This document shows, in pieces, positions 1 to 64,000 of a stretch of 64,000 nt of DNA. The stretch's first letter is position 1. Every line of letters begins with the position of its first letter. Under the pieces are notes generated by a model. That model did no database searches. It saw only the letters and a list, made by a program, of their open reading frames with translations, and was not told the origin of the DNA. Both the position numbers and the translations under genes were made by a program. The stretch covers positions 1-64,000 of the forward strand of contig DASZZN010000023.1 in assembly GCA_035544955.1 (NCBI GenBank), written 5' to 3'. The DNA comes from Candidatus Dormiibacterota bacterium (lineage in GTDB: Bacteria > Chloroflexota > Dormibacteria > CF-121).

Positions 1-60
1 TGTCGGCGTTGGCGTTGGTGTGGGTGTCGGTGTGGGAGTTGGTGTCGGTGTCGGCGTGGG
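1..60 (-). repeat. Second Pro-Thr encoding array, running off the window edge
   Basis: The same six-base unit as at 613-792 and in the same reading frame, placed after the two Ig-like repeats. It continues past the left edge, so its total length is unknown. Confidence 0.8.
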
Positions 61-1491
61 ATCACTCACGGTAAGAGTGAAGGTCTGAGTTGCCGAGGAA
101 CCAACACCGTTCGAAGCGGTGATCGTGATGGGGTAGTTGCCTGCTGTGCCAGCTGGCGGTGTGCCGGCCAGCGTGGCCGTGCCGTTGCCGTTGTCGCTGA
201 AGGTGACATTGGTCGGTAACGCGCCGCTTTCAGCGAGAGCTGCTGCGGGGAAACCGCTTGAGGTCACAAGAAACGTCCCAGCTTGAGTGGTCGTAAAAGT
301 AGTACTATTGGCACTGGTGATCGCAGGAGCCTCGTCAATGGTTAGAACAAAGTTCTGTTGCGCATCGGGCGGAACGCCATTGGAGGCGGTAATAGTAATC
401 GCGTAGCTCCCGCCAGAACCCGACTTGGGCGTTCCCGCGATTGTCGCCGTTCCATCACCATTGTTGGTGAAGGAAACTCCGCCCGGCAACGTACCAGTCT
501 CTGTGAGAGTGGAAGTAGGCGAGCCTGTGGAGGTAGCTGTGAACGTGCCGGGCGCGCCGACCGTGAAAGTGGTGCTGTTCGCGCTGGTAATCTGCGGAGC
601 GACAGTCGGAATCGGAGTTGGAGTCGGGCTTGGAGTCGGTGTCGGCGTTGGTGTCGGTGTCGGTGTCGGTGTTGGTGTCGGTGTCGGTGTCGGTGTCGGC
701 GTTGGTGTCGGTGTCGGGGTTGGGGTTGGCGTTGGGGTTGGCGTCGGCGTCGGTGTCGGCGTCGGTGTCGGCGTCGGTGTCGGCGTCGGTACGGGTAAAC
801 AGGTCGTCGGCACCGTGACTCGATTGTTGATCATGGTCACCGCGGCGGTTCGCGCCAGCGCTCGGCCAGCGATGCTGGCGCTGTCATTCATGGTGATGCT
901 GGCAAGAGCCATGACCGTTCCTACAAAGGCGGTCCCCGTGTCAAGGGTTGCCGAGCTGCCGACCTGCCAGAAAACGTTGCAGGCCTGAGCGCCGTTGATA
1001 AGAACCACGCTTGAGCTCGGCGCGGTGATAACCGTGCTCCCGGCCTTGAAGATGAACACTCCATTGCCGCTCAGGATGAGGATCCCGGTCAGAAACGATG
1101 AAGAGCTAAAGCAATAAGTCCCGGGGGTTAGCGTTTTGCCGCCAAGATCCTGGCCGGTCAAGTCGACATCGCAGGGTGACGAGGCGGCGGCATTGTAGGC
1201 GGTGGTCAGGTCGTTCTGGGCCGATACGGCCAGCGGATCGGCACCGGTGTGCAGCGTCCCATTGAGGACCCCCGGTGGGAAACCGGTGACGGCGGTTCCG
1301 GCGCTCACCCCCAGATCGCCCGTAATGACCGTGTTGCCCGTGCTGGTCACCGTGCTGCTCGCCAGGACCGCGAACGTGGTGGCCGTTCCCAGCGCAGGCG
1401 GCGCGGCCGGCAGGGCCCCGATCGTATTTGCCCCGACCATCAGGACCGCGAGCGAGATTGCGAACGCGAACCGTCGGGCGGCTCGTCTCAC
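1..1491 (-). CDS. Secreted DUF3494 (ice-binding-like) protein with Pro-Thr linkers and Ig-like repeats, 3' end cut by window
   Basis: The reading frame opens at a GTG at 1491 and stays open to the window edge (497 codons), so the C-terminus is missing. It begins with an Arg-rich stretch and a hydrophobic signal peptide ([13 protein letters not shown]). A DUF3494 domain of about 200 residues follows, recognisable by [41 protein letters not shown] and [13 protein letters not shown] Pro-Thr dipeptide array, two putative Ig-like (He_PIG type) repeats each starting near ITSANSTTF, and a second Pro-Thr array complete the visible part. DUF3494 proteins include secreted ice-binding proteins and adhesins, and linkers plus Ig repeats suggest a surface or extracellular role. 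True ice binding is not shown by sequence. No GGAGG-type site is obvious before the GTG. Confidence 0.8.
613..792 (-). repeat. Hexanucleotide tandem array encoding about 30 Pro-Thr repeats
   Basis: The plus strand reads as variants of GTCGGT/GTTGGT/GTCGGC in perfect six-base register. In the minus-strand frame used by the DUF3494 gene this is (Pro-Thr)n, a stiff extended linker between the ice-binding-like domain and the Ig-like repeats. Such arrays are prone to copy-number change. Confidence 0.85.
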
Positions 1492-1543
1492 TTCTCACAT
1501 GTAACCGGGACGGCGCAGAAAGCTAAACGCCTGCAGATGCAGG

Positions 1544-1930
1544 TTAGGAAGCCTGGTCCGGCACCTCGACCACGACGTGCACCCCGAACGGAGAGCGGTT
1601 GTAGGAGGCCGCCACCAGCCCGCCAATCAGCGCGCCGACCAGGGCCGCGAACAGCCCAACCAGGAGCCCGGCAAGGGGGACGACGAGGAACCACGACGAT
1701 TGCACCCGCTGCAGCAGCGGGACCTGGCCGCCGAAGGGCAGCAGCTGCTCGGTCACGCCTAAGGTCAGGCTGAGGTCACGTTGCCAGCTGAGGATGGCCC
1801 CGGCGAACCAGGCGACCGCGGCCCCCAGCACGCAGCCGGCAACCAATCCCAATGCAAAGCCGGTCCAGCCACCGGCGATGATCGCGGCACGGACCGAGAT
1901 CGCCAGGACTCGACCGCTGACCTGGTGCAT
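1544..1930 (-). CDS. Small multi-pass membrane protein, unknown function
   Basis: A 128-residue protein with three clear hydrophobic segments. Two lie in the N-terminal half (AAIIAGGWTGFALGLVAG and CVLGAAVAWFAGAIL) and a long Gly/Ala/Leu-rich one lies near the C-terminus (VPLAGLLVGLFAALVGALIGG). A short polar tail rich in Val and Glu follows. I do not recognise the family. Its ATG overlaps the TGA of the upstream GH2 gene by one base (TGATG), so translation is probably coupled and the protein may work with that membrane-tethered glycosidase. A longer upstream reading in this frame exists but lies over GH2 coding sequence. Confidence 0.7.
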   Translation of the reverse strand: MHQVSGRVLAISVRAAIIAGGWTGFALGLVAGCVLGAAVAWFAGAILSWQRDLSLTLGVTEQLLPFGGQVPLLQRVQSSWFLVVPLAGLLVGLFAALVGALIGGLVAASYNRSPFGVHVVVEVPDQAS

Positions 1931-4104
1931 CAGGAGACCGCGGCCTGCCGTCGCGGCCGTCGCCGCAGCAGGAGCAACGACAGCAGGATGATCGTCAGGA
2001 TCGTAAGCGCCATCGTGAGGGCGTAGGCGAGATAGCGGAGGAATCGTAGGCCCGGCGTGGTCGCATGCTCGGTCTGTCCGGTGGCGGTCGAGACGATCTT
2101 GTGATTCGCGCCCTGTCCGGCGCCGCCGCTGAACAGCTGGGCCGCTTGCCGACCCGCGGCCCTCAGATCGCCGTTCGGCGCGTATAGCCCGAAGTGCTCC
2201 ACCTTCAGGCCGGGCCGCTGCGTCCAGTAGTCGTCGAGCGTCCACCACACGGTCGCCCCGACGAAGCCGTTGGGGATGTCATCGAGGTAGGGGGCGACCG
2301 CCTGGTACGTGTCGGCAAGAATACGCCGCTGTTCCTCCTGCTCGGCGACGTTGTCGGACCAGCGCCCAAATTCGAGGATGATGATCGGCTTTTTCGGGAA
2401 GGTCGCATGGGCGACCTGCAGGGCACGGACGGTCCCGGCGGCAGCATCCGCCCCGTAGAAGACGCCAAAGTAGGTGGTGTAGCCTGCGACGTCCAGAGGG
2501 CGGCTGGTTTGGTCGTCGGGCTGGTTTCCGTAAGCCGCCTGCCCGGTGAGCCGGGTCCCATCCATCGAGCGGTCGAGGTTGTGCAGGGTGGCCAGGGCCT
2601 GCTCCCGCTCACTCCCACCCGTCGACTCGTTCGCGAGGCCATGAAAGAGCACCGACGGATGATTCATGTCGCGCAGGTCCATCTCACTCAACATCTGTTG
2701 CGGGATGCCGCGATCCATCGCCATGGCGAAGGTCGCCGGTGTGTAGTGATACAGAGGGATCTCCTCCCAGATCGCATAGCCGAGCCGATCGGCCAGCATG
2801 AGCAGCAAGGGGTTCGCCGGATGATGGTCGGCGCGGATCAGCTGCACGTTGGTCGCGTTGGCCTTGTCGAGCAGGATCAGGATGTCGTCTGGCGTCACGA
2901 CCGGGCCACCCCGCGGCTGCCCGTTGTCGGACGGATAGACGCGCTCATCGTGGAGCGCGACACCCGCATACTGGACCGGGTTGCCGTTGAGCAGCAGCCG
3001 CGGCGATTTGGCATCGACCGCGATGCGGCGAAGGCCGAAGGTTTCGACGAGCTGGTCGACGCGCCGCTCCTGCCAGAACACGTGCACCTCGAGGACGTAG
3101 AGGGCCGGCGATTGCGGCGACCAGAGGTCGGCGTTGGTGAGCGAGAATCGCGCGTGAACCTGGCTCGTTCCGTCGCGGCCGAGCTGACCAGCATCCACTC
3201 GCTGCGAGGCGATCGGCACCGCACCGGGCGGGACGAGGCTCAGCGGATCAGGATTGGTCACGTTGCTGGGGTCAACCGCCGCCGGCAGGATGTCGAGGCC
3301 GACCTGGACCGGCGCGGCCGCGCCACCACGCTGGTGCAAGGTGACGGCAATGTCCGCGCTATCGAGGTGCGGCACGACGTCGGCGCGCACCGCATAGACC
3401 GCAGGCGTCGCCTCCATCCAGACCGGCTGCGTCAGGCCGCTGTAGTTCCACCAGTCGGTGAGGCCCCAGGGAACGATGTCCTGACGCGTCCCCCAGGGTG
3501 GATTATCGATACGGACCGCGATGAGGTTGATGTCCCCCGGCACGATCGCGTCGGTGGCGTCGAACGCGAAGGGCGTCGAGCCGCCCTCGTGGTAACCAAG
3601 GTAGTGGCCGTTCAGCCAGACATCCGCGACGTAGTTCGCGGCACCGAACTTCAGCGTCACGGTCTGGTTTTGCCAGTCCGCCGGGACATCGAAATCCTTC
3701 CGATACCAGGCGCCGTTCCCGGATACTGCGGGCGGCGGATCGTATGAGCCGGGCACCTCCACCGTCGACCAGCGGGTATCGTCGAACGCCGGCCTCTCCC
3801 TTCCGGCGGCCTCGGCAACGATCCGCGCGAGCGACTGCGATCGGACGGCGAGGGATAGGTCGTGGTCCATCGGCGTCGTCTGGATCCGCCAGTGGCTGCT
3901 CAGCTCGAGCCGGCGGCGTGGCTCGTACGAGAAAGTCGGTACCGGGATGCCGTTTTGAAAGGCGATCCGGCTCCCCCCCACGGATCTCATGCTCAGCGTC
4001 GGCGTCAACTCCGCGGCCGCCTCAGGGCTGACGCACGCCGGCAGAAGGAGCCCGAGTACGACGTTAACCAGGACGAAGCCGGCGAACCGGCGGGCAAGGC
4101 GCAA
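1930..4104 (-). CDS. GH2-family glycoside hydrolase (beta-galactosidase/glucuronidase type), lipoprotein with C-terminal membrane helix
   Basis: 724 residues. The N-terminus is a lipoprotein signal with lipobox LLPAC (Cys near residue 24). A GH2 sugar-binding jelly roll follows (NGAWYRKDFDVP, NYVADVWLNGHYLGYHEGG), then an immunoglobulin-like middle domain and a TIM barrel. The acid/base Glu is in HGLANEST (about residue 487) and the probable nucleophile Glu in ILEFGRW (about residue 576). The last 40 residues form a transmembrane helix with an Arg-rich cytoplasmic tail (LLLLRRRPRRQ). The predicted enzyme therefore sits outside the membrane and hydrolyses beta-glycosides; the exact sugar cannot be told. 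The start is a TTG at 4104 without a good ribosome site, so the start is moderately uncertain. Confidence 0.85.
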   Translation of the reverse strand: MRLARRFAGFVLVNVVLGLLLPACVSPEAAAELTPTLSMRSVGGSRIAFQNGIPVPTFSYEPRRRLELSSHWRIQTTPMDHDLSLAVRSQSLARIVAEAAGRERPAFDDTRWSTVEVPGSYDPPPAVSGNGAWYRKDFDVPADWQNQTVTLKFGAANYVADVWLNGHYLGYHEGGSTPFAFDATDAIVPGDINLIAVRIDNPPWGTRQDIVPWGLTDWWNYSGLTQPVWMEATPAVYAVRADVVPHLDSADIAVTLHQRGGAAAPVQVGLDILPAAVDPSNVTNPDPLSLVPPGAVPIASQRVDAGQLGRDGTSQVHARFSLTNADLWSPQSPALYVLEVHVFWQERRVDQLVETFGLRRIAVDAKSPRLLLNGNPVQYAGVALHDERVYPSDNGQPRGGPVVTPDDILILLDKANATNVQLIRADHHPANPLLLMLADRLGYAIWEEIPLYHYTPATFAMAMDRGIPQQMLSEMDLRDMNHPSVLFHGLANESTGGSEREQALATLHNLDRSMDGTRLTGQAAYGNQPDDQTSRPLDVAGYTTYFGVFYGADAAAGTVRALQVAHATFPKKPIIILEFGRWSDNVAEQEEQRRILADTYQAVAPYLDDIPNGFVGATVWWTLDDYWTQRPGLKVEHFGLYAPNGDLRAAGRQAAQLFSGGAGQGANHKIVSTATGQTEHATTPGLRFLRYLAYALTMALTILTIILLSLLLLRRRPRRQAAVS

Positions 4105-4122
4105 CGAGGTGCATTATCGCCC

Positions 4123-4143
4123 CCTCCCTGGGGAGCAGGGAGG
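4123..4143. repeat. 8-bp inverted repeat between GH2 and ptsI, truncated copy of a dispersed GC-rich palindrome
   Basis: CCTCCCTG at 4123-4130 and CAGGGAGG at 4136-4143 form a perfect 8-bp stem with a 5-base loop, directly after the ptsI stop codon. There is no U-tract, so it is at best a weak terminator. It resembles the longer elements at 13776, 48966 and 59370. Confidence 0.5.
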
Positions 4144-5841
4144 CTAGCGCAGGCCTCGGCGCTCGACCAATCGACGGACGGCGGCGCCGCTGTCGAGCCT
4201 GAGGGCTGCGCGAGCGGCGCGCGCGCATTCGGCGGCGTCAAGGCGCCGCACCAGGGCTTTGACCCGCGCGACGACCGGGGGGTGGACGCTCAGCTCATCG
4301 ACGCCCAGGCCCACCAGCACGGGCACGGCCCGGAGATCGCTGGCCATCTCGCCGCAGACGCCGACCCAGCGATGCCGCCGGTGCGCGGCTTTGACGACCT
4401 GGTCGATCATCCGCAGCAGCGCCGGGTGGAGGCTGTCCGCAAGCGGAGCCAGCTCGGGGTTGGTGCGGTCGGCAGCAAAGAGATATTGGGTGAGATCGTT
4501 CGTGCCGAGGCTGAAGAAGTCCACCTCGGCCGCCAGCACATCGGCGCCGACGGCCGCGGCCGGCACCTCGATCATGATGCCGACCGGCATCCCGGTCCCA
4601 TCAACCGCGCTCGGGTTGACGTCGCGCCTCGCCTGCGCAAGCAGCGCCTTCGCCTGGCGGAGTTCGTCGAGCGTGGACACCATCGGGAACATCAGGCGGA
4701 GCGGATGCCTGGAGGAGACGCGGAGGGCCGCGCGCAGCTGATCGAGCAGCAGGTCAGGCCGCCGCAGCAGCTGCAGCCGCAATCCCCGCACGCCCAGCGC
4801 CGGGTTGGCCTCGGGGGGTTGGGGCAGCGCGGGCAGCGGCTTGTCGGCCCCGACGTCGAGCGTTCGCAAGATCACCGGGCGCCCGCCCATGGCTGTGGCC
4901 ACGGCGTCGAGGACCGTGACCTGTTCGTCTTCCGACGGGAGGCGATCTGAACCGAGGAACAGAAACTCGCTCCGCAGCAGACCGATCCCATCGGCGCCGG
5001 CCGCGGCGGCTCGCTGCGCGTCGTCCAAGCCCGCGGCGTTGCATCCGACCTCGATCCGGCGGCCGTCACGCGTTACGGCCGGCTCGGCGTCGGTGGCGGC
5101 CTCCACCGCTTGAGGCACCATCGCGACGGCGTCGGCTGGAGGATCGATGACGAGGGTGCCCGCGTCCCCGTCGAGCAACACCGCCTGACCATCTTCGACC
5201 GCCTCGACGAGGCCGGCAATGCCGACTACGGCGGGGAGGCCCAGGGCTCGGGCGAGGATCGCGGTATGGGCTGTGGCGCTCCCTTGCTCGGTGGCAAAGC
5301 CGAGCACGAGTGCGCGGTCGAGCCCGGCGGTCTGCGAGGGCGCGAGATCGCGTGCCACGAGGATCGAGGGCTGCGGCGGGGGTGGCGGTGTGGCGCTCAC
5401 ACCGTGCAGCGCATGTCGGAGTTGTTCGACGACGTCCTCGACGTCGGCCGCCCGTGCCTGGAACACCGGATCGGGCGACGCGCGCAGCATTTCGGCAAAG
5501 GGGGCCATCGTGGCGGCGACTGCCTCATCCGCCGGCCTCCCCTGCGCCATCAATTCGGATGCCCCATCGAGTAATACGGGGTCATCGAGCATGAGGGTCT
5601 GCGCTTCGAGGATGCCGGCCTCCGCGGTCAAACCGCGTGCCTGAAGGCGTGCGGTCTTGGTCGCGAGATCAATTTTGACCTGTTCGATCGCACGGCCTAG
5701 CTGGTCAACGCCCTCCGCGCCAGATAGCCCACCGCTCGAAGGACCGAGCCGCGCGGCGTTCCATCGCCATACCGGCGCAACCACCCGCCCGGGAGCCGCC
5801 GCAATCCCTCGTAGGGCCGGGCGCGGCGGACTACTCGCCAA
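4144..5841 (-). CDS. ptsI: Phosphoenolpyruvate-protein phosphotransferase (PTS enzyme I)
   Basis: Enzyme I autophosphorylates from phosphoenolpyruvate and passes the phosphate to HPr in the cytoplasm. Seen here: the N-terminal motif GIAAAPG, the swivelling-domain active His in GSATAHTAILARALGLP (about residue 192), the PEP-binding barrel (GIGLLRSEFLFLG, GIMIEVPAAA, FFSLGTNDLTQY), and the C-terminal active Cys in GVCGEMASD (about residue 497). Length is normal for the family (about 565-575 residues). The start is uncertain. No ATG or GTG lies just before GIAAAPG, so I use an in-frame TTG at 5841 that overlaps the ptsH stop by 11 bases; an ATG at 5904 would overlap ptsH by 74 bases. No sugar-specific PTS permease is visible in the window, and the only phosphate acceptor nearby is DhaM at 16330. 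Confidence 0.92.
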   Translation of the reverse strand: MASSPPRPALRGIAAAPGRVVAPVWRWNAARLGPSSGGLSGAEGVDQLGRAIEQVKIDLATKTARLQARGLTAEAGILEAQTLMLDDPVLLDGASELMAQGRPADEAVAATMAPFAEMLRASPDPVFQARAADVEDVVEQLRHALHGVSATPPPPPQPSILVARDLAPSQTAGLDRALVLGFATEQGSATAHTAILARALGLPAVVGIAGLVEAVEDGQAVLLDGDAGTLVIDPPADAVAMVPQAVEAATDAEPAVTRDGRRIEVGCNAAGLDDAQRAAAAGADGIGLLRSEFLFLGSDRLPSEDEQVTVLDAVATAMGGRPVILRTLDVGADKPLPALPQPPEANPALGVRGLRLQLLRRPDLLLDQLRAALRVSSRHPLRLMFPMVSTLDELRQAKALLAQARRDVNPSAVDGTGMPVGIMIEVPAAAVGADVLAAEVDFFSLGTNDLTQYLFAADRTNPELAPLADSLHPALLRMIDQVVKAAHRRHRWVGVCGEMASDLRAVPVLVGLGVDELSVHPPVVARVKALVRRLDAAECARAARAALRLDSGAAVRRLVERRGLR

Positions 5842-6097
5842 AGTCGCGATCGACCAGGTCGGAAAGCGCCGCGATGGCCTCCTCCGCGTGGGGCCCGTCG
5901 GCACGCACCATGATCGTCGTCCCCTGGCTCACGCCGAGCGTCAGCACACCAAGCATGCTCTTCGCGTCTCGCACGGTGCCATCCTTGACCACTTCGATCT
6001 TCGTGTCCTTGAAGCGCGCGGCGGTCTGCACGAAGAGTGCGGCCGGCCGCGCATGCAGGCCGACCTTATTCGTAATCGTCAACGGACGTTCAGTGAT
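5831..6097 (-). CDS. ptsH: Phosphocarrier protein HPr, probably started by AUC
   Basis: HPr receives phosphate from enzyme I on a conserved His and passes it to EIIA-type domains. The core motif NKVGLHARPAAL and the regulatory-type Ser in DAKSMLGVLTLG are present. I place the start at an ATC at 6097: it puts the active His at residue 15, gives 88 residues as in typical HPr, and an AAGGAGG lies at 6115-6109. The spacing to the ATC is long (11 bases). The only upstream ATG (6145) would add 16 non-conserved residues, has no ribosome site, and sits right after a TTGACC that looks like the -35 of the gene's own promoter. If AUC is not used, the start must be 6145 or an internal TTG. Confidence 0.88.
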   Translation of the reverse strand: MTERPLTITNKVGLHARPAALFVQTAARFKDTKIEVVKDGTVRDAKSMLGVLTLGVSQGTTIMVRADGPHAEEAIAALSDLVDRDFGE

Positions 6098-6124
6098 CGC
6101 CTCGCTCGCCTCCTTCCATGCCGT

Positions 6125-6153
6125 AGTCTGCGACCCAGAGCGCATTCGGTCAA
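6125..6153 (-). promoter_or_regulatory. Candidate ptsHI promoter
   Basis: On the minus strand TTGACC (6153-6148) is followed after 17 bases by CAGACT (6130-6125). The -35 is near consensus and the -10 is weak (3 of 6). Transcription would start near 6118, downstream of the ATG at 6145, which favours the internal HPr start at 6097. Confidence 0.4.
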
Positions 6154-6255
6154 GGGAAATAGCCGCCCCCGGTGTGGAAAGGGCGGCGAGACAGGTCGCT
6201 TCTGGATTCGCCGGCCGCGGGCCCGTAAAATCGAAGGCTTAAAGAGGAGGTGGCG

Positions 6256-6873
6256 ATGGCCACTCGCGCGAACGTGACGCCGGCTCGCGCACAGGCCGTC
6301 GATCGATCGGTCACGCGCCTCTTCGAGGCCTTCGACCGCGTGCCGGTCGCGGCCCTCATCCGCCACGCCGAGGATCTTCCCCGGGCGCTGGCCTCGCAGG
6401 TCCCTGCGATCTTTTTCGTCCGCGCCCCCGCGTTTCATCTCGGGCCGCTCGTCTGGGCGGTCCAGGCCCGAGGCAAGATGGCCTTCGTCCATATCGACCT
6501 CATCGCCGGGCTGGGTAAGGATCGAGCCGGCGTCGCGTTCCTCGCCCGCGAGATCGGCGTCAACGGCATCATCACCTCCCACAGCGCCCTGGTGGCCGCC
6601 GCCCGGGCCGAGCGGGTGATCGCGGTGCAACGGCTCCTGCTCTATGACGATCTCGGACTGCACTCCGCGATGACCGCGGTCGAGCACGCGCGTCCCGACA
6701 TCGTCGAAGTGCAGCCGGCAGTGATCTTCCCGCTGGTCGCGGACCAGATCCGAGCACGCCACCCGGTCCCGATCATCGTCGGCGGCTTCGTGACCGAACC
6801 ACACCAGCGTCAGGCCGCGCTCGAGCGGGGGGCACGCGCGATCAGCACCAGCACGGTGAGCCTGTGGCCATGA
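6256..6873 (+). CDS. glpP: Glycerol-3-phosphate-responsive mRNA antiterminator GlpP (first of two)
   Basis: GlpP family proteins are TIM-barrel-like RNA-binding regulators. In Bacillus they respond to glycerol-3-phosphate and prevent termination in the leaders of glycerol genes. Family signatures are intact: KMAFVHIDLIAGLGKD, GVNGIITSHSALV, AVQRLLLYD, PDIVEVQPAVIFP, PIIVGGFV and GARAISTSTVSLW. The start chosen is ATG 6256, five bases after AGAGGAGG; a GTG at 6250 lies inside that ribosome site. It is transcribed away from ptsHI and overlaps the second glpP-like gene by four bases. Its likely target is the terminator at 7510-7559. Confidence 0.92.
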   Translation: MATRANVTPARAQAVDRSVTRLFEAFDRVPVAALIRHAEDLPRALASQVPAIFFVRAPAFHLGPLVWAVQARGKMAFVHIDLIAGLGKDRAGVAFLAREIGVNGIITSHSALVAAARAERVIAVQRLLLYDDLGLHSAMTAVEHARPDIVEVQPAVIFPLVADQIRARHPVPIIVGGFVTEPHQRQAALERGARAISTSTVSLWP

Positions 6874-7451
6874 GGACCGCCGGGCCGTCCGGCGCGATGT
6901 TGCCCGCCATCCGCGACAGCAATACCCTGCAACAAGCGCTCGACCTCGGATACCGGCAGCTACTGGTGGAGCGCGGCAGCGTGCTGGCGATGGTGGGGGC
7001 ACTGGCCGGTGCCGCCCGCCACGGCGTGGCGATCTTCGTCAACCTGGACGCGGTCGAGGGGCTGGCCGCGGATAGCGCGGCGCTCGCCTTCCTCGCCACC
7101 GATCTTGGCTTCTCCGGCGTGCTCTCGGTGAAGCCGCACCTCCTCCGCGATGCCAGCCGCTTCCGGTTGCGGACCATCCAGCGGATTCACGCCCTCGACT
7201 CCACCGGCCTGGAAACCGGGCTCAACAGCGTGGGCCTGCCGGCACCGTACGCGATCGCCATTGCACCCGCGGTGGCCATTCCGCAGGTGATGCCGACCAT
7301 CCGCGAAAGCACCAATGTTCCCGTGTGGGGCACTGGTTTCATCACCACCGCGGAGCAAGCCGCTGCCGTTCTGGCTGCTGGCGCGGATGTCGTGTCGAGC
7401 GCCGAGCTGAAGCTCTGGCGCGAGTTCCGGGACAACCGGATTGGAGATTGA
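6870..7451 (+). CDS. Second, divergent GlpP-like antiterminator
   Basis: A paralogue of the preceding gene (193 residues from ATG 6870, ATGA overlap). It keeps the fold signatures (VAIFVNLDAVEGLAAD, TIQRIHALD, VPVWGTGFIT, GADVVSSAELKLW). Positions conserved in the first copy are changed: the His of FVHIDL is Asn, SHS is replaced by VKP, and VEVQP is replaced by IAIAP. In the family these segments line the ligand pocket, so this copy may sense something else, act unliganded, or pair with the first copy as a heterodimer. That is inference. The stop codon lies inside the -35 box of the glpF promoter. Confidence 0.85.
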   Translation: MRTAGPSGAMLPAIRDSNTLQQALDLGYRQLLVERGSVLAMVGALAGAARHGVAIFVNLDAVEGLAADSAALAFLATDLGFSGVLSVKPHLLRDASRFRLRTIQRIHALDSTGLETGLNSVGLPAPYAIAIAPAVAIPQVMPTIRESTNVPVWGTGFITTAEQAAAVLAAGADVVSSAELKLWREFRDNRIGD

Positions 7452-7476
7452 CACAACCCCATTCGTGTGTTATCAC
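7448..7476 (+). promoter_or_regulatory. Promoter for the glpF-dha-glpK transcript
   Basis: A perfect TTGACA (7448-7453), exactly 17 bases, then TATCAC (7471-7476). Transcription would begin near 7483, after the glpP genes and before the terminator at 7510, so the leader terminator can act as an attenuator. Confidence 0.7.
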
Positions 7477-7509
7477 AAGCCTGCAGCGACTGGCGGGACA
7501 TGAAGGGAC

Positions 7510-7559
7510 AAGTCCTGACCTATGCGCTCCGAATGGAGCGTGCAGGTTAGGACTTTTTT
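7510..7559 (+). terminator. Intrinsic terminator in the glpF leader, probable GlpP antitermination target
   Basis: Left arm 7510-7530 and right arm 7535-7555 pair over about 20 base pairs with a single A/C mismatch (7522/7543), three G-U pairs and a GAAT loop. Six T residues follow (7554-7559). It lies between a good promoter and glpF, with 100 bases of untranslated leader after it. Known GlpP systems use exactly this promoter-terminator-glp order; GlpP binding here is inferred from position. The rest of 7452-7660 holds no gene that I can support, apart from the glpF ribosome site AGAGGAGGAGG just before 7661. Confidence 0.85.
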
Positions 7560-7660
7560 GTTGGGGAAAATCCGCCGAAGGAGGTGCAAAAGGGCTGCAG
7601 GACCGTCGTGTAGGCGTCATGGCGCGCGACATTTGGTCAAAAGAGAGGAGGAGGAAGTAA

Positions 7661-8560
7661 ATGGCGGTAAGCGAAAGCTGGACTAAGAAATACCTGGCAG
7701 AAGTGCTGGGAACATTCGTTCTGGTTTTCCTCGGCGACAGCTTTGTCGCCTTTGCGGTCGCGGGCGCCGGCGGGAATGGCTTCCTGGCCGGTCTGCTCGG
7801 GGCGGGATTTTTCTGGGGGTTCGCGGTCACCCTCGCGATCTACGCGTGCGGCGCAGTCTCCGGCGCGCATCTGAACCCCGCGGTCACGCTGTCCCTCGCC
7901 TGGCGCCGTGGTTTTCCATGGTCGAAGGTGCCTGGGTACATCGGATCCCAGCTCGTCGGCGCGTTCATCGCGGCGATGGGTGTCTCCTTCGTGTGGAACG
8001 GGATCATCGCCGCGTACGAAGACGCCAACAAGGTCGTGCGAGGCGACCCAAACGGGGTTACGAGCGGGTTGATCTTCTGGGCGAACTGGCCGCACCCGGG
8101 GCTTGTCGGGTGGGCGGGCCATCCGGCGCTCAAGGGCGGCCACGATTACCTGACGCAGGATCCATGGTGGCGGGGCGCCGGAACCGAGATCATCATCACC
8201 GCGATCCTGGTGATCTGCATCCTCGGGATCGTCGAGGACCGCATGCCGTCGGCGGCCAACCTGGCGCCGATCGCGATCGGCTTCGTCGTGGCCGCGCTGG
8301 TCGGCTTGTTTGCCCCGATCGAGATGGCATCCTTGAATCCGGCGCGTGATTTCGGGCCGCGGATCTGGGGGCTGTTGATCGGGTACGGCTCGAACGCGAT
8401 CCCGGGTCAGAACTTCAACTTCTTGATCACGACTGGGCTGCCGCTCATCGGCGGACCGCTCGGCGCGTGGATTTACGACTTCTTCATCCATCAGCACCTC
8501 CCGGCTCCCGTGGGTCCTGACACCGTTCCGGTCGCGGAATCGGCGCGGGCGCGGGCGTAA
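7661..8560 (+). CDS. glpF: Glycerol uptake facilitator (MIP/aquaporin family)
   Basis: A channel of the major intrinsic protein family that lets glycerol cross the cytoplasmic membrane. Both pore motifs are present: SGAHLNPAVTLSLA and the second half-helix ASLNPARDFGPR. The Asp after the second NPA-type motif is typical of glycerol-conducting members. Six hydrophobic segments flank them. At 299 residues it is slightly longer than E. coli GlpF, mostly in the loop after the third helix and at the C-terminus. AGAGGAGGAGG precedes the ATG. It heads the catabolic part of the operon, so control by the leader terminator would set uptake and metabolism together. Confidence 0.95.
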   Translation: MAVSESWTKKYLAEVLGTFVLVFLGDSFVAFAVAGAGGNGFLAGLLGAGFFWGFAVTLAIYACGAVSGAHLNPAVTLSLAWRRGFPWSKVPGYIGSQLVGAFIAAMGVSFVWNGIIAAYEDANKVVRGDPNGVTSGLIFWANWPHPGLVGWAGHPALKGGHDYLTQDPWWRGAGTEIIITAILVICILGIVEDRMPSAANLAPIAIGFVVAALVGLFAPIEMASLNPARDFGPRIWGLLIGYGSNAIPGQNFNFLITTGLPLIGGPLGAWIYDFFIHQHLPAPVGPDTVPVAESARARA

Positions 8561-8568
8561 GAGGATTC

Positions 8569-8859
8569 GTGTCTCGGCGGCTCAAGCGACAGATCGGTAA
8601 AGCCCCGGGCGGCGGGCGAGGGATCGAACCCTCGCCCCGCCCTCGGGCGGTTGCCCGTACGCCCCTCCAACGGCTGAATCGCATCCTCCTGATCGGGGGT
8701 GCCGGCCTGGCCATCGGCGCCGTGCTGCTTGCAGTGCTAACCCCGCCCTTCAAACCGGTGGCGCTCGGGATCAACCTGCTGGCCATCGGGCTGGGATTGC
8801 TGATGGGGAAAGGACTCGGACGATTCATGTTCCGACGCGTGTTGCCGGCCGGTAAGTAA
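8569..8859 (+). CDS. Small two-helix membrane protein in the glycerol operon
   Basis: 96 residues from a GTG at 8569, nine bases after glpF, with AAGAGGA upstream. The N-terminal 35 residues are basic and Pro/Arg-rich. Two hydrophobic segments follow (ILLIGGAGLAIGAVLLAVL and ALGINLLAIGLGLLMG), and the C-terminus is basic. I do not recognise a family. The position between glpF and dhaK and the tight spacing suggest it is co-expressed with glycerol uptake. Confidence 0.7.
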   Translation: MSRRLKRQIGKAPGGGRGIEPSPRPRAVARTPLQRLNRILLIGGAGLAIGAVLLAVLTPPFKPVALGINLLAIGLGLLMGKGLGRFMFRRVLPAGK

Positions 8860-8871
8860 GAGGAGGAAACG

Positions 8872-9900
8872 ATGGCACAAACGCAAGTAACGACCAGGCT
8901 CAAGAAGTTGATCAACACGCCGGAGACGGAGGTCAAAGACGCCATGGCCGGGATGGCTGCGGCGCACGCCGACCTGATCCGGGTGGAATACGACCCGAAC
9001 GTGATCATCCGCAAGGATGCACCGCGCAAAGGCAAGGTGGGCCTGGTGTCGGGGGGTGGCAGCGGTCACGAGCCGATGCACGGCGGCTACGTCGGGCTCG
9101 GGATGCTCGATGCGGCGTGTCCCGGCGCAGTGTTCACCTCGCCGACGCCTGACCAGATGGCGCGCGCGACGGCGGCGGTCGATGGCGGGGCCGGCGTCCT
9201 GCACGTCGTCAAGAACTACACGGGCGACATCATGAACTTCGAGATGGCGGCGGAGTTGGCGCGTGGAGAGGGCGCCAAAGTGAACGCGGTCATCACGAAC
9301 GACGACGTCGCGGTCCAGGACAGCCTCTACACGGCCGGGCGTCGTGGCGTGGGTGTCACCGTCCTGCTCGAAAAGATCGTCGGCGCCTCCGCCGAGGCCG
9401 GTGCGGACCTCGAGTCAGTGACGGCGCTGGCGAAGAAAGTGAACGCGAACGGCCGCAGCATGGGGATGGCGCTCACCTCCTGCATCGTGCCGGCGGCGGG
9501 CAAGGTAACGTTCGAAATCGCCGACGATGAGATGGAACTGGGCATCGGCATCCATGGCGAGCCCGGAAGGGAACGGACCAAGCTCAAGTCAGCCGACGAG
9601 ATTGCCGAGATCCTGACCAGCACCATCGTCAAGGACCTGCCCTACAAGCGCGGCGATGAGGTCCTCGCGTTCGTCAACGGCATGGGCGGGACGCCCCTGA
9701 TCGAGCTCTACGTGATCTTCAACGCGGTCCACCGCTACTTGACCGGCGAGGGGATCAAGGTGACCCGCTCACTGGTCGGTAACTACATCACCTCGCTGGA
9801 GATGGCGGGATGCTCGGTGACGCTGCTCAAGCTCGACGCTGAGACGACGAAGTTATGGGATGCGCCGGTGCACACCCCGGCCCTTCACTGGAAGGTCTAA
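8872..9900 (+). CDS. dhaK: PTS-dependent dihydroxyacetone kinase, DhaK subunit
   Basis: DhaK binds dihydroxyacetone covalently on a His and presents it to DhaL-ADP for phosphorylation. Signatures: [23 protein letters not shown] near the N-terminus, [12 protein letters not shown] with the catalytic Asp, and the substrate-binding His in GIGIHGEPG (about residue 228). The length (342) fits the two-subunit PTS type rather than the fused ATP-dependent kinase. GAGGAGGAAACG precedes the ATG. dhaL follows after five bases, and the third subunit, dhaM, is 6.4 kb downstream at the end of the gene run. Confidence 0.95.
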
Positions 9901-9905
9901 CACGA

Positions 9906-10568
9906 GTGGCGGTGACCAACGCGCAGATCTACGCCTGGCTGGAGCGCTATGCCGGCATCGTCGCCGAGCAGAAGCAGTACCTGACCGGGCTGGACGCCGC
10001 TATCGGCGACGGTGATCACGGCATCAACATGGACCGGGGCTTCCAGACCATGCTGGTCAAACTGGCCCCGGTTCGCGACAAGGACGTCGGCACCCTCCTC
10101 AAGACCACCGGCATGGCGCTCGTCGGTTCGGTGGGGGGTGCCGGTGGACCCCTGTACGGCACTTTTTTTCTGCGAGCCGGCGCCGCGCTGGATGGGAAGT
10201 CGGAGGTCTCGGACCGGGATCTCGTGGGTGCGCTCGAGGCGGGCCTGAAGGGTGTGGTGGAGCGAGGCAAGGCGAACCCCAACGACAAGACGATGGTCGA
10301 CGCGCTCACTCCCGCGATCGAGCAGGCCCGGCAATCGCTCGACAACGGAGCGCCATTGGAAACGGCGCTGGCCGCGGCGGCAGACGCGGCCGAGAAAGGG
10401 ATGAAGGCGACGATTCCGCTCAAAGCGCTGAAGGGACGCGCCAGCTACCTCGGCGATCGCAGCATTGGCCATCAGGACCCGGGCGCGACCTCGTCCTACC
10501 TGATGCTTCGGGCGCTGAGCGACAGCCTGGCGGCGGTACCCCAGCGAGCAAAAACGACGACGACGTAA
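9906..10568 (+). CDS. dhaL: Dihydroxyacetone kinase, ADP-binding DhaL subunit
   Basis: DhaL carries a tightly bound ADP that DhaM rephosphorylates; it then phosphorylates DHA held by DhaK. The Mg-ADP site [14 protein letters not shown] (about residues 34-47) with its three Asp/His ligands is intact, as are [15 protein letters not shown] and the C-terminal [16 protein letters not shown]. The start is GTG 9906, five bases after the dhaK stop; a GTG at 9912 is possible. Upstream in-frame starts lie within dhaK. About 220 residues, normal for the family. Confidence 0.94.
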
Positions 10569-10578
10569 GGAGGATGGA

Positions 10579-12138
10579 ATGGCGGAAAAGAAGTACGCGG
10601 CAGCCGTCGACCAGGGCACTACGGGGACGCGCTTCATGGTGTTCAGCCACGATGGCAAGGTCGTGTCCACCGATTACCTGGAGCACGAGCAGATCTATCC
10701 CAAGCCCGGATGGGTCGAGCACAACCCGACGGAGATCTGGGAGAAGACCCAGCGCGTGATCAGGGGCTCGATGCAGAAGGGCGGGATCAAGGCCGACGAG
10801 ATCTCGGGCATCGGCGTGACCAACCAGCGCGAGACCACGGTGGTCTGGGAGAAGAAGACCGGCAAGCCGGTCTACAACGCCATTGTGTGGCAGGATACCC
10901 GCACGATCGACATCTGTCAGAAGTTGATCAACGACGGTGTCGAGCCACTGGTCAAGAGTAAGACCGGTCTCGTCGTAGCCACCTATTTCTCGGGGCCGAA
11001 AATCCAGTGGATCCTCGACAACGTTTCGGGCGCGCGCGCCGCGGGCGAGCGCGGGGACCTGCTGTTCGGCAACATCGATACCTGGGTCATCTGGTGGCTG
11101 ACGGGTGGGCCCGAGGGTGGGGCGCACGTCACCGACTACAGCAACGCATCGCGCACGATGTTGATGGACCTCAAGACGCTCGACTGGGATGCGGAGCTGC
11201 TGAGCAAGATCAAGGTCCCGAAGGCCATGTTGCCCCAGATCCGGCCGTCGAGCGATAAGAAAGTCTACGGGCAGACGAAGGCGAACGGCGCCGTGGGCGG
11301 CGTTGTACCGGTGTGCGCGGACCTCGGCGACCAGCAGGCAGCCCTTTTCGGGCAGACCTGCTACTCACCGGGCGAAGCCAAGAACACCTACGGCACCGGC
11401 AACTTCATGCTGCTCAACACCGGGACCTCGCCCGTCCCCTCGAAGAGCGGTCTTTTGACCACGGCTGCCTACGGCCTGGAGCAGGGCAAGTCGGTGTACG
11501 CGTTGGAAGGCTCGATCGCCATCACCGGCGCGGCCATCCAGTGGCTCCGCGACAACCTCGGGCTGATCAAGGATGCCTCGGAGACCGAGGCCATCGCCAA
11601 GTCGGTCGAGGACGCCGGCGGCATCTACTTTGTCCCGGCGTTCTCCGGGCTGTTCGCACCGCACTGGGACATGTACGCCCGTGGCGCGATCGTCGGGCTG
11701 ACCCGCTACGTCACCAAGGCCCACATTGTGCGAGCCACGCTTGAGGCGATCTGCTACCAGACCAAGGAAGTCGCGGATGCGATGGAGGCGGACTCGGGCG
11801 TCAAGCTGACCACCCTCAAGGTGGACGGCGGGGCGGTCAAGAACGATTTCCTGATGCAGCTGCAGGCGGACATCCTGGGCGTCAAGGTCATTCGTCCCAA
11901 GGTGCAGGAGACGACGTCACTGGGCGCCGCCTACGGGGCCGGGCTGGCGACCGGCTTCTGGAGCACGCTGGACGAGCTGCGCAAGAACTGGCAGGTCGAC
12001 AAGGTGTTCGAGCCGAAGTCGACCGAAGAGCAACGCGCCGCAGGGCTCGCCGGTTGGAAGAAAGCCGTGCAGCGGACGCTCGGCTGGGTCGAGAAGGAAC
12101 CCGCAAAAGAGGCGGTCGGCGCGGGCGCAAAGTCGTAG
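10579..12138 (+). CDS. glpK: Glycerol kinase
   Basis: An FGGY-family kinase that makes sn-glycerol-3-phosphate, which is also the expected ligand of GlpP. Seen: the phosphate-binding loop [39 protein letters not shown], the domain-II signature [14 protein letters not shown], and the C-terminal [21 protein letters not shown]. 519 residues, slightly above the usual 500, with a Lys/Ala-rich tail. A GGAGG lies just before the ATG. The stop codon is followed by a terminator at 12156. Confidence 0.96.
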
Positions 12139-12155
12139 AAGGCCCGCTAGGATGA

Positions 12156-12191
12156 GAGGGAAGGGCCGGCGCGGTCCTTTCCTCTTCTTTT
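12156..12191 (+). terminator. Terminator/attenuator between glpK and glpA
   Basis: Arms 12156-12167 and 12173-12184 make a 12-bp stem with two G-U pairs and a GGCGC loop, followed by TTCTTTT. The T-tract ends three bases before the glpA ATG, and the only purine-rich ribosome-site-like sequence (GAGAGGGAAGGG) is inside the left arm. The hairpin could both end glpFK transcripts and hide the glpA ribosome site. Confidence 0.7.
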
Positions 12192-12193
12192 GA

Positions 12194-13855
12194 ATGCCTG
12201 ACACCAGCACGGGCGTTGTCGTCATCGGGGGTGGGTCGACGGGGGCCGGGGTGCTCCGCGATCTGGCCTTGCGCGGCATCGATGCCATCCTGGTCGAGAA
12301 GGGCGACCTGGCTTCGGGAACGACTGGCCGGTCGCATGGGCTCCTCCACTCGGGGGGACGGTACTGCGTCAACGATGAACAGGCCGCCATCGAGTGCGTG
12401 GAAGAAGGCCGGATCTTGCGCCGTATCGCCCGGAGCACCGTCGAGGATACCGGCGGATACTTCGTCTCAGTCACCGAAGAAGACCAGGCGTGGGAACCGA
12501 GGTTCGCCGAGGGCTGCCGCCGCACCGGCATCACCTGCGAACGGATTTCGGTCGATGAGGCGCGCCGGCGCGAACCGGCACTTTCCAAGCATGTCCGCAC
12601 CGTCTTCTGGGTTCCCGAGGACGGCCACCTCGACCCCTTCTACCTGGTCGTCGGCAACGTCGAATCGGCACGACGCCGGGGTGCCCGGGTGATGACCCAT
12701 ACCGAGGTCAGCGGCTTTCTTCGCGAGGGGGATCGCCTGACCGGCGTGCGCATCCGCGACTCGAAGACCCGCGAGGAAGGAACGATCGCGTGCCAGTCGG
12801 TGATCAACGCCACCGGCGCCTGGGCCGGACTGGTCGCCCGCCTGTTCGGCGTGGAGGTCAAGGTCGTTCCCGTCAAGGGAACCATGGTCGTCCTGTCCCG
12901 GCGGCTGGCGCACGCGGCGATCAATCGCTGCCACAAGCCGGGCGACGGCGACATCGTCGTTCCGGGACTGAGCGTGTCGATCCTCGGGACCACCTCGGCG
13001 AAGGTGCCGCACCCCGAAACCCTGCCCATCGAGTGGGACGAGGTGCGCCGCATGATCGAGGAGGGCGCCATGATGCTCGATGGCGTCACCACCGCCCGCG
13101 CGATGCGCGCCTACGCCGGGGTCCGGCCCCTCTACGACCTCGGAGCGGAAGCCGAGGGCCGTGAGATGAGTCGCAACTTCGCGGTGATCGACCACCAGGA
13201 GCGCGACGGCATTAAGGGGTTCACGTCAATCGTTGGCGGCAAAGTGACGACCTTTCGCCTGATGGCGGAGCGAGTCGTCGACGTGGCCGCTCGATACCTC
13301 GGCGTCAGCACGCCGTGCACCACGGCAGAGGTGCCGCTGAACGATCGAGACGAACCCCTCGACCAGTTGCGCCACCGCCCATCGGTGCTCGGCGTCCCCA
13401 AGCCGCATGATGAGGAACCACCCCTACAGCCCTTGCTGTGCGAGTGCGAGCTGGTGCGCCCGCAGGACGTCGCCCCCTGGTTCAAGGACCCGGCTGTGCA
13501 TGACCTGGAGGACGTCCGCCGCCGAACGCGCTCCGGAATGGGACCCTGTCAGGCCGCCATCTGCTCCTACCGGCTCGCGGCCCGGCTGGTCACCGACCGC
13601 GGCGTCGATGGTCCGACCGCGACCCGGGCAATGGCGGACTTTCTCGAGACACGCTGGCGTGGCGTGCGCCACGTCTTCTGGGGTAGCCAGCTGCGCAACA
13701 TGCAGGTCACGACCGGGCTTCACATGGAGCTTTACAACGTCGACCGGCAGCTCATGCTGGACCCCGTCGCCGGAACCTCCCCTCCCCCGCTCGCGGGGGA
13801 GGGGAGGGGTGGGGGTCTCGCCCAAGAACCGGCAGAAGTTGCGGCGCAGCGATGA
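12194..13855 (+). CDS. glpA: Anaerobic glycerol-3-phosphate dehydrogenase, catalytic subunit A
   Basis: A flavoprotein that oxidises glycerol-3-phosphate to DHAP and passes electrons through GlpB/GlpC to quinone. The FAD-binding VVVIGGGSTGAGV is at residues 8-20. The DAO fold continues with HGLLHSGGRYCVND and GAWAGLVARLFG. A BFD-like Cys-containing domain is at the C-terminus (LLCECELV near residue 414, GMGPCQAAIC near 452). The last 25 residues (SPPPLAGEGRGGG) are not part of the family; they are encoded by a GC-rich palindromic repeat inserted before the stop. No ribosome site precedes the ATG except one buried in the hairpin. glpB overlaps by four bases. Confidence 0.93.
   Translation: MPDTSTGVVVIGGGSTGAGVLRDLALRGIDAILVEKGDLASGTTGRSHGLLHSGGRYCVNDEQAAIECVEEGRILRRIARSTVEDTGGYFVSVTEEDQAWEPRFAEGCRRTGITCERISVDEARRREPALSKHVRTVFWVPEDGHLDPFYLVVGNVESARRRGARVMTHTEVSGFLREGDRLTGVRIRDSKTREEGTIACQSVINATGAWAGLVARLFGVEVKVVPVKGTMVVLSRRLAHAAINRCHKPGDGDIVVPGLSVSILGTTSAKVPHPETLPIEWDEVRRMIEEGAMMLDGVTTARAMRAYAGVRPLYDLGAEAEGREMSRNFAVIDHQERDGIKGFTSIVGGKVTTFRLMAERVVDVAARYLGVSTPCTTAEVPLNDRDEPLDQLRHRPSVLGVPKPHDEEPPLQPLLCECELVRPQDVAPWFKDPAVHDLEDVRRRTRSGMGPCQAAICSYRLAARLVTDRGVDGPTATRAMADFLETRWRGVRHVFWGSQLRNMQVTTGLHMELYNVDRQLMLDPVAGTSPPPLAGEGRGGGLAQEPAEVAAQR
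13776..13820 (+). repeat. GC-rich palindromic repeat inside the glpA 3' end
   Basis: A perfect 15-bp inverted repeat (13776-13790 and 13793-13807) is followed by GGTGGGGGTCTC. It matches the elements at 48966-48990 (minus strand) and 59370-59400 in layout: C-rich arm, G-rich arm, then a (TA)GGGGTGGGG tail. Here it is translated as the tail of GlpA. Confidence 0.7.
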
Positions 13856-15114
13856 AGACCGACGTCGCGGTGATCGGAACCGGCCTTGCGGCATTAGCGG
13901 CCGCACGCACCGTGCAGCAATCGGGACGCCAGGTGGTCCTCGTGTGGCCAGGCCTCTCTTCCCTCTACTTTCTATATGCGACCGTCGACGTCATGGGCTA
14001 CCCGACGGCGACCGCTGCCGAGGCGATCGCCGATCCGGCCGATGCCGTGGCGCGGCTGATCGCCCAGGAACCAAGCCATCCTTATGCGCGCGCCGGGATG
14101 AAGGCTGTCGAGGCGAGCATCGCGTTGATGCTCGAGTGGTTCAAGGAGGCGGGCCTCGCCTGGGAGGGAGCCCTCGACCGCAACTTCCTGCTGCCCACGG
14201 CGACCGGCACGCCCAAGCCATGCTGCCTGGCTCCCGCCAGCATGACCGCGGGCGACCTGGGCCGTCCAGAACCGATCGTCCTTTGCGGCTTTACTGGCTA
14301 CCAGGATTTCGCGCCCGAGTTCGCCGCCGCCAACCTGGCCCGACAGTGGCGCACGGCCGACGTGTCCGCGGTCCGCATCACCGCACCGGGGTATGGCCCC
14401 GACCGCCTCTTCACCTCGATCGACCTGGCGCGCAGTTTCGAAGACGCCGGCTTCAGGGATGCGGTGGCCGCCCAGTTGCGGGAACGCCTCACGAGTGAGG
14501 GCGTACGCGTCGGGGTCCCCGGCGTGCTGGGGCTCACCAACCCCAAGGAGATCTTCGCGGCGTTTCAGCGGGCCATCGGTCATCCGGTTTTCGAAATTCC
14601 GACCGTCCCACCGTCGGTCATCGCGCTCCGGCTCTTCGACCGGCTTCGCAAGCACCTGCAGGAGGCCGGCATCGAGATCATCTGGGCGGCACCGGCGCAC
14701 GCGGCCGATGTCACGGATGGGCACTGCCGGAACATCCTGCTCAAGGCGGCCGGCCACGAGCTTCCGGTCGAGGCCGCCTCCTACGTGGTGGCCCTGGAGG
14801 ATTGGGTGGATGGGGCGCTCCGCGCCGGCGTCCACACCGTGCGCGATCCCTTCTTCCACGAGCCCATCGCCTGGAGCAAAGTGCCGACCGATCGCACGGC
14901 CGAGTCGCTGTTTGCCACGCAGCCGTTCGAACAGGTCGGCTACGCGCTCACGGAGCGGCTCCAGCCCGCGGATGAGAATGGCAAGCCGCTGGCGCGGAAT
15001 GTCTTTTGCGCCGGAGGCGCGATGGCGGGATACGACCCATCGGGGACCAAGTCACGCGGCGGGTTGGCGATCGCCACCGGCTATCGCGCCGCCCAGGAGG
15101 CGCTCGCCGCATGA
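13852..15114 (+). CDS. glpB: Anaerobic glycerol-3-phosphate dehydrogenase subunit B
   Basis: The FMN/FAD-binding partner of GlpA that shuttles electrons to the membrane-associated GlpC. An N-terminal dinucleotide-binding motif (VAVIGTGLAALAAA) and a C-terminal FAD-contact segment (NVFCAGGAMAGYDPSGTKSRGG) are present. 420 residues, as usual for GlpB. The start codon overlaps the glpA stop and the stop overlaps the glpC start (ATGA at both ends), so the three subunits are translationally coupled. Confidence 0.9.
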   Translation: MKTDVAVIGTGLAALAAARTVQQSGRQVVLVWPGLSSLYFLYATVDVMGYPTATAAEAIADPADAVARLIAQEPSHPYARAGMKAVEASIALMLEWFKEAGLAWEGALDRNFLLPTATGTPKPCCLAPASMTAGDLGRPEPIVLCGFTGYQDFAPEFAAANLARQWRTADVSAVRITAPGYGPDRLFTSIDLARSFEDAGFRDAVAAQLRERLTSEGVRVGVPGVLGLTNPKEIFAAFQRAIGHPVFEIPTVPPSVIALRLFDRLRKHLQEAGIEIIWAAPAHAADVTDGHCRNILLKAAGHELPVEAASYVVALEDWVDGALRAGVHTVRDPFFHEPIAWSKVPTDRTAESLFATQPFEQVGYALTERLQPADENGKPLARNVFCAGGAMAGYDPSGTKSRGGLAIATGYRAAQEALAA

Positions 15115-16343
15115 TCACCGAAGAGTTCGAGCCCACGACGGACACGGTCGAGGAGGAAGCCTCCGTCGAGGCCTGCACCAAGTGCACCGCTTGCAACACG
15201 GTCTGTCCGGTCGCCCGCTCGACCGACATCTTCCGTGGTCCCAAGGCGCTCGGCCCCGACATGGAGCGCTTTCGTTCGCCGCAGGAGGCCGCGGTCACGC
15301 CGGGGCTCGACCTCTGCTCCGGGTGCAAGCTCTGCGAGGTCACCTGTCCGTCGCAGGTCAGCATTCAGGAATACATCCGGCGCGCGCAAAACCAGGGCGC
15401 CCGCGAAAAAGGGCGCAGCCTTCGGGACTGGGTGCTGGGGCGGACGAGGCTGCTCGGAAAGCTGGGCAGCATGACGGCCCCGCTCGCCAACTTCGGGAAT
15501 AGCAACCCGCTGTTCCGCGTGCTGATGGAGCGATTCGTCGGCATCCACCGGCGGCGGCCGCTGCCAAAGTATCAGTGGCTCACCTTCGAGCGATGGTTCA
15601 GGCGCCACCCCCGACCCGTCAAACCTCGCCGAAAGGTGGCGTACTTCTACGGCTGCTGGGTCAACTACAACGACCGGCGGCTCGGTGAGCGGGCGGTTGC
15701 CGTTCTCGAGCGCAATGGCATCGAGGTCGTCGTCCCGCGCCAGCAGTGCTGCGGGATCCCCGCGGTGGTCAACTCGAACATGGATCTCGCCCGCCGGTAT
15801 GGCCAGGAGAATGTCAGGCATCTGACCCCGATCGTCGAGGAGATGGACATCGTCGCCAGCTCCACCTCCTGCGGGCTGATGTTGAAGCACGACTACGGCC
15901 ACCTGCTCGAAATCCCCGGCTCCGAGCGCCTCGGCGCGAAAACCTACGACATCATGGAGTACCTGTGGATGTTGCACGAGGCCGGCGAGCTGGACCTCAA
16001 CTTCGAGACTGTGCCAATGCGTCTGCTGTATCACGCGCCCTGCCATCTGAAGTCCCACGGGATCGGCTACCCAGCGATGCGCCTGCTGAAGTTGATTCCC
16101 GGCGTCAAGCTCGAAGAAGTCGACGAGGGGTGCTGTGGCATCTCCGGCACCTTTGGTGTCAAGGTCGAGAAGTACGACCTCTCGATGAAGATCGGCAGCC
16201 GTCTCTTCGCAGCCGTCAAGGCCGCAGGTAGTGACCAGGTGCTTGCCGACTGCGAGACCTGCCGGATGCAAGTCGAGCACGGGACCGGCGCGACATCGGC
16301 CCACCCGCTCGAGATCCTGGCGAGGGCGTATGGGCACGGTTAG
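15111..16343 (+). CDS. glpC: Anaerobic glycerol-3-phosphate dehydrogenase, iron-sulfur subunit C
   Basis: Links the dehydrogenase to the quinone pool at the inner face of the membrane. Two 4Fe-4S motifs are visible (CTKCTACNTVCP near residue 22 and CSGCKLCEVTCP near residue 68). Two CCG domains follow, with CCGIPAV near residue 213 and GCCGISGTFG near residue 340. The ATG at 15111 gives 410 residues, close to the family norm; an in-frame upstream ATG at 15006 lies inside glpB. dhaM starts within its last 14 bases. Confidence 0.93.
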   Translation: MITEEFEPTTDTVEEEASVEACTKCTACNTVCPVARSTDIFRGPKALGPDMERFRSPQEAAVTPGLDLCSGCKLCEVTCPSQVSIQEYIRRAQNQGAREKGRSLRDWVLGRTRLLGKLGSMTAPLANFGNSNPLFRVLMERFVGIHRRRPLPKYQWLTFERWFRRHPRPVKPRRKVAYFYGCWVNYNDRRLGERAVAVLERNGIEVVVPRQQCCGIPAVVNSNMDLARRYGQENVRHLTPIVEEMDIVASSTSCGLMLKHDYGHLLEIPGSERLGAKTYDIMEYLWMLHEAGELDLNFETVPMRLLYHAPCHLKSHGIGYPAMRLLKLIPGVKLEEVDEGCCGISGTFGVKVEKYDLSMKIGSRLFAAVKAAGSDQVLADCETCRMQVEHGTGATSAHPLEILARAYGHG

Positions 16344-16731
16344 CATGGTGCTCGTCTCGCACAGCCGCCAGCTGGCAGAAGGGGTGCGCGAGCTCGCGGC
16401 GCAGATGACGCAGGGTAAGGTGAAGATCGCGGTCGCCGGCGGCACCGCCGACGGCCGGCTGGGGACCGATGCCACCGCGATTCTGGGCGCGATCGAAGAG
16501 GTCCGCGGGCCGGAAGGCGTGCTCATCCTCGTCGACCTCGGTAGCGCCGTGCTCAGTACGCAGATGGCAATGGAGCAGCTCTCGGACGGGAAGGGCCGCG
16601 TGCTGCTCAGCAACGCACCCTTCGTCGAAGGGGCGGTGATCGCCGCCGTCGAGGCGTCGATCGACAGTGACCTCGAGGCCGTCGCAGCGGCGGCGCTGGG
16701 GGCGCGCGAGATGGAAAAGGTGTCGCCCTAG
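16330..16731 (+). CDS. dhaM: Single-domain DhaM, PTS phosphotransfer subunit for dihydroxyacetone kinase
   Basis: An EIIA-mannose-type domain of about 133 residues. The phosphorylated His is in MVLVSHSRQLAEG (residue 11), and family motifs GTADGRLGTDA and VLILVDLGSAVLS follow. It takes phosphate from HPr and rephosphorylates DhaL-ADP. E. coli DhaM is fused to HPr-like and EI-like domains; those are absent here, and free HPr and EI are encoded at 4144-6097. The start is ATG 16330 (14-base overlap with glpC) or ATG 16345. Confidence 0.92.
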   Translation: MGTVSMVLVSHSRQLAEGVRELAAQMTQGKVKIAVAGGTADGRLGTDATAILGAIEEVRGPEGVLILVDLGSAVLSTQMAMEQLSDGKGRVLLSNAPFVEGAVIAAVEASIDSDLEAVAAAALGAREMEKVSP

Positions 16732-17279
16732 TGGCTAACAACCCCGCGCGTGAAGCGCGCCGCGCTTACGCGTTTGCGCGCTTGCAGCCCGCCTACCCGC
16801 TGACAATGTCGATGACCGACGCGGAATTGCCCGACGGAACACGCCTCGATGACGACGAGTTCTTGGTCCGGACGGCGAAGGACTGGGGCCTCTCCCTCAA
16901 ATCGCTGGTCCTTACGACCCGGCGGCTGTTCTGTCCCAGTGATCTGACAGGACGCACCACCCTCAGTCTCCCGCTCACCGACGTGCTCAGTGTCGCCCTG
17001 CACAAGCACCTGATCGGGTTCGCCACCATCGTGGTGGATATCCGCGATGGCCGGCAAGCCTCCTTTCCGGCCCACATCAACGGTCAGCTTGTCAGGTCGG
17101 ACCTCGCCGCCGCGGTCGACTATGTAAAACCATCCGCCGGATTGGAGCCGTCGGCGGCGGCGCCCTCCGCCCGAGATCGCTACGACCTATTACGAGAGAT
17201 CATCGAGTTGAGGCGGTCGGGCGTGCTCACCGAAGCCGAGTTCGAGAAGGAAAAGGCACGGATCCTCGAGCAACCGTAG
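16731..17279 (+). CDS. PH-like plus SHOCT domain protein
   Basis: 182 residues from a GTG that shares one base with the dhaM stop (TAGTG). The central part resembles a bacterial PH-like domain (SLKSLVLTTRRLFCPS, a beta-rich run, ATIVVDIRDGRQASFPA). The C-terminal 30 residues are a SHOCT motif (YDLLREIIELRRSGVLTEAEFEKEKARIL). SHOCT modules are short oligomerisation or tethering segments. No catalytic residues are seen. The overlap suggests co-transcription with the glycerol operon, but a functional link is not evident. Confidence 0.75.
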   Translation: MANNPAREARRAYAFARLQPAYPLTMSMTDAELPDGTRLDDDEFLVRTAKDWGLSLKSLVLTTRRLFCPSDLTGRTTLSLPLTDVLSVALHKHLIGFATIVVDIRDGRQASFPAHINGQLVRSDLAAAVDYVKPSAGLEPSAAAPSARDRYDLLREIIELRRSGVLTEAEFEKEKARILEQP

Positions 17280-17287
17280 CTTCCGGA

Positions 17288-18211
17288 ATGGAGCTGCGCC
17301 CGCTCGGCTCCACCGGGCCCCGGGTGACGCCTATCGGGCTGGGCCTCGCCGCCGTCGGTCGACCCGGCTACATCACGCTCGACCGCGAGAAAGATCTCGG
17401 CAACGACCGCAGCGTGACCGCGCTGGAGCAGAGAGCCCACGACGTTTTGAGCGCCGCCTACGACGCCGGCATTCGCTACTTCGACGCGGCCCGCTCCTAC
17501 GGGTTGGCGGAGCGATTTCTCGCGTCCTGGCTCCGCGAGCGGGCGCTGCCACCGGAGGCGGTCATTGTGGGATCGAAATGGGGCTATACGTACGTCGGCA
17601 ACTGGCAGGTTGACGCCCGGCTCCATGAGGTGAAGGATCACTCGCTGGCGGCGCTGCGACGGCAAATCGACGAGAGCCGCGCGCTGCTCGGCAACTACCT
17701 CGATCTCTATCAGATCCATTCGGCGACGCTGGAGAGCGGCGTGCTCGACGATCCTACCGTCCTGGCCGAGCTGAACACGCTGCGGGCCGGCGGGCTCACG
17801 ATCGGCATGTCGGTCAGCGGCCCGCGCCAGTCCGAGGTGATCCGGCGGGCACTCGCCGTCAGCGTCGACGGGGTCAATCCGTTCCAGTCGGTCCAGGCAA
17901 CCTGGAACCTCCTCGAACCATCCGCCGGCCCCGCGCTGGCGGAGGCGCACGCCGCCGGCTGGGGCGTGATCATCAAGGAAGCGCTCGCCAACGGCCGGCT
18001 CGCCGACCGCGACCACGACGGGATTGCCGCCGCGCTCGCCAATCCCTGGGTGGATGTGGTGCTCTCCGGCGCGGTGACCAAGACGCAAGTCCGGAGCAAC
18101 GCCGGCGCCCTCGGCGTGCAGCTATCGCCAGATCGGCTCGCCGAGCTCTCGAAGCTGGCCGAGCCGCCCGATCAGTACTGGAAAGAGCGCAGCCAGTTGG
18201 CCTGGCACTAG
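17288..18211 (+). CDS. Aldo/keto reductase
   Basis: A TIM-barrel NAD(P)H-dependent oxidoreductase of 307 residues. The catalytic tetrad can be placed: Asp and Tyr in YFDAARSYGLAE, Lys in VGSKWGYTY, His in LYQIHSATLE. The C-terminal cofactor-binding region has VLSGAVTKTQVRSNAGAL. It starts nine bases after the SHOCT gene. It could act on aldehydes or keto groups; a role in glycerol/DHA interconversion is possible from position but not supported by any specific motif. Confidence 0.9.
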   Translation: MELRPLGSTGPRVTPIGLGLAAVGRPGYITLDREKDLGNDRSVTALEQRAHDVLSAAYDAGIRYFDAARSYGLAERFLASWLRERALPPEAVIVGSKWGYTYVGNWQVDARLHEVKDHSLAALRRQIDESRALLGNYLDLYQIHSATLESGVLDDPTVLAELNTLRAGGLTIGMSVSGPRQSEVIRRALAVSVDGVNPFQSVQATWNLLEPSAGPALAEAHAAGWGVIIKEALANGRLADRDHDGIAAALANPWVDVVLSGAVTKTQVRSNAGALGVQLSPDRLAELSKLAEPPDQYWKERSQLAWH

Positions 18212-18214
18212 CGA

Positions 18215-18724
18215 ATGGCGGAACCGACGGCCAGCCGGCCGTACATGCCGGGCTACGGGTTGCTCGATGCCGCCCAGGGCACCGGCCTGCTGCCGTGGTC
18301 GTGGGCGGTGGAGCGGCTGACGCGCTCGCACGATTACTGGATGGCGACGGTTCGGCCCGACGGCCGGCCTCACGTGATGCCCGTCTGGGGCGTCTGGGTG
18401 CACGACGCGCTGTGGTTTAGCTCGAGCCGTGGCTCGCGCAAGGCCCGCAACCTGGCCGCCAATGCCCACTGCACCATCACGACCGACAATGCCTACGAGC
18501 CGGTCGTGATCGAGGGCGAAGCGGCGTTGATCGATGACCTGGCTGCGATCGGCGCCTTCGTCACCGAGCTCAACCGTAAATACAAGACGGATTATTCGAT
18601 CGACTTCTTCAACCCCACCGACAACGCCTGCTTCCGTGTCCGGCCGGCCTGGGCCTTCGGTCTCACCGAATCGGACTTCACGGGCACACCTACGCGCTGG
18701 ACGTTTCCGTCGGCGCCGGACTGA
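18215..18724 (+). CDS. Pyridoxamine 5'-phosphate oxidase-like (split beta-barrel) protein
   Basis: 169 residues of the flavin/F420-binding split-barrel fold. Typical strands are MATVRPDGRPHVMPVWGVW, ALWFSSSRGSRKARNLAAN and VIEGEAALIDD. Such proteins bind FMN, F420 or haem. True PNPO signature residues are not evident, so a general reductase of the F420-dependent class is as likely. It follows the aldo/keto reductase by three bases and probably ends the same transcript. Confidence 0.85.
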   Translation: MAEPTASRPYMPGYGLLDAAQGTGLLPWSWAVERLTRSHDYWMATVRPDGRPHVMPVWGVWVHDALWFSSSRGSRKARNLAANAHCTITTDNAYEPVVIEGEAALIDDLAAIGAFVTELNRKYKTDYSIDFFNPTDNACFRVRPAWAFGLTESDFTGTPTRWTFPSAPD

Positions 18725-18754
18725 TTCGCACATCGTCGATTGGGATCGGTGTTT

Positions 18755-18783
18755 ATCAATTTCACATTGATGACACCTATAGT
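18755..18783 (+). promoter_or_regulatory. Palindrome plus -10-like box before the 18828 gene
   Basis: ATCAAT (18755-18760), five bases, ATTGAT (18766-18771): a perfect 6-5-6 inverted repeat. It is followed by TATAGT (18778-18783). The layout suggests an operator over a promoter, but no clear -35 is seen. Confidence 0.4.
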
Positions 18784-18827
18784 GGTGCAAGAGAACCTCT
18801 CGACTACCTATCTGCAGGGGGGACCGA

Positions 18828-19187
18828 GTGATCGGACCTTTGGGGTCGGCTAATCGGGAAATCCGGGAGGCGGATCGACGGGATCAGCAGCGCCGGCAGG
18901 CCCGGTTGGCCGAGCCGCGCCGGCTGACGGATCATCTGCTTGGCCAATTGGAAGAGCTGAACCTCGACGGTGTTGACACGGTCCCGCAGGGTTACGAACG
19001 GGCCCTGGCCGAGTTGCGTGAGCAACTCGCGGGGTTGGCCGGTATCAGACCGCGGCTGATCGAGCGACTCCAGTCGGGAACACGCCCGGCCGAGCTGATC
19101 GATACGGTCTTCATCATCCAGGAGATCATCTGCCCGCCGCGCCTCCTCTCGGGCAGCGTGCCCCTCGACGACACCGAGATCGTCTGA
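18828..19187 (+). CDS. Hypothetical protein, helical, unknown function
   Basis: 119 residues from a GTG preceded by GGGGGGA. Predominantly charged and helical (READRRDQQRRQARLAEPRRL, ALAELREQLAGLAGI), with a C-terminal hydrophobic patch (ELIDTVFIIQEIICPP). No signal peptide or domain recognised. Codon use is like its neighbours. Confidence 0.6.
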   Translation: MIGPLGSANREIREADRRDQQRRQARLAEPRRLTDHLLGQLEELNLDGVDTVPQGYERALAELREQLAGLAGIRPRLIERLQSGTRPAELIDTVFIIQEIICPPRLLSGSVPLDDTEIV

Positions 19188-19218
19188 AGGACCGGCGTCG
19201 GACGGTAGGATATGCGCC

Positions 19219-19824
19219 GTGAAAACATGCACCTGGATCCTGCTTCCGATCTCGGCCCTCCTCCTCGCCGCCTGTGGCAGTAGCGCAGCGGCCAAACCGC
19301 CGACCGCGCAGGAGATCCTCGCCAAACCCGACGCGGCCAACGTCAAGGATGGGCACTTCAGCCTTGTCGCCCACATCGTCAGCGGGAACATCGCGTTCGA
19401 CGCCACCGGTGACGGGATCATCGTCGTCAAGCCCCAGCAGGCCTCCCGCTTCACCATGCTGACGACCATCGCCGGGCAACCGCTCAAATTCGAGGAGATC
19501 ATCATCGGCGGGAAGGAATACGATCTCGCGCCCGACAATCCGCGCTGGACCGTCAAGCCGAGCACAAACTCATCCAACCCGAGCTCGTTCAAGGGAACGA
19601 ATGCCACCTACCTGGGCGAGGAGACGCTCGCGCAGGGGAAGGCTTGGCACGTGAAGGCCAAGGACGACAGTGGCAATCCGTTCGAGGCCTGGGTACGGGA
19701 ATCGGACGGTTATCCGCTAAAGTACGCGAGCACGATGCAGGGGTCCACATTCACCGCGACCTTCGACCGCTTCAATACGGGGCAGACGGTCAGCGCCCCG
19801 CAGGCATCGGACATCCAGCAATAG
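19219..19824 (+). CDS. LppX/LprAFG-like lipoprotein, copy 1 of 3
   Basis: 201 residues with a lipobox LLLAACGSS (Cys near residue 18). The body has alternating beta strands, as in the LppX/LprAFG (LolA-like) fold. Markers shared with the next two genes are PPTAQEILAKP, KDGHF, the segment around FEEIIIGGKEYDL, YLGEETLAQGKAWHVKAKDDSGNPF, RESDGYPLKY and the NTGQTVSAP tail. Related mycobacterial proteins carry lipids across the cell envelope. That function is family knowledge, not shown here. GTG start; its stop shares one base with the next start. Confidence 0.8.
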   Translation: MKTCTWILLPISALLLAACGSSAAAKPPTAQEILAKPDAANVKDGHFSLVAHIVSGNIAFDATGDGIIVVKPQQASRFTMLTTIAGQPLKFEEIIIGGKEYDLAPDNPRWTVKPSTNSSNPSSFKGTNATYLGEETLAQGKAWHVKAKDDSGNPFEAWVRESDGYPLKYASTMQGSTFTATFDRFNTGQTVSAPQASDIQQ

Positions 19825-20459
19825 TGATCGCGAGCCAAAAACGAATCGCCGCGGCGATCGTGGCGGTTGGCGTGCTCGCCGGGTGCGGTGGGCCGGGCAC
19901 GCCGCTGGCGCCGCCAACGGCCAAGGACATTCTGTCCAAGCCGAACCACGCCAGCTTGAAGGACGCCCATTTCCTGGTGACGGGCAAAGGCAGCACGCAG
20001 GGCACGGTGGTGGACCTCAACGGTGACGGCACGATCGTCTACAAGGCACCGGGTGCCGGCCACTTCAAATTCCACACAGCCGTCGCCGGACAGCAGATCA
20101 CCGTCGACGACATTTCGATCAATGGCATCGACTACACGCTCACGGTCCCCGGGAACGGCAAGTGGACCGCGAGGTCGACCAGCTCGGGCTTCGGGCCGGG
20201 GAGCTTCGCCGGTGTCTCCGAGTTCACCTACGTCGGCGAGGAAAGCCTGCCCAACGGCAAAGCCTGGCACGCCAAAGCCAAGGACAAGGATGGCAACCAG
20301 TTCGACGGCTGGATTCGCGAAAGCGACGGGTACCCGCTCAAGTATCAGATCACCCAGACGAGCGACCAGGGAAGCAATGCGCTGACCCTGAGCTTTGACA
20401 AATACAACACCGGGGAGTCGATCACCGCACCGCCGGCCTCCCAGGTGGTGCAGGGTTAA
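19824..20459 (+). CDS. LppX/LprAFG-like lipoprotein, copy 2 of 3
   Basis: 211 residues from GTG 19824 (TAGTG overlap with copy 1). The signal peptide is IAAAIVAVGVLAGCGG with lipobox LAGC. The body repeats the family order: PPTAKDILSKP, LKDAHFLVTGK, TVDDISINGIDYTL, YVGEESLPNGKAWHAKAKDKDGN, RESDGYPLKYQ, NTGESITAPPAS. A longer upstream reading exists in this frame but runs through copy 1. Tandem duplication followed by divergence is the simplest origin. Confidence 0.8.
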   Translation: MIASQKRIAAAIVAVGVLAGCGGPGTPLAPPTAKDILSKPNHASLKDAHFLVTGKGSTQGTVVDLNGDGTIVYKAPGAGHFKFHTAVAGQQITVDDISINGIDYTLTVPGNGKWTARSTSSGFGPGSFAGVSEFTYVGEESLPNGKAWHAKAKDKDGNQFDGWIRESDGYPLKYQITQTSDQGSNALTLSFDKYNTGESITAPPASQVVQG

Positions 20460-20460
20460 G

Positions 20461-21075
20461 CTGCCGCTGCGCCGCTCGGTCCTACTGGTGATGATCGCCA
20501 CCATCACGGCGGCATGCGGCGTTCCCACGCCGCTGGCCCCGCCAACCGCGAAGGAGGTGCTGGCCAAGCCGCAGCAGTCCAGCCTCACGGACGCGCATTT
20601 CAAGGTGACGGGGAAGATCGCGGATAACAACGCGACCATCGACATCGTCGGGGAAGGCGCCCTCGTCTACAAACCGAAGTTGGCGGGCCGCTTCCAGTTC
20701 ACGACGACCGTCAGTGGGCAGACGGCAACCATCAAGGAAATCTCGGTCAACGGCGTGAACTATGGTCTGAGTCCGGCATCGCCCAAATGGGTGGCATCGC
20801 CGAGCACCACGGGGATCGACCCCAACGCGTTCGCCGGGAAGAGCGACCAGAAATACATTGGCGAGGAGAACCTGCCGCAGGGAAAGGCCTGGCACGTGAC
20901 GGCGAAGGACGACGGCGGCAACGCTTTCGACGCCTACATCCGGGAGAAGGATGGCTATCCGATCAAGTATGTCGAGACCCAGGGCGGAGGCCAGAACATC
21001 ACGCTCACCTTCGACCAGTACAACACCGGTGAGACGATCGCCGCCCCTCCCGCCGACCAGATCCAGGCCGGCTAG
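20461..21075 (+). CDS. LppX/LprAFG-like lipoprotein, copy 3 of 3, start uncertain
   Basis: The body is clearly the third paralogue (PPTAKEVLAKP, LTDAHFKVTGK, TIKEISVNGVNYGL, YIGEENLPQGKAWHVTAKDDGGN, REKDGYPIKYVE, NTGETIAAPPA). The signal peptide LRRSVLLVMIATITAACG needs a start just after the copy 2 stop, where the only near-cognate codon in frame is CTG at 20461. An in-frame ATG at 20395 would overlap copy 2 by 65 bases and add a charged stretch before the signal. GTG 20488 would leave too short a signal. Confidence 0.72.
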   Translation: MPLRRSVLLVMIATITAACGVPTPLAPPTAKEVLAKPQQSSLTDAHFKVTGKIADNNATIDIVGEGALVYKPKLAGRFQFTTTVSGQTATIKEISVNGVNYGLSPASPKWVASPSTTGIDPNAFAGKSDQKYIGEENLPQGKAWHVTAKDDGGNAFDAYIREKDGYPIKYVETQGGGQNITLTFDQYNTGETIAAPPADQIQAG

Positions 21076-21092
21076 CCCTCTAAGCTACCTCC

Positions 21093-22742
21093 ATGGAGGC
21101 GTTCGCCCGGACGGGCGAAGCGATTCGCGCGACCAGTAGCAAGCTGGAGAAGACGCGGCTGCTTGGAGAGTACTTCGCCGGGCTCGACGATGAGACCCTC
21201 CCGCTGGCGGCGATCTATTTCGCGGCTCGACCGTTCGCCGACCGCGACCAGCGGAAACTGAACCTCGGCTACGCGGTGATCCGCAATGCCGTCTGCGAGC
21301 TCGCCCAGGTCGATGAGGAGGCGCTCGGTGAGTCGTACATGCGGCACAGCGACGTGGGTGACGTCATCGAGGAAGTCCTCCAGGGCCACACGCATCCCCG
21401 ACCGACGTCGCTGCCCGAGGTGCGGCAGACCTTCATCCGGGTCTACGAACAGCGGACCGTCAAGAAGAAAACCGAGGCGCTGCGCGAGCTGCTCGACCGG
21501 CTGACGCCGCGCGAGGCCAAATACATCGGCAAGATCCTCACCGGTGACCTGCGGATTGGGCTTCGAGCCGGGCTCGTCGAAGAAGGTATCGCCAAAGCGT
21601 TCGGCGCGCCCCTGCCCGATGTGTCGTGGGCCTCGATGCTCACCGGCGATCTGGGCGAGGTCGCCACGCTGGCCCGCCGCGGTGCGCTGCGCTCGGCGCA
21701 ACTACGCCTGATGCATCCGCTGCAGTTCATGCTGGCCTCACCCGAGGAGGACGCGGAGGCCATCATGCGGCGCGTCGGCGGCGAGGCCTGGGTCGAGGAC
21801 AAATACGACGGGATCCGCGGCCAGCTGCACAAAGAAGGCGACCGCGTCGTTCTCTACTCGCGCGATCTAAACGACGTCACCGCGAGCTTTCCCGAAGTGG
21901 TCGCCTCGGCCGGGGCGGTGCCCCATGACGTCCTCCTGGACGGCGAGCTGCTCGCCTTCAAAGACGGCGTCGTCCTTCCGTTTTTCGAGCTGCAACACCG
22001 GCTCGGGCGCAAGGTCGTCAGCGCGGCGTTGCTCGCGGAGGTTCCCGTCATCTTCGTCGCTTTTGACGTGCTCTACCTCGACGGCCGGAACCTGCTGACC
22101 GAGCCCCTGCGCGAGCGGCGCCGGCTGCTCGAGGCGCTCAACCTCCCCTCCCCTTTCATGCTCGCCTACCTGATCCGAGCGCTCGACGCCGTCGAGCTTG
22201 ATCGGATCTTCGAGGGCGCGCGCTCACGAAACAACGAGGGGTTGATGGTCAAGGACCCGGAGAGCCGCTACACACCGGGACGGCGCGGGCTCGGCTGGCT
22301 CAAGTTGAAGAAAGCGCTCGCCACGCTGGATGTGGTCGTCACCGGAGTCGAGGTCGGGCACGGGAAGCGAAAGAACGTGCTGTCGGACTACACGTTCGCC
22401 GTTTACGACGAAGCCGCGGACCGGCTGGTCAACATCGGCAAAGCCTACTCAGGCTTGACCGACGCGGAGATCGCGCAGATGACCGACCACTTCAAGTCGA
22501 TCACGCTCAAGGATTACGGCCGCTTCCGGTCGGTGCAGCCGGAAGTCGTGCTCGAAGTCGCCTTCGACGCGATCACGGAGTCGGGCCGTCACAACTCCGG
22601 TTACGCGCTGCGCTTTCCGCGCATCAAGCAGATCCGGACCGATAAGACGGTGCGCGAGATCGACACATTGGCCAACGTGGCGCGAATGCACCGCGCCTTC
22701 ACGAGCGAGCGGGTGCAGCTGGTGGAGCCCGCCCAGACCTAG
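21093..22742 (+). CDS. ATP-dependent DNA ligase
   Basis: 549 residues, the size of archaeal/actinobacterial LigB-type ligases. An N-terminal DNA-binding domain (residues 1-190) is followed by the adenylation domain with the lysine motif EDKYDGIRGQLH (about residue 233). Further nucleotidyltransferase motifs are GELLAF, FVAFDVLYLDG, NNEGLMVKD and WLKLKK. A C-terminal OB domain completes the protein. It joins nicks using ATP and may act in repair beside the usual NAD-dependent ligase, which is not in this window. The 3' end overlaps the convergent EamA gene by four bases. Confidence 0.93.
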   Translation: MEAFARTGEAIRATSSKLEKTRLLGEYFAGLDDETLPLAAIYFAARPFADRDQRKLNLGYAVIRNAVCELAQVDEEALGESYMRHSDVGDVIEEVLQGHTHPRPTSLPEVRQTFIRVYEQRTVKKKTEALRELLDRLTPREAKYIGKILTGDLRIGLRAGLVEEGIAKAFGAPLPDVSWASMLTGDLGEVATLARRGALRSAQLRLMHPLQFMLASPEEDAEAIMRRVGGEAWVEDKYDGIRGQLHKEGDRVVLYSRDLNDVTASFPEVVASAGAVPHDVLLDGELLAFKDGVVLPFFELQHRLGRKVVSAALLAEVPVIFVAFDVLYLDGRNLLTEPLRERRRLLEALNLPSPFMLAYLIRALDAVELDRIFEGARSRNNEGLMVKDPESRYTPGRRGLGWLKLKKALATLDVVVTGVEVGHGKRKNVLSDYTFAVYDEAADRLVNIGKAYSGLTDAEIAQMTDHFKSITLKDYGRFRSVQPEVVLEVAFDAITESGRHNSGYALRFPRIKQIRTDKTVREIDTLANVARMHRAFTSERVQLVEPAQT

Positions 22743-23731
22743 GCGGAAACGGGCACCCGCGCCTGCGACGCGGCACGGCTACGCGCGACGACGATCAGGG
22801 CGACGGCGAGGATGATGATGCCGCCCGCGATCACCAGCCGCGCGTTGACTGCCTCGCCGAGGAAGATGCCGCCCAGAATGACCGCGACCACCGGGTTGAC
22901 GTACGCGTAGGTCGACACCAGCGAAAGAGGCGCGGAACGAAGCAGCCAAACATAGGCGCTGAACCCAACCAGGCTACCGAGGGCGATGAGGTAGAGCAGG
23001 GCCACGATCGATGTGGTCGAAACGTGCTGCCAGTGCAACCGGCCGAGCTCGCCGGTCAGGATGCTGGCCATGGCAAACACCAGGCCCGCCCAGAGCATTT
23101 CCATCCCGGCGGTCACCAGCGGGCGCTTGGGCAACTTGACATGACGGGTGAAGACAGAGCCGCTCGCCCAGCAGACCGGAGCTGCCAGCGCCAGCGCCGC
23201 GCCGAAGAGATTGATGCGGCCGGCGCCCGGCCAGCCGATGAGGAAGGCAACGCCGCCGAATCCGATCAACAAGCCAACGATGCCCAGGATCGGCAAGCGA
23301 CGGCCAAAGACCACGCGATCGATGACCGCCATCCAAAGCGGCGCGGTCGCCACCAGCAGGGCGACGACACCGGTCGGCGCGTATTGCTCGGCAAGGATGA
23401 CACCGCCGTTGCCGCCGACCAGCAGCGCACCGCCGATCACCAGCGCGGCCACCCACTGGCGAGCGCCAACGCGATCTCCGCCGGTATCGCCGGTTCGGAT
23501 GGCGAGCAGATAGAGGACACCGCCGGCAACGAGGAAGCGCAGGGAGCCCATCAGGAACGGTGGGATGGTGTCGATCGCGTATTTGATGCCGAGGTAGGTC
23601 GATCCCCAGAGGATGTAAACCGTCCCGAGTGCCAGCCAGATGCGGACGCCCGGTCGGGCGGCCCCTGCGCCCGCTCGCTGACGTAGCGAGTGCGCCACGT
23701 CAGCTGGATTGAATTTCGGTGCGGTTGCCAT
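22739..23731 (-). CDS. EamA/DMT-superfamily transporter
   Basis: 330 residues with ten predicted membrane helices in two EamA repeats. The first runs from VYILWGSTYLGIKYAIDTIPP and the second from VCWASGSVFTRHVKLPKR, ending with AYVNPVVAVILGGIFLGEAVNARL. These carriers export amino acids or other metabolites; the substrate cannot be told. A 30-residue hydrophilic N-terminus precedes the first helix. It is followed upstream by a small ORF and a divergent CGNR regulator, a pairing often seen in actinobacterial-type genomes. Confidence 0.9.
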   Translation of the reverse strand: MATAPKFNPADVAHSLRQRAGAGAARPGVRIWLALGTVYILWGSTYLGIKYAIDTIPPFLMGSLRFLVAGGVLYLLAIRTGDTGGDRVGARQWVAALVIGGALLVGGNGGVILAEQYAPTGVVALLVATAPLWMAVIDRVVFGRRLPILGIVGLLIGFGGVAFLIGWPGAGRINLFGAALALAAPVCWASGSVFTRHVKLPKRPLVTAGMEMLWAGLVFAMASILTGELGRLHWQHVSTTSIVALLYLIALGSLVGFSAYVWLLRSAPLSLVSTYAYVNPVVAVILGGIFLGEAVNARLVIAGGIIILAVALIVVARSRAASQARVPVSA

Positions 23732-23752
23732 GGGCGACCTGGGCCGGAATGC

Positions 23753-23929
23753 TCAGGCTGCCTTGCGGTCGGCGTCGCGGCGGCGGGTCAGCGGCCAGCG
23801 AAGGCGCGAGTTGTCGTGCGTATTCACATACGGAGAGTGCCGGACCAGCCGACGCTGAGCAGCCTCGCGCTGCAGGTCGGCCTGCCGATCCATCGCCCAG
23901 GTGTAGAGAGAGTAGTAATCGTTCATCAT
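23753..23929 (-). CDS. Small basic protein, unknown
   Basis: 58 residues from ATG 23929, with an AGGTGA six bases upstream; the next ATG (23926) or a GTG at 23938 are alternatives. The sequence has an aromatic N-terminus (NDYYSLYTWAMD), a charged helix (RQADLQREAAQRRL) and a basic tail. It lies between the EamA gene and the CGNR regulator and shares their control region. The family is not recognised with certainty. Confidence 0.5.
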   Translation of the reverse strand: MMNDYYSLYTWAMDRQADLQREAAQRRLVRHSPYVNTHDNSRLRWPLTRRRDADRKAA

Positions 23930-23942
23930 GCATGTCACCTCG

Positions 23943-24030
23943 CTGTAACCGTTTTGTGGGATCAGACTAGTTACAGCCGTTATTCTATCGTGTTAGATTT
24001 AACCCGTCAAGTGGTATAAGGGGGTTACAG
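23943..24030. promoter_or_regulatory. Divergent control region with three GTTACAG sites and a candidate promoter
   Basis: CTGTAAC at 23943-23949 and GTTACAG at 23970-23976 form an inverted pair; a third GTTACAG (24024-24030) abuts the GTG of the CGNR gene. A plus-strand promoter is possible: TTAGAT (23992-23997), 17 bases, TATAAG (24015-24020). The stretch is markedly AT-rich compared with its surroundings. The sites are candidate operators, perhaps for the CGNR protein itself. Confidence 0.5.
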
Positions 24031-24678
24031 GTGAACGAGTCCGTAACGGTTTCGGCGCCTCTGATGCCTATGGTGGTTGGTCACCTGGCGCGGCTCCAGA
24101 CCGGCCTGGATTTCATTAATACGCTGGATCTGTGGCCGGTCAGCCATGACCACCTGGACTCCCCCACCAGCGCGCTGGACTGGTTGGTCGATCACGACCT
24201 GATGCATCAGGAGGCCCGGATCCACCTGCTCGCCCAGTACGAGGCGTCACCGGCGTCCGGGCTCGAGATGCTGAGCCGGCTGCGCCGGGTCCGGCAGGCC
24301 ATGCGCGGTGTGCTCGAGGCGGCCGCCACACGGCAAGCTCCCGACCCCAGCGACCTCGCCGATATGAACCGAGCGCTGCGCACGCACTACATCTATGAGC
24401 TGGTTCCGGCGACCGACGGCGTCTCCCTCGACCACCGGCACCAGGGAGACCCGGTTAATGGCGCCATCGCCCGGCTCGCCGAGGCGATCGCGCGCGAGCT
24501 GATCCAGGGCGATACCACGCGGCTGCGCATCTGCGAGAACCCGCAGTGCCACTGGGTCTTTAAGGACACCTCGCGGACCGGGAAGCGCAAGTGGTGCAGC
24601 ATGAGCAGCTGCGGCAACCGGGCGAAAGTCGCCCGGCATCGCGCACGCCAGAGAACCCAATCGCCCTCTCCCCTTTAA
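24031..24678 (+). CDS. CGNR zinc-finger regulator with ABATE domain
   Basis: 215 residues. The N-terminal ABATE region (GLDFINTLDL, ALDWLVDHDLM) is a predicted ligand-binding domain. The C-terminal zinc finger carries CENPQCHWVF and the family name motif in CSMSSCGNRAKVARHRAR, with four Cys ligands. These proteins are thought to be stress-linked transcription regulators. The GTG start lies against a GTTACAG site, so autoregulation is plausible. The divergent EamA transporter and small ORF are the likely targets. Confidence 0.9.
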   Translation: MNESVTVSAPLMPMVVGHLARLQTGLDFINTLDLWPVSHDHLDSPTSALDWLVDHDLMHQEARIHLLAQYEASPASGLEMLSRLRRVRQAMRGVLEAAATRQAPDPSDLADMNRALRTHYIYELVPATDGVSLDHRHQGDPVNGAIARLAEAIARELIQGDTTRLRICENPQCHWVFKDTSRTGKRKWCSMSSCGNRAKVARHRARQRTQSPSPL

Positions 24679-24708
24679 AGGATGGCACGGGGGGTAAAAT
24701 CCTCGCCC

Positions 24709-24798
24709 GGAGGGGTGTCCGAGCGGTTTAAGGTGCGGCTCTCGAAAAGCCGTGTGGCGGCAACGCCACCGCGAGTTCGAATCTCGCCCCCTCCGCCA
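24709..24798 (+). tRNA. tRNA-Ser (anticodon CGA)
   Basis: The acceptor arms GGAGGGG and CCCCTCC pair, followed by discriminator G and an encoded CCA (24796-24798). The D-arm TCCGAGCGGTTTAAGG, the anticodon loop CTCGAAA, a long variable arm typical of serine tRNA, and the T-loop GTTCGAATC are all present. Confidence 0.95.
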
Positions 24799-24810
24799 CG
24801 GCCCCTTGGG

Positions 24811-25617
24811 TCAGGCCGCCGTCCGTGACCGACGGTACGCGTCGCGTGCGGGTGGCAGCCAGCGAACGGGCTCGGGCGCGATCGCGAGAAGGCGGGGCAA
24901 CCCCGCGCGGAAGGCCGCGAAGGCCGCGCGTTGAGCCCTCCCCCACTTGAGCCCATATCCCTCACGCAAGCTCGGCGGCAGCAGTCCAGCGGTGATGACC
25001 GTGAGCGGCGCGAACGCCATCCGCGGGACGCCGCGAAACTCGGGATGCAGGATGACCTCGCTCATGCGTCGGGCGTCGGCGCCCACCGCCACCTCTCGCC
25101 GGTCGATCACTCCCTGCAAGTACGCCTCGAATGCCTCCACGCTCGCGGGGTACATCTCGCGTGGAACCCCCAGCAGCACGCCGATTTCCTTCGTGTCCTG
25201 ATAGTACTGGTCCGCCTCGGCAGCGCTGAGCGGCCCAATCAGTGCCCGGTAACCGTGGATGGCAGAGTAGACCAACGTCGCCTGCACCCAGAGCAGGAGC
25301 TGGGGATCAGTCGCGGCATAGCCCGGGCCACGCACGGCGCGGTGTCTCGAGTTGATGGTGCGCACCGCCTGCATCGCCACCCGGCGCGGTCCGAAGACCA
25401 TCGCCATCGTCAAGCCGAGCGTGCGTCGAAGCCGTCCGGCCGCATCGACCTGGTAGCTGCTGTGGTCCCGCACTCCCGCCGCGACTTTTGGATGCGCGAA
25501 CTGCATCAGGATCGCGCAGGTGCCGGCGAGCGTGACGGCCGACTCGCGATTCACCCGCCAGATGATCGAGTGCGGACCAAAGAGCCCCTGATCCTCGTTT
25601 AGACTTCCTGACGCCAT
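24811..25617 (-). CDS. MpaB/DUF2236-family oxygenase-like protein
   Basis: 268 residues of the DUF2236 (latex-clearing/MpaB) family, which binds haem b. Signatures: SIIWRVNRESAVTLAGTCAILMQFAHPKVAAGV with the conserved Arg and His, TLVYSAIHGYRAL, and FRGVPRMAFAPL. Family members oxidise rubber or toxin intermediates, but most have no known substrate. Its ATG is only four bases from the GTG of the divergent tadA gene, so promoters of both must lie within the opposite coding regions. Confidence 0.85.
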   Translation of the reverse strand: MASGSLNEDQGLFGPHSIIWRVNRESAVTLAGTCAILMQFAHPKVAAGVRDHSSYQVDAAGRLRRTLGLTMAMVFGPRRVAMQAVRTINSRHRAVRGPGYAATDPQLLLWVQATLVYSAIHGYRALIGPLSAAEADQYYQDTKEIGVLLGVPREMYPASVEAFEAYLQGVIDRREVAVGADARRMSEVILHPEFRGVPRMAFAPLTVITAGLLPPSLREGYGLKWGRAQRAAFAAFRAGLPRLLAIAPEPVRWLPPARDAYRRSRTAA

Positions 25618-25621
25618 CGAT

Positions 25622-26101
25622 GTGAGTCTAGCGGCCGGTCAGCACGACGACGTCCATTACATGGAGCGGGCCCTCGCACAGGCTCGCCAAGGCGCCTCCA
25701 TTGGGGAGGTTCCGGTGGGGGCAGTCCTCGTCCGCAATGGTGCCGTCCTGGCGGAAGCCCACAACCTGATCGAAACGACGCCCAACGCAACGGCGCACGC
25801 CGAGATGCTGGTGCTCAACGAAGCGGCCCGTCTCGGCCGTTCGTGGCGCCTCGAAGACGTGACGCTCTATGTCACGCTCGAGCCCTGCCCGATGTGCGCC
25901 GGCGCGATGGTGCTGGCCCGGATCAGCCGCCTCGTCTATGGCACGCCCGATCCAAAGAAGGGCGCCGTCGACTCGGTGTACGACGTCCTGCGGAATCCCG
26001 CGAACAACCACCGGGTGGAGATCGCCTCCGGGGTGCTTGCCGAACCGGCAGGACGGCTGCTTCGCGAGTTCTTCGCCGCGCGACGGATCAAGCCGAGTTA
26101 G
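25622..26101 (+). CDS. tadA: tRNA-specific adenosine deaminase
   Basis: Deaminates A34 to inosine in tRNA-Arg(ACG). The zinc site is complete: HAEMLVLNEA with the catalytic Glu, and the PCPMCAGAMV pair of Cys ligands. GEVPVGAVLV and NNHRVEIASGVL match the family. 159 residues. The start is GTG 25622; an internal ATG at 25661 would still keep the catalytic core but removes the first helix. Confidence 0.94.
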   Translation: MSLAAGQHDDVHYMERALAQARQGASIGEVPVGAVLVRNGAVLAEAHNLIETTPNATAHAEMLVLNEAARLGRSWRLEDVTLYVTLEPCPMCAGAMVLARISRLVYGTPDPKKGAVDSVYDVLRNPANNHRVEIASGVLAEPAGRLLREFFAARRIKPS

Positions 26102-26141
26102 TCGGCCGCAGCGGCGCCACGGGCGTACGATCGAGTTGAAG

Positions 26142-26975
26142 ATGAGCCTGGACGACGTCGTAGCCGAGCTGCTGGCGGGTCCGCTGAACGAATTCACCAA
26201 CCGGCGCAATTTAAAGTCCAAAGAGCTCAAAGCGGCGAGCCATGGCGCGCTCGCCGCCGAGGTCGCCACCCTGAAGAAGCCGCCGGTCGCGGTTTGGGCG
26301 GTGAATCAACTGGCGCGCTCGAACAATCCGGTGCTCGAGCGATTGCGGCGCGCGGGAGAAGCCGTGGTGCAGGCGCAATCGGGGGCGGTCGCCGGGCGCA
26401 AGAATGCTGCGCTCGATTTGCGCTCGGCGTCGGACGCGTTGCAACGCGAGCTCGAAATGGCGGTGCGGGCGGCGGGCGATCGGCTCCGCGCGGACGAACA
26501 TGCCGCCGACGAGGCGACCATCCGACGGATTCAGGAGATGCTGCGGCTGGCCGCGGTCTCTGGCGGAGAGACATGGGATCGCCTGCAACGCGGCGCGCTC
26601 ATCAGCGAGCCGCGTGCCGGCGAGGACATGTTGACGGCGGCGTTTACGCCGGGTCCGGGCGTGGGCGGCAGGACCGAGGCGACTCGCGCCAGGGCGAACG
26701 GCGATAAGGCGGCTCGCGACGCGGCCCGGGAAGCGGTGGAGACCGAAAAGCGGATCGAGATGGAGCACGTGCTGCGCACCGCGAAGGCCGACGAAGAGGC
26801 GGCGCTGCAGGCCGAGCAGACGGCACACCGCCTGCGCGAGGAAGCCGACCGGATCGCCGCCGATGCGAAGCGCGCCAGTGAAAAGGCCCGCCAGGCGGAA
26901 AAGGAACTCGAGCGGGCCACTGCGAGGGCGAAGGCGTCGCGCGACGCGGCGCGAAAAATCAGCCGGCGCCGCTGA
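26142..26975 (+). CDS. Coiled-coil protein of unknown function
   Basis: 277 residues from ATG 26142; a longer reading in this frame overlaps tadA and is not used. Two features stand out. An N-terminal globular part contains FTNRRNLKSKELKAA and PPVAVWAVNQLAR. A C-terminal region from about residue 190 is rich in Ala, Glu, Lys and Arg (EAVETEKRIEMEHVLRTAKADEEAAL) and should form a long coiled coil. No membrane segment or catalytic motif is seen. The end is six bases from the convergent DUF5667 gene. Confidence 0.65.
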   Translation: MSLDDVVAELLAGPLNEFTNRRNLKSKELKAASHGALAAEVATLKKPPVAVWAVNQLARSNNPVLERLRRAGEAVVQAQSGAVAGRKNAALDLRSASDALQRELEMAVRAAGDRLRADEHAADEATIRRIQEMLRLAAVSGGETWDRLQRGALISEPRAGEDMLTAAFTPGPGVGGRTEATRARANGDKAARDAAREAVETEKRIEMEHVLRTAKADEEAALQAEQTAHRLREEADRIAADAKRASEKARQAEKELERATARAKASRDAARKISRRR

Positions 26976-26980
26976 CGAAT

Positions 26981-27799
26981 CTAGGGCTGTCCGGCTGGCT
27001 TTGTTTGGTGGTCGTTCTGGGGGCTCGCCGACCCACGCGATTGCAAATCCTTTTTGCTCCCACTCCACGCCTGGTCGACGTGTGATTGCGTGCGAGCGAC
27101 GGCCGCCGCAGCTTCGGGGTCGCCACCTGCCGCGAGCGTTCCCGCCAGCTGGGTGAGGCTGGCATCGGCGTGCGCGGCGCGATCGTCCGCTAGGCGGCTG
27201 AGGTCAGCGACCGCGCGGGTGTCCAGGGTGGTGCCGGCGATCGATCGATTGAACTGGCTGACGGCGGTATCGTACTGAGCCATCCCGCGCACGCCATCCG
27301 CGACGCGGCCTGCGGCGAAGAGCCGTTGCGCCTCGGCCAGTCGAGTGTCAGCGATCTGCAGCTCCAGGCGCGCCTTCGCAGCGGAGTCAATGGTGGTTGC
27401 CAGCTGCGCCCGCTCGACGCCCAGCTTGACCCCGTAAAGCGGATCACCGGGGAGGCTGTTGCTCGAGGCCGCGGCGACCGTCACGCCGCCGACCACCAGC
27501 GCAACCGCGAGCGCGCCGGCGTAGGCCATGCGGACGACCGGCCTGGGTAGCGCCGCCAGCAGGTTCCAGCGCCGGGCTTCACGCCGATGGGCCGCGGCGG
27601 CGAGCATCCGGTTTCGGGCCCGCAGCCGGAATGCCGGATCGGCAGCCGGGGCCTCCAGCCCGCCGAGGTCGACCGACAGCCGGAGCAGCGCGATCAGCTC
27701 ATCGCGCTCCGCTGGATACCGGCGCAGCACGTCCTGGAGATTGTGTTTGTCGTCCATCGCGGCGAGGCACTCTTCCAGCGGCCGCGTCAGATCACGCAC
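26981..27799 (-). CDS. DUF5667-type membrane protein, partner of the ECF sigma factor
   Basis: 272 residues. The N-terminal cytoplasmic part (EECLAAMDDKHNLQDVLRRYPAERDEL) is followed by one membrane helix (MAYAGALAVALVVGGVTVAAASS). An extracytoplasmic DUF5667 domain (LPGDPLYGVKLGVERAQLA, ELQIADTRLAEAQRLFAAG) and a disordered tail complete it. Start GTG 27799, eight bases inside the sigma gene and seven bases after GGAGG. The N-terminal segment could bind the sigma factor like an anti-sigma domain; that is inferred from gene order. Confidence 0.82.
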   Translation of the reverse strand: MRDLTRPLEECLAAMDDKHNLQDVLRRYPAERDELIALLRLSVDLGGLEAPAADPAFRLRARNRMLAAAAHRREARRWNLLAALPRPVVRMAYAGALAVALVVGGVTVAAASSNSLPGDPLYGVKLGVERAQLATTIDSAAKARLELQIADTRLAEAQRLFAAGRVADGVRGMAQYDTAVSQFNRSIAGTTLDTRAVADLSRLADDRAAHADASLTQLAGTLAAGGDPEAAAAVARTQSHVDQAWSGSKKDLQSRGSASPQNDHQTKPAGQP

Positions 27800-28355
27800 G
27801 TCGTGCCTCCACCTGCTCGGGCTCGAGCAGGAAGCGGTAGAGGCTGGCCAGCGCCCGATGCTGCATCGAGTGAATGGCCCCGGCCCGCCGGCGCATGAGG
27901 CGCGCGATCTCGTCGACGCCAAGGTTGTCGATGAACCGCATCGTGATCACCTGCTGCTGTTCCGGTGTCAGCCGCTGCACCGCCGCGAGCAGCCGGCGGC
28001 GCTCCTCCGAGAGCTGCGCCAGCGCGGCCGGATCGGCGTGCGGTCGGACGTCGCGGACCTGGTCGGTGAGCTCCATCGGCTCGCGCCCGGCGCGACGGTA
28101 GCGGTCGACCAGCAGGTTGTGGGCGATCCGGTACAGCCACGAGGAAAAGGCCACCCCGCGGGGCCGGTAGCGGTGGATCGAGTCGACCATCTTCAAAAAC
28201 ACCTGCTCAGTCAGATCTTCGGCGTCGGCATGGTGGCGGACTCGTGTGTACAGATAGCGGTAGATCCCATCGAAGTGCCGGTCATAGAGCTCGGCCAGTG
28301 CCCCCACATCGAGGGCCTGGGCGCGGCGGATGAGGGCGTCGTCAGACGTCTTCAA
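27792..28355 (-). CDS. ECF-type RNA polymerase sigma factor
   Basis: 187 residues with sigma-70 region 2 (LAELYDRHFDGIYRYLYTRV, DAEDLTEQVFLKMV, FSSWLYRIAHNLLVDRYRR) and region 4 (LTPEQQQVITMRFIDNLGVDEIARLM). The region 4 helix-turn-helix has an unusual Met/Arg-rich recognition part (RRRAGAIHSMQHRAL). The start is a TTG at 28355 with a weak AGG upstream. It is co-transcribed with the DUF5667 membrane gene, the usual arrangement of a sigma factor and its membrane regulator. Confidence 0.9.
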   Translation of the reverse strand: MKTSDDALIRRAQALDVGALAELYDRHFDGIYRYLYTRVRHHADAEDLTEQVFLKMVDSIHRYRPRGVAFSSWLYRIAHNLLVDRYRRAGREPMELTDQVRDVRPHADPAALAQLSEERRRLLAAVQRLTPEQQQVITMRFIDNLGVDEIARLMRRRAGAIHSMQHRALASLYRFLLEPEQVEARRA

Positions 28356-28417
28356 GTCGCCTACAGCATATAACGCATCCTCCGCCGAATTTGAACGGGC
28401 GCACGTGGCTAACCTCT

Positions 28418-28423
28418 TATAAT
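28418..28423 (+). promoter_or_regulatory. -10 box of the tRNA-His gene
   Basis: A perfect TATAAT, 14 bases before the tRNA 5' end. A TTGAAC at 28391-28396 could be the -35, but the spacer would be 21 bases. Confidence 0.45.
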
Positions 28424-28436
28424 CACGTGCACCCGC

Positions 28437-28514
28437 GGTGGCTTTAGCTCAGCTGGTTAGAGCATCAGATTGTGGATCTGAGGGTCGAGGGTTCAAATCC
28501 CTCAAGCCACCCCA
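28437..28514 (+). tRNA. tRNA-His (anticodon GTG)
   Basis: The acceptor GTGGCTT pairs with AAGCCAC. The extra 5' G at 28437 can face the C discriminator, the hallmark of tRNA-His, and CCA is encoded (28512-28514). The anticodon loop is TTGTGGA, and the T-loop is GTTCAAATC. Confidence 0.95.
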
Positions 28515-28534
28515 AACCTGACGTCAGGCCCCGC

Positions 28535-29023
28535 TCAATGCGCCTGGTTTGGCAGCCACCGAGCGAATGCGCCGGCCCCGGCGCCAAGTGCGGTAGGGAT
28601 AAGCGCAACCAGCGTCTCGTAAAGCGGTGCGGGCTTGACAAGGCCAGGATGATAATTGGCTGCATAGCCGACCACGGAGCTCGCCGGTACTGCGAGCCAC
28701 AGGGCCGGAATGAAGAGCCAGGCCAGGCGCGGACGCCAGAGGGTGAAACCGAAACACGCAACGATCAAGGCCGCGGCCACGGGCTGTACATCGTCCGCTG
28801 CGTGATAGTTGAGCCAGCCGATGACAACGTCCACCGCCAGTAGCAACACCGCCGGAAGCAGCCTTTTCATCAGTCCCGGCGTCCGCCAGTGGGCGTCCAG
28901 GGCTCCGCGCACGGCATCAGCCTTGGTCCGCCAGCCTTTCGGCGAGACGTCGAGGAGGACATCGAACTCCTCACCGTAGCGGGCCCGCCAGGCTCGCGGG
29001 TAAAGGCGCATTAACCATTTCAC
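28535..29023 (-). CDS. PadR-associated membrane protein
   Basis: 162 residues. The N-terminus MKWLMRLYPRAWRARYGEEFDVLL is the signature seen in proteins encoded next to PadR regulators. About four hydrophobic helices follow (LLPAVLLLAVDVVIG, VAAALIVACFGFTLW, AWLFIPALWLAVPAS, ETLVALIPTALGAGAGAFA). The start overlaps the PadR stop by four bases, so the two are co-expressed. The function is unknown. Confidence 0.8.
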   Translation of the reverse strand: MKWLMRLYPRAWRARYGEEFDVLLDVSPKGWRTKADAVRGALDAHWRTPGLMKRLLPAVLLLAVDVVIGWLNYHAADDVQPVAAALIVACFGFTLWRPRLAWLFIPALWLAVPASSVVGYAANYHPGLVKPAPLYETLVALIPTALGAGAGAFARWLPNQAH

Positions 29024-29343
29024 GTCTTCGCCAGGCGACGCATGCCGGCGGCCGTCACCCGCCTCAGTGTGTCGAGATGCGCTCGTAACGTCTGGGCGCC
29101 GCTGGCCGTCAGCCGGTAGGGCCGGCGACGATCGTCGGACGGAAGCGGCTCGATCAACCCCCGCTCCTCCAGACGGGCAATCGCTCCGTAGAGAGTGCCG
29201 GGCCCGAGCCGGAGACCGGTCACGGCTTCGATGTCGCCGGTGATCGCGTAGCCGTGCCTGGGGCCCTGCGCCAAGCTGACCATGATGAGGACCGCCGGCT
29301 CGGCGAAGCGACCGAGGCCCCCGATCCCAGCCGCCTGCTTCAT
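29020..29343 (-). CDS. PadR-family transcriptional regulator
   Basis: 107 residues of the PadR-s1 type: a winged helix with HGYAITGDIEAVTGLRLGPGTLYGAIARLEERGLIE, the DDRRRPYRLTASG wing, and a short C-terminal dimerisation helix. It likely represses its own two-gene operon; TCAC-GTAG-GTGA at 29360-29371 just upstream is a candidate operator. Confidence 0.92.
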   Translation of the reverse strand: MKQAAGIGGLGRFAEPAVLIMVSLAQGPRHGYAITGDIEAVTGLRLGPGTLYGAIARLEERGLIEPLPSDDRRRPYRLTASGAQTLRAHLDTLRRVTAAGMRRLAKT

Positions 29344-29359
29344 CTCGCGATAGATCGTA

Positions 29360-29371
29360 TCACGTAGGTGA
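29360..29371. promoter_or_regulatory. Candidate PadR operator
   Basis: TCAC, four bases, GTGA: a short dyad 17 bases upstream of the padR start, between it and the GH27 3' end. Known PadR sites contain ATGT-ACAT or related dyads, so the match is only in general form. Confidence 0.35.
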
Positions 29372-29404
29372 CGAGAACACCATTACTCTTGAGATCTGTT
29401 CACC

Positions 29405-31972
29405 TTAGGCGGCCGGTATGTCGGAGACCGCGACCTCGGCGGCTGAGGCGTAACCGTTGACGGCGCTGGTCGCCGTCAGCCGCAGATATCGCGCCGTCGT
29501 GGCCGTGAAGGCGGCCGACTTGATCGAGCTATCTGGGGCCCACAACCCCGACGCGACCAGCGTGTAGGCGATCCCATCGGTGCTGACCTCAACCGTGTAG
29601 CCGGTGATGGTGCCAGTGATGTCGCCGTCGAGGCGACCCTGGTACGTCAGGCCCGTCAACGTCCTGGCCGCGCCGGTGTCGATGGTGAGTGAGATTGGCA
29701 GCGGTGTATGCACCGGACTGAACTCCGAGTGCCAGATGGTGGTGAGCCTGCCGTCGATCGCGTTGCTTGCCGGGTAGCCGTTGTTGGCACTGCTCGCCGT
29801 CGCGGTCATGTCGGAGTGCAGCACGAAGTGCGGCCACGCTCCCGACGGCACTGTCGCGACAGGGCCATTGCAGGTCGCGCGCAGATTGGCCCAGTCGGTG
29901 CGATCGTTGTAGCCGCCGTCGCCGCCGTCACCGACAAGGAGGGTGAGAACGCTCGCCCCGGTCAAATCCACCTCGATCGGTTTGGTGATGTTCTGCCTTA
30001 CCAGGCCACTCTCGAAGACGCTACGGCCGTCCGTGAGGACGGAGAACGTGGCCGTCGCTCCCGCGGTCGTCCACCTGGCGGAATCGTCGATGCCGACGAT
30101 CGCGGACAGGTGGGTGCAGTTGCCGCCCAGGTAAAACTCGATCTGCGACGGTGACGCGACCCCGATGCCCTTGGGATACCTGGTGCCCATCAAGCTGATC
30201 GGGCCGCCACAACAATCGCCGTCCAGACGGGGCACCAGGTAGCCGCTGCTGGCGTCAAGCCAGGTGTGATCGCTCAGGTAGTTGTCATTGGCGGGCGGGG
30301 CGGTCGGGACCAGGACGCTGGAGCGCGTGGTCGCACCGGCGCTATTGTGCCTGCCCCAGCGATAGCTGACGCTCGCGACGAGCTCATTGGTACCGGGCAG
30401 GGTGCCGGGCGGCACGGTCACGGACCACGTGATCGTCAACGGCTCGCCGGTGGCGAGGGTCACGCCCCCTTGATCCGCCTGACTTCCGGTCGTATCACCA
30501 AGGTTGGGCTGCTGTTGAACCGACCAGCCCGAGGGGGCGGCCAGCGTCAGCTGGACATCCTGTATGGGACGGCGCCCGTTGTTTTCGACGGTGACCGTTA
30601 CTGGTAGAGCCTGCCCGGGAATCGCGAGGCGCAGGTCCGACCCGGCATAGGGCGCCGGCGTGGAGGGCGACGAGAGGAACACCGCCGGCGGCGTCGACGA
30701 GGTGGCGCCGGGAGAAACGCGATACAGCACCGCCTCGTGCGCGCCGACGTTGGCGACAATCCGGCCAGCCGTCTCGGTCGTGCTGTGTTTCCAGAGATCG
30801 TGAAGGCTGTAGCGTGACGCGCGGCTCATGCCGACAGTCTTGGCGTCGGTGCTGATCGTCAGCGGCGTCGTCCCTCGATTCAGCAGCGTAACCGCACGAT
30901 CGCCATTGGCCAGCGCCTTGACCCACACCTGGCCATCGCCCTGGGTGGAGATGGGCGTCCCCTGCACCCCGTTGCCGTCCTGGTTGATGGCGAGCACGTC
31001 GGGATTGGTCAGCATATCGATCGCATCTTGCGAGAGTGCCCGGACGTCACTCCCGATGATGAGCGGCGCTGCCGAGACCGACCACATCGTGAACTGGGTC
31101 TGCGCCTCGACCCGGGTCATGCCGAGTTCTGGCCCCAAGTAATCAGGGTCGTTCCAATGACCGGGACCGGCGGCCTCGGGGTGACTGGCATTATGGTCCA
31201 GGTTGCGCAGGACGTCGCGGAACTGGATGTTGCGGACGAAGCCGACATCGGTGTCTGTCCTCCACGAGTTGCCGGTGCTCGGCCCGAAGCTATAGGAGTT
31301 GTAGACGGACTGCGCGAAGCCTGGGTAGTTCGGGCTCCACGGGCTCGACCCCGGAGTAAACGGGTTGCAGATGTTGAAGAGGATTGGTCGGTGGCTCGCA
31401 TTCGCGAGCAGGGCGTCGCGGAACTTCGCGTAGGCGTCGGCCGGGTTGAGCTGCTGCTTCGTGCCGCCACAGAAGTCGACTTTGAGTGCGTCGTAACCCC
31501 AGGCCGCAAACTGGTTGGCGTCCTGCTGGTAGTGCCCGTAGCTGCCCTGCCCAGCTCCGCCGCAGCCGTCGCTGCCGGCGTCCGTGTAGATCCCCGCCAG
31601 CAAGCCTTTTGCGTGGATATAGTCGGCGACCGCCTTCATGCCTCCCGGCCAGCGGCCGGCGGCGACGGTGATGTTGCCGGCGGCGTCCCGGGTCCCCTTC
31701 CACCATCCGCCGTCGATCCAGACATACCGGTAGCCGAAGGCCTTGAGTCCGCGGCTCACGATGGCGTCCGCCACCGACTGAATGGTGGCCTGATCGAAAC
31801 TGTCTCCCAAGCCGTAGAAGGTGTTCCAGCCCTGGTACGGCGTCCGCGCAAGACCATTGTCCAGGGCAAGGGCACGCATCGGTGCAATTCCGGCGGTCAC
31901 TGCCAGGGCCAGGCTGAGGCTGAGCGCGGAGGTCAGGACGCCCGAAGCCAGGCGGGCGAAGCGAAAACGAAT
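29405..31972 (-). CDS. Secreted GH27 alpha-galactosidase with NPCBM and F5/8 type C modules, probably started by AUU
   Basis: Removes alpha-galactosyl residues outside the cell. The GH27 barrel (about residues 40-420) has TPYQGWNTFYG, YVWIDGGWW, the nucleophile Asp in ALKVDFCGG (about 165) and the acid/base Asp in RTDTDVGF (about 241). It is followed by a NEW3-type Ig domain (about 440-545), an NPCBM module (about 560-700, GTRYPKGIGV) and a discoidin-like CBM32 (about 715-850). The first GTG in frame (31900) would cut off the signal peptide. An ATT at 31972, five bases after AAGGAGG, gives a proper signal (RFRFARLASGVLTSALSLSL), so I place the start there. Confidence 0.9.
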   Translation of the reverse strand: MRFRFARLASGVLTSALSLSLALAVTAGIAPMRALALDNGLARTPYQGWNTFYGLGDSFDQATIQSVADAIVSRGLKAFGYRYVWIDGGWWKGTRDAAGNITVAAGRWPGGMKAVADYIHAKGLLAGIYTDAGSDGCGGAGQGSYGHYQQDANQFAAWGYDALKVDFCGGTKQQLNPADAYAKFRDALLANASHRPILFNICNPFTPGSSPWSPNYPGFAQSVYNSYSFGPSTGNSWRTDTDVGFVRNIQFRDVLRNLDHNASHPEAAGPGHWNDPDYLGPELGMTRVEAQTQFTMWSVSAAPLIIGSDVRALSQDAIDMLTNPDVLAINQDGNGVQGTPISTQGDGQVWVKALANGDRAVTLLNRGTTPLTISTDAKTVGMSRASRYSLHDLWKHSTTETAGRIVANVGAHEAVLYRVSPGATSSTPPAVFLSSPSTPAPYAGSDLRLAIPGQALPVTVTVENNGRRPIQDVQLTLAAPSGWSVQQQPNLGDTTGSQADQGGVTLATGEPLTITWSVTVPPGTLPGTNELVASVSYRWGRHNSAGATTRSSVLVPTAPPANDNYLSDHTWLDASSGYLVPRLDGDCCGGPISLMGTRYPKGIGVASPSQIEFYLGGNCTHLSAIVGIDDSARWTTAGATATFSVLTDGRSVFESGLVRQNITKPIEVDLTGASVLTLLVGDGGDGGYNDRTDWANLRATCNGPVATVPSGAWPHFVLHSDMTATASSANNGYPASNAIDGRLTTIWHSEFSPVHTPLPISLTIDTGAARTLTGLTYQGRLDGDITGTITGYTVEVSTDGIAYTLVASGLWAPDSSIKSAAFTATTARYLRLTATSAVNGYASAAEVAVSDIPAA

Positions 31973-32023
31973 GTGGTCCTCCTTCCCCCTCAGTGAAGCT
32001 CGGCCAGCCTCCCTCTTCGGACG

Positions 32024-35000
32024 TTAATGATCCGCCGGGCGCGCTGTCAAGGATTTGGCCTCTTTTGTCCCGTCCGCTTCCGCTAGTGCCCAGCTCGCGC
32101 CGGCGTGGTTGGGATCGAGATCGAGAACCTCTTCGAACGCGGTTCGGGCCGGGTTCCGGGATCCAAGGCCGAGGTGAGCGAGCCCCTCGAGATAGCGGCT
32201 CTGTGCCCGGTTGCGGCGCGCGAGATCGTCCTCGAAGAGCAGGAACGCCGGCAGGGAGGTGGCAAAGAAGTCGATCCGAACCTCGGCCTCAGCCTGGCGC
32301 TGGGCGGCGGCGCGTAACTCTTCGAGCAATTGCCTGGCTGCGACGTCGTCACCCAGCCGGCGCAAGGCGAGTGCTCGCCAGAAGGTGGCCTCGGAGACCA
32401 ACGGCACGGGGACCATCACCGGCTGCCGCGACGGTCGGGGTTCCGCGGCCAGGTCGAGCTCTTGCCGTGCACGATCCATATCGCCGAGCGCCTCGAAGGC
32501 GAGGCCGAGATGGTAGCGGAGATCGTGCTCAGAGGTCAGCAAGTGCCTGCCCTCCCCCAGGTTTTCCGGATAGCGCATCGCTGCCTCCAGATGCCCGCGC
32601 GCGTCCTCCGGACGATTGGCGGCAAGCGCGGCCTGACCCAGCCGAAGATGGGCGCGCACATACTGGCCCGACACCAGACCTTCGCCGCCCTCCCACGGAT
32701 GGAAGCGGCGGGACATGATGTACGCCAGCGCCGCCTCGTGCCGACCCAGGTCGTTATACAGCGTGGCCAGCTCGGTTCCCAGATCATCGCGGCGGTCGAC
32801 GAGGTCGCGGTGCGCTTCGAGATCCAGGAGACGCTGCGCGGCCGGGCGACCCGAGCGCTTCGCGAGCTGGTCAGACTCGAGGAGGACTCGTGCGTCGCCT
32901 GGGTCGGCGTCGAGCGCCTTTCGGTACGCGGACTCTGCGTCTTGAGGCCGATGGCGGATGTTGAAATAGGCAATGCCGAGGTTTCGCCATGTCACCGGGA
33001 AGCTCGGGTCGAGCGTGGCGGCACGCTCCCAGGCGATGATCGCCTCCTCGTAACGGCGCCGGTCGTAGAGCAAATTTCCCAGGTGGTATGGTGCCCGGGC
33101 GTCGTCGGGATTCGCGACGATGGCACTCTGCAGGATCGCGATCTCCTCGAGCCGGCCGAAGAAGGCGGGCCCCGGCTCACTGGACGCGGCGATCGCACGA
33201 TGACGTGCCGCCTCCGGCACATATCCGGCTCGCTCGTGCAGCCAGCCGAGGTGGTAATGGCCGATTGGGATCAGGGCATCCTGGGAATTCGCAGCAAGGC
33301 CGGCGTCCGCTGCGGTGATCGCGTCATCCCAGAGGCCCCCCGCTGCCAGGTCGAGCGCGACGTCGAGGTGCGTCTGAAGGTCACCGAACCGGATCGCGTC
33401 AGTCTGCTGACGCAATTGCTGCACCGCCCATCGATGCTCGAGCGCGGCCCACAGGTCCAGCGGATCGCGCTGCAGGGTCGTCTCGGCTTCGCGGAGCGCC
33501 TCCTCCGGACGCCCCGTGTGTCGCAGCATCGCGGCGCGGAGGTCGCGCGCTTTGAGGTCGTCCGCATTGAGCGAAAGAGACCGCTCCAGGTGGGTGAGCG
33601 CGCGATGGAAATGGCCGCGGGCGGCGTCGATCTCGGCCAGCGCGTGGTACGAGGCGTTTGCCCACGCCTCGTTCCAGCTCGCCTTATAGAAGGTGTCGTA
33701 CGCGTTATCGTCTTGGCCGAGATGGCGCAGCGTGATACCCAGGAGATAGAGCGCCTCTCCATCGTAGGGATTTGGGTTGCGGCGGGTGAGCCGGTCAATT
33801 GACGTCCGCAGATGTTTTTCCGCGAGCGCGAATTCGCCGCGCCGGAGGTGCCATGCGCCGAGCGCCGCATTGCTTCTCGAGTCACCGGGATCCCGCCGGA
33901 TCGCCTCGCGCCAGTAGGGCTCCGGCGAGCGCGTCGGGTGACGATACTGCTCGAGGTGGAGGCCTATGAGGAACAGCTCGTCATTGGACGCGATGTCGGC
34001 AGGTGGCCGCGGTTCTGAGGCGGGCGCCGGCAGTTCCTCCTCGACTGCCGCCGCCGGCTGGTGCGAGAGCAGCTCGCGGCCGTCGCCCGCGCGAACGATG
34101 AGCTGCAAGTGCGTCGCGTCCGTCCGCGCCGGGAGCGGAACGCTCGTGACGAAGGGCATGTTCGGCGCCAGGTGCACACGCCGCTCGAACAGTTGCTCAC
34201 CGTTTCGCTCCAGCAGGATCTGCGCGTCCGGAAAGTCGCCGGTCACGGCGAGCCCGACGTGAGCGGCGCCCTCCGCGAGACGCAAGCTCGCCGCGGCATC
34301 GAGGTTTGCATGAGTCGCCGGGCCGATCTTCTGGATCGGATACCAGTACTGGCGGAACGACTTCGTCTCATAGGGCTGGAGAAACGAGAAGTCGGGTTGG
34401 TTGTCGCTGTATCCGCCCGCCATCAGCTCGACGTAGGGGCCGTCCTCATCCGTGAGGTTGCGGTCCCAGGCGTAACCGAACTCGTGGTTTCCCCAGGTCC
34501 AGAGCTTCTTGCCGGGTGCCACGCGGTGGTCGGCAATGTGAACCACGCCGGCATTCGCCCCATGGTCATAGCCGCCGAGGAAATCGTGGCGTGATCCCAT
34601 CGCCATGTACGAGGTCGGCACCGGGATGTTGCGATACCAGCGGAGGTCGGTCCCACCTTGGGGGTTTGCCGCGTAGTCGACACCGTAGTAAGGGCCGCGG
34701 GCTATGGGAAATCTGGACATCGCACGCTTCGCGTGATCAGCGACGTACCAGACGTCCGGAGGAAAGAAGACCTCGTAGCGGTCGTGAACGTGGACGCCGA
34801 CGTTCGCCCACCAGAGGAAGGTCTGCGTCAGGGACGTGCGGTTGTAGACGCGCGCCTCGGCCTCCACATAGGAGCGGCCTGGCCGCAGGCGGATGCCCAC
34901 CATGACCTTCAGCCGCCCCATCGGCTCGTGCTCGGAGAGCCACACCGTCCGGCTACCGTCCGAGTCTTCTTCGATCGACCAATCGACCGGCATGAAGGTC

Positions 35001-35383
35001 GATGGGCGGTGATGCTGTGGCGAGTTGAACTCGACGCCGCCGGAAATCCAGGGCCCGAGCAAGCCCACGAGAGCCGGCTTGATGACCCTTTGCCGGTAAA
35101 AGAAGTGGTAGCCGTTGGTCATGTCCTGCCCGATGTGGATCCGTCCTCCGATCTCCGGCAGGATCATCAGTCGGACCAACCCGTTCTCGAGATGAACGGC
35201 CTGCCAAGCCCGGTCGACCCGTTCATCAGACACGCGATCCGTGACCGGATTCGGATATACCCGACCGCTGCTGCCCTGGTAAACGCGCTTCTCTAGGAAC
35301 ATCGGGCTCCGCTCCGGTGGCTGCTCGGGATAGGTAGGGATCACGACCTCGTCGTGCCAGGCGCGGACATCGCTCACGTTCAC
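32024..35383 (-). CDS. DUF5107 protein with TPR repeats
   Basis: 1119 residues. The N-terminal 350 residues are a DUF5107 beta-sandwich (RVYQGSSGRVYPNPVTDRV, MILPEIGGRIHIGQDMTNGYHFFYRQ, NSPQHHRPSTFMP), which resembles mutarotase-like carbohydrate folds. A short linking domain and at least twelve tetratricopeptide repeats follow (ALGAWHLRRGEFALAEKHLR, YHLGNLLYDRRRYEEAIIAWERA). No signal peptide is seen, so it is predicted to be cytoplasmic. DUF5107 proteins usually occur with glycan-degrading genes. It lies between the alpha-galactosidase and the divergent KDG kinase with a 36-base gap. GTG start. Confidence 0.88.
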   Translation of the reverse strand: MNVSDVRAWHDEVVIPTYPEQPPERSPMFLEKRVYQGSSGRVYPNPVTDRVSDERVDRAWQAVHLENGLVRLMILPEIGGRIHIGQDMTNGYHFFYRQRVIKPALVGLLGPWISGGVEFNSPQHHRPSTFMPVDWSIEEDSDGSRTVWLSEHEPMGRLKVMVGIRLRPGRSYVEAEARVYNRTSLTQTFLWWANVGVHVHDRYEVFFPPDVWYVADHAKRAMSRFPIARGPYYGVDYAANPQGGTDLRWYRNIPVPTSYMAMGSRHDFLGGYDHGANAGVVHIADHRVAPGKKLWTWGNHEFGYAWDRNLTDEDGPYVELMAGGYSDNQPDFSFLQPYETKSFRQYWYPIQKIGPATHANLDAAASLRLAEGAAHVGLAVTGDFPDAQILLERNGEQLFERRVHLAPNMPFVTSVPLPARTDATHLQLIVRAGDGRELLSHQPAAAVEEELPAPASEPRPPADIASNDELFLIGLHLEQYRHPTRSPEPYWREAIRRDPGDSRSNAALGAWHLRRGEFALAEKHLRTSIDRLTRRNPNPYDGEALYLLGITLRHLGQDDNAYDTFYKASWNEAWANASYHALAEIDAARGHFHRALTHLERSLSLNADDLKARDLRAAMLRHTGRPEEALREAETTLQRDPLDLWAALEHRWAVQQLRQQTDAIRFGDLQTHLDVALDLAAGGLWDDAITAADAGLAANSQDALIPIGHYHLGWLHERAGYVPEAARHRAIAASSEPGPAFFGRLEEIAILQSAIVANPDDARAPYHLGNLLYDRRRYEEAIIAWERAATLDPSFPVTWRNLGIAYFNIRHRPQDAESAYRKALDADPGDARVLLESDQLAKRSGRPAAQRLLDLEAHRDLVDRRDDLGTELATLYNDLGRHEAALAYIMSRRFHPWEGGEGLVSGQYVRAHLRLGQAALAANRPEDARGHLEAAMRYPENLGEGRHLLTSEHDLRYHLGLAFEALGDMDRARQELDLAAEPRPSRQPVMVPVPLVSEATFWRALALRRLGDDVAARQLLEELRAAAQRQAEAEVRIDFFATSLPAFLLFEDDLARRNRAQSRYLEGLAHLGLGSRNPARTAFEEVLDLDPNHAGASWALAEADGTKEAKSLTARPADH

Positions 35384-35419
35384 CGCCTGCGACTATAGAC
35401 GCATGGTGGCCTTCCGGCC

Positions 35420-36400
35420 GTGAGCCGTCCAACCGGCAATGTCCTCACCCTGGGCGAGACCATGGTTCTGCTGCATCCATCGGATTCCAGGCCGCTGCGC
35501 TCCTCCGGCCGGCTGGACGTCGGCGTCGCAGGCGCCGACTCCAACTTCGCGATCGCCATGACCCGGCTCGGCTGGCCGGCGATCTGGCTGAGCGCGGTTT
35601 CCGAAGATTCGCTCGGCGACCTCGTCGTGGACATTGTTGGCGGCGCGGGCGTGGACGTATCCCGCGTTCGCCGTGACCCGGATCATCGGACCGGTGTCTT
35701 CTTCAAGGTCCGACAGGAGGGACAGACCCGCGTGCTCTATTACCGCAACGGCTCGGCCGCCAGCCACTTCAACCCCGATTGGCTCGAGCCGTCGCTGTTC
35801 GAAACCGCGGCCCTGCTGCACCTCAATGGGGTCACCTGCGCGCTCAGCGCGTCTTGTGCTGCGAGCGTCGTCCGCGCCGTTGCCCTCGCAAAGCAGCACG
35901 ACGTCAGCGTCTCCCTGGACCTGAACCTGCGTCTTCAGCTGTGGGACCTCGAGCGTGCACGGACCACATTGATCCCTCTCTTATCAGATATCGACATCGT
36001 GCTGGGCACTGAGGAGGAGTTGCTGGCCCTTTCCGACACTCGCGCGCTCGACCAAGCACTGACCATGTTTGCCGCGCGCGGGGCGAGGGTGATCGTAGCC
36101 AAACGTGGCCCGTTTGGTGCTGTCGCTCTGGCTGGCGGGAAACGAACCGACCACCCGGGCTTTGTTCCGCCGGCCGTCGTCGACGAAGTCGGAGCCGGCG
36201 ACGGATTCGCGGCCGGCTTCGTCTCCGCGCTTCTGCGCGGCGCCCCCGTTGAGGAGGCCCTGCGTCAAGGGAACCTGGTTGGGGCCGCCGCGGTGACCGT
36301 CGCCGACGATTTTTCCGGGTACCCGACGCAGTCGCAATTGGAGACCTGGCTCAGGGAGTGGCCAATGCGCGGACCATCTGCGCCGCCCGCTGCCGGATGA
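35420..36400 (+). CDS. kdgK: PfkB-family sugar kinase, probable 2-keto-3-deoxygluconate kinase
   Basis: 326 residues. The N-terminus [14 protein letters not shown], the substrate region [18 protein letters not shown], and the catalytic motif [13 protein letters not shown] with its Asp base mark a ribokinase-fold kinase. The closest recognisable subgroup is KDG kinase. Its 3' end overlaps the convergent KDPG aldolase by 50 bases. Kinase plus aldolase would turn KDG into pyruvate and glyceraldehyde-3-phosphate. GTG start at 35420. Confidence 0.85.
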
Positions 36401-37004
36401 CGTCCCGCGTTGCCCCGGCAGTCAACCAGCTCCCGACTCCCACAGCGACGGCCCCCGCGGCAATAAAGGCGGCGGCGTTCTCCAGCGTCACGCCACCCGT
36501 GGGGATCAGCGGCACATCCGCCAGCGGCCCCCGCATCTCCCGCACGTAGGCTGGACCCACGGCGGAGGCCGGGAACAACTTCACCGCCGAGGCCCCGGCC
36601 CGCCACGCCGCCAGGATCTCGGATGCTGTAAAGGCGCCGGGAAAGAACGGCATCCTTCGGCTCACGGCCCAATCGATCAGCTCCAGATCCGTGTGTGGCG
36701 AGACCAGGAAGCGCGCACCGGCCTGAACCGCGGCCGCCGCGCTCGCCACGTCGAGCACGGTCCCGGCACCCACCAGCAGCGATCCGTCGGTGTGGCGCTC
36801 CGCCAGCGAACGAATCGCATCGATGGCGTCCGGACTGTCGAGGGTGACCTCGAAAGCGCGCACGCCGCCCGCCACCAGCGCCTCGGCCACCTGCGGGATC
36901 GAGTTGGGCTCGAGTCGCCGCCCGATCGCGATGACACGCGACGCATGGATCTCTTCCGGGATCCGAGGCCGGCGTTCCGGTAGGTCAGACGAGGAGGCTT
37001 TCAA
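36351..37004 (-). CDS. eda: KDPG aldolase (2-keto-3-deoxy-6-phosphogluconate aldolase)
   Basis: 217 residues of the class I KDPG/KHG aldolase family. [14 protein letters not shown] carries the conserved Glu, LVGAGTVLD the phosphate loop, and [15 protein letters not shown] the Schiff-base Lys (about residue 145). [14 protein letters not shown] completes the barrel. The start is a TTG 20 bases inside the preceding gene, with GGAGGAG closely upstream. It is the last gene of the long minus-strand operon that begins at 44356. Confidence 0.92.
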
Positions 37005-37884
37005 ACTCCTCCAGGAAATAGTCGATCATGGCTCTCTCCTCGCGGTCCAGCGGCCAGCCCGGCGCCCGGCATCGGTCGCTGGCGACGATTCCGCGCCGCG
37101 CGAGGATCGTCTTTTCCGCCTGGATAATCAGTTCGACGTGCTGCATCCAATACGAAATGTACGGGAGCATTCGCCGGTGCAAATCGAGCGCCTGGTCGTG
37201 CTCGCCGGCCTCCCATGCGCGCCACAGGGCAACGTAGACCTCGGTGAAGGAACACCCGGGTTGCACACCGACGGCGCCGCGGCGCAGCGCGTCGGGCAGC
37301 TGGACACCGGCGTAACCGACGAGGGCCGGAAGCGGCGGATCACCCTCGGCGAGGTCGGCGATAAGGCGGCCCGGAGGCGTCGATTCGACCTTGACCATCC
37401 GAAGGTTCGAATGGGCGGCCGCAAGGCCCCGCAGCGATGGGGCGTCGAGGTTGGTCCCGGTCAGCGCCGGCGCGTACTGGATGATGACCGGCGCATCGAC
37501 AGCGTTAAGGATGGCCGCGAGATGGTCGATGATGGCACCGCGCGAGGGCCCGAGCAGGTAGGGCGGCAGAATGTTGAGCGCGCTCGCACCGCCGGCGACG
37601 GCTTCCCTCGCCTTGCTGACCGCCACCTCGGTCGCGTGGTCCGTGATGGAAATGATTGCCGTTACGTCGTCGTGTCCACGCGTTTCCTGGAGCAACGCCT
37701 GCCGCAGCTGAGTCCGCTCCTCGTCCGTGAGTTTGTAGAACTCGCTGGCGAACCCAAACAGCATCACCGCGGTGACCCCGGTCCCCAACACGTGGCGCGT
37801 CATGTTCTTGAAGCCATCGAGGTCGATATCGCCGTTCTCCAGGAAGGGCACGGCAAGAACCGGGCAGACGCCTCGAACCGTCAT
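36985..37884 (-). CDS. Dihydrodipicolinate synthase-family lyase/aldolase
   Basis: 299 residues from ATG 37884 (ATGA overlap with the epimerase gene); an upstream reading in this frame is not used. A class I aldolase barrel with VIIQYAP (catalytic Tyr) and LRMVKVEST (Schiff-base Lys). The phosphate/carboxylate loop usually GTTGE in DapA is replaced by FGFASEFYKLTDEER. The context of sugar-acid genes argues for a 2-keto-3-deoxy sugar-acid aldolase or dehydratase rather than lysine synthesis. Confidence 0.85.
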   Translation of the reverse strand: MTVRGVCPVLAVPFLENGDIDLDGFKNMTRHVLGTGVTAVMLFGFASEFYKLTDEERTQLRQALLQETRGHDDVTAIISITDHATEVAVSKAREAVAGGASALNILPPYLLGPSRGAIIDHLAAILNAVDAPVIIQYAPALTGTNLDAPSLRGLAAAHSNLRMVKVESTPPGRLIADLAEGDPPLPALVGYAGVQLPDALRRGAVGVQPGCSFTEVYVALWRAWEAGEHDQALDLHRRMLPYISYWMQHVELIIQAEKTILARRGIVASDRCRAPGWPLDREERAMIDYFLEEFESLLV

Positions 37885-38798
37885 GGATGCTGACCGCTGC
37901 CCAGCGTCACCTCGAGGGACCAGCGCAGCGACCGTCCGGGCCGGATGTGTGGCACGCGCTGGTTCGAGACGGCCAGCCTCAGGTCGTCGTAGTAGCCTGT
38001 GCTCGGTTCCAGCGCGATGACGGGGTTCCGCGCGTAGGCACCGTTGTCCAGCCAGATGCCCAGGTATGGAACCGGTTCCGGATCCCAGGCGAGTCGCAGC
38101 CATGGACCGTCGCCATCGATCAGACCGGCGGTTCCAATCTTCGCGTCGGGAAGTGCGTAGAGCTTGCGACCGCCGCCGCGAGGCAGGCCACGCGTCGACT
38201 CGACCTCCGGACCCGGCCAGTGAACGTTTTCGGGCGCCTTGCCTGGCGTAACATCTACCAACTCGTCGACCTCAGCGGGCAGGACGATCCGCGTGCCGGT
38301 CTCCCCGACCACGAACTGGGGGTGGGCGGCCCACAAGAGCCAGAGCGGCGTGGGACCCGTGGCGGAAAGGTCGTACTGCAGCTCGAGCCATGCACCCTCG
38401 ACGCGCATCGTCCGGGTCACCCGGTAGGGAAGCGCGCGCCCGGCCGTCGAGCACACGAGGACCTCGCCGGCTGATGTGGTCTCCCAGGGCAAGGCCCAGA
38501 CCTCGCCATGGTCGGGCAACGGCGTTCCCTGGTAGTCGCCGTCCGGGTAGGTAGCGCCAATGATGGTGGGAAGCATCTCGTCCCAGCCGAACAAACCGGC
38601 GTCGATGAACGCGCTTCCGTAGGTCGGGGGACCACGAAGCTCTCCGACCGGCTGCTCCAGCCACTCGCGACCGCTCGGGCGATGCCGCAGGCTGGCGATC
38701 TTCGCGCCCCGGCGAGGCAGTACGAGGACGTCAATCTCATCGGTCCTCAACCGTTTCCCCGGCTCACCTCGCCAGAGCACGTCGGCCAATGTCACCAA
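37881..38798 (-). CDS. Aldose 1-epimerase-like protein
   Basis: 305 residues with the galactose mutarotase-like beta-sandwich: PRRGAKIASLRHRPSGREWL, GLFGWDEMLPTI, LWLLWAAHPQFVVGE with the catalytic-type His, and NPVIALEPSTGYYDDL with the Glu. It would equilibrate sugar anomers or act as a carbohydrate-binding epimerase. The start is TTG 38798 or GTG 38795, overlapping the GntR stop by a few bases. Confidence 0.8.
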   Translation of the reverse strand: MVTLADVLWRGEPGKRLRTDEIDVLVLPRRGAKIASLRHRPSGREWLEQPVGELRGPPTYGSAFIDAGLFGWDEMLPTIIGATYPDGDYQGTPLPDHGEVWALPWETTSAGEVLVCSTAGRALPYRVTRTMRVEGAWLELQYDLSATGPTPLWLLWAAHPQFVVGETGTRIVLPAEVDELVDVTPGKAPENVHWPGPEVESTRGLPRGGGRKLYALPDAKIGTAGLIDGDGPWLRLAWDPEPVPYLGIWLDNGAYARNPVIALEPSTGYYDDLRLAVSNQRVPHIRPGRSLRWSLEVTLGSGQHP

Positions 38799-39517
38799 GC
38801 CTCGCCCCCGCCAGCCGGCGAACGCGGTCGAGCCGAACGACGGCGGGCAGCGCGCTCTGCGTCTCGCGCGGCTTTGCGGAGCAGGTCGCGCATGCGCTGC
38901 TCCGCCCGTTTCGGCCGTTGCCCTTCGACGGCCACCAACACCGCGCGGTGGAGCTCAATTGACGCTGGATCCGTATGCTCCCACGGGAAGGCGACCAGGT
39001 CACGCAACCGCAGGGCGGGCTGCAGGACAACCCCGAGGCGCTCGAGCAGCTCGTTGTGGGTGGCCGCGAGCACGGCTCGGTGAAAGTGGAGATCCGCGGC
39101 AGCCACGTCCGCCGCTTGTTTGGCACGCTCCAGCTCTTGCAACGCCTTTTTCATGGCCCGCAGGTCTGCCGGTAACCGCCTCTCGGCCGCGAGCCGCGCC
39201 CCTTGCGGTTCGACAATGCGCCGCACTTCGTCCAGGCGTCGCAGCAGCGGAAGATTGGTTGCTGGATCACCCTGCCACACGAGGACATCGGCATCCAGGA
39301 CATTCCACTCGGTCCGGGGCCGCACGTAGGTTCCAAAATGCGGCCGGGCCTCGAGGAGCCCCTTTTCGGTCAAAACCTTTAACGCCTCGCGAACCGCGGT
39401 CCGGCTCGCCCCGTACCGGCCCTCGAGCTCAGGAATTTCCACGACGTCACCGGGCCGCAGATCGCCGTTTCCGATTCGGCGGCCAAGGTCTTCGACCACC
39501 TGCCTGTGCAGACCCAT
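38792..39517 (-). CDS. GntR-family regulator, FadR subfamily
   Basis: 241 residues from ATG 39517; an upstream in-frame extension overlaps the SDR gene. The N-terminal winged helix is GNGDLRPGDVVEIPELEGRYGASRTAVREALKVLTEKGLL. The C-terminal FCD effector domain has LHFHRAVLAATHNELL and metal-ligand-type His/Asp residues. FadR-type FCD regulators often sense sugar acids. It sits mid-operon and probably acts on the palindrome at 44374-44382, whose GT-N3-AC core matches the GntR operator pattern. Confidence 0.92.
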   Translation of the reverse strand: MGLHRQVVEDLGRRIGNGDLRPGDVVEIPELEGRYGASRTAVREALKVLTEKGLLEARPHFGTYVRPRTEWNVLDADVLVWQGDPATNLPLLRRLDEVRRIVEPQGARLAAERRLPADLRAMKKALQELERAKQAADVAAADLHFHRAVLAATHNELLERLGVVLQPALRLRDLVAFPWEHTDPASIELHRAVLVAVEGQRPKRAEQRMRDLLRKAARDAERAARRRSARPRSPAGGGEAW

Positions 39518-39521
39518 GGCC

Positions 39522-40271
39522 TCAGTCTTTCTTGACCGTGTAGCCGCCATCGACGAGGAGGGTCGCACCCGTGACGTAGGACGCATCATCCGAGGCCAGA
39601 AAGACGACGGCGGCCGCCACTTCCTCCGGGCGGCCCATCCGTCCGGCGGCCGTACCGGCCGCGGCGCGCTCCAGGTCCGCGGCGCTCGCGGAATCCCAGG
39701 CGCCCGTCACAATAGGGCCGGGAAGGACGGCGTTGACACGGACCTCCGGACCGTACTCAACGGCAAGTTGTCGGGTCAACGCGATGATGCCCCCCTTCGC
39801 CGCGGCGTAGGCCGGGTGGGAATGGAAGCCCAACAGGGCCTGGACCGACGAGGAGTTGACGATGTTGCCCCGCACGGCTCGCAGATCCGACAGGAACGTT
39901 CGCACCGAGAGGTACACGCTGCTGAGGTCGACTGCGAGCTGCCGTTCCCAGGAACGCTCGTCGAGAAGGTGCGCGGGTGCGAGCTCGACCGGCACGTATG
40001 CATTGTTGTGAATGACATCGAGCCGTCCGTGGCGCTCCCGCACCCTGGCTGCCAGTGCGCGCCAGTCGTCGGCGCTGGAGACGTCACACCGGATGGCGGA
40101 CGCGTCACGGCCGCCGTCTCGGAGCTCGGACGCGACCCGCTCGGCCGCGGCCTCATTGATATCGGCCAGGATGACCGACGCCCCTTCCTCGGCAAACCGC
40201 CGGGCCGTGGCGGCCCCAATCCCCGATGCCGCCCCCGTGACCAAGGCGACCCGTCCTGTAAAACGGATCAT
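39522..40271 (-). CDS. Short-chain dehydrogenase/reductase
   Basis: 249 residues from ATG 40271 (ATGA overlap). A classical SDR: TGAASGIG cofactor loop, DINEAAAE at the second strand, HNNAY in place of NNAG, and the active site SSSVQALLG with PAYAAAKGG (Tyr and Lys). The C-terminus ATLLVDGGYT is typical. With a GH105-like gene next to it and KDG kinase and KDPG aldolase nearby, a KduD-like keto-sugar-acid dehydrogenase is a reasonable guess, but sequence alone does not prove the substrate. Confidence 0.9.
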   Translation of the reverse strand: MIRFTGRVALVTGAASGIGAATARRFAEEGASVILADINEAAAERVASELRDGGRDASAIRCDVSSADDWRALAARVRERHGRLDVIHNNAYVPVELAPAHLLDERSWERQLAVDLSSVYLSVRTFLSDLRAVRGNIVNSSSVQALLGFHSHPAYAAAKGGIIALTRQLAVEYGPEVRVNAVLPGPIVTGAWDSASAADLERAAAGTAAGRMGRPEEVAAAVVFLASDDASYVTGATLLVDGGYTVKKD

Positions 40272-41338
40272 TCGGCCTCGGGAGCCTCGTGCCCGAGTCG
40301 CTCGGCAAGGGCCAGCGCCAGCGGACCCTCTCCCCATGGGACGTTGAAGCCCCGGGGCGCGTGGGCGTAGTGGGATGGCAGAGTGCAGGCGTTGACCGCG
40401 GCGGAGACGCCGTTCAGGATGCCGTGCTCGTCCGTGGACGTGAGGGCGGCTTGCAACGCGCGGTCGGCCGCGACGCGCGCCGCATTGCCGGCGACGCCGG
40501 TACGTGCCGCTCGGAAGAAGCCGGCGGCCATGAACGCGGCCGTCGAGGTCTCATCGCCGGAGGCGGCGTCGCCGACGACCACATCCCAGTGGCCGTCGTC
40601 GCGCTGCAACCGGATCATGGCGCCGATCAACCGCAACGCCGAATCCGCAAGCTCAGGACGGCAGGCATGCCCCGGGGGAAGCTCGTCGAGGACATCGAGC
40701 AGACCCAGCAACGCCCAGCCCTGGCCTCGTCCCCATCCGGGACCGTAGGTGCGGTCGGATCCCTCCAGCACGAAGTGATCGAATAGACCACTTTCGGTCT
40801 GCAGCAGGCGGACGTAGCCCATTGCTTGTCGCGCCCCCTCATCGACCCATCCTTGGTCGCCGGTCACCGCGCCCAGCGCGACCAGAAAGGGCGGGTCGAA
40901 GTGGAGGCAGTCCACGAAGACGCCGGCAGGCGGGTTGGCGATCAATGCCCGCTCCGCCGAACTGAGGGTGTCTGGCCCATAGGGGTGCTGCAATGGCGAG
41001 TGCTCCCACGTGGCAAAGACGCCCCCGATTCGGGGTCGTGTCACAAGGTAATCCGCCAGCCCGAGGGCCCCATCCTTCACGAGTGAGTCTTCGGTGACCC
41101 GGTAAATCTGGAGCATCGCGAGGCCTGGTGCGGTGCAGTCGAGGCGCACGTAGGGCTCTGCGCGCGTCGCCCAGGCACGCACAAAGCCGTGTGCGAACCG
41201 CAGCCACCGATCGTCCGAGAGTGCGTTGGAGGCGGCCACCATGCCTTCGAATCCGATCGAGTCCCCAAAGCTCCAGGTCTTATACGGGAGCAGGATCAAT
41301 TGGTCCGCCACGCGCCGCAACGTCTCGGTCAGCATCAT
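40268..41338 (-). CDS. GH88/GH105-like unsaturated glycuronyl hydrolase
   Basis: 356 residues forming an alpha/alpha barrel. FGDSIGFEGMVAAS, FVDCLHFDPPFLVALG with the catalytic-type Asp, and the family signature PGWGRGQGWALLGLLDVL are present. No signal peptide, so it is cytoplasmic. Family members cleave unsaturated uronic acid from oligosaccharides released by pectin or other polysaccharide lyases. Start ATG 41338, overlapping the MBL stop; another ATG follows directly. Confidence 0.82.
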   Translation of the reverse strand: MMLTETLRRVADQLILLPYKTWSFGDSIGFEGMVAASNALSDDRWLRFAHGFVRAWATRAEPYVRLDCTAPGLAMLQIYRVTEDSLVKDGALGLADYLVTRPRIGGVFATWEHSPLQHPYGPDTLSSAERALIANPPAGVFVDCLHFDPPFLVALGAVTGDQGWVDEGARQAMGYVRLLQTESGLFDHFVLEGSDRTYGPGWGRGQGWALLGLLDVLDELPPGHACRPELADSALRLIGAMIRLQRDDGHWDVVVGDAASGDETSTAAFMAAGFFRAARTGVAGNAARVAADRALQAALTSTDEHGILNGVSAAVNACTLPSHYAHAPRGFNVPWGEGPLALALAERLGHEAPEAE

Positions 41339-42303
41339 CGGAGGCTCCGAATGCGGTAGCCGTCCTCGGCCTGCCAGGCGCTGATCCGGCCGAGCGCCAA
41401 CTGGCGTTCGAGGTGGCCCACCACCGGGAAGGCCAGCGCGACCTCGGTACCTTCGGACGGCCACGATCCGAGTCTTGGATTGGCTCGAACCACGAGTTCG
41501 CGCAGGCTCAGGCCGCGGGCGCCCGCCGCATCGAGCTCGTCCAGGACGACCTCGTCCACCTTCTCCACGAACATCCGGCTGCGGGCCAGGAAGTCGCTGG
41601 CTGCTTCGGACGGCATCGTCGGGTAGTGCGCCGTCAGCAGCACCGTAGGCCGCAACGCTTCGCAGCGGCTGATGCTCGCCAGGTAACTATCGACATACCG
41701 ATAGGTCGGCGGAAAGGCGGCCCGTCCGTCCGCATGCGGCACCATGTCTCCGAGCACCGCGTCGGCCACGACCAGGGCTCGGCTCCGCGGGTCGTAGATC
41801 GCGAGGTGACCATAGGTGTGCCCAGGCACGTGCAAGATCTCCAGCTCCCAACCGTCGCCGAGGCTGACGCGCTCTCCACCCGTCGCCACCAGGTCCAGGG
41901 GGCCTTCGCGAGTGACCGACCGCGTCCACGCCAGCGCCTCCGGCGACTCATCGAGGCCCCACGGCCGGCGAAATTCCCTGGCCCGTCGCGCCTCGTAGGT
42001 CGCATAGTCGCTGATCAGCTCGGCGTCAAGCCGATGAGCGACGCAGATCGCATCGGGGTTCATCTCCCGCAGGGACGCGAGACCTCCGAAGTGATCGACA
42101 TCGGCGTGAGACATGACGGCCCACCGGATGTGCTGAGGGTCCAGACCCACTGTCGACAAGTACGGCACGAGATCCTTCTGGGCGGTGCCGTCCACGCCCA
42201 CGTCGAAAAGGAGCGAGTGCTCGCGGCCGGCGAATACATACAGGCTGGACACCCGCGTGCCGAGCGCGGTGTCCACGCGATGAATACCGGGCGCGACCTC
42301 GAT
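41335..42303 (-). CDS. MBL-fold metallo-hydrolase, probably started by AUC
   Basis: 322 residues if started at ATC 42303, five bases after GGGGAG and two bases after the stop of the enoyl-CoA hydratase gene. This adds EVAPGIHRVD, the normal first strand of the fold, which the GTG at 42276 would lose. The metal motif reads SHADVDHFGG (Asp replaces the usual second His), followed by VPGHTYGH, VVADAVLG and LTAHYP. A C-terminal winged-helix-like part follows. The fold covers thioesterases, lactonases and glyoxalase II; in this operon a lactonase or acyl-CoA thioesterase role is possible. Confidence 0.85.
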   Translation of the reverse strand: MEVAPGIHRVDTALGTRVSSLYVFAGREHSLLFDVGVDGTAQKDLVPYLSTVGLDPQHIRWAVMSHADVDHFGGLASLREMNPDAICVAHRLDAELISDYATYEARRAREFRRPWGLDESPEALAWTRSVTREGPLDLVATGGERVSLGDGWELEILHVPGHTYGHLAIYDPRSRALVVADAVLGDMVPHADGRAAFPPTYRYVDSYLASISRCEALRPTVLLTAHYPTMPSEAASDFLARSRMFVEKVDEVVLDELDAAGARGLSLRELVVRANPRLGSWPSEGTEVALAFPVVGHLERQLALGRISAWQAEDGYRIRSLR

Positions 42304-42305
42304 CG

Positions 42306-43097
42306 CTACTCCCCTTTGAACTGTGGCTCGCGCTTCTCCACGAATGCACGCCGCCCTTCGGCCGCATCCCCGGTCAGCATCAAGTACGAGAACATGTCGT
42401 TCTCGTACGCAAGACCGACCTCGACCGAGGCGCTCTGCGCGACACGGACCAGGTTCTTCGCGGACTGGACCGCGATCGGTGGCCGAGACGCGATGGTCCG
42501 CGTGAGCTCGAGGGCACGCTCCATCAGTCCCTCCTTGGGCAGCAGCTCCTGCACGAGGCCAATCCGATGGGCCTCGCGGCCATCGATGCGATCACCGGTC
42601 AACAGCAGGCGCAGGGCATGGCCGGGGCCGATCGCGCGGGTGAGAAATTGGGTCTGTCCGGATCCTCCGTGCCAACCCCAGCGGATCTCGCCGGCGCCAA
42701 AGCTTGACTCCGGCGTGGCCAGCCGAATGTCTGACGCGCACGCCATCTCCAGGCCGCCTCCGATGGCGTAGCCATTGATGGCCACGACGACCGGTTTGCG
42801 CATTCGCCACACGGCGTGGGCGTAGTCGGTACCGGCGTCGAACCGGTTGCGGTACTGCCAATTCGATCCGTAGCCGTCCAGATCGGTGATGTCGCTACCG
42901 GCGGAAAAGGCGCGCTCACCCGCACCGTTGAGCAGCACCGCGCGGATCGCATCATCGTTGTTGACCTCGTAGGTGATCGCGTTCATCTCGCGATCCATCG
43001 CCACCGTCATCGCGTTGAGCTTCGCGGGCCGATCGATCGTGACGACGCCGACAAATCCGTTCCGTTCAAGCTTGACCTGTCCGTCGTTCGCCGTCAT
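42306..43097 (-). CDS. Enoyl-CoA hydratase/isomerase family protein
   Basis: 263 residues of the crotonase fold. The oxyanion-hole segments are RAFSAGSDITDL and SSFGAGEIRWGWHGGSGQTQFL. The usual catalytic Glu in the second segment is not obvious, while one in DGREAHRIGLVQEL is present. It may thus be a hydratase, isomerase or a CoA-ester hydrolase. Its ATG overlaps the CoA-transferase stop by four bases, suggesting that it acts on the CoA ester made by that enzyme. Confidence 0.88.
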   Translation of the reverse strand: MTANDGQVKLERNGFVGVVTIDRPAKLNAMTVAMDREMNAITYEVNNDDAIRAVLLNGAGERAFSAGSDITDLDGYGSNWQYRNRFDAGTDYAHAVWRMRKPVVVAINGYAIGGGLEMACASDIRLATPESSFGAGEIRWGWHGGSGQTQFLTRAIGPGHALRLLLTGDRIDGREAHRIGLVQELLPKEGLMERALELTRTIASRPPIAVQSAKNLVRVAQSASVEVGLAYENDMFSYLMLTGDAAEGRRAFVEKREPQFKGE

Positions 43098-44356
43098 GCC
43101 ACCTCCTCAGGCGAGCCCGATGAACGGGCCGCGCCAACTGCGCCGCTGGCTATCAACCGGGCAACCCGGCTGCGATCGTAGCCGAGCTTCTCGGTAAGGA
43201 CTTCGGCCGTGTGAGCCCCAAGCGGAGGCGCACCTCGCCGAATCGCGAGTGGGGTCGCGGACATGGTCAGCGGGGGCCGAAGGGTTCGGACCATGACACC
43301 ACCGCCCTGCGCCTGATCCGTGAACGTCCCGGTGGCGACCACATGCGGGTCTCGCTCCAGCTGGGCATAGTCGTAGACCGGGCCGGCCCACACGCCGCAC
43401 CTCTCCAAAATCTCCAACCACTCCGCCGTGGTGCGCTCGGAAAAACGTGGCCGAATGCGAGCGTAGATCTCATTGCGATGAATGGCCCCGTCGTTGTAGC
43501 GGACCAGGGTTTTGAGCCAGTCGTCGTCGAGGGCTTCGCCGAGGTCGGGCAGATAGCACATGGCCATGGTCAGCCAGCCATCGCGGGTCTGGTAGACCCC
43601 GTAGGGAGCGGGGATCAACGCGTGAGCGCTCGGCTCCTGCATTCGGGTGGGCTGCCGTCCGGAGTTGAGGTACGTCACGAGCTCCTGCAGTTGCGCGTCC
43701 AGCACCGACGAGAGCATGTCGACCTCCACGTACTGGCCGCCACCCGTGGCATTGCGAGCATTCAACGCCGCCAGAACGCCGACCACCGCCTGGTAGCCGC
43801 TCATGACATCAGCCGCCCACAAGGCGCTGGGCAGCGGCGGATCGCCGACCTTGCCCACCGACCACATCGAGCCGCTGTAACCCTGGAGGACCAGGTCCTG
43901 CCCTGCCCGGTTGCGATAGGGGCCCTGCGACCCGTAGCCGGTGATGGCGCAGTAGATGAGCCTGGGGTTGATCTCATGGAGTTGCTCGTACCCGATCCCG
44001 ATGCGATCCGCGGTCCCGACCCGGAAGTTCTGGATCAGCACGTCCGCCTGCCGAACCAGGTCGTGCATCACGGCCAGCCCATCCGGCTTCTTGAGATTGA
44101 TGACGACGCTGCGCTTGTTGCGGTTGAGCGCCAGAAAGGTCGTCATCTCCCCCGCCGCGGTGATGTCCTCGAAACCATGGGTCCGGTTGAACTCACCCGA
44201 CCCGGGCGCCTCGATCTTCAACACGTCGGCGCCGAGGTCACCGAGGCGTAGGCCGGCGAGGGGTCCCGCCAGCATCTGGGTGCAATCAAGGACGGTGATG
44301 CCATCGAGGGCACCCCTGGTTCCCAGTTGGCCGGGGCTATCGTCGGCTTGCGTCAT
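43094..44356 (-). CDS. Family III CoA-transferase (CaiB/BaiF)
   Basis: 420 residues. The N-terminal Rossmann part DGITVLDCTQMLAGPLAGLRLGDLGADVLKIE, the NKRSVVINLKKPDG segment and the catalytic Asp in LWAADVMSGYQAVVG (about residue 175) are typical. It moves CoA between carboxylic acids. It is the first gene of the nine-gene minus-strand operon, with AGAGGG before the ATG and a promoter at 44389-44417. Finding it at the head of a sugar-acid operon is unusual. Confidence 0.92.
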   Translation of the reverse strand: MTQADDSPGQLGTRGALDGITVLDCTQMLAGPLAGLRLGDLGADVLKIEAPGSGEFNRTHGFEDITAAGEMTTFLALNRNKRSVVINLKKPDGLAVMHDLVRQADVLIQNFRVGTADRIGIGYEQLHEINPRLIYCAITGYGSQGPYRNRAGQDLVLQGYSGSMWSVGKVGDPPLPSALWAADVMSGYQAVVGVLAALNARNATGGGQYVEVDMLSSVLDAQLQELVTYLNSGRQPTRMQEPSAHALIPAPYGVYQTRDGWLTMAMCYLPDLGEALDDDWLKTLVRYNDGAIHRNEIYARIRPRFSERTTAEWLEILERCGVWAGPVYDYAQLERDPHVVATGTFTDQAQGGGVMVRTLRPPLTMSATPLAIRRGAPPLGAHTAEVLTEKLGYDRSRVARLIASGAVGAARSSGSPEEVA

Positions 44357-44364
44357 TTACCCTC

Positions 44365-44393
44365 TTGCCATTAAGTATTACTAATGCGATTAT
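44365..44393 (+). promoter_or_regulatory. Promoter of the sugar ABC transporter operon
   Basis: TTGCCA (44365-44370), 17 bases, GATTAT (44388-44393). The palindrome at 44374-44382 occupies the spacer. The next 100 bases before the ABC start contain no gene. Confidence 0.55.
44374..44382. promoter_or_regulatory. Palindrome with GT-N3-AC core, candidate GntR operator
   Basis: AGTATTACT is a perfect dyad around a central T, with AT-rich flanks (TTA and AAT) extending the symmetry. FadR-type GntR operators share a GT-N3-AC core. It would block both divergent promoters at once. Confidence 0.5.
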
Positions 44394-44417
44394 GGGTTAC
44401 GGGAAGGTGCTGGTCAA
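44389..44417 (-). promoter_or_regulatory. Promoter of the CoA-transferase/sugar-acid operon
   Basis: On the minus strand TTGACC (44417-44412), 17 bases, CATAAT (44394-44389). The expected start point (about 44382) falls on the palindrome at 44374-44382. It overlaps the -10 of the plus-strand promoter. Confidence 0.6.
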
Positions 44418-44493
44418 ATGAGGCCAGTCGACGCCCGGGCCGACCGGGTACGATCATCGGCGATTAGGCTCCGCGGAGCCAAGGAGGGAGAAC

Positions 44494-45510
44494 GTGAAGC
44501 ACTCGACTCTGGGGAGCTTACAAAAGATGGGCGCCTTGACCGCCCTTAGTGTGATCGCCACACTCGTCATGACATCCTGCGGCTCGAGCACCGCGGGCGG
44601 TAGCTCTGCCAAACCGCTTTTCGTCGGCATTAACAAGAGCGCCGATCAGCAGTACTTCATCGACCAGCAGCAGGCGTTCAAGGCGGAAATCGAGAAGAAG
44701 GGCGGCCAGGCCAAGCTCTACAATGCCAAGCTCGACGCCAACACCGGCATAAGCGAGGTCAATGACGCGATCTCGGCAGGCGCCAAAGGTATCGCGATTA
44801 CCGTCCCCGACCAGACCATCGGGCCGGCCGTCTCCAAAGCCGCGGCGGACGCTAAGGTCGCGCTGGTCGCCACGGACGACGCGATCAAGGACTCCTCGGG
44901 CAACCCCATTCCCTTCGTCGGCTTCAGTGGCACCGACATGGGCGGCAAGGTCGGCGACGAAGCCGCCAAACTGCTGACCGCCGCCGGCTGGCTCACCTCC
45001 GGCAAGAAGGTTGGCGTGCTCTCCGTCGAGGTGCAGACCCTCTCCGTGTGCAACGACCGCACCACCGCCGAGAAGGCGAAGGTTCAGGCGGCAGGGGTCG
45101 CGTCCTCCAGCATCTATCCGGTCCCCTACACTGGGGAGACGGCCGCCGCACAAACCGCGGCCGGGCCGATCATCACCGCGCATCCCAACGTCACCAACTG
45201 GATCGTCTTCGCCTGCAACGACGAAGGGGTCCTGGGCACGCTGAACGCCCTCACAACCGCTGGGGCCAAACCCGACAACATTATCGCCGTCGGTCTCGGC
45301 GCCTACGAGGCCTGCAAGCCATGGGCTGCCAATCAGCCCTCTGGTTTCAAGGCGGCCCTCTACATCTCCGGCAAGGACGTGGGCATTGCGGCCGCCGACG
45401 CGCTCTGGAATAAGGTCCAGAACAACGTGCCGCTGCCGGCCTCGACCATCGCCAAGACGACCATCGTCCACTCCAACGATTACGCGCAGCTGTTCCCGTG
45501 CACTAAATAG
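44494..45510 (+). CDS. Sugar ABC transporter substrate-binding lipoprotein
   Basis: 338 residues with a lipoprotein signal (VIATLVMTSCGSS). The periplasmic-binding-protein fold type I follows: PLFVGINKSADQQYFIDQQ, GISEVNDAISAGAKGIAITVPD, ALVATDDAI, WIVFACNDEGVLGTLNAL. It is closest in general pattern to arabinose/ribose-class binding proteins. GTG start after GGAGGGAG. It heads a three-gene transporter operon and should deliver a monosaccharide or sugar acid for the divergent catabolic operon. Confidence 0.9.
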   Translation: MKHSTLGSLQKMGALTALSVIATLVMTSCGSSTAGGSSAKPLFVGINKSADQQYFIDQQQAFKAEIEKKGGQAKLYNAKLDANTGISEVNDAISAGAKGIAITVPDQTIGPAVSKAAADAKVALVATDDAIKDSSGNPIPFVGFSGTDMGGKVGDEAAKLLTAAGWLTSGKKVGVLSVEVQTLSVCNDRTTAEKAKVQAAGVASSSIYPVPYTGETAAAQTAAGPIITAHPNVTNWIVFACNDEGVLGTLNALTTAGAKPDNIIAVGLGAYEACKPWAANQPSGFKAALYISGKDVGIAAADALWNKVQNNVPLPASTIAKTTIVHSNDYAQLFPCTK

Positions 45511-45515
45511 GAGAC

Positions 45516-47072
45516 ATGCCAAGCGCTCCCGCTGACGCCCCCGGACTCGAGATCCGGGGCGTCAGCAAGGCGTTCCCAAACGTTCAGGCGCTTCGCGACA
45601 TCTCGCTCGAGGTGCGACCCGGTGAGATCCTCGCCCTGCTGGGCGAGAATGGCGCCGGCAAGTCGACACTGCTGAAGATCATCAACGGCGACTATCAGCC
45701 GGACACCGGAAGCCTCAGCCTCGGCGGTCAGGCCGTGAAATTCACGAATCCGCTGGATGCCCATCGCGCAGGTGTTCGGGTCGTCTACCAGGAGCCAGAG
45801 ATCGTCCCCGGCGTCGCGGTGGCCGAAAACATCTTCCTGGGCGAGCTGCCACACCGTGGGCCCTTCATCGACTTCCGAGGGCTGGAGGAGCGCGTTCGGG
45901 CGGATCTCGACCGCTACGGTTTCACCAAGGTCCTGCCGATGAACTTGATGGGCGACATGCTGTCATCCGCCCAACGCCAGCTGATTGAGATCATGCGGGC
46001 ACTGAAGTCCAACGTCCGAGTTCTTGCGCTCGACGAACCAACGTCGTCTCTGACCGACGAAGAAGTCGACCGCCTGTTTACCCTGGTTCGCCGGCTCCGC
46101 GCTGACGGTCTCGCGATCATCTATGTGTCGCATCGAATCAAGGAGATCCTGCGCCTGGCGGACACCGTAGCGATCCTTCGCGACGGTCAGCTGGTGGCCG
46201 TCAAACCGGCGTCCGGATTGTCTGAATCTGAGATTGTGAAGCTGATGGTTGGTCGCGATCTCAGCGCCGTCTTCCAACGGCGGCGAGCCGCAACGGATCG
46301 CGTGGTCCTCAAGGTCGAGCACGTCCACAGCAACTGGCATCGGGATGTGAGCTTCGAGGTCCGCGCGGGCGAGGTCGTGGGGTTCGCGGGGCTGGTCGGA
46401 GCCGGCCGCACCGAGCTGGCGAAAGTGGTCTTCGGCGAGCTGGGACGTGACCGCGGCACGGTGTTCGTCGACGGGCGGCGCACCTCGATCCGCCATCCCG
46501 ACGACGGCGTACGTGCCGGGATGGGCCTGGCCCCCGAGGACCGGAAGCGGGAAGGTCTCGTCATGATGCGAAGCGTCCTGGAGAATGCCTCGCTCGCCAT
46601 TCTTCGTCGGCTGTCCCGATTTCACTTTATGCGGCGCCGGCTGGAACGCCAGAATGCCAGCGAGTATGTCGCGCGGCTGAACATTCGGACGCCATCACTC
46701 GACCAGGAAGTGGGCAAGTTGTCCGGGGGCAACCAGCAGAAGGTTGTGCTGGCACGCTGGCTGGCCGCCAAGCCCAAGGTGTTGATCCTGGATGAGCCGA
46801 CGCGCGGTATCGATGTCGGCGCCAAAGCCGAGATCTACCGGCTGGTCGACGAGCTTGCCAACCAGGGGCTCGGGGTCATCTTCATCTCCTCCGAACTGCC
46901 CGAGATCCTGGGGCTTTCTGATCGAATCTACGTCATGCAGAACGGTCGGATTGCCGGGGAGTTGCCCGGCCAAGGCGCCACCGAAGAGGCGGTACTGGGG
47001 CTTGCTATGGCCGAGCACCTTTCTCAGAGCGTCGAAGCCCAGAAGCGGCTGGCATCCGACGAACCAGCATGA
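45516..47072 (+). CDS. Sugar ABC transporter ATP-binding protein (two ABC domains)
   Basis: 518 residues containing two nucleotide-binding domains, as in RbsA/AraG/XylG. Domain 1 has Walker A GENGAGKST, and VLALDEPTSSL as Walker B. Domain 2 has a degenerate P-loop (GLVGAGRTELAKVVFG) but an intact signature LSGGNQQKVVLARWL and ILDEPTRGIDVG. The asymmetry is normal for this class. It lies six bases after the binding protein and overlaps the permease by four bases. Confidence 0.94.
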   Translation: MPSAPADAPGLEIRGVSKAFPNVQALRDISLEVRPGEILALLGENGAGKSTLLKIINGDYQPDTGSLSLGGQAVKFTNPLDAHRAGVRVVYQEPEIVPGVAVAENIFLGELPHRGPFIDFRGLEERVRADLDRYGFTKVLPMNLMGDMLSSAQRQLIEIMRALKSNVRVLALDEPTSSLTDEEVDRLFTLVRRLRADGLAIIYVSHRIKEILRLADTVAILRDGQLVAVKPASGLSESEIVKLMVGRDLSAVFQRRRAATDRVVLKVEHVHSNWHRDVSFEVRAGEVVGFAGLVGAGRTELAKVVFGELGRDRGTVFVDGRRTSIRHPDDGVRAGMGLAPEDRKREGLVMMRSVLENASLAILRRLSRFHFMRRRLERQNASEYVARLNIRTPSLDQEVGKLSGGNQQKVVLARWLAAKPKVLILDEPTRGIDVGAKAEIYRLVDELANQGLGVIFISSELPEILGLSDRIYVMQNGRIAGELPGQGATEEAVLGLAMAEHLSQSVEAQKRLASDEPA

Positions 47073-48103
47073 CCAGCCTCTCGAGCGCCGCCACGCGGCT
47101 ACGCCCGGTCATCCGTTTCGTCGGCGCCGAAAACCTGTCACTTCTGATCGTGCTGGCGATCGAAATCGCCGTGATCGTCTCGCAGTCACCATTCTTCCTC
47201 GGGCAGCGCAACCTGCTGAACTCCCTTGGCCAGAACATCGCCGTGTTGGGTGTGCTGGCGGTCGGCGAATCGATCGTGATCATCGCCGGAGCACTCGACA
47301 TCTCCGTGGGCTCGATCGCCGGCATCTCTGGAGTCGTGGCCGCGCTTGCCGTGAATGCCTCCTGGGGCAGGATGCAGTACGCGCTCATCGCGGGGCTACT
47401 CGCCGGCCTGATCGCGGGCCTCGTAAACGGCTCGATCGTGGCCTTCTTGCGTGTCAATCCGATCATCGCGACACTCGGAACCTTTGCGGCATTCCGAGGC
47501 GTCGCCTTTCTCATCGCCCCAAACGGCTATCCGGTGGGCGTCGGCACCAAGGCGGACTTCACCTGGCTCGGCTCCGGCCGGCTCTTGCAGAGCGACGCCT
47601 TCGTCGGCATCCCCGTCATCCTTGTGATCTTGATCCTGGTCGCCGTGCTGGGTCACGTCCTCATGAAATACACAGACCTCGGGAGGTCGATCTATGCGCT
47701 GGGCGGCAACGCAACGGCGGCCCGCCTCGCAGGTATCAACCTGACCCGCATACGCCTGACGATCTACGGGATCTCGGGCACGCTGGCCGGCCTCGGCGGT
47801 GTGCTCCTCGCGGCCCGCACGACCTCCGGTGCGCCATTGAATGGACAGGGGATGGAGCTGCAAGCCATCACCGCCGTCTTCCTCGGGGGCGCCGCCACCA
47901 CCGGTGGCAAAGGTGCCGTGACGGCCACCATCCTGGCGGTCATCATTCTTGGTGTCCTCTCGAACGGGATGAACTTGCTCGGTGTCCAGCAGTATTTCCA
48001 GGATGTGGCAACGGGGCTGCTGCTGATCGTGAGCGTCGCCATCGCCCAATGGCGAGCGGGGCGCGCCGAGCGCGCTCGGACACGAGTCGCCTCGGTCGCC
48101 TAG
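47069..48103 (+). CDS. Sugar ABC transporter permease
   Basis: 344 residues with eight to ten hydrophobic segments of the BPD_transp_2 (RbsC/AraH) type. Signatures are VLAVGESIVIIAGALDISVGSIAGISG, NGSIVAFLRVNPIIATLGTFA, YALGGNATAARLAGIN and AVFLGGAATTGGKGAV. It forms the membrane channel for the two preceding proteins and ends the transporter operon. Confidence 0.94.
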   Translation: MTSLSSAATRLRPVIRFVGAENLSLLIVLAIEIAVIVSQSPFFLGQRNLLNSLGQNIAVLGVLAVGESIVIIAGALDISVGSIAGISGVVAALAVNASWGRMQYALIAGLLAGLIAGLVNGSIVAFLRVNPIIATLGTFAAFRGVAFLIAPNGYPVGVGTKADFTWLGSGRLLQSDAFVGIPVILVILILVAVLGHVLMKYTDLGRSIYALGGNATAARLAGINLTRIRLTIYGISGTLAGLGGVLLAARTTSGAPLNGQGMELQAITAVFLGGAATTGGKGAVTATILAVIILGVLSNGMNLLGVQQYFQDVATGLLLIVSVAIAQWRAGRAERARTRVASVA

Positions 48104-48147
48104 TGCCTGAGTCCCCGTTCTGTCGGCTCGGATAGAATCTGACCGCC

Positions 48148-48945
48148 ATGCCGGGCATCCTCGAGGGGAAGAAGATCCTGGTCACCGGCGTCCTCACCCC
48201 AGCCAGCATCGCCTTTGCGATCGCCGACACGGCTCAGCAAGAGGGCGCCGATATCGTGCTGACCAGCTTTGGCCGGGTCATGAGCCTGACCGAAAAGAGC
48301 GCCCGCCGGATGAAACCGACCCCTGACATCCTCGAGATGGACGTCAACAATCAGGAGCACCTCGACACGCTTGCAAAGACTCTAAAGGACCGCTGGGGCC
48401 GCCTGGATGGATTCGTTCACGCGATTGCGTTCGCGCCCGCCGATGCGCTTGGCGGCAACTTCATGACCGCGCCGTGGGAGAGTGTGCAGACCGCGTTCCG
48501 GACGAGCGCCTATTCGCTCAAGGCGATGGCCGCAGCCCTTAGCCCGCTGATGTTGCAGGGCGGCAGTATCGTGACACTCGATTTCGACAATTCCACGCAA
48601 GCGTGGCCCTTTTACGACTGGATGGGCGTGTGCAAAGCGGCACTCGAATCGGTCACCCGCTACCTTGCTCGGGACCTCGGCAAGCATCACATTCGGGTGA
48701 ACGCGCTGGCGGCTGGCCCCCTGAAGACGATGGCGGCAAAAGGGATCCCGGGATTCGAGCGGTTCGAAACCACGTGGGGCCAGCGCGCACCGCTCGGCTG
48801 GAACAGCGAAGACCGGACGCCGGTCGCGAAGATGGCAGCCGTGTTGCTCTCGGACTACAGCGCCGCCACCACGGGAGAAATCGTTCACGTTGATGGCGGA
48901 TACCACGCAATGGGCGCCGAGGTCGCCACCGAGCCGCCCGATTAG
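48148..48945 (+). CDS. fabI: Enoyl-ACP reductase (FabI, InhA-like)
   Basis: 265 residues. It reduces trans-2-enoyl-ACP in the last step of each fatty-acid elongation round. GKKILVTGVLTPASIAFAIA is the FabI-type cofactor loop. The catalytic Tyr and Lys lie in YDWMGVCKAALES and fit the Y-x6-K spacing. LAAGPLKTMAAKGIPG is the substrate loop. The wording of many segments (SIAFAIADTAQQEGA, QRAPLGWNSEDRTPVAK) is nearer to actinobacterial InhA than to E. coli FabI. A -10-like TAGAAT lies at 48133-48138, and an intrinsic terminator follows at 49047. Confidence 0.92.
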   Translation: MPGILEGKKILVTGVLTPASIAFAIADTAQQEGADIVLTSFGRVMSLTEKSARRMKPTPDILEMDVNNQEHLDTLAKTLKDRWGRLDGFVHAIAFAPADALGGNFMTAPWESVQTAFRTSAYSLKAMAAALSPLMLQGGSIVTLDFDNSTQAWPFYDWMGVCKAALESVTRYLARDLGKHHIRVNALAAGPLKTMAAKGIPGFERFETTWGQRAPLGWNSEDRTPVAKMAAVLLSDYSAATTGEIVHVDGGYHAMGAEVATEPPD

Positions 48946-48964
48946 GGACTGACGCCCCCCACCC

Positions 48965-49702
48965 CTACCCTCCCAAGGATGGGGAGGGTATTCGTCCGTA
49001 ACCACGGCGCGAATTAACGAGTGTTCCGAGGGGCCGACGACCTCCGGGAGCGCCGGTCAGTCCCCTTTCCGGCGCTCCTTCTTTTTTCTCGCGGCGGGTC
49101 CAGCGGCGGCGATCCTCAAACAGCCGCAGCATGATCCCGGCGAGCAACAACACCCCGATCCCCGTGCTCCACGACCCTCTAGCCGTGTCGCGGGCGGCAG
49201 GTCCTGATAGGCCGATGGGTACCAGACCCCGGAGATGCCGTTGCAGCAGCGCCGCGACCTCGGGATCCGGCAGGATCCACTGCTGGTCCAGCGAGGCTCC
49301 CCCGTGACCGAATTCGACAACGAGGAAACTGGGGGCGTGCCCGCCGGGGAAATAGATGAGGCTGGTTTCCGATGTGCGGGACCACGGGCTCGTGACGTAT
49401 GTCAGCCCCAGGTGGCTCACCCCGATTCGGTAATGCGGCAACATGACGGCCGCCTCCTCGATCGGTTGGGCCTGGCCCTGGATCGCGCCTCTGATCTGGC
49501 TGACGAGCGCGATGGCACCCCGCCGGTCTTCCGCGGACCGAGGGAGGAAGTCCCGCACCTCGCCGTTCGCGCCGAAGATGCGGATCTCCAGCGGGCCGGA
49601 GGCAGGATAGGTGTCACTCGCCGCCGCGGGCACAGCCGCCAGTCCGGCCAGCCCGATGGCCATCAGGGCCACGCAGCCGCATCGGTGCCATGCCCGGCGC
49701 AC
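48965..49702 (-). CDS. Exported protein with C-terminal membrane helix, unknown function
   Basis: 245 residues from GTG 49702. Signal peptide CVALMAIGLAGLAAVPAAAS, an extracytoplasmic domain of about 150 residues (GPLEIRIFGANGEVRDFL, HYRIGVSHLGLTYVTSPWS, VVEFGHGGASLDQQWILPD), a membrane helix (TGIGVLLLAGIMLRLF) and a basic cytoplasmic tail. The last 40 residues run through the fabI terminator and a dispersed palindromic repeat, so the natural stop may have been displaced by that repeat. Family not recognised. Confidence 0.65.
   Translation of the reverse strand: MRRAWHRCGCVALMAIGLAGLAAVPAAASDTYPASGPLEIRIFGANGEVRDFLPRSAEDRRGAIALVSQIRGAIQGQAQPIEEAAVMLPHYRIGVSHLGLTYVTSPWSRTSETSLIYFPGGHAPSFLVVEFGHGGASLDQQWILPDPEVAALLQRHLRGLVPIGLSGPAARDTARGSWSTGIGVLLLAGIMLRLFEDRRRWTRREKKEGAPERGLTGAPGGRRPLGTLVNSRRGYGRIPSPSLGG
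48966..48990 (-). repeat. Copy of the dispersed GC-rich palindrome
   Basis: TACCCTCC (48966-48973) and GGAGGGTA (48983-48990) pair. Read on the minus strand it is CCCTCCCC, six bases, GGGAGGG, then TAGGGGTGGGG, the same layout as the copies at 13776 and 59370. It encodes the last residues of the minus-strand gene. Confidence 0.6.
49047..49088 (+). terminator. Intrinsic terminator downstream of fabI
   Basis: GGAGCGCCGG (49047-49056) and CCGGCGCTCC (49069-49078) form a perfect 10-bp stem with a 12-base loop, followed by TTCTTTTTTC. It serves the plus strand, 100 bases after the fabI stop, and lies within the 3' coding part of the opposing gene. Confidence 0.8.
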
Positions 49703-49729
49703 GCCAGTCCGATTATGGGCGTCGCAGGA

Positions 49730-51919
49730 CTAGTTTGTCGGGGAAGCGGGGCGGACGGGAGGCGGCGTCGGGGCTGGTGGCGGGGCCGGTGCCGGCGGCG
49801 GTGGCGGCGGGGCCCAGAGTGAGCAGGGCACGCCGTCCACTAGCGTGTCGGCGTAGGTCAGGTTATAGGGGTTGTAGCTCCAGAAACGACAGGTCGGCCA
49901 CCCCAGCAGCGTCGATCGAACGTTCTCCGTGCCGGGCAGGAAGTAGTTCTGCCCGATCTGGTGCACGCCGGCGGGCTTTGCGTACCACTGGTCGGGCGTT
50001 GCGGCCAGTGCCTGCTGCATGAACCGATGCCAGATCGGCGCGGCGCCCACGATCCCCGTCGAGTTGTGACTGAGTGGGGTGTTATCCGGGTTGCCGATCC
50101 AGACCGCGGTCGCAAGCGTCGGGGTGAATCCGACCGTCCAGTTGTCACGGAAGGCCTGGGTGGTCCCGGTCTTGGCGGCGACGTGGCGCCCGGGGAGGGT
50201 CAGGTCGCCGTTGCAGCCGAACGACAGGCAGCGGTTGCGGTCGTCCGACATGATGGAGCCGATGATGAACGCGACGTCCTCGCTGATGGCGCGGTATTCG
50301 TTCTTGGCGGGGTCATAGGTGAAGACGTCCTTGCCGGTCGCGTCCTTGATCGACAACACCGGCGCCGGGGTGTGACGGACGCCGAGGGTCGCAAGGGTCG
50401 AGACACCGGTCACCATGTCGAGAGGTGTGACTTCGTACCCGCCCAGCGTCAGGCTCAGCGAGTAGTTGTCGTCGGGCTGCGTCAGGTGGGTCACGCCCAT
50501 CCGCCGCGCCACGCTGAGGACGTTCGGGATGCCGACACGCAGCTCCGTTTTGACGGCGGGAATGTTCAGTGAGTTGCCCATCGCCATCTTCAGCGGCAGC
50601 ACCCCGTGGTACCTCAGGTCGTAGTTCAGAGGGATGTAGTGCTCGAAGCCGCTCGCGCCGCCCCACGTCGGGAAGACCAGGGGCGCGTCGAGGATGGGTG
50701 TCATCATGTTGAATTTGCCGCTTTCGATCGCGGCTGTGTAAGTGAAGATCTTGAAGGTCGAACCGGGCTGCCGCGGCGTATCTGCCATGTTGATCCAGCC
50801 ACCCGGCCGGTTGTAGTCGTTGCCGCCGACCATCGCAAGGATCTCGCCGGTTTTTGGATCCATGCTGACCAGCGCGGCGTCGTGGAAGTTGTAGTAGTTG
50901 CCTTTCTGGGCGATCTGATCGCGGACGACTTGCTCGGCCAGCACTTGCAGATTCAGATCGAGCGAGGTGTACACCCGATAGCCGCGCCGGTCGCCAGGCT
51001 GGATATGGTACTGCTGCCGCAACGTTTTCAGGACGTAGTCGACGAAGTAGGGAGCCTGGAAGTGATTGCTCGGCGGATAGATCTGCAGTTTTGTGGCATA
51101 GGCCGCGTCGGCCTCCTTCTGGCTGATGTAATGGTTTTCGACCATTGCACTCAGCACGGTGAACTGGCGCTGCTTTGCGGCTGCCAGGTTGACCAGCGGG
51201 TTGTACTGCGTCGGCGCCTGCGGCAGCCCGGCCAGCATGCTGGCCTGCGCCAGGGTCAGGTCGTGCGCGTTGGTTTGAAAGTAACTATGTGCGGCCGCCT
51301 CGATGCCGTACGTCTGGCTGCCGTAGAAGATGGTATTCAGGTACATCTCGAGGATCTGGCTCTTCGAATAGTTTCTGTTGAGCTCGAGGGCCAGGACCGC
51401 CTCTTTCGACTTGCGCTGGATCGAGTTGTCCGGATGCGCGCCAATGAACAGCTGCTTGACGAGCTGCTGGCTGATCGTGCTGCCACCCTGTTTGATGCCG
51501 TGGTGCGAATAGTCGGCAAACGCCGCTCGCACGACGGCACCGAAGTCGACACCGCTATTCGAGTAGAAGCTGTGGTCCTCGACGGCGATGGTGGCGTTGA
51601 TCACGTTGGGCGAGATGTAGCTGAGGGGGACAACCACGCGGTGGTCGCCCTGGTCGCCGACATCGGCGAGCAGGTTCCCGTGCCGGTCGAAGATCAGCAT
51701 GTCCTGCGGAAGGCTGGTTGATGACAGCCCGGTCACTGAGGGAAGATCACCCACCGTTTGCGCCGCGATGGCCGGGACGGTCAGCAGCGGCAGCGACACC
51801 ATGGCGATCATGCCGACGACCACGTTGCGCTGCAGGTTCGCGCGGCGTCGGCGGTGCCACTCGCGGAGGTGATAGTCCGTATGCCGGTAGGAGTGCCGGC
51901 GCCCGTAGCAGCGCCTCAC
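49730..51919 (-). CDS. Class A penicillin-binding protein (glycosyltransferase 51 plus transpeptidase)
   Basis: 729 residues. A short basic cytoplasmic N-terminus and one membrane anchor (VVVGMIAMVSLPLLTVPAIAA) are followed by the GT51 domain with catalytic Glu in VEDHSFYSNSGVDFGAV and GGSTISQQLVKQLF. The transpeptidase has all three motifs: STFK in PGSTFKIFTYTA, SLN in MGNSLNIPAVK, and KTG in AAKTGTTQAFRDNW. The tail is Pro-rich. It polymerises and cross-links peptidoglycan outside the membrane. A 60-residue membrane protein gene precedes it with a four-base overlap. Confidence 0.95.
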   Translation of the reverse strand: MRRCYGRRHSYRHTDYHLREWHRRRRANLQRNVVVGMIAMVSLPLLTVPAIAAQTVGDLPSVTGLSSTSLPQDMLIFDRHGNLLADVGDQGDHRVVVPLSYISPNVINATIAVEDHSFYSNSGVDFGAVVRAAFADYSHHGIKQGGSTISQQLVKQLFIGAHPDNSIQRKSKEAVLALELNRNYSKSQILEMYLNTIFYGSQTYGIEAAAHSYFQTNAHDLTLAQASMLAGLPQAPTQYNPLVNLAAAKQRQFTVLSAMVENHYISQKEADAAYATKLQIYPPSNHFQAPYFVDYVLKTLRQQYHIQPGDRRGYRVYTSLDLNLQVLAEQVVRDQIAQKGNYYNFHDAALVSMDPKTGEILAMVGGNDYNRPGGWINMADTPRQPGSTFKIFTYTAAIESGKFNMMTPILDAPLVFPTWGGASGFEHYIPLNYDLRYHGVLPLKMAMGNSLNIPAVKTELRVGIPNVLSVARRMGVTHLTQPDDNYSLSLTLGGYEVTPLDMVTGVSTLATLGVRHTPAPVLSIKDATGKDVFTYDPAKNEYRAISEDVAFIIGSIMSDDRNRCLSFGCNGDLTLPGRHVAAKTGTTQAFRDNWTVGFTPTLATAVWIGNPDNTPLSHNSTGIVGAAPIWHRFMQQALAATPDQWYAKPAGVHQIGQNYFLPGTENVRSTLLGWPTCRFWSYNPYNLTYADTLVDGVPCSLWAPPPPPPAPAPPPAPTPPPVRPASPTN

Positions 51920-52098
51920 GGGTTCACCAGGCCGTAGACGCCAGCGGCAACCAGCCAGCCGAGGACCAGGAAAAAGACGCTCCAGGCTCCCAAGCTAGCC
52001 AGCCATCGGGCGGCGGCCCGGGTCTTCCGCCGCCGGTTACGGCGCTCGAGCCGATGGCCGGGTTGGACGGCCGAACGATGTGCCCCCGCGATCGCCAT
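51916..52098 (-). CDS. Small membrane protein co-translated with the penicillin-binding protein
   Basis: 60 residues with a strongly basic first half (HRLERRNRRRKTRAAARW) and one membrane helix (WSVFFLVLGWLVAAGVYGLV). The stop overlaps the start of the PBP gene by four bases. A promoter lies upstream at 52147-52175. It may help place or regulate the PBP; this is a guess from coupling. Confidence 0.65.
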   Translation of the reverse strand: MAIAGAHRSAVQPGHRLERRNRRRKTRAAARWLASLGAWSVFFLVLGWLVAAGVYGLVNP

Positions 52099-52146
52099 TG
52101 CTGCTTTCCCTGCCCTGACGTGTATTACGTTGGTCTCTGCGTTACA

Positions 52147-52175
52147 AGATTGTCACTTAGAGTTGGGCGTGTCAA
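52147..52175 (-). promoter_or_regulatory. Promoter of the small membrane protein-PBP operon
   Basis: TTGACA (52175-52170), 17 bases, CAATCT (52152-52147) on the minus strand. The -35 is perfect and the -10 is weak. The surrounding stretch is AT-rich. Confidence 0.55.
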
Positions 52176-52225
52176 GAAACAAGTTAAGTTATAGTCCGGG
52201 ACTAAGATGCACCGGTCGCACCCGG

Positions 52226-52246
52226 CGGGGGCAAGGCTAGCCCCCG
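52226..52246. terminator. GC hairpin downstream of pgl, no U-tract
   Basis: CGGGGGC (52226-52232) and GCCCCCG (52240-52246) with a 7-base loop. It lies after the pgl stop codon, at the end of the pentose-phosphate operon. Lack of T residues makes intrinsic termination doubtful. The rest of 52099-52277 holds only the promoter above. Confidence 0.35.
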
Positions 52247-52277
52247 GAGGGCGAGTTGACCAACTGGAGTCTGGGTT

Positions 52278-52976
52278 CTAGCCGAGAGCCGGCTTGTCGA
52301 CGATGAACACGAGCTCACCGTCCACCGGCTGCACGAGGCCAGCCGGGAGGGCGGGATCCCGGCGCAGCACCCCCGCGAGGGCGTCCCGTTTGGAGGCTCC
52401 CTGCACCATGAAGAGCACGGCCCGAGCCGCGTTGATCACCGGCAACGTCAGGGTCAGGCGCTCGGGCGGTGGCTTGGGCGCATCGTGAACGGCCGCGACG
52501 AGCGCCTGCGCCTCCCGGAGCGCCGGATCGCCCGGAAAGAGCGACGCCGTGTGCCCATCCTCCCCCAGACCTAGATGGATCACATCGAACCGCGGCCAGC
52601 CGCTCGCATCCGCTGGGACCCGGCGGAGGGCAGGCGTCGGATCGCCGACCAGGGGAAACACGTGATCGGGTGGGATCGGCACGTGCTCGAGCAGTGCCGC
52701 CTTCGCCATCGCATAGTTGCTCGCCGGATCATCGAGTGGCACCTGCCGCTCGTCCGACCAGTTGACGAACACCGACGCCCAGGGAAGACTATCGCGATAG
52801 GGCGGCAGGGCCAGCCGCTGGTAGCACCCTCGAGGCGTCTCGCCCCCGGCGAGGGCCAGGTAACAGGCCAAGCGCCTCGTCACGGCACCGATGATTCGCT
52901 CGGCGGTCCAGGACGCCGCCGCCTCGGCGAGCTCGGCCGGTCCGGCGACGACCAGCGGAGTGATCGCGGCGGCCAC
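52278..52976 (-). CDS. pgl: 6-phosphogluconolactonase
   Basis: 232 residues of the NagB/DevB-type Pgl family. LALAGGETPRGCYQRLA is the phosphate loop, FVNWSDERQVPLDDPASNYAMA the active-site segment, HLGLGEDGHTASLFPGDPAL the catalytic His region. It hydrolyses 6-phosphogluconolactone made by Zwf. It follows opcA by eight bases and is the last gene of the operon. Confidence 0.93.
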   Translation of the reverse strand: MAAAITPLVVAGPAELAEAAASWTAERIIGAVTRRLACYLALAGGETPRGCYQRLALPPYRDSLPWASVFVNWSDERQVPLDDPASNYAMAKAALLEHVPIPPDHVFPLVGDPTPALRRVPADASGWPRFDVIHLGLGEDGHTASLFPGDPALREAQALVAAVHDAPKPPPERLTLTLPVINAARAVLFMVQGASKRDALAGVLRRDPALPAGLVQPVDGELVFIVDKPALG

Positions 52977-52984
52977 GGTGGCGC

Positions 52985-54040
52985 TTACTGCAGCGCGGCC
53001 GCGAGCGCCTGTTCGAAGAGCACGTCGTGGCCCGGCAGGGTCAGCTCAATGCCCAGCAGCTCCTCGGTTGCCCGCGATTCGAGACGCACGGTCCGCTCGG
53101 CAAGCTCCTGATCGTCAAGCCGGATCTGCGTCGAGAGGCGGCCGCCTCGAAGCCGGCTCATGCTGAAACGGGCGGGGCCCTCATCGCCACCGGTGTAAAT
53201 CAAGAGGCGATGGACCCCGTGCTCGAGCGAATCATCGGCTCGAAACTCCAGCGGCACGTCGATGCCGACCGTCGCCATCCGGCTACGCATCCAGCCTCCA
53301 AGCAGCCGCGCCTGGGCCGTCAATCCGTCGCTTCCGTGAAAGATGGAGACCCCGTGAATGTGGCCCAGGCGGACGAGCATGTTCGGCATGTCGAAGAACT
53401 GCGCCGCGACGTGCCTCCAGGCGACGAGCCGGGCCCAGTTGAGGTCGCCGATCGACGCCCGTGCGTTCTTCCGGCGGGCCACCTCGAGAAGGCGTGTGAG
53501 GTCCCTATCATCGAAGCCCTCGTCGGTATCGACAATCAGTCGATCGGCCAGCGCGCACAGATCGTCGAACAACGGGTTATCGAACTCCGGGCGCCCCGGC
53601 CACCACAGGATCACGGGGAGATCGGGAATCAGCAGTGGCGCGGCCACGCTGGCCAGGTGCCGGGCGGGCTCGCCGTGCGCGTGCAGGATCACGCGTTCGG
53701 TGCTGACCCGATGGCCGCTTTCGGTCCGCTCCTGGGCGGACACTTCAGCCTCCAGCTTGTCGGCTTCGCGGGTGTGCTGCGCAAGGAGGATCAGGGTCCG
53801 TGAAGGGTGGGTCACCGAGAGTCGGTCGAGCACGCTCGTGACGGCGCCCAGCTCGGGCTCATTGCTCACTACGGTGATCAGGTTGAGGACGCTGGCACGG
53901 GCTTCCGCCGCGGCGTGCTGCGCGGCCTCGCTTCCCGCGCCATCGTCGTGCAACCCCCATCGGACCTGGTCCAGCTCTTCCTGGATGGAATGGACGTCGA
54001 CAAAGGACCGGGTGGTCAGCTCGGTGTGATCGTTGCTCAT
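52985..54040 (-). CDS. opcA: Glucose-6-phosphate dehydrogenase assembly protein OpcA
   Basis: 351 residues from ATG 54040 (ATGA overlap with zwf). Family motifs are VLNLITVVSNEPELGAV, HPSRTLILLAQH, LLIPDLPVILWWPG and the C-terminal helical part. OpcA helps assemble and redox-tune Zwf, and it is found mainly in cyanobacteria, actinobacteria and some Chloroflexota-related lineages, which supports the lineage inference. A longer in-frame reading to 54148 overlaps zwf and is not used. Confidence 0.92.
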   Translation of the reverse strand: MSNDHTELTTRSFVDVHSIQEELDQVRWGLHDDGAGSEAAQHAAAEARASVLNLITVVSNEPELGAVTSVLDRLSVTHPSRTLILLAQHTREADKLEAEVSAQERTESGHRVSTERVILHAHGEPARHLASVAAPLLIPDLPVILWWPGRPEFDNPLFDDLCALADRLIVDTDEGFDDRDLTRLLEVARRKNARASIGDLNWARLVAWRHVAAQFFDMPNMLVRLGHIHGVSIFHGSDGLTAQARLLGGWMRSRMATVGIDVPLEFRADDSLEHGVHRLLIYTGGDEGPARFSMSRLRGGRLSTQIRLDDQELAERTVRLESRATEELLGIELTLPGHDVLFEQALAAALQ

Positions 54041-55581
54041 GGCCGCCTCCAGCGCCGGCCGTCCTGCTCGATCAGCGCGTCGGCCTCGGGCGGCCCCCAG
54101 ATGCCAGCGGCATAGTTGGGGAATGCCGGCGGCGGCTGCGACGCCCACCCCGCCTCGATCCGGTCGACCAGGGCCCAGGCGCGCTCCACTTCATCTTCTC
54201 GGGCAAAGAGGGTCGCGTCGCCCAGCATGCAGTCGAGCACCAGGCGCTCGTACGCGTCGGGAGACTCGACCATGAAAGACGAGCCGTAGAAAAAGTCCAT
54301 GTTGACGGTGCGCAAGCGCATCACCGGGCCGGGAATCTTGGCGGCGATCTTCAGCGAGGCCCCCTCATGGGGCTGGATTCGCATCACCAGTACGTTGGGC
54401 GTCAACTCCTGGACGGCGGTCTTCGCAAAGGGCAGGTGCGGCGGGTTCTTGAACTGGATCGCGATCTCGGACGCACGGCTCGGCAACCGCTTGCCGGTGC
54501 GCAAATAGAAGGGCGTATCGGCCCAGCGCCAGTTGTCGATCTTGAGCCGGACCGCGACGAAGGTCTCCGTGTTTGACGTGGGTGAGACGTTCACCTCCTG
54601 CTGGTAGCCGGGCACCTGCTGGCCGGCCACCCAACCAGGGCCGTACTGGCCGCGCACGACGTCACTCGCGACGTCGATCGGACGGATCGACTTGAGGACT
54701 TTGACCTTCTCGTCCCGCACGCTGTCGGCATCGAAGTTGGGGGGTGCCTCCATGGCGGCGATGCTGAGGAGCTGCATCAGGTGGTTCTGGAAGATGTCAC
54801 GCAGGGCGCCCGAGGTCTCGTAGTACTTGCCACGCCGTTCGATGCCGATGTCCTCCGCCACCGTGATCTGCACGTGGTCGACGTAGCGCCGGTTCCAGAT
54901 GGGCTCGAAGATCCCGTTGGCAAAGCGGAAGACCAAAACGTTTTGCACGGTCTCTTTTCCCAGGTAGTGATCGATGCGATAGATCTGCTGTTCACTGAAC
55001 ACCGCGTGGATCGCCTGGTTCAGCGCCTGGGCACTCTTCAGGTCGTTGCCGAATGGCTTCTCGATGACGACCCGTTTCCAGCCATCGCCGCCCTTGGCGA
55101 TGCCAGACGCTCCAAGCCGGTCGATGATGACGGAAAAGAACTGGGGCGCGGTCGCCAGGTAGAACACGCGGTTGCCGGCGGTTCCCCGCTCGCGATCCAA
55201 CCGCTCGAGCTCGGCGGCCAGCCGGCCGTATCCCTCCTGGTCGTCGAAGGGCATCCGGACGTAGGAGATTCCTTCGGCGAGGCTTTGCCAGACGGCGCGA
55301 TCGACCGGCTGGCTTCGCGAGAACTTCTGCACGGCCTGCTCCATGTGCGCGCGGAACTCGTCTTCGGTGAGGGCCGTGTCGGCGACGCCGATCACGCTGA
55401 AGCCGGACGGGAGATAGCGATTGAGGGCGAGGTTGTAGAGGGCGGGCATCAGTTTGCGCGCGGTCAGGTCCCCCGAGGCACCGAAGATCACCATCGCCGC
55501 CGGGTCCGGCGTGCGCGGCAGCAGAATCAGCCCGTCCCGCAAGACATTCTGGGTCAGCGGTGCGGTCGTGGCCTGGGCCAT
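54037..55581 (-). CDS. zwf: Glucose-6-phosphate 1-dehydrogenase
   Basis: 514 residues. Cofactor loop IFGASGDLTARKLMPALYNL near the N-terminus, VIEKPFGNDLKSAQALN, and the catalytic signature RIDHYLGKETVQNVLVFRFAN with the active His. It oxidises glucose-6-phosphate to the lactone and makes NADPH, feeding pgl and gnd in the same operon. Three bases separate it from gnd. Confidence 0.96.
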   Translation of the reverse strand: MAQATTAPLTQNVLRDGLILLPRTPDPAAMVIFGASGDLTARKLMPALYNLALNRYLPSGFSVIGVADTALTEDEFRAHMEQAVQKFSRSQPVDRAVWQSLAEGISYVRMPFDDQEGYGRLAAELERLDRERGTAGNRVFYLATAPQFFSVIIDRLGASGIAKGGDGWKRVVIEKPFGNDLKSAQALNQAIHAVFSEQQIYRIDHYLGKETVQNVLVFRFANGIFEPIWNRRYVDHVQITVAEDIGIERRGKYYETSGALRDIFQNHLMQLLSIAAMEAPPNFDADSVRDEKVKVLKSIRPIDVASDVVRGQYGPGWVAGQQVPGYQQEVNVSPTSNTETFVAVRLKIDNWRWADTPFYLRTGKRLPSRASEIAIQFKNPPHLPFAKTAVQELTPNVLVMRIQPHEGASLKIAAKIPGPVMRLRTVNMDFFYGSSFMVESPDAYERLVLDCMLGDATLFAREDEVERAWALVDRIEAGWASQPPPAFPNYAAGIWGPPEADALIEQDGRRWRRP

Positions 55582-55583
55582 TG

Positions 55584-56480
55584 CTATTCAGTCCTCACGG
55601 GGTGCCCGCCAAATTCATTGCGCAGCGCTGCCAGGACCTTGGCGCTGAAGGAATCGTCCTGGCGCGACCGGTAGCGCATGAAGAGGCTCATCGCCAGTGC
55701 CGGCGCGGGCACGGCATGCTCCAGCGCTTCCTCGAGTGTCCAGCGGCCTTCGCCCGAGTCCTCGACGTAGCCCTTGATGTGAGCCAGGTCGGGATCGCGT
55801 GCGAAGGCGTCCTCGGCGAGCTCGAGCACCCAGGAACGGATGACGCTGCCATGGTTCCAGAGGCGCGTGAGCTGGACAAGGTCGAAACCGAAAGACGCGG
55901 CTTTCAAGACTTCGAATCCTTCCGCGTAACTCTGCAGCATCGAGTACTCGATGCCGTTATGCACCATCTTGGCGTAGTGCCCGGCACCGGAGGGGCCGAC
56001 GTAGGCATACCCGTCAGGCGGCGCGAGCGTCTGAAAAATGGGCTCGACCTGTTTGAAGACCGCCTCGTTGCCGCCGACCATCAGGTTGAAGCCGACCTTG
56101 AGGCCCCAGATGCCTCCGCTGACGCCGCAATCCAGAAATTCCACCTGCTGCGAGCGCAGGGTTTCCGCGCGGCGCATCGAGTCTTTGTAGTTCGAGTTGC
56201 CGCCATCGACGATGATGTCGCCCGGCGAGAGGATGGCGGACAAGCGCTGGATGGTGTCATCGATCGGAGCGCCGGCTGGAATCATCAGCCAGAAGATGCG
56301 CGGGGCCTTGAGCTTCTGGCCGAGATCTTCGAGGCTGCTCGCTCCGGTCGCACCCTTGCTGGCAAGCGTCGCAATGGCATCGGCGGATCGATCGAAGACC
56401 ACGACCTGGTGGCCGCCCTGCATCAGGCGGATGGTCATGCCCGATCCCATCCGCCCGAGGCCGATCATCGCTAATTCCAT
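55584..56480 (-). CDS. gnd: 6-phosphogluconate dehydrogenase, decarboxylating, short type
   Basis: 298 residues, the short GntZ/YqeC-like form instead of the 470-residue enzyme. ELAMIGLGRMGSGMTIRLMQGGH is the NAD(P) loop, DGGNSNYKDSMRRAE the substrate segment, and AKMVHNGIEYSMLQSYAEGFE the catalytic Lys/Asn region. Short forms often prefer NAD. It converts 6-phosphogluconate to ribulose-5-phosphate. Confidence 0.93.
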   Translation of the reverse strand: MELAMIGLGRMGSGMTIRLMQGGHQVVVFDRSADAIATLASKGATGASSLEDLGQKLKAPRIFWLMIPAGAPIDDTIQRLSAILSPGDIIVDGGNSNYKDSMRRAETLRSQQVEFLDCGVSGGIWGLKVGFNLMVGGNEAVFKQVEPIFQTLAPPDGYAYVGPSGAGHYAKMVHNGIEYSMLQSYAEGFEVLKAASFGFDLVQLTRLWNHGSVIRSWVLELAEDAFARDPDLAHIKGYVEDSGEGRWTLEEALEHAVPAPALAMSLFMRYRSRQDDSFSAKVLAALRNEFGGHPVRTE

Positions 56481-56505
56481 TTACGCCTCAAACGCTCGCA
56501 TGGCA

Positions 56506-59301
56506 CTAAAGCGCGGCTCGCGTCGGCCGGCGGGCCGGTGCGCCGACGGACTGACCGAAATTGACCAGGCCCTGCGCCACATCACGGACCTGGACGCGAA
56601 GCACGCGCCGCCCGTGGTTGCGCAGCGCCTGGAAATCACCAAGGGCCTGAGCTTGCTTGAGAACACCAAATGTGAACTTCTCGCCAGGAATCGGCAGATC
56701 ATCCGGATCATCGCCAACCAGCTGGAGGAAGACGCCGCTGTTGGGGCCGCCCTTGTGCAGCTGGCCGGTCGAGTGCAGGTAGCGTGGCCCGTAACCCACA
56801 GTCGTTGCCACCCGGTATTTGTCACGGATGGCGAGCCGGATCGCGTCGAGCGCGCGGTCGTGCTCCGCGTTGGGTGTGATAAAGGCCAGCAGGGCCAGGT
56901 AGTCGCCGGCCCGCACCTGACCGAGCAGGGCCTGAATCGCCGCCTCGAGGGTCGCCCCCGCCTGGCCGGCCCACCTGATCCCCTCGCCGACGGTCGGCGG
57001 ATTGCCCTCGCTCAGGACTTTCTTGGTGAGATCCTTCGCCTCCTGCACGTTCGGCTGGTCGAAGACGTTGATGCCCAGGATCGCGCCCGCGACCGCAATC
57101 GCATACTCCCAGCGGAAGAACTCCGCCCCGATGGCGAGCGGGTCGCTTAGCTTGAGAGTAACAACCGGATGCCCGGCCTTGCCGAGCGCCGTCAACGCCG
57201 CAGGCTCATCGTCACCCGGCAGCGCCAGCCGGACGAAGAGGCGATCAGTGCCATAGACCTGCGGGGGACCCAGCGCTTCGTCCGCGACCGGCACCAGGCC
57301 CTTGCCTTCTTTGCCGGTGCTCTCGGCGATCAGCTGCTCCGCCCACACACCGAAACTCTGTACCGCGGAGGGCGTAACAATCGTGATCTTGTCCCGCCCG
57401 ACCATTGCCGCCTCGGCGAAGACCGCCCCCAGCCAGGCTCCCGGGTTCTCGCCCACCGGGACGGAGGGGGAACACGCCCGCATCATGGTCGCCGCTCGGT
57501 CGAGCAGGTCCGAAAGGTCCACCCCACCCAGCGCGGCCGGCACCAGGCCAAAGTACGAAAGGGCCGAGTACCGGCCGCCGATATCCGGGGGGTTGAGAAA
57601 GGTGCGGCGGAATCCTCGCCGTGAAGCCTCGTCGGCCAGCGATGTCCCCGGGTCGGTAATCGCGATAAACTGCTTCCCTTTCTGCCCCGTCTGCTGCCAG
57701 AAGTAACGATAGTGCGACAGCGTCTCCAGCGTGGTCCCCGATTTGGAGGCGACGATGAAGACCGTCTTGCGAACATCGATCGCCTTCTCCATGGCGATGA
57801 TGGCGGCGGGATCCGTGGTGTCAAGGACATGCACGTCGAGCGCGCCCTTGGGCGCCCCGAAGGTTTGCCGGAAGACTTCCGGAGCGAGGCTGCTGCCGCC
57901 CATCCCCATCAGGAGGACGTCGCTGAATTCCTCGCCAACCAGCTCTTTGCGCAATGCCTCGAGCTCGGGGACGCGTTTCTCCATCCGGTCAGCAACCTGG
58001 AGCCAGCCCAGCCGCTCGCGGATCTCACTTTCGGCACTCCCGTTCGACTTCCAGAGCCCGGCATCCTTCTCGGCGATCCGGCGAACGACCGCCGCCTGCT
58101 CCAGTTGTTGCAGGCGACTATTGACCGAGGCGTCGAGTGCACCCAGTTGTGCCTCGTGGGCACCGACCGATCCCTTTTTCAGCTCCTTCTTCTTGTTCGT
58201 GATCTCTTCGAGTAGCTTGTCGATCGAATCGGCGAACAGCTTGACGCCATCGATGCGCAGGTCAGAGGTGACTTTGTCCATGTCGATGCCAATCGCCGCC
58301 AGATCGCTCAGAACCTTGTGGGCGCCATCGACATTTTCGAGCAGGCTGGGACGAACCTCGCCATGCTCCTTGAAGGCCATCATGGTTTGCTGCGGCATGG
58401 TGTTGACCGTCTCCGGGCCGATCAGTTCCTCGACGTACATCACATCGCTGTAGGCAGGATTCTTGGTTCCGGTGCTGGCCCAGAGGCAGCGTTGCACCGA
58501 CGCGCCCTCCGCCCGAAGGTCGGCGAACTCGGGCCCATTGAAGATCCGCTGGAATGCCTGGTAGGCCATCTTCGCGTTGGCAACGGCGGCCTTACCCATG
58601 AGCTGCTGCAACCTCGCCCGTTCCGCCGGATCCTTGGCGGCGGCGATCTTCTGCTCGAGCAGCTTGTCGACGGCGGTATCGACGCGACTCACAAAGAAGC
58701 TCGCGACCGAGGCGACGTCGACGGGGTGCCCCTGCCGCATGCGCTGCTGCAAGCCGCGGATGAAGGCGCGGGCGACGTCTTCATAGACTTTGACCGAGAA
58801 CATCAGCGTGATGTTGATGTTCAGGCCGTCGGCGATGCATTGCTCGATCGCGGGGAGTCCGGCGTCCGTCGCCGGGATCTTGATGAAGATATTCGGTCGC
58901 CCAACGCGATCGAACAGGTCGTGGGCCATCGCGATCGTCCCCTTGGTGTCGTCGGCGACCCGTGGCAACACTTCGATGCTGACGTAACCGTCCTTGTGCT
59001 TGGTCTGGTCGTAGACGGGCTTGAGCACGTCGGCAGCCATCTGGATGTCCTCGACGATCAGGCTCAGCATGATCTCCTCGTCGGGGCTGCCGGCCTCCAC
59101 CAGCGTGCGGAGTGCGTCATCGTAATCGCTGCTGCCGCCGATCGCCTTCTCGAAAATCGTGGGGTTGGAGGTCATGCCCACCACGGCATCCTCCTCGATC
59201 ATTCGTTTGAGCTCGCCGGACGTCATCAGGCTCCGGCGGATGTAGTCGAGCCAGACGCTGGTGCCTGCCTCGTAAAGCTCGAATAAGGGGTTCTTCGCCA
59301 T
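56506..59301 (-). CDS. Bifunctional transaldolase / glucose-6-phosphate isomerase
   Basis: 931 residues in two parts. Residues 1-370 are a transaldolase with the Schiff-base Lys in NIFIKIPATDAG (about residue 140) and the N-terminal EAGTSVWLDYIRRSLM. Residues 390-931 are a phosphoglucose isomerase with LLMGMGGSSLAPEVF, VASKSGTTLETLSHYRYF and STGQLHKGGPNSGVFLQL. The fusion couples the non-oxidative pentose-phosphate step with return of fructose-6-phosphate to glucose-6-phosphate for Zwf. It is the first gene of the operon, with AGGAGGAGC before its ATG. Confidence 0.95.
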   Translation of the reverse strand: MAKNPLFELYEAGTSVWLDYIRRSLMTSGELKRMIEEDAVVGMTSNPTIFEKAIGGSSDYDDALRTLVEAGSPDEEIMLSLIVEDIQMAADVLKPVYDQTKHKDGYVSIEVLPRVADDTKGTIAMAHDLFDRVGRPNIFIKIPATDAGLPAIEQCIADGLNINITLMFSVKVYEDVARAFIRGLQQRMRQGHPVDVASVASFFVSRVDTAVDKLLEQKIAAAKDPAERARLQQLMGKAAVANAKMAYQAFQRIFNGPEFADLRAEGASVQRCLWASTGTKNPAYSDVMYVEELIGPETVNTMPQQTMMAFKEHGEVRPSLLENVDGAHKVLSDLAAIGIDMDKVTSDLRIDGVKLFADSIDKLLEEITNKKKELKKGSVGAHEAQLGALDASVNSRLQQLEQAAVVRRIAEKDAGLWKSNGSAESEIRERLGWLQVADRMEKRVPELEALRKELVGEEFSDVLLMGMGGSSLAPEVFRQTFGAPKGALDVHVLDTTDPAAIIAMEKAIDVRKTVFIVASKSGTTLETLSHYRYFWQQTGQKGKQFIAITDPGTSLADEASRRGFRRTFLNPPDIGGRYSALSYFGLVPAALGGVDLSDLLDRAATMMRACSPSVPVGENPGAWLGAVFAEAAMVGRDKITIVTPSAVQSFGVWAEQLIAESTGKEGKGLVPVADEALGPPQVYGTDRLFVRLALPGDDEPAALTALGKAGHPVVTLKLSDPLAIGAEFFRWEYAIAVAGAILGINVFDQPNVQEAKDLTKKVLSEGNPPTVGEGIRWAGQAGATLEAAIQALLGQVRAGDYLALLAFITPNAEHDRALDAIRLAIRDKYRVATTVGYGPRYLHSTGQLHKGGPNSGVFLQLVGDDPDDLPIPGEKFTFGVLKQAQALGDFQALRNHGRRVLRVQVRDVAQGLVNFGQSVGAPARRPTRAAL

Positions 59302-59369
59302 CGCTCCTCCTATGGCCCGAGCGCTGTGGGGCCACGTACTAGAGTCTCACACCGCGCGGTGGCAGGTCT

Positions 59370-59400
59370 CCCTCCCCCTCTGGGGGAGGGTAGGGTGGGG
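59370..59400 (+). repeat. Intergenic copy of the dispersed GC-rich palindrome
   Basis: CCCTCCCCC (59370-59378) and GGGGGAGGG (59382-59390) form a 9-bp perfect stem with a 3-base loop, followed by TAGGGTGGGG. This copy lies between the NHL gene 3' end and the tal-pgi start. The remaining 59302-59369 shows nothing else. Confidence 0.7.
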
Positions 59401-59406
59401 TCCGGC

Positions 59407-62400
59407 TTAGGTCCCGACGCCGCTCAGGGTAATCCGCTGGGTCCCGGCATTGTCGATGATCGTGACGACGCCGGAAAGGGCCCCAGTGGCCTGCGGGAGG
59501 AAGGTCACGCTGATCGTGCAGCTGACTCGGGGTGCCAGGGTGCTGCCGCAGTTCGTGGTCATCGTGAAGTTATCGCCGGCGAGGCTGATGCTGCCGATTG
59601 ACAGCGGGCCGTTCCCTGAATTGAACAGGACCACCGTCTGCGGCAGGGTCGAAGTCCCGGAGGTCACGCCACCGAAGTTCAGGTATCCGCTGCTCAGTAA
59701 TGGCCTGGCCGCGGTTCCGGTTCCGCGCAGACTGACCGTTTGAGCGCCGCCTGGGCCGTCGTCGTAGAGCGTCAGGGCGGCGCTGCGAACGCCGTACCCG
59801 CGTGGCGCGAAGCCGACCGTAATCGCGCAGGATGCGCCGGGTGCGATCGCCCGCAGGCAGTTGTTCGTCTGCGTGTAGTCGCCGGCGGCGGCTCCACTGA
59901 TCCCGACCGAACGGATCGTGAGCGCGCCGTCGCCCGTGTTCGTCACCGTCACGACCTGCGGCGCCGCTGTTCCGCCCACGTTCGCGCCGGGCGAGAGCAG
60001 CGCCGCGCTCAAGGTCGCCATCGGCTGGTAGGCAAGGCCCGTGAGCCGCACGACATCGCTGGAGCCGGGAGCCGCGTTGGCGTCATCCGTCACGACCAGG
60101 CTGCCGCTGCGGGCCCCGCCCGCCTGCGGCGCGAAGGTCACGTCGATCGTGCACGAAATCCCCGGGAGCAGTTGCGCCGGACAATGCGGGGTGGCTCTGA
60201 AATCGCCGGTGGCCGCGATCGCGCCGATGGTGAGCGGCCCGTCGCCGCGGTTCGTCAGCACGACGCTTTGCGGCGCGCTATTAGACCCGACGTTCTGGCT
60301 GAATTTGAGGCGGTCAGGACCGAGGTGCGACAGCGCCATGGTCGCCACACCCATCACCTGGATCCGCTGCGGGCTGTCGGCTGAGTCGTCGGCCACGACG
60401 ATGTAGCCGTCGCGCTCCCCGAGGGTGCTGGGGATAAAGGTAATCGTGATGGCGCAGCTGGCGCCAGCTGCGAGCACCGGCGGGCAGTTGTTGCTCTGCG
60501 AGAAGTCGCCGTCCTCACGGATGGCGCTAAGGTGGAGCGCCGCCTGCCCGGTATTGACCAGCCTGATGGTTTCTGAGCCACTGCTGCTGCCCAGGTTCTG
60601 GGTGAAGATCAGCGATTGGCTGTTGAAGCTCGCCGCTGGTTGCGCCACGCTTCCCGTAAGCGGCACCGATTGCGAAGCGCCCCCCGACGATCCGTTCCCG
60701 CCGGCATCGTCCTTGATGGTGAGCGTGCCGCTGCGCGTCTTCTTGTCGTCGGGGCCGATCTGGTTGAGCGTAATCGTGATCTGGCAGCTACTATGGCCGG
60801 TCATCACACTCGGACAGTTATTGCTCTGGCCGAAATCCGGGTCGGTACCTTTATCGAGGGCGATCGAGGTGATGTGCAGCAGGCCACCGCCGTTGTTCGT
60901 CAGCGTCACGGTCGCCGGCGTGGGCGGCGCGTTGACCGGCTGATTGATGACGACCGCGGGCGGACTGAAGGTCACGAGGGCTGCCGTCGCTTCACCCTTC
61001 AGGGTGATCAGTTGCTGACCTCCGACCGCATCGTTGGGAATCACAGCGCTGCCCGTGTGGGTGCCGAGGGTCGCACGCGGCTGAAAGGCCACCTCGAAGG
61101 AGCAGCTCGTCCCCGGCTCGAGCTTCGCCTGGGCGCAGGTGTTCTTCAAGGGGTCGAGGTAGAAGTTGTTCCGATCCGCACCGAGATCGACCGCCCCCAT
61201 CACCAGTAGCCCGCTGCCCGTGCTGGTCACAGTCACGCTCTGCGGTTGGCTGCGCCCGGACAGGTTGGTTGGATCGAAGTTGACCTGGGTGCGCTGGATC
61301 CCGGCCTGGGTGACGCCCAGCCAGCGGACGCGGCTGTTGAAGCTGTCGGCGACGAGCATCGCGCCCGAGTCCCCAAGCATGCTGAGGCCACGTGGCGCAT
61401 CGACTTCGGCGGCGTCGGCCGGGCCGGCGTCGCCCTGAAGTCCCGAGGTGCCGATTCCCCCGAAGGTCGTCACCGCCTGACCCGTGAGGTCAATGCGACG
61501 AACGCGGTGGTTCAGGTAGTCGGCGACGTAAACGGTACCCTGGTCAACCGTCGCACTCCAGGGACGATTGAAGTGGGCTTGGGCCGCCGCGCCGTCGCCG
61601 AATGCCGGTGCGCCATCCCCGGCGATCGTCTGGATCACGTCGGATGCCTTCGGATCCGCGCTGACGGCAGCGACCCGGCGGATCCGGTGGTTGAAGCTGT
61701 CGGTGATGTAGAGGTTGGGCGAGGCCGCGGTGTCGAGCGCAACACCAAAGGGGAAGTACAGATCGGCCTGGCGCGCGTCGCCATTTTCGCCGCTGTACCC
61801 GAGCCGGCCGCTGCCGGCCACCGTGAAGATCGAGCCCACCGACGATACCTTGCCGTTTCCATCGAACCGCAGTCCACCCACGACTTCGCGCACGCGACTG
61901 TTGTAGGTGTCGGCGATGAAGAGGTTGCCCGCCGGATCGACGGCCAGTCCGGTCGGATAGCTCAGCGACGCCTGGTTCGCGGGTTTGCCCTCGTCGGTGC
62001 TGGCATAGCCTGCCGTCCCGGTGCCGGCGACGGTCGCGATCGTCTGATGCGTCAGGTCGATCGCGCGGACGACATTGTTGAAGGTATCGGCGACATACAG
62101 CACGTTGTGCGGGGTATCGAGCGCCCCACCCATCGGGTACGCCAGCCGTGTGTCCGTAGCCTGGGTCGAGGGGATCCCCGGCCCGCGCACCCCACCGATT
62201 CCGGCAAGCGTGCTGACGTCGTCGTCGTCGTTGTCAGGCTTCGTGTCGTCGTCAGGTTTCGCATGGTTGGCCGCGTCCGTGTCGTTCGTGGTGAAGGTTC
62301 GCACCGAATGATTGAAGGTATCGATCACGTAGCGTTGGCCGGTCACCGCTGGCACCGCCGCGTTCAGTGGCGACCCGGTTCCTAGGTGCGAGAGCACGGC

Positions 62401-63648
62401 CGCCGGGGCTGCAAATTGGGCTTGGCCCGGTGGCTGGCCGTTGCCGGCGAAGCTCGCCGTCCCGTTGCCGGCTTCGATATGAATGTTGTGCGCGGGCGTC
62501 GTGGAGAGGGTGCCTTCCAGCACTCGCAGCAGGTTGTTGCCGGTGTCCGCGATGACGACGTCGCCGTTCGGCCGAACGGCGACCGCCGTCGGTGCGGCGA
62601 GCTGCGCCAGGATCGCCGGGCCACCGTCGCCAAACTCGCCGGACTTGCCGGTCCCAGCGACGGTTCGCAGGAAGTGATCCCCGATCGCCAGCTCGCGAAC
62701 GACGTTGTTGCCGGTATCGGCGATGTACAGGTTCGCCTTCTCGTCGAAGGCGAGCCCTGATGGCTGCCTCAGCAACGCTGTCGTGGCGAGCACGCCGTCG
62801 GTATAGCCGGCATTCCCCGTGCCGGCCACGGTTGTCAGCGAACCCGTGACCAGGTCGAATCGGCGGACCACATTGTTATAGGTATCGGCGATGTACAGCC
62901 CATCGCCGTTGATGGCGAGGCCGCGCGGTTGGTTCAGGGGTGCGGCGACCAGTGTCCGGATGATGCCGCCGCCGTCGATCGCCCGCACCCGGTTGTTGAG
63001 GGTGTCGGCGACGTAGACCGTCCTCCGCTTGCTGTCCCAGGCGATCCCGTATGGCGAGTTGAGCTTGGCCGTCGCGGCCGGGCCCTGATCGCCGGCGTAC
63101 CCGAAGGTCCCGGTTCCGGCAATGGTGCTGATCACCGCCGTCTGTGCGCCGCTGGGGTTATCGATCGACGGGATGGTGACCGTCGCCTTGCGCACCTGGT
63201 GGGCGAATGTGTCGGCGATGTAGACGTCGAAGCCGGTCACCTGGTAGCCCACCTGCGTGACCTGCCCGATGGCGACCGCATACGGGCCGGCCAGTTGGGC
63301 CTTCGCCGGGTCACCAGCGTCGCCCGCGACCGCCAGGCTCCCGGCGCCGGCAAAGGCCACCTCGCTGTTGTCGATCAGCAGCCGGACCACGTGGTTGGCC
63401 GGGTCGGCTACGAACGTGTAGCGGCCGAACACCGCGAGGCCGAAAGGCTGTTGGGCGACGTCGGTCGGCTTGCCAGCAGCCGGCGCGCCGGCATAGGTCG
63501 AGAGTTCAGGACGGCCCGCGATTGGGGCGGCGAAGGCCACGATGGGCGGCGAGGTGACCGCGATCTGTGGGACGGCGAGGCTGGCAAGCAGGACGGACGG
63601 ACCCAGGGCGCGCCACCACCGGCTCCCCCAGCGGCGTCCTCTCATCAT
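59407..63648 (-). CDS. Large secreted NHL-repeat protein with choice-of-anchor-D (HYDIN-like) Ig domains
   Basis: 1413 residues. After a basic N-terminus and signal peptide (SVLLASLAVPQIAV), residues 45-800 hold about a dozen NHL beta-propeller blades with the recurring pattern YVADTFNNVVRAID / TIAGTGTFGYAGDQGPA. Residues 810-1413 contain about six Ig-like choice-of-anchor-D repeats, each with SFEVAFQPRATLGTHTGS- or TITFIPSTLGERDG-type strands and paired Cys (NNCP, ASCAITI). No C-terminal anchor is seen, so the name of the domain may mislead. A scaffold or binding role outside the cell is likely; no enzyme motif is present. Confidence 0.88.
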   Translation of the reverse strand: MMRGRRWGSRWWRALGPSVLLASLAVPQIAVTSPPIVAFAAPIAGRPELSTYAGAPAAGKPTDVAQQPFGLAVFGRYTFVADPANHVVRLLIDNSEVAFAGAGSLAVAGDAGDPAKAQLAGPYAVAIGQVTQVGYQVTGFDVYIADTFAHQVRKATVTIPSIDNPSGAQTAVISTIAGTGTFGYAGDQGPAATAKLNSPYGIAWDSKRRTVYVADTLNNRVRAIDGGGIIRTLVAAPLNQPRGLAINGDGLYIADTYNNVVRRFDLVTGSLTTVAGTGNAGYTDGVLATTALLRQPSGLAFDEKANLYIADTGNNVVRELAIGDHFLRTVAGTGKSGEFGDGGPAILAQLAAPTAVAVRPNGDVVIADTGNNLLRVLEGTLSTTPAHNIHIEAGNGTASFAGNGQPPGQAQFAAPAAVLSHLGTGSPLNAAVPAVTGQRYVIDTFNHSVRTFTTNDTDAANHAKPDDDTKPDNDDDDVSTLAGIGGVRGPGIPSTQATDTRLAYPMGGALDTPHNVLYVADTFNNVVRAIDLTHQTIATVAGTGTAGYASTDEGKPANQASLSYPTGLAVDPAGNLFIADTYNSRVREVVGGLRFDGNGKVSSVGSIFTVAGSGRLGYSGENGDARQADLYFPFGVALDTAASPNLYITDSFNHRIRRVAAVSADPKASDVIQTIAGDGAPAFGDGAAAQAHFNRPWSATVDQGTVYVADYLNHRVRRIDLTGQAVTTFGGIGTSGLQGDAGPADAAEVDAPRGLSMLGDSGAMLVADSFNSRVRWLGVTQAGIQRTQVNFDPTNLSGRSQPQSVTVTSTGSGLLVMGAVDLGADRNNFYLDPLKNTCAQAKLEPGTSCSFEVAFQPRATLGTHTGSAVIPNDAVGGQQLITLKGEATAALVTFSPPAVVINQPVNAPPTPATVTLTNNGGGLLHITSIALDKGTDPDFGQSNNCPSVMTGHSSCQITITLNQIGPDDKKTRSGTLTIKDDAGGNGSSGGASQSVPLTGSVAQPAASFNSQSLIFTQNLGSSSGSETIRLVNTGQAALHLSAIREDGDFSQSNNCPPVLAAGASCAITITFIPSTLGERDGYIVVADDSADSPQRIQVMGVATMALSHLGPDRLKFSQNVGSNSAPQSVVLTNRGDGPLTIGAIAATGDFRATPHCPAQLLPGISCTIDVTFAPQAGGARSGSLVVTDDANAAPGSSDVVRLTGLAYQPMATLSAALLSPGANVGGTAAPQVVTVTNTGDGALTIRSVGISGAAAGDYTQTNNCLRAIAPGASCAITVGFAPRGYGVRSAALTLYDDGPGGAQTVSLRGTGTAARPLLSSGYLNFGGVTSGTSTLPQTVVLFNSGNGPLSIGSISLAGDNFTMTTNCGSTLAPRVSCTISVTFLPQATGALSGVVTIIDNAGTQRITLSGVGT

Positions 63649-63709
63649 GCGGTTCCCCCGTGCGTCGCGACGACCCCCGCAGGCATCATACCCTGAACTT
63701 CAGCCAAGA

Positions 63710-64000
63710 TCACCGCCGAAGGACCAAATCGGTGGGTTGCGAGCGACCGGGCGTCACCAGGAAAGGCGCGTCCGCCTCGATGGCGGAGCCGGCTCGGTCG
63801 CCGAACGGGTTCGCTACGATCGCCTGCAGCATCCGCGGGCCCAGCAGGTCGTGATAGAGCACGAGAATTGGGAACTGGAACGAGCCGTTTGCGTCGGTCT
63901 TGATGATCTTCGGCAGCGGCGACCGCAGCGCCGGGGCACCCCAGTTGAGGAAAACGATCGACGCGTTTGCCGGGAAGCCCGCGCCGACGACGTTCGTGAC
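63710..64000 (-). CDS. C-terminal part of a secreted or adhesive protein, 5' end outside the window
   Basis: An open frame of 97 codons enters from the right edge and ends at a TGA at 63712-63710. The visible part includes VGAGFPANASIVFLNWGAP, TDANGSFQFPILVLYHD and QAIVANPFGDRAGS. This resembles the IPT/TIG or carboxypeptidase-regulatory-like beta-sandwich modules of extracellular proteins. It is read in the same direction as the NHL gene, 61 bases upstream of it, so both may belong to one surface-protein operon. Confidence 0.65.
   Translation of the reverse strand, partial: VTNVVGAGFPANASIVFLNWGAPALRSPLPKIIKTDANGSFQFPILVLYHDLLGPRMLQAIVANPFGDRAGSAIEADAPFLVTPGRSQPTDLVLRR

Follow-up and report, generated by a model that had tools for sequence, protein, structure and literature searches.

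A probable GlpP-type attenuator with two GlpP paralogues ahead of a glycerol and dihydroxyacetone operon in a soil Chloroflexota bacterium

The stretch of DNA considered here (the window; 64,000 nucleotides from a genome assigned to Candidatus Dormiibacterota) carries two genes for proteins of the GlpP family, glpP1 and glpP2, which lie head to tail, share four bases (ATGA) and precede the glycerol facilitator gene glpF (Table 1). Both products exceed the curated cut-off of 27 bits for PF04309, in agreement with a preliminary description of this DNA, which had placed a tandem GlpP pair at these coordinates from the sequence alone. A genome-wide profile search returned these two PF04309 proteins only. 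The operon on the 3′ side of the leader combines functions for glycerol and dihydroxyacetone, in the order glpF, a 96-aa open reading frame, dhaK, dhaL, glpK, glpA, glpB, glpC and a DhaM-like gene; the small open reading frame shows about 61–85% identity within the family. Genes for HPr and PtsI (4144–6145) are located upstream and are divergent from the glp operon. Together with the DhaM-like EIIA at the operon end, they mean that a complete PTS-driven dihydroxyacetone kinase is seemingly encoded around the attenuator. Elsewhere in the window, an open reading frame at 425–988 consists mostly of Val-Gly repeats and arises from a simple GT-rich DNA repeat.

Table 1. Genes and leader features of the glp region, with positions in the window.
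Feature	Coordinates	Strand	Basis or remark
glpP1, type A GlpP, 205 aa	6256..6873	+	PF04309 156.4 bits, tree, residues
glpP2, type B GlpP, 193 aa	6870..7451	+	PF04309 122.4 bits, tree, residues, dN/dS
glpF operon promoter, TTGACA-N17-TATCAC	7448..7476	+	conserved in 14 loci
P1, GGCGGGAC, antiterminator 5′ arm, core GGGAC 7495-7499	7492..7499	+	
Antiterminator loop of 12 nt (13 nt in most relatives)	7500..7511	+	conserved
Terminator hairpin, 20 bp, P3 AGGAC within 3′ arm	7510..7555	+	folding, helix conservation
P2, GTCCTGACC, common to antiterminator 3′ arm and terminator 5′ arm	7512..7520	+	
U-tract, T6, first two U also paired in hairpin	7554..7559	+	
AAGGAGGTG block	7578..7586	+	conserved; glpF has separate ribosome site
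glpF, glycerol facilitator	7661..8560	+	PF00230
96-aa ORF between glpF and dhaK	8569..8859	+	no Pfam match; kept in family
dhaK	8872..9900	+	PF02733
dhaL	9894..10568	+	PF02734
glpK, glycerol kinase	10579..12138	+	PF00370/PF02782
glpA-like G3P dehydrogenase subunit	12194..13855	+	PF01266 and Fer2_BFD
glpB-like subunit	13852..15114	+	PF00890
glpC-like Fe-S subunit, start codon uncertain	15111..16343	+	CCG and Fer4 domains
EIIA-man domain, DhaM-like	16345..16683	+	PF03610 97 bits

In the glpF promoter, the −35 element TTGACA (7448–7453) overlaps the stop codon of glpP2 and is followed, after a spacer of 17, by the −10 element TATCAC (7471–7476). Beyond it lies the terminator hairpin, with 12 + 8 = 20 pairs, one 1x1 mismatch and a predicted energy of −32.3 kcal/mol, which ranks first among 22 candidates for a hairpin with a T-run in the window. 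The fold of the leader as a whole (7480–7660) has a z-score of −4.0. A promoter and then a terminator thus stand ahead of a glp gene, the order that characterizes a GlpP attenuator. Both had been read from the sequence in the preliminary description; a simple consensus scanner run on the window listed neither of them, an Rfam search of the leader gave no match and an NCBIfam search returned nothing useful.

An invariant stretch just 5′ of the hairpin led us to suspect a second structure, and here the analysis adds an alternative fold that had been missed. The GGGAC core of P1 can pair with GTCCT of P2 (7512–7516), and within the window's family this pairing extends to GGCGGGAC with GTCCTG-A-CC. 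Since P2 also lies in the 5′ arm of the terminator, where it pairs with P3, antiterminator and terminator are mutually exclusive. Predicted energies in the window are about −32 kcal/mol for the terminator and about −11 kcal/mol for the antiterminator (7492–7520), and in 12 of 12 elements compared, drawn from all five families described below, the terminator is the stabler of the two (−18 to −32 versus −5 to −11 kcal/mol). This suggests that termination is the default and that the antiterminator needs to be stabilized by something. Conservation and predicted energies together support an antiterminator that would exclude the terminator, and its loop is a likely GlpP-binding site.

Within the leader, the AAGGAGGTG block lies about 20 nt past the U-tract and 75 nt 5′ of the glpF start, and its AGGAGGTG portion is invariant in 14 loci. 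It resembles a STAB-SD mRNA-stability element; no such block was seen in the leaders of other families. A leader peptide starting from the GTG of this block was considered and rejected, as inspection of the aligned leaders by eye found the frame broken in one of them (L031).

Comparison with close relatives, the nearest of which by DNA are metagenome-assembled genomes from soil, gave consistent results. The glpP pair is found in 13 of the 15 genomes of the genus (the window's own included) and in two of three others of the family, and gene order is identical at every family locus as far as contigs extend. The two congeners lacking the pair are G010 and G004; G004 has the leader element, but its contig ends only 40 bases away, and the glpP genes could merely be missing from the assembly. 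Loss of the hairpin in related genomes had been named in advance as a result that would count against attenuation, but promoter and hairpin are kept in every one of the 13 relatives whose sequence includes the region. The −10 element reads TATGAC or TATGAA in these relatives and TAAGAC in one. When 14 leaders were aligned, almost no variation was seen in TTGACA, the spacing of 17 bp, TGTG.TA, the hairpin or the long segment that precedes it.

The preliminary description had also proposed a comparative search for tandem glpP genes beside glpF leaders, and this search found the pair and the element, in the order P1-loop-P2-P3-U, in five families of Chloroflexota: the window's family (f1), a second family of the same class (f3) and three further ones (f21, f19 and f12). 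Outside these blocks the leaders of f3, f21, f19 and f12 barely align. Of 37 elements, 31 have a loop of 13 nt and the remainder one of 12 or 14 nt, and the element pattern matched 29 times in 354 kb, compared with 0.2 matches expected from Markov-shuffled sequence. In the terminator helix 93% of cells are paired, with 23 cells changed on both sides. The antiterminator is 95% paired. Its core pairs vary so little that covariation is unable to prove them; the single variable pair that is well preserved reads GU, AU or GC in 31 of 32 cases.

A covariance model placed one site in the window's genome, the glpF leader element. Applied to 400 genomes of the phylum with a threshold of E<1e-4, it detected the element in 30 of the 32 that encode multiple GlpPs and in 3 of the remaining 368. 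This association is partly circular, because both the regular expression and the covariance model were derived from loci near glpP; no such circularity affects the glpD sites or the genomes without GlpP. Of the two misses, one has a contig that stops inside glpP2 (G011) and the other carries a divergent version, GGGAC-N14-GTCCC (G267). In the three genomes with a single GlpP (families f55 and f80), the model found no element. Besides glpF, the genes that follow the element are dhaK in f21 and, in f19, glpD, glpK-glpF or a B-type glpP-glpK-glpF. Another element (L151:3733-3813) precedes a gene for a 613-aa alpha/beta hydrolase, perhaps an esterase freeing glycerol.

These distributions bear on two other explanations of the hairpin. 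It lies directly 3′ of glpP2 and might be a mere terminator of the glpP operon, with glpF expressed from elsewhere, but this is very improbable given the conserved promoter 5′ of the hairpin, the conserved antiterminator partner and the presence of the same element ahead of glpD and dhaK. Alternatively, the element could be read by a factor other than GlpP, such as a small riboswitch or another RNA-binding protein. Three g202 genomes (a genus of f19) keep an intact element 5′ of glpD (L145:4540-4620, L146:4734-4814 and L147:4921-5001) without GlpP, and do not fit neatly with a GlpP reading. One of them, G372, contains a 35-residue PF04309 remnant, which hints at loss of glpP. This remnant, the co-occurrence of the element with the GlpP pair, and a 13-nt loop that we judge small for a riboswitch make a reader other than GlpP improbable.

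The two paralogues have distinct histories. In a tree of 56 GlpPs, all type A proteins, including GlpP1, form one clade (support 100/99) and all type B proteins, including GlpP2, form another (99/97), both separate from the GlpPs of Bacillota and Fusobacteriota and from single-copy GlpPs of Chloroflexota. The A and B clades agree in their branching, pairing f3 with f21 and placing f12 together with f19, the pattern that joint inheritance of A and B would produce, and B was never found without A among the typed genomes, which are part of the 32 with multiple GlpPs. The arrangement varies: A and B are in tandem in f1, f3 and f21; in most of f19, A is divergent and B lies behind the element; and in f12 they are on separate contigs. 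A plasmid search for type B outside Chloroflexota gave no match to GlpP2, compared with 40 records for GlpP1. The sequences indicate that the B clade is ancient and has been kept in five families. Within the window's family, dN/dS is 0.148 for glpP1, 0.152 for glpP2 and 0.171 for glpF, and B is under the same purifying constraint as A and glpF. The loss of conserved residues described next might suggest that GlpP2 is a duplicate that is redundant or in decay, an idea that we reject as extremely improbable on the basis of this constraint and the retention of its clade.

Conserved residues set the two types apart. His79, Asp81, Glu151 and Gly176-Gly177 (GlpP1 numbering) do not vary among 24 A proteins and hardly vary among nine other GlpPs, and GlpP1, with its putative sensor residues intact, has them all. 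In 23 of 23 B proteins, three of these have been exchanged: His79 for Asn or Asp, Glu151 mostly for Ala, Asp or Asn, and Gly176, the first Gly, for Ser, Thr or Tyr. From their place in the TIM-barrel family, we infer that His79, Glu151 and Gly176 line the pocket for glycerol 3-phosphate (G3P). The putative pocket is altered in GlpP2, which we therefore describe as a GlpP homologue and at most a candidate G3P sensor. Type B proteins retain the Asp, the Gly and most Arg positions of the family and have an invariant D-S-T-G of their own. Two losses of pocket residues had previously been claimed for GlpP2: the change from His to Asn is real and conserved, but the change from SHS to VKP lies in a stretch that varies among GlpPs, with IKP in the Thermotoga maritima protein 1vkf, and was rejected as non-diagnostic. 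Glu151 and Gly176 are better markers of an altered pocket. Single-chain structure predictions (pLDDT 68 for GlpP1 and 52 for GlpP2) were too poor for a fold search.

GlpP is the classic antiterminator responsive to G3P. In Bacillus subtilis, G3P-bound GlpP acts on the antiterminator and terminator of leader RNAs (PMC7430163, PMC9604022). The system that controls glpD, glpFK and glpT there shares with the one described here a PF04309 regulator and a leader with promoter, GlpP site (putative in Chloroflexota) and terminator, and G3P-bound GlpP, which disrupts the terminator there, would do the same here (PMC9604022, PMC7430163). It has one GlpP where the Chloroflexota have paralogues A and B. 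Leader sequences also differ, and model R1 found no significant match at seven GlpP loci of Bacillota and Fusobacteriota. Possible short P1-P2 helices with purine-rich loops of 13–15 nt can be picked out by eye in Bacillota glp leaders, but are a lead only, since helices of 3–4 bp easily arise by chance. LicT, SacY and GlcT work in the way proposed here, the protein stabilizing an antiterminator hairpin whose sequence is partly shared with a terminator; however, they are an unrelated protein family, and the Chloroflexota pair, which belongs to PF04309 and lacks CAT or PRD domains, is not a member.

The preliminary description had remarked on this layout in a lineage outside Firmicutes; GlpP outside Firmicutes is already known from Thermotoga (PMC3750489), in a comparative study of sugar regulons from which the GlpP regulon was expressly excluded. 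The T. maritima GlpP (1vkf family) is related by sequence, PF04309 matches occur in E. coli and C. glutamicum, and there are GlpP records in Streptomyces and Fusobacterium. Our literature search, which covered open-access papers, turned up neither paired GlpP paralogues nor this RNA element. Relative to those papers, GlpP attenuation and the presence of GlpP outside Firmicutes are established, and what is new is an ancient second GlpP with a putatively altered pocket that, among the genomes typed, occurs only together with the first.

Taken together, we consider it likely that this soil bacterium uses a GlpP-type attenuator in which G3P-GlpP antitermination of the Bacillus kind has been elaborated into a system of two paralogues; the attenuation proposed ahead of glpF is strongly supported. 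RNA polymerase would initiate at the conserved promoter and, in the free leader, the terminator would outcompete the antiterminator, so that transcription of glpF-dhaK-dhaL-glpK-glpABC-dhaM would halt at the U-tract. When G3P, the inferred ligand, builds up, GlpP would bind the P1-loop-P2 hairpin and keep P2 (GTCCT) off P3 (AGGAC), allowing transcription to proceed. GlpP1 is likely to be the G3P sensor, judging from its conserved residues. GlpP2, supplied by the overlapping gene as a co-inherited partner, would most likely act on the RNA together with GlpP1, as a subunit that senses differently or not at all.

The earlier suggestion that the pair may form a heteromeric or two-signal switch gains some support from the ancient pairing of A and B and by the four-base gene overlap. 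Other roles for B can be weighed against that of a partner subunit. One is that A and B are separate antiterminators of the same leader, with A responding to G3P and B to a different triose (e.g. dihydroxyacetone phosphate), so that either glycerol route could open the operon. The family positions retained in B and its own invariant motif are consistent with this, as are the presence of both GlpK/GlpABC and DhaKLM routes in the operon and the position of the element before dhaK in f21; in most f19 loci, however, B accompanies glpK-glpF without dha genes, and we regard separate antiterminators as rather unlikely. Less likely again is that B is a feedback modulator of A, for example dominant-negative or titrating, instead of a positive partner. 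Feedback is conceivable because B in f19 lies behind the element, with A divergent, and is hence itself induced, but B is encoded ahead of the attenuator in f1, f3 and f21, where it is made together with A. The overlap of the glpP genes in f1 favors a partner subunit, and this is the role that we prefer. We tentatively propose, as a possibility that falls somewhat short of even chances, that at least five Chloroflexota families have a two-subunit switch, with A as the intact G3P sensor and B as an ancient pseudo-sensor, and that the two together recognize a hairpin of GGAC, a 13-nt loop and GUCC.

These loci offer a compact and testable RNA signature across five families (RGGAC, a 12–14-nt loop, GUCCY, then RGGRC-U), along with naturally paired A and B proteins, one of which lacks some conserved residues of the putative pocket, having retained others over deep time. 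With this pair and this signature, RNA binding and ligand sensing may be separable by experiment. If the two-subunit switch is correct, RNA recognition and metabolite sensing would be split between paralogues.
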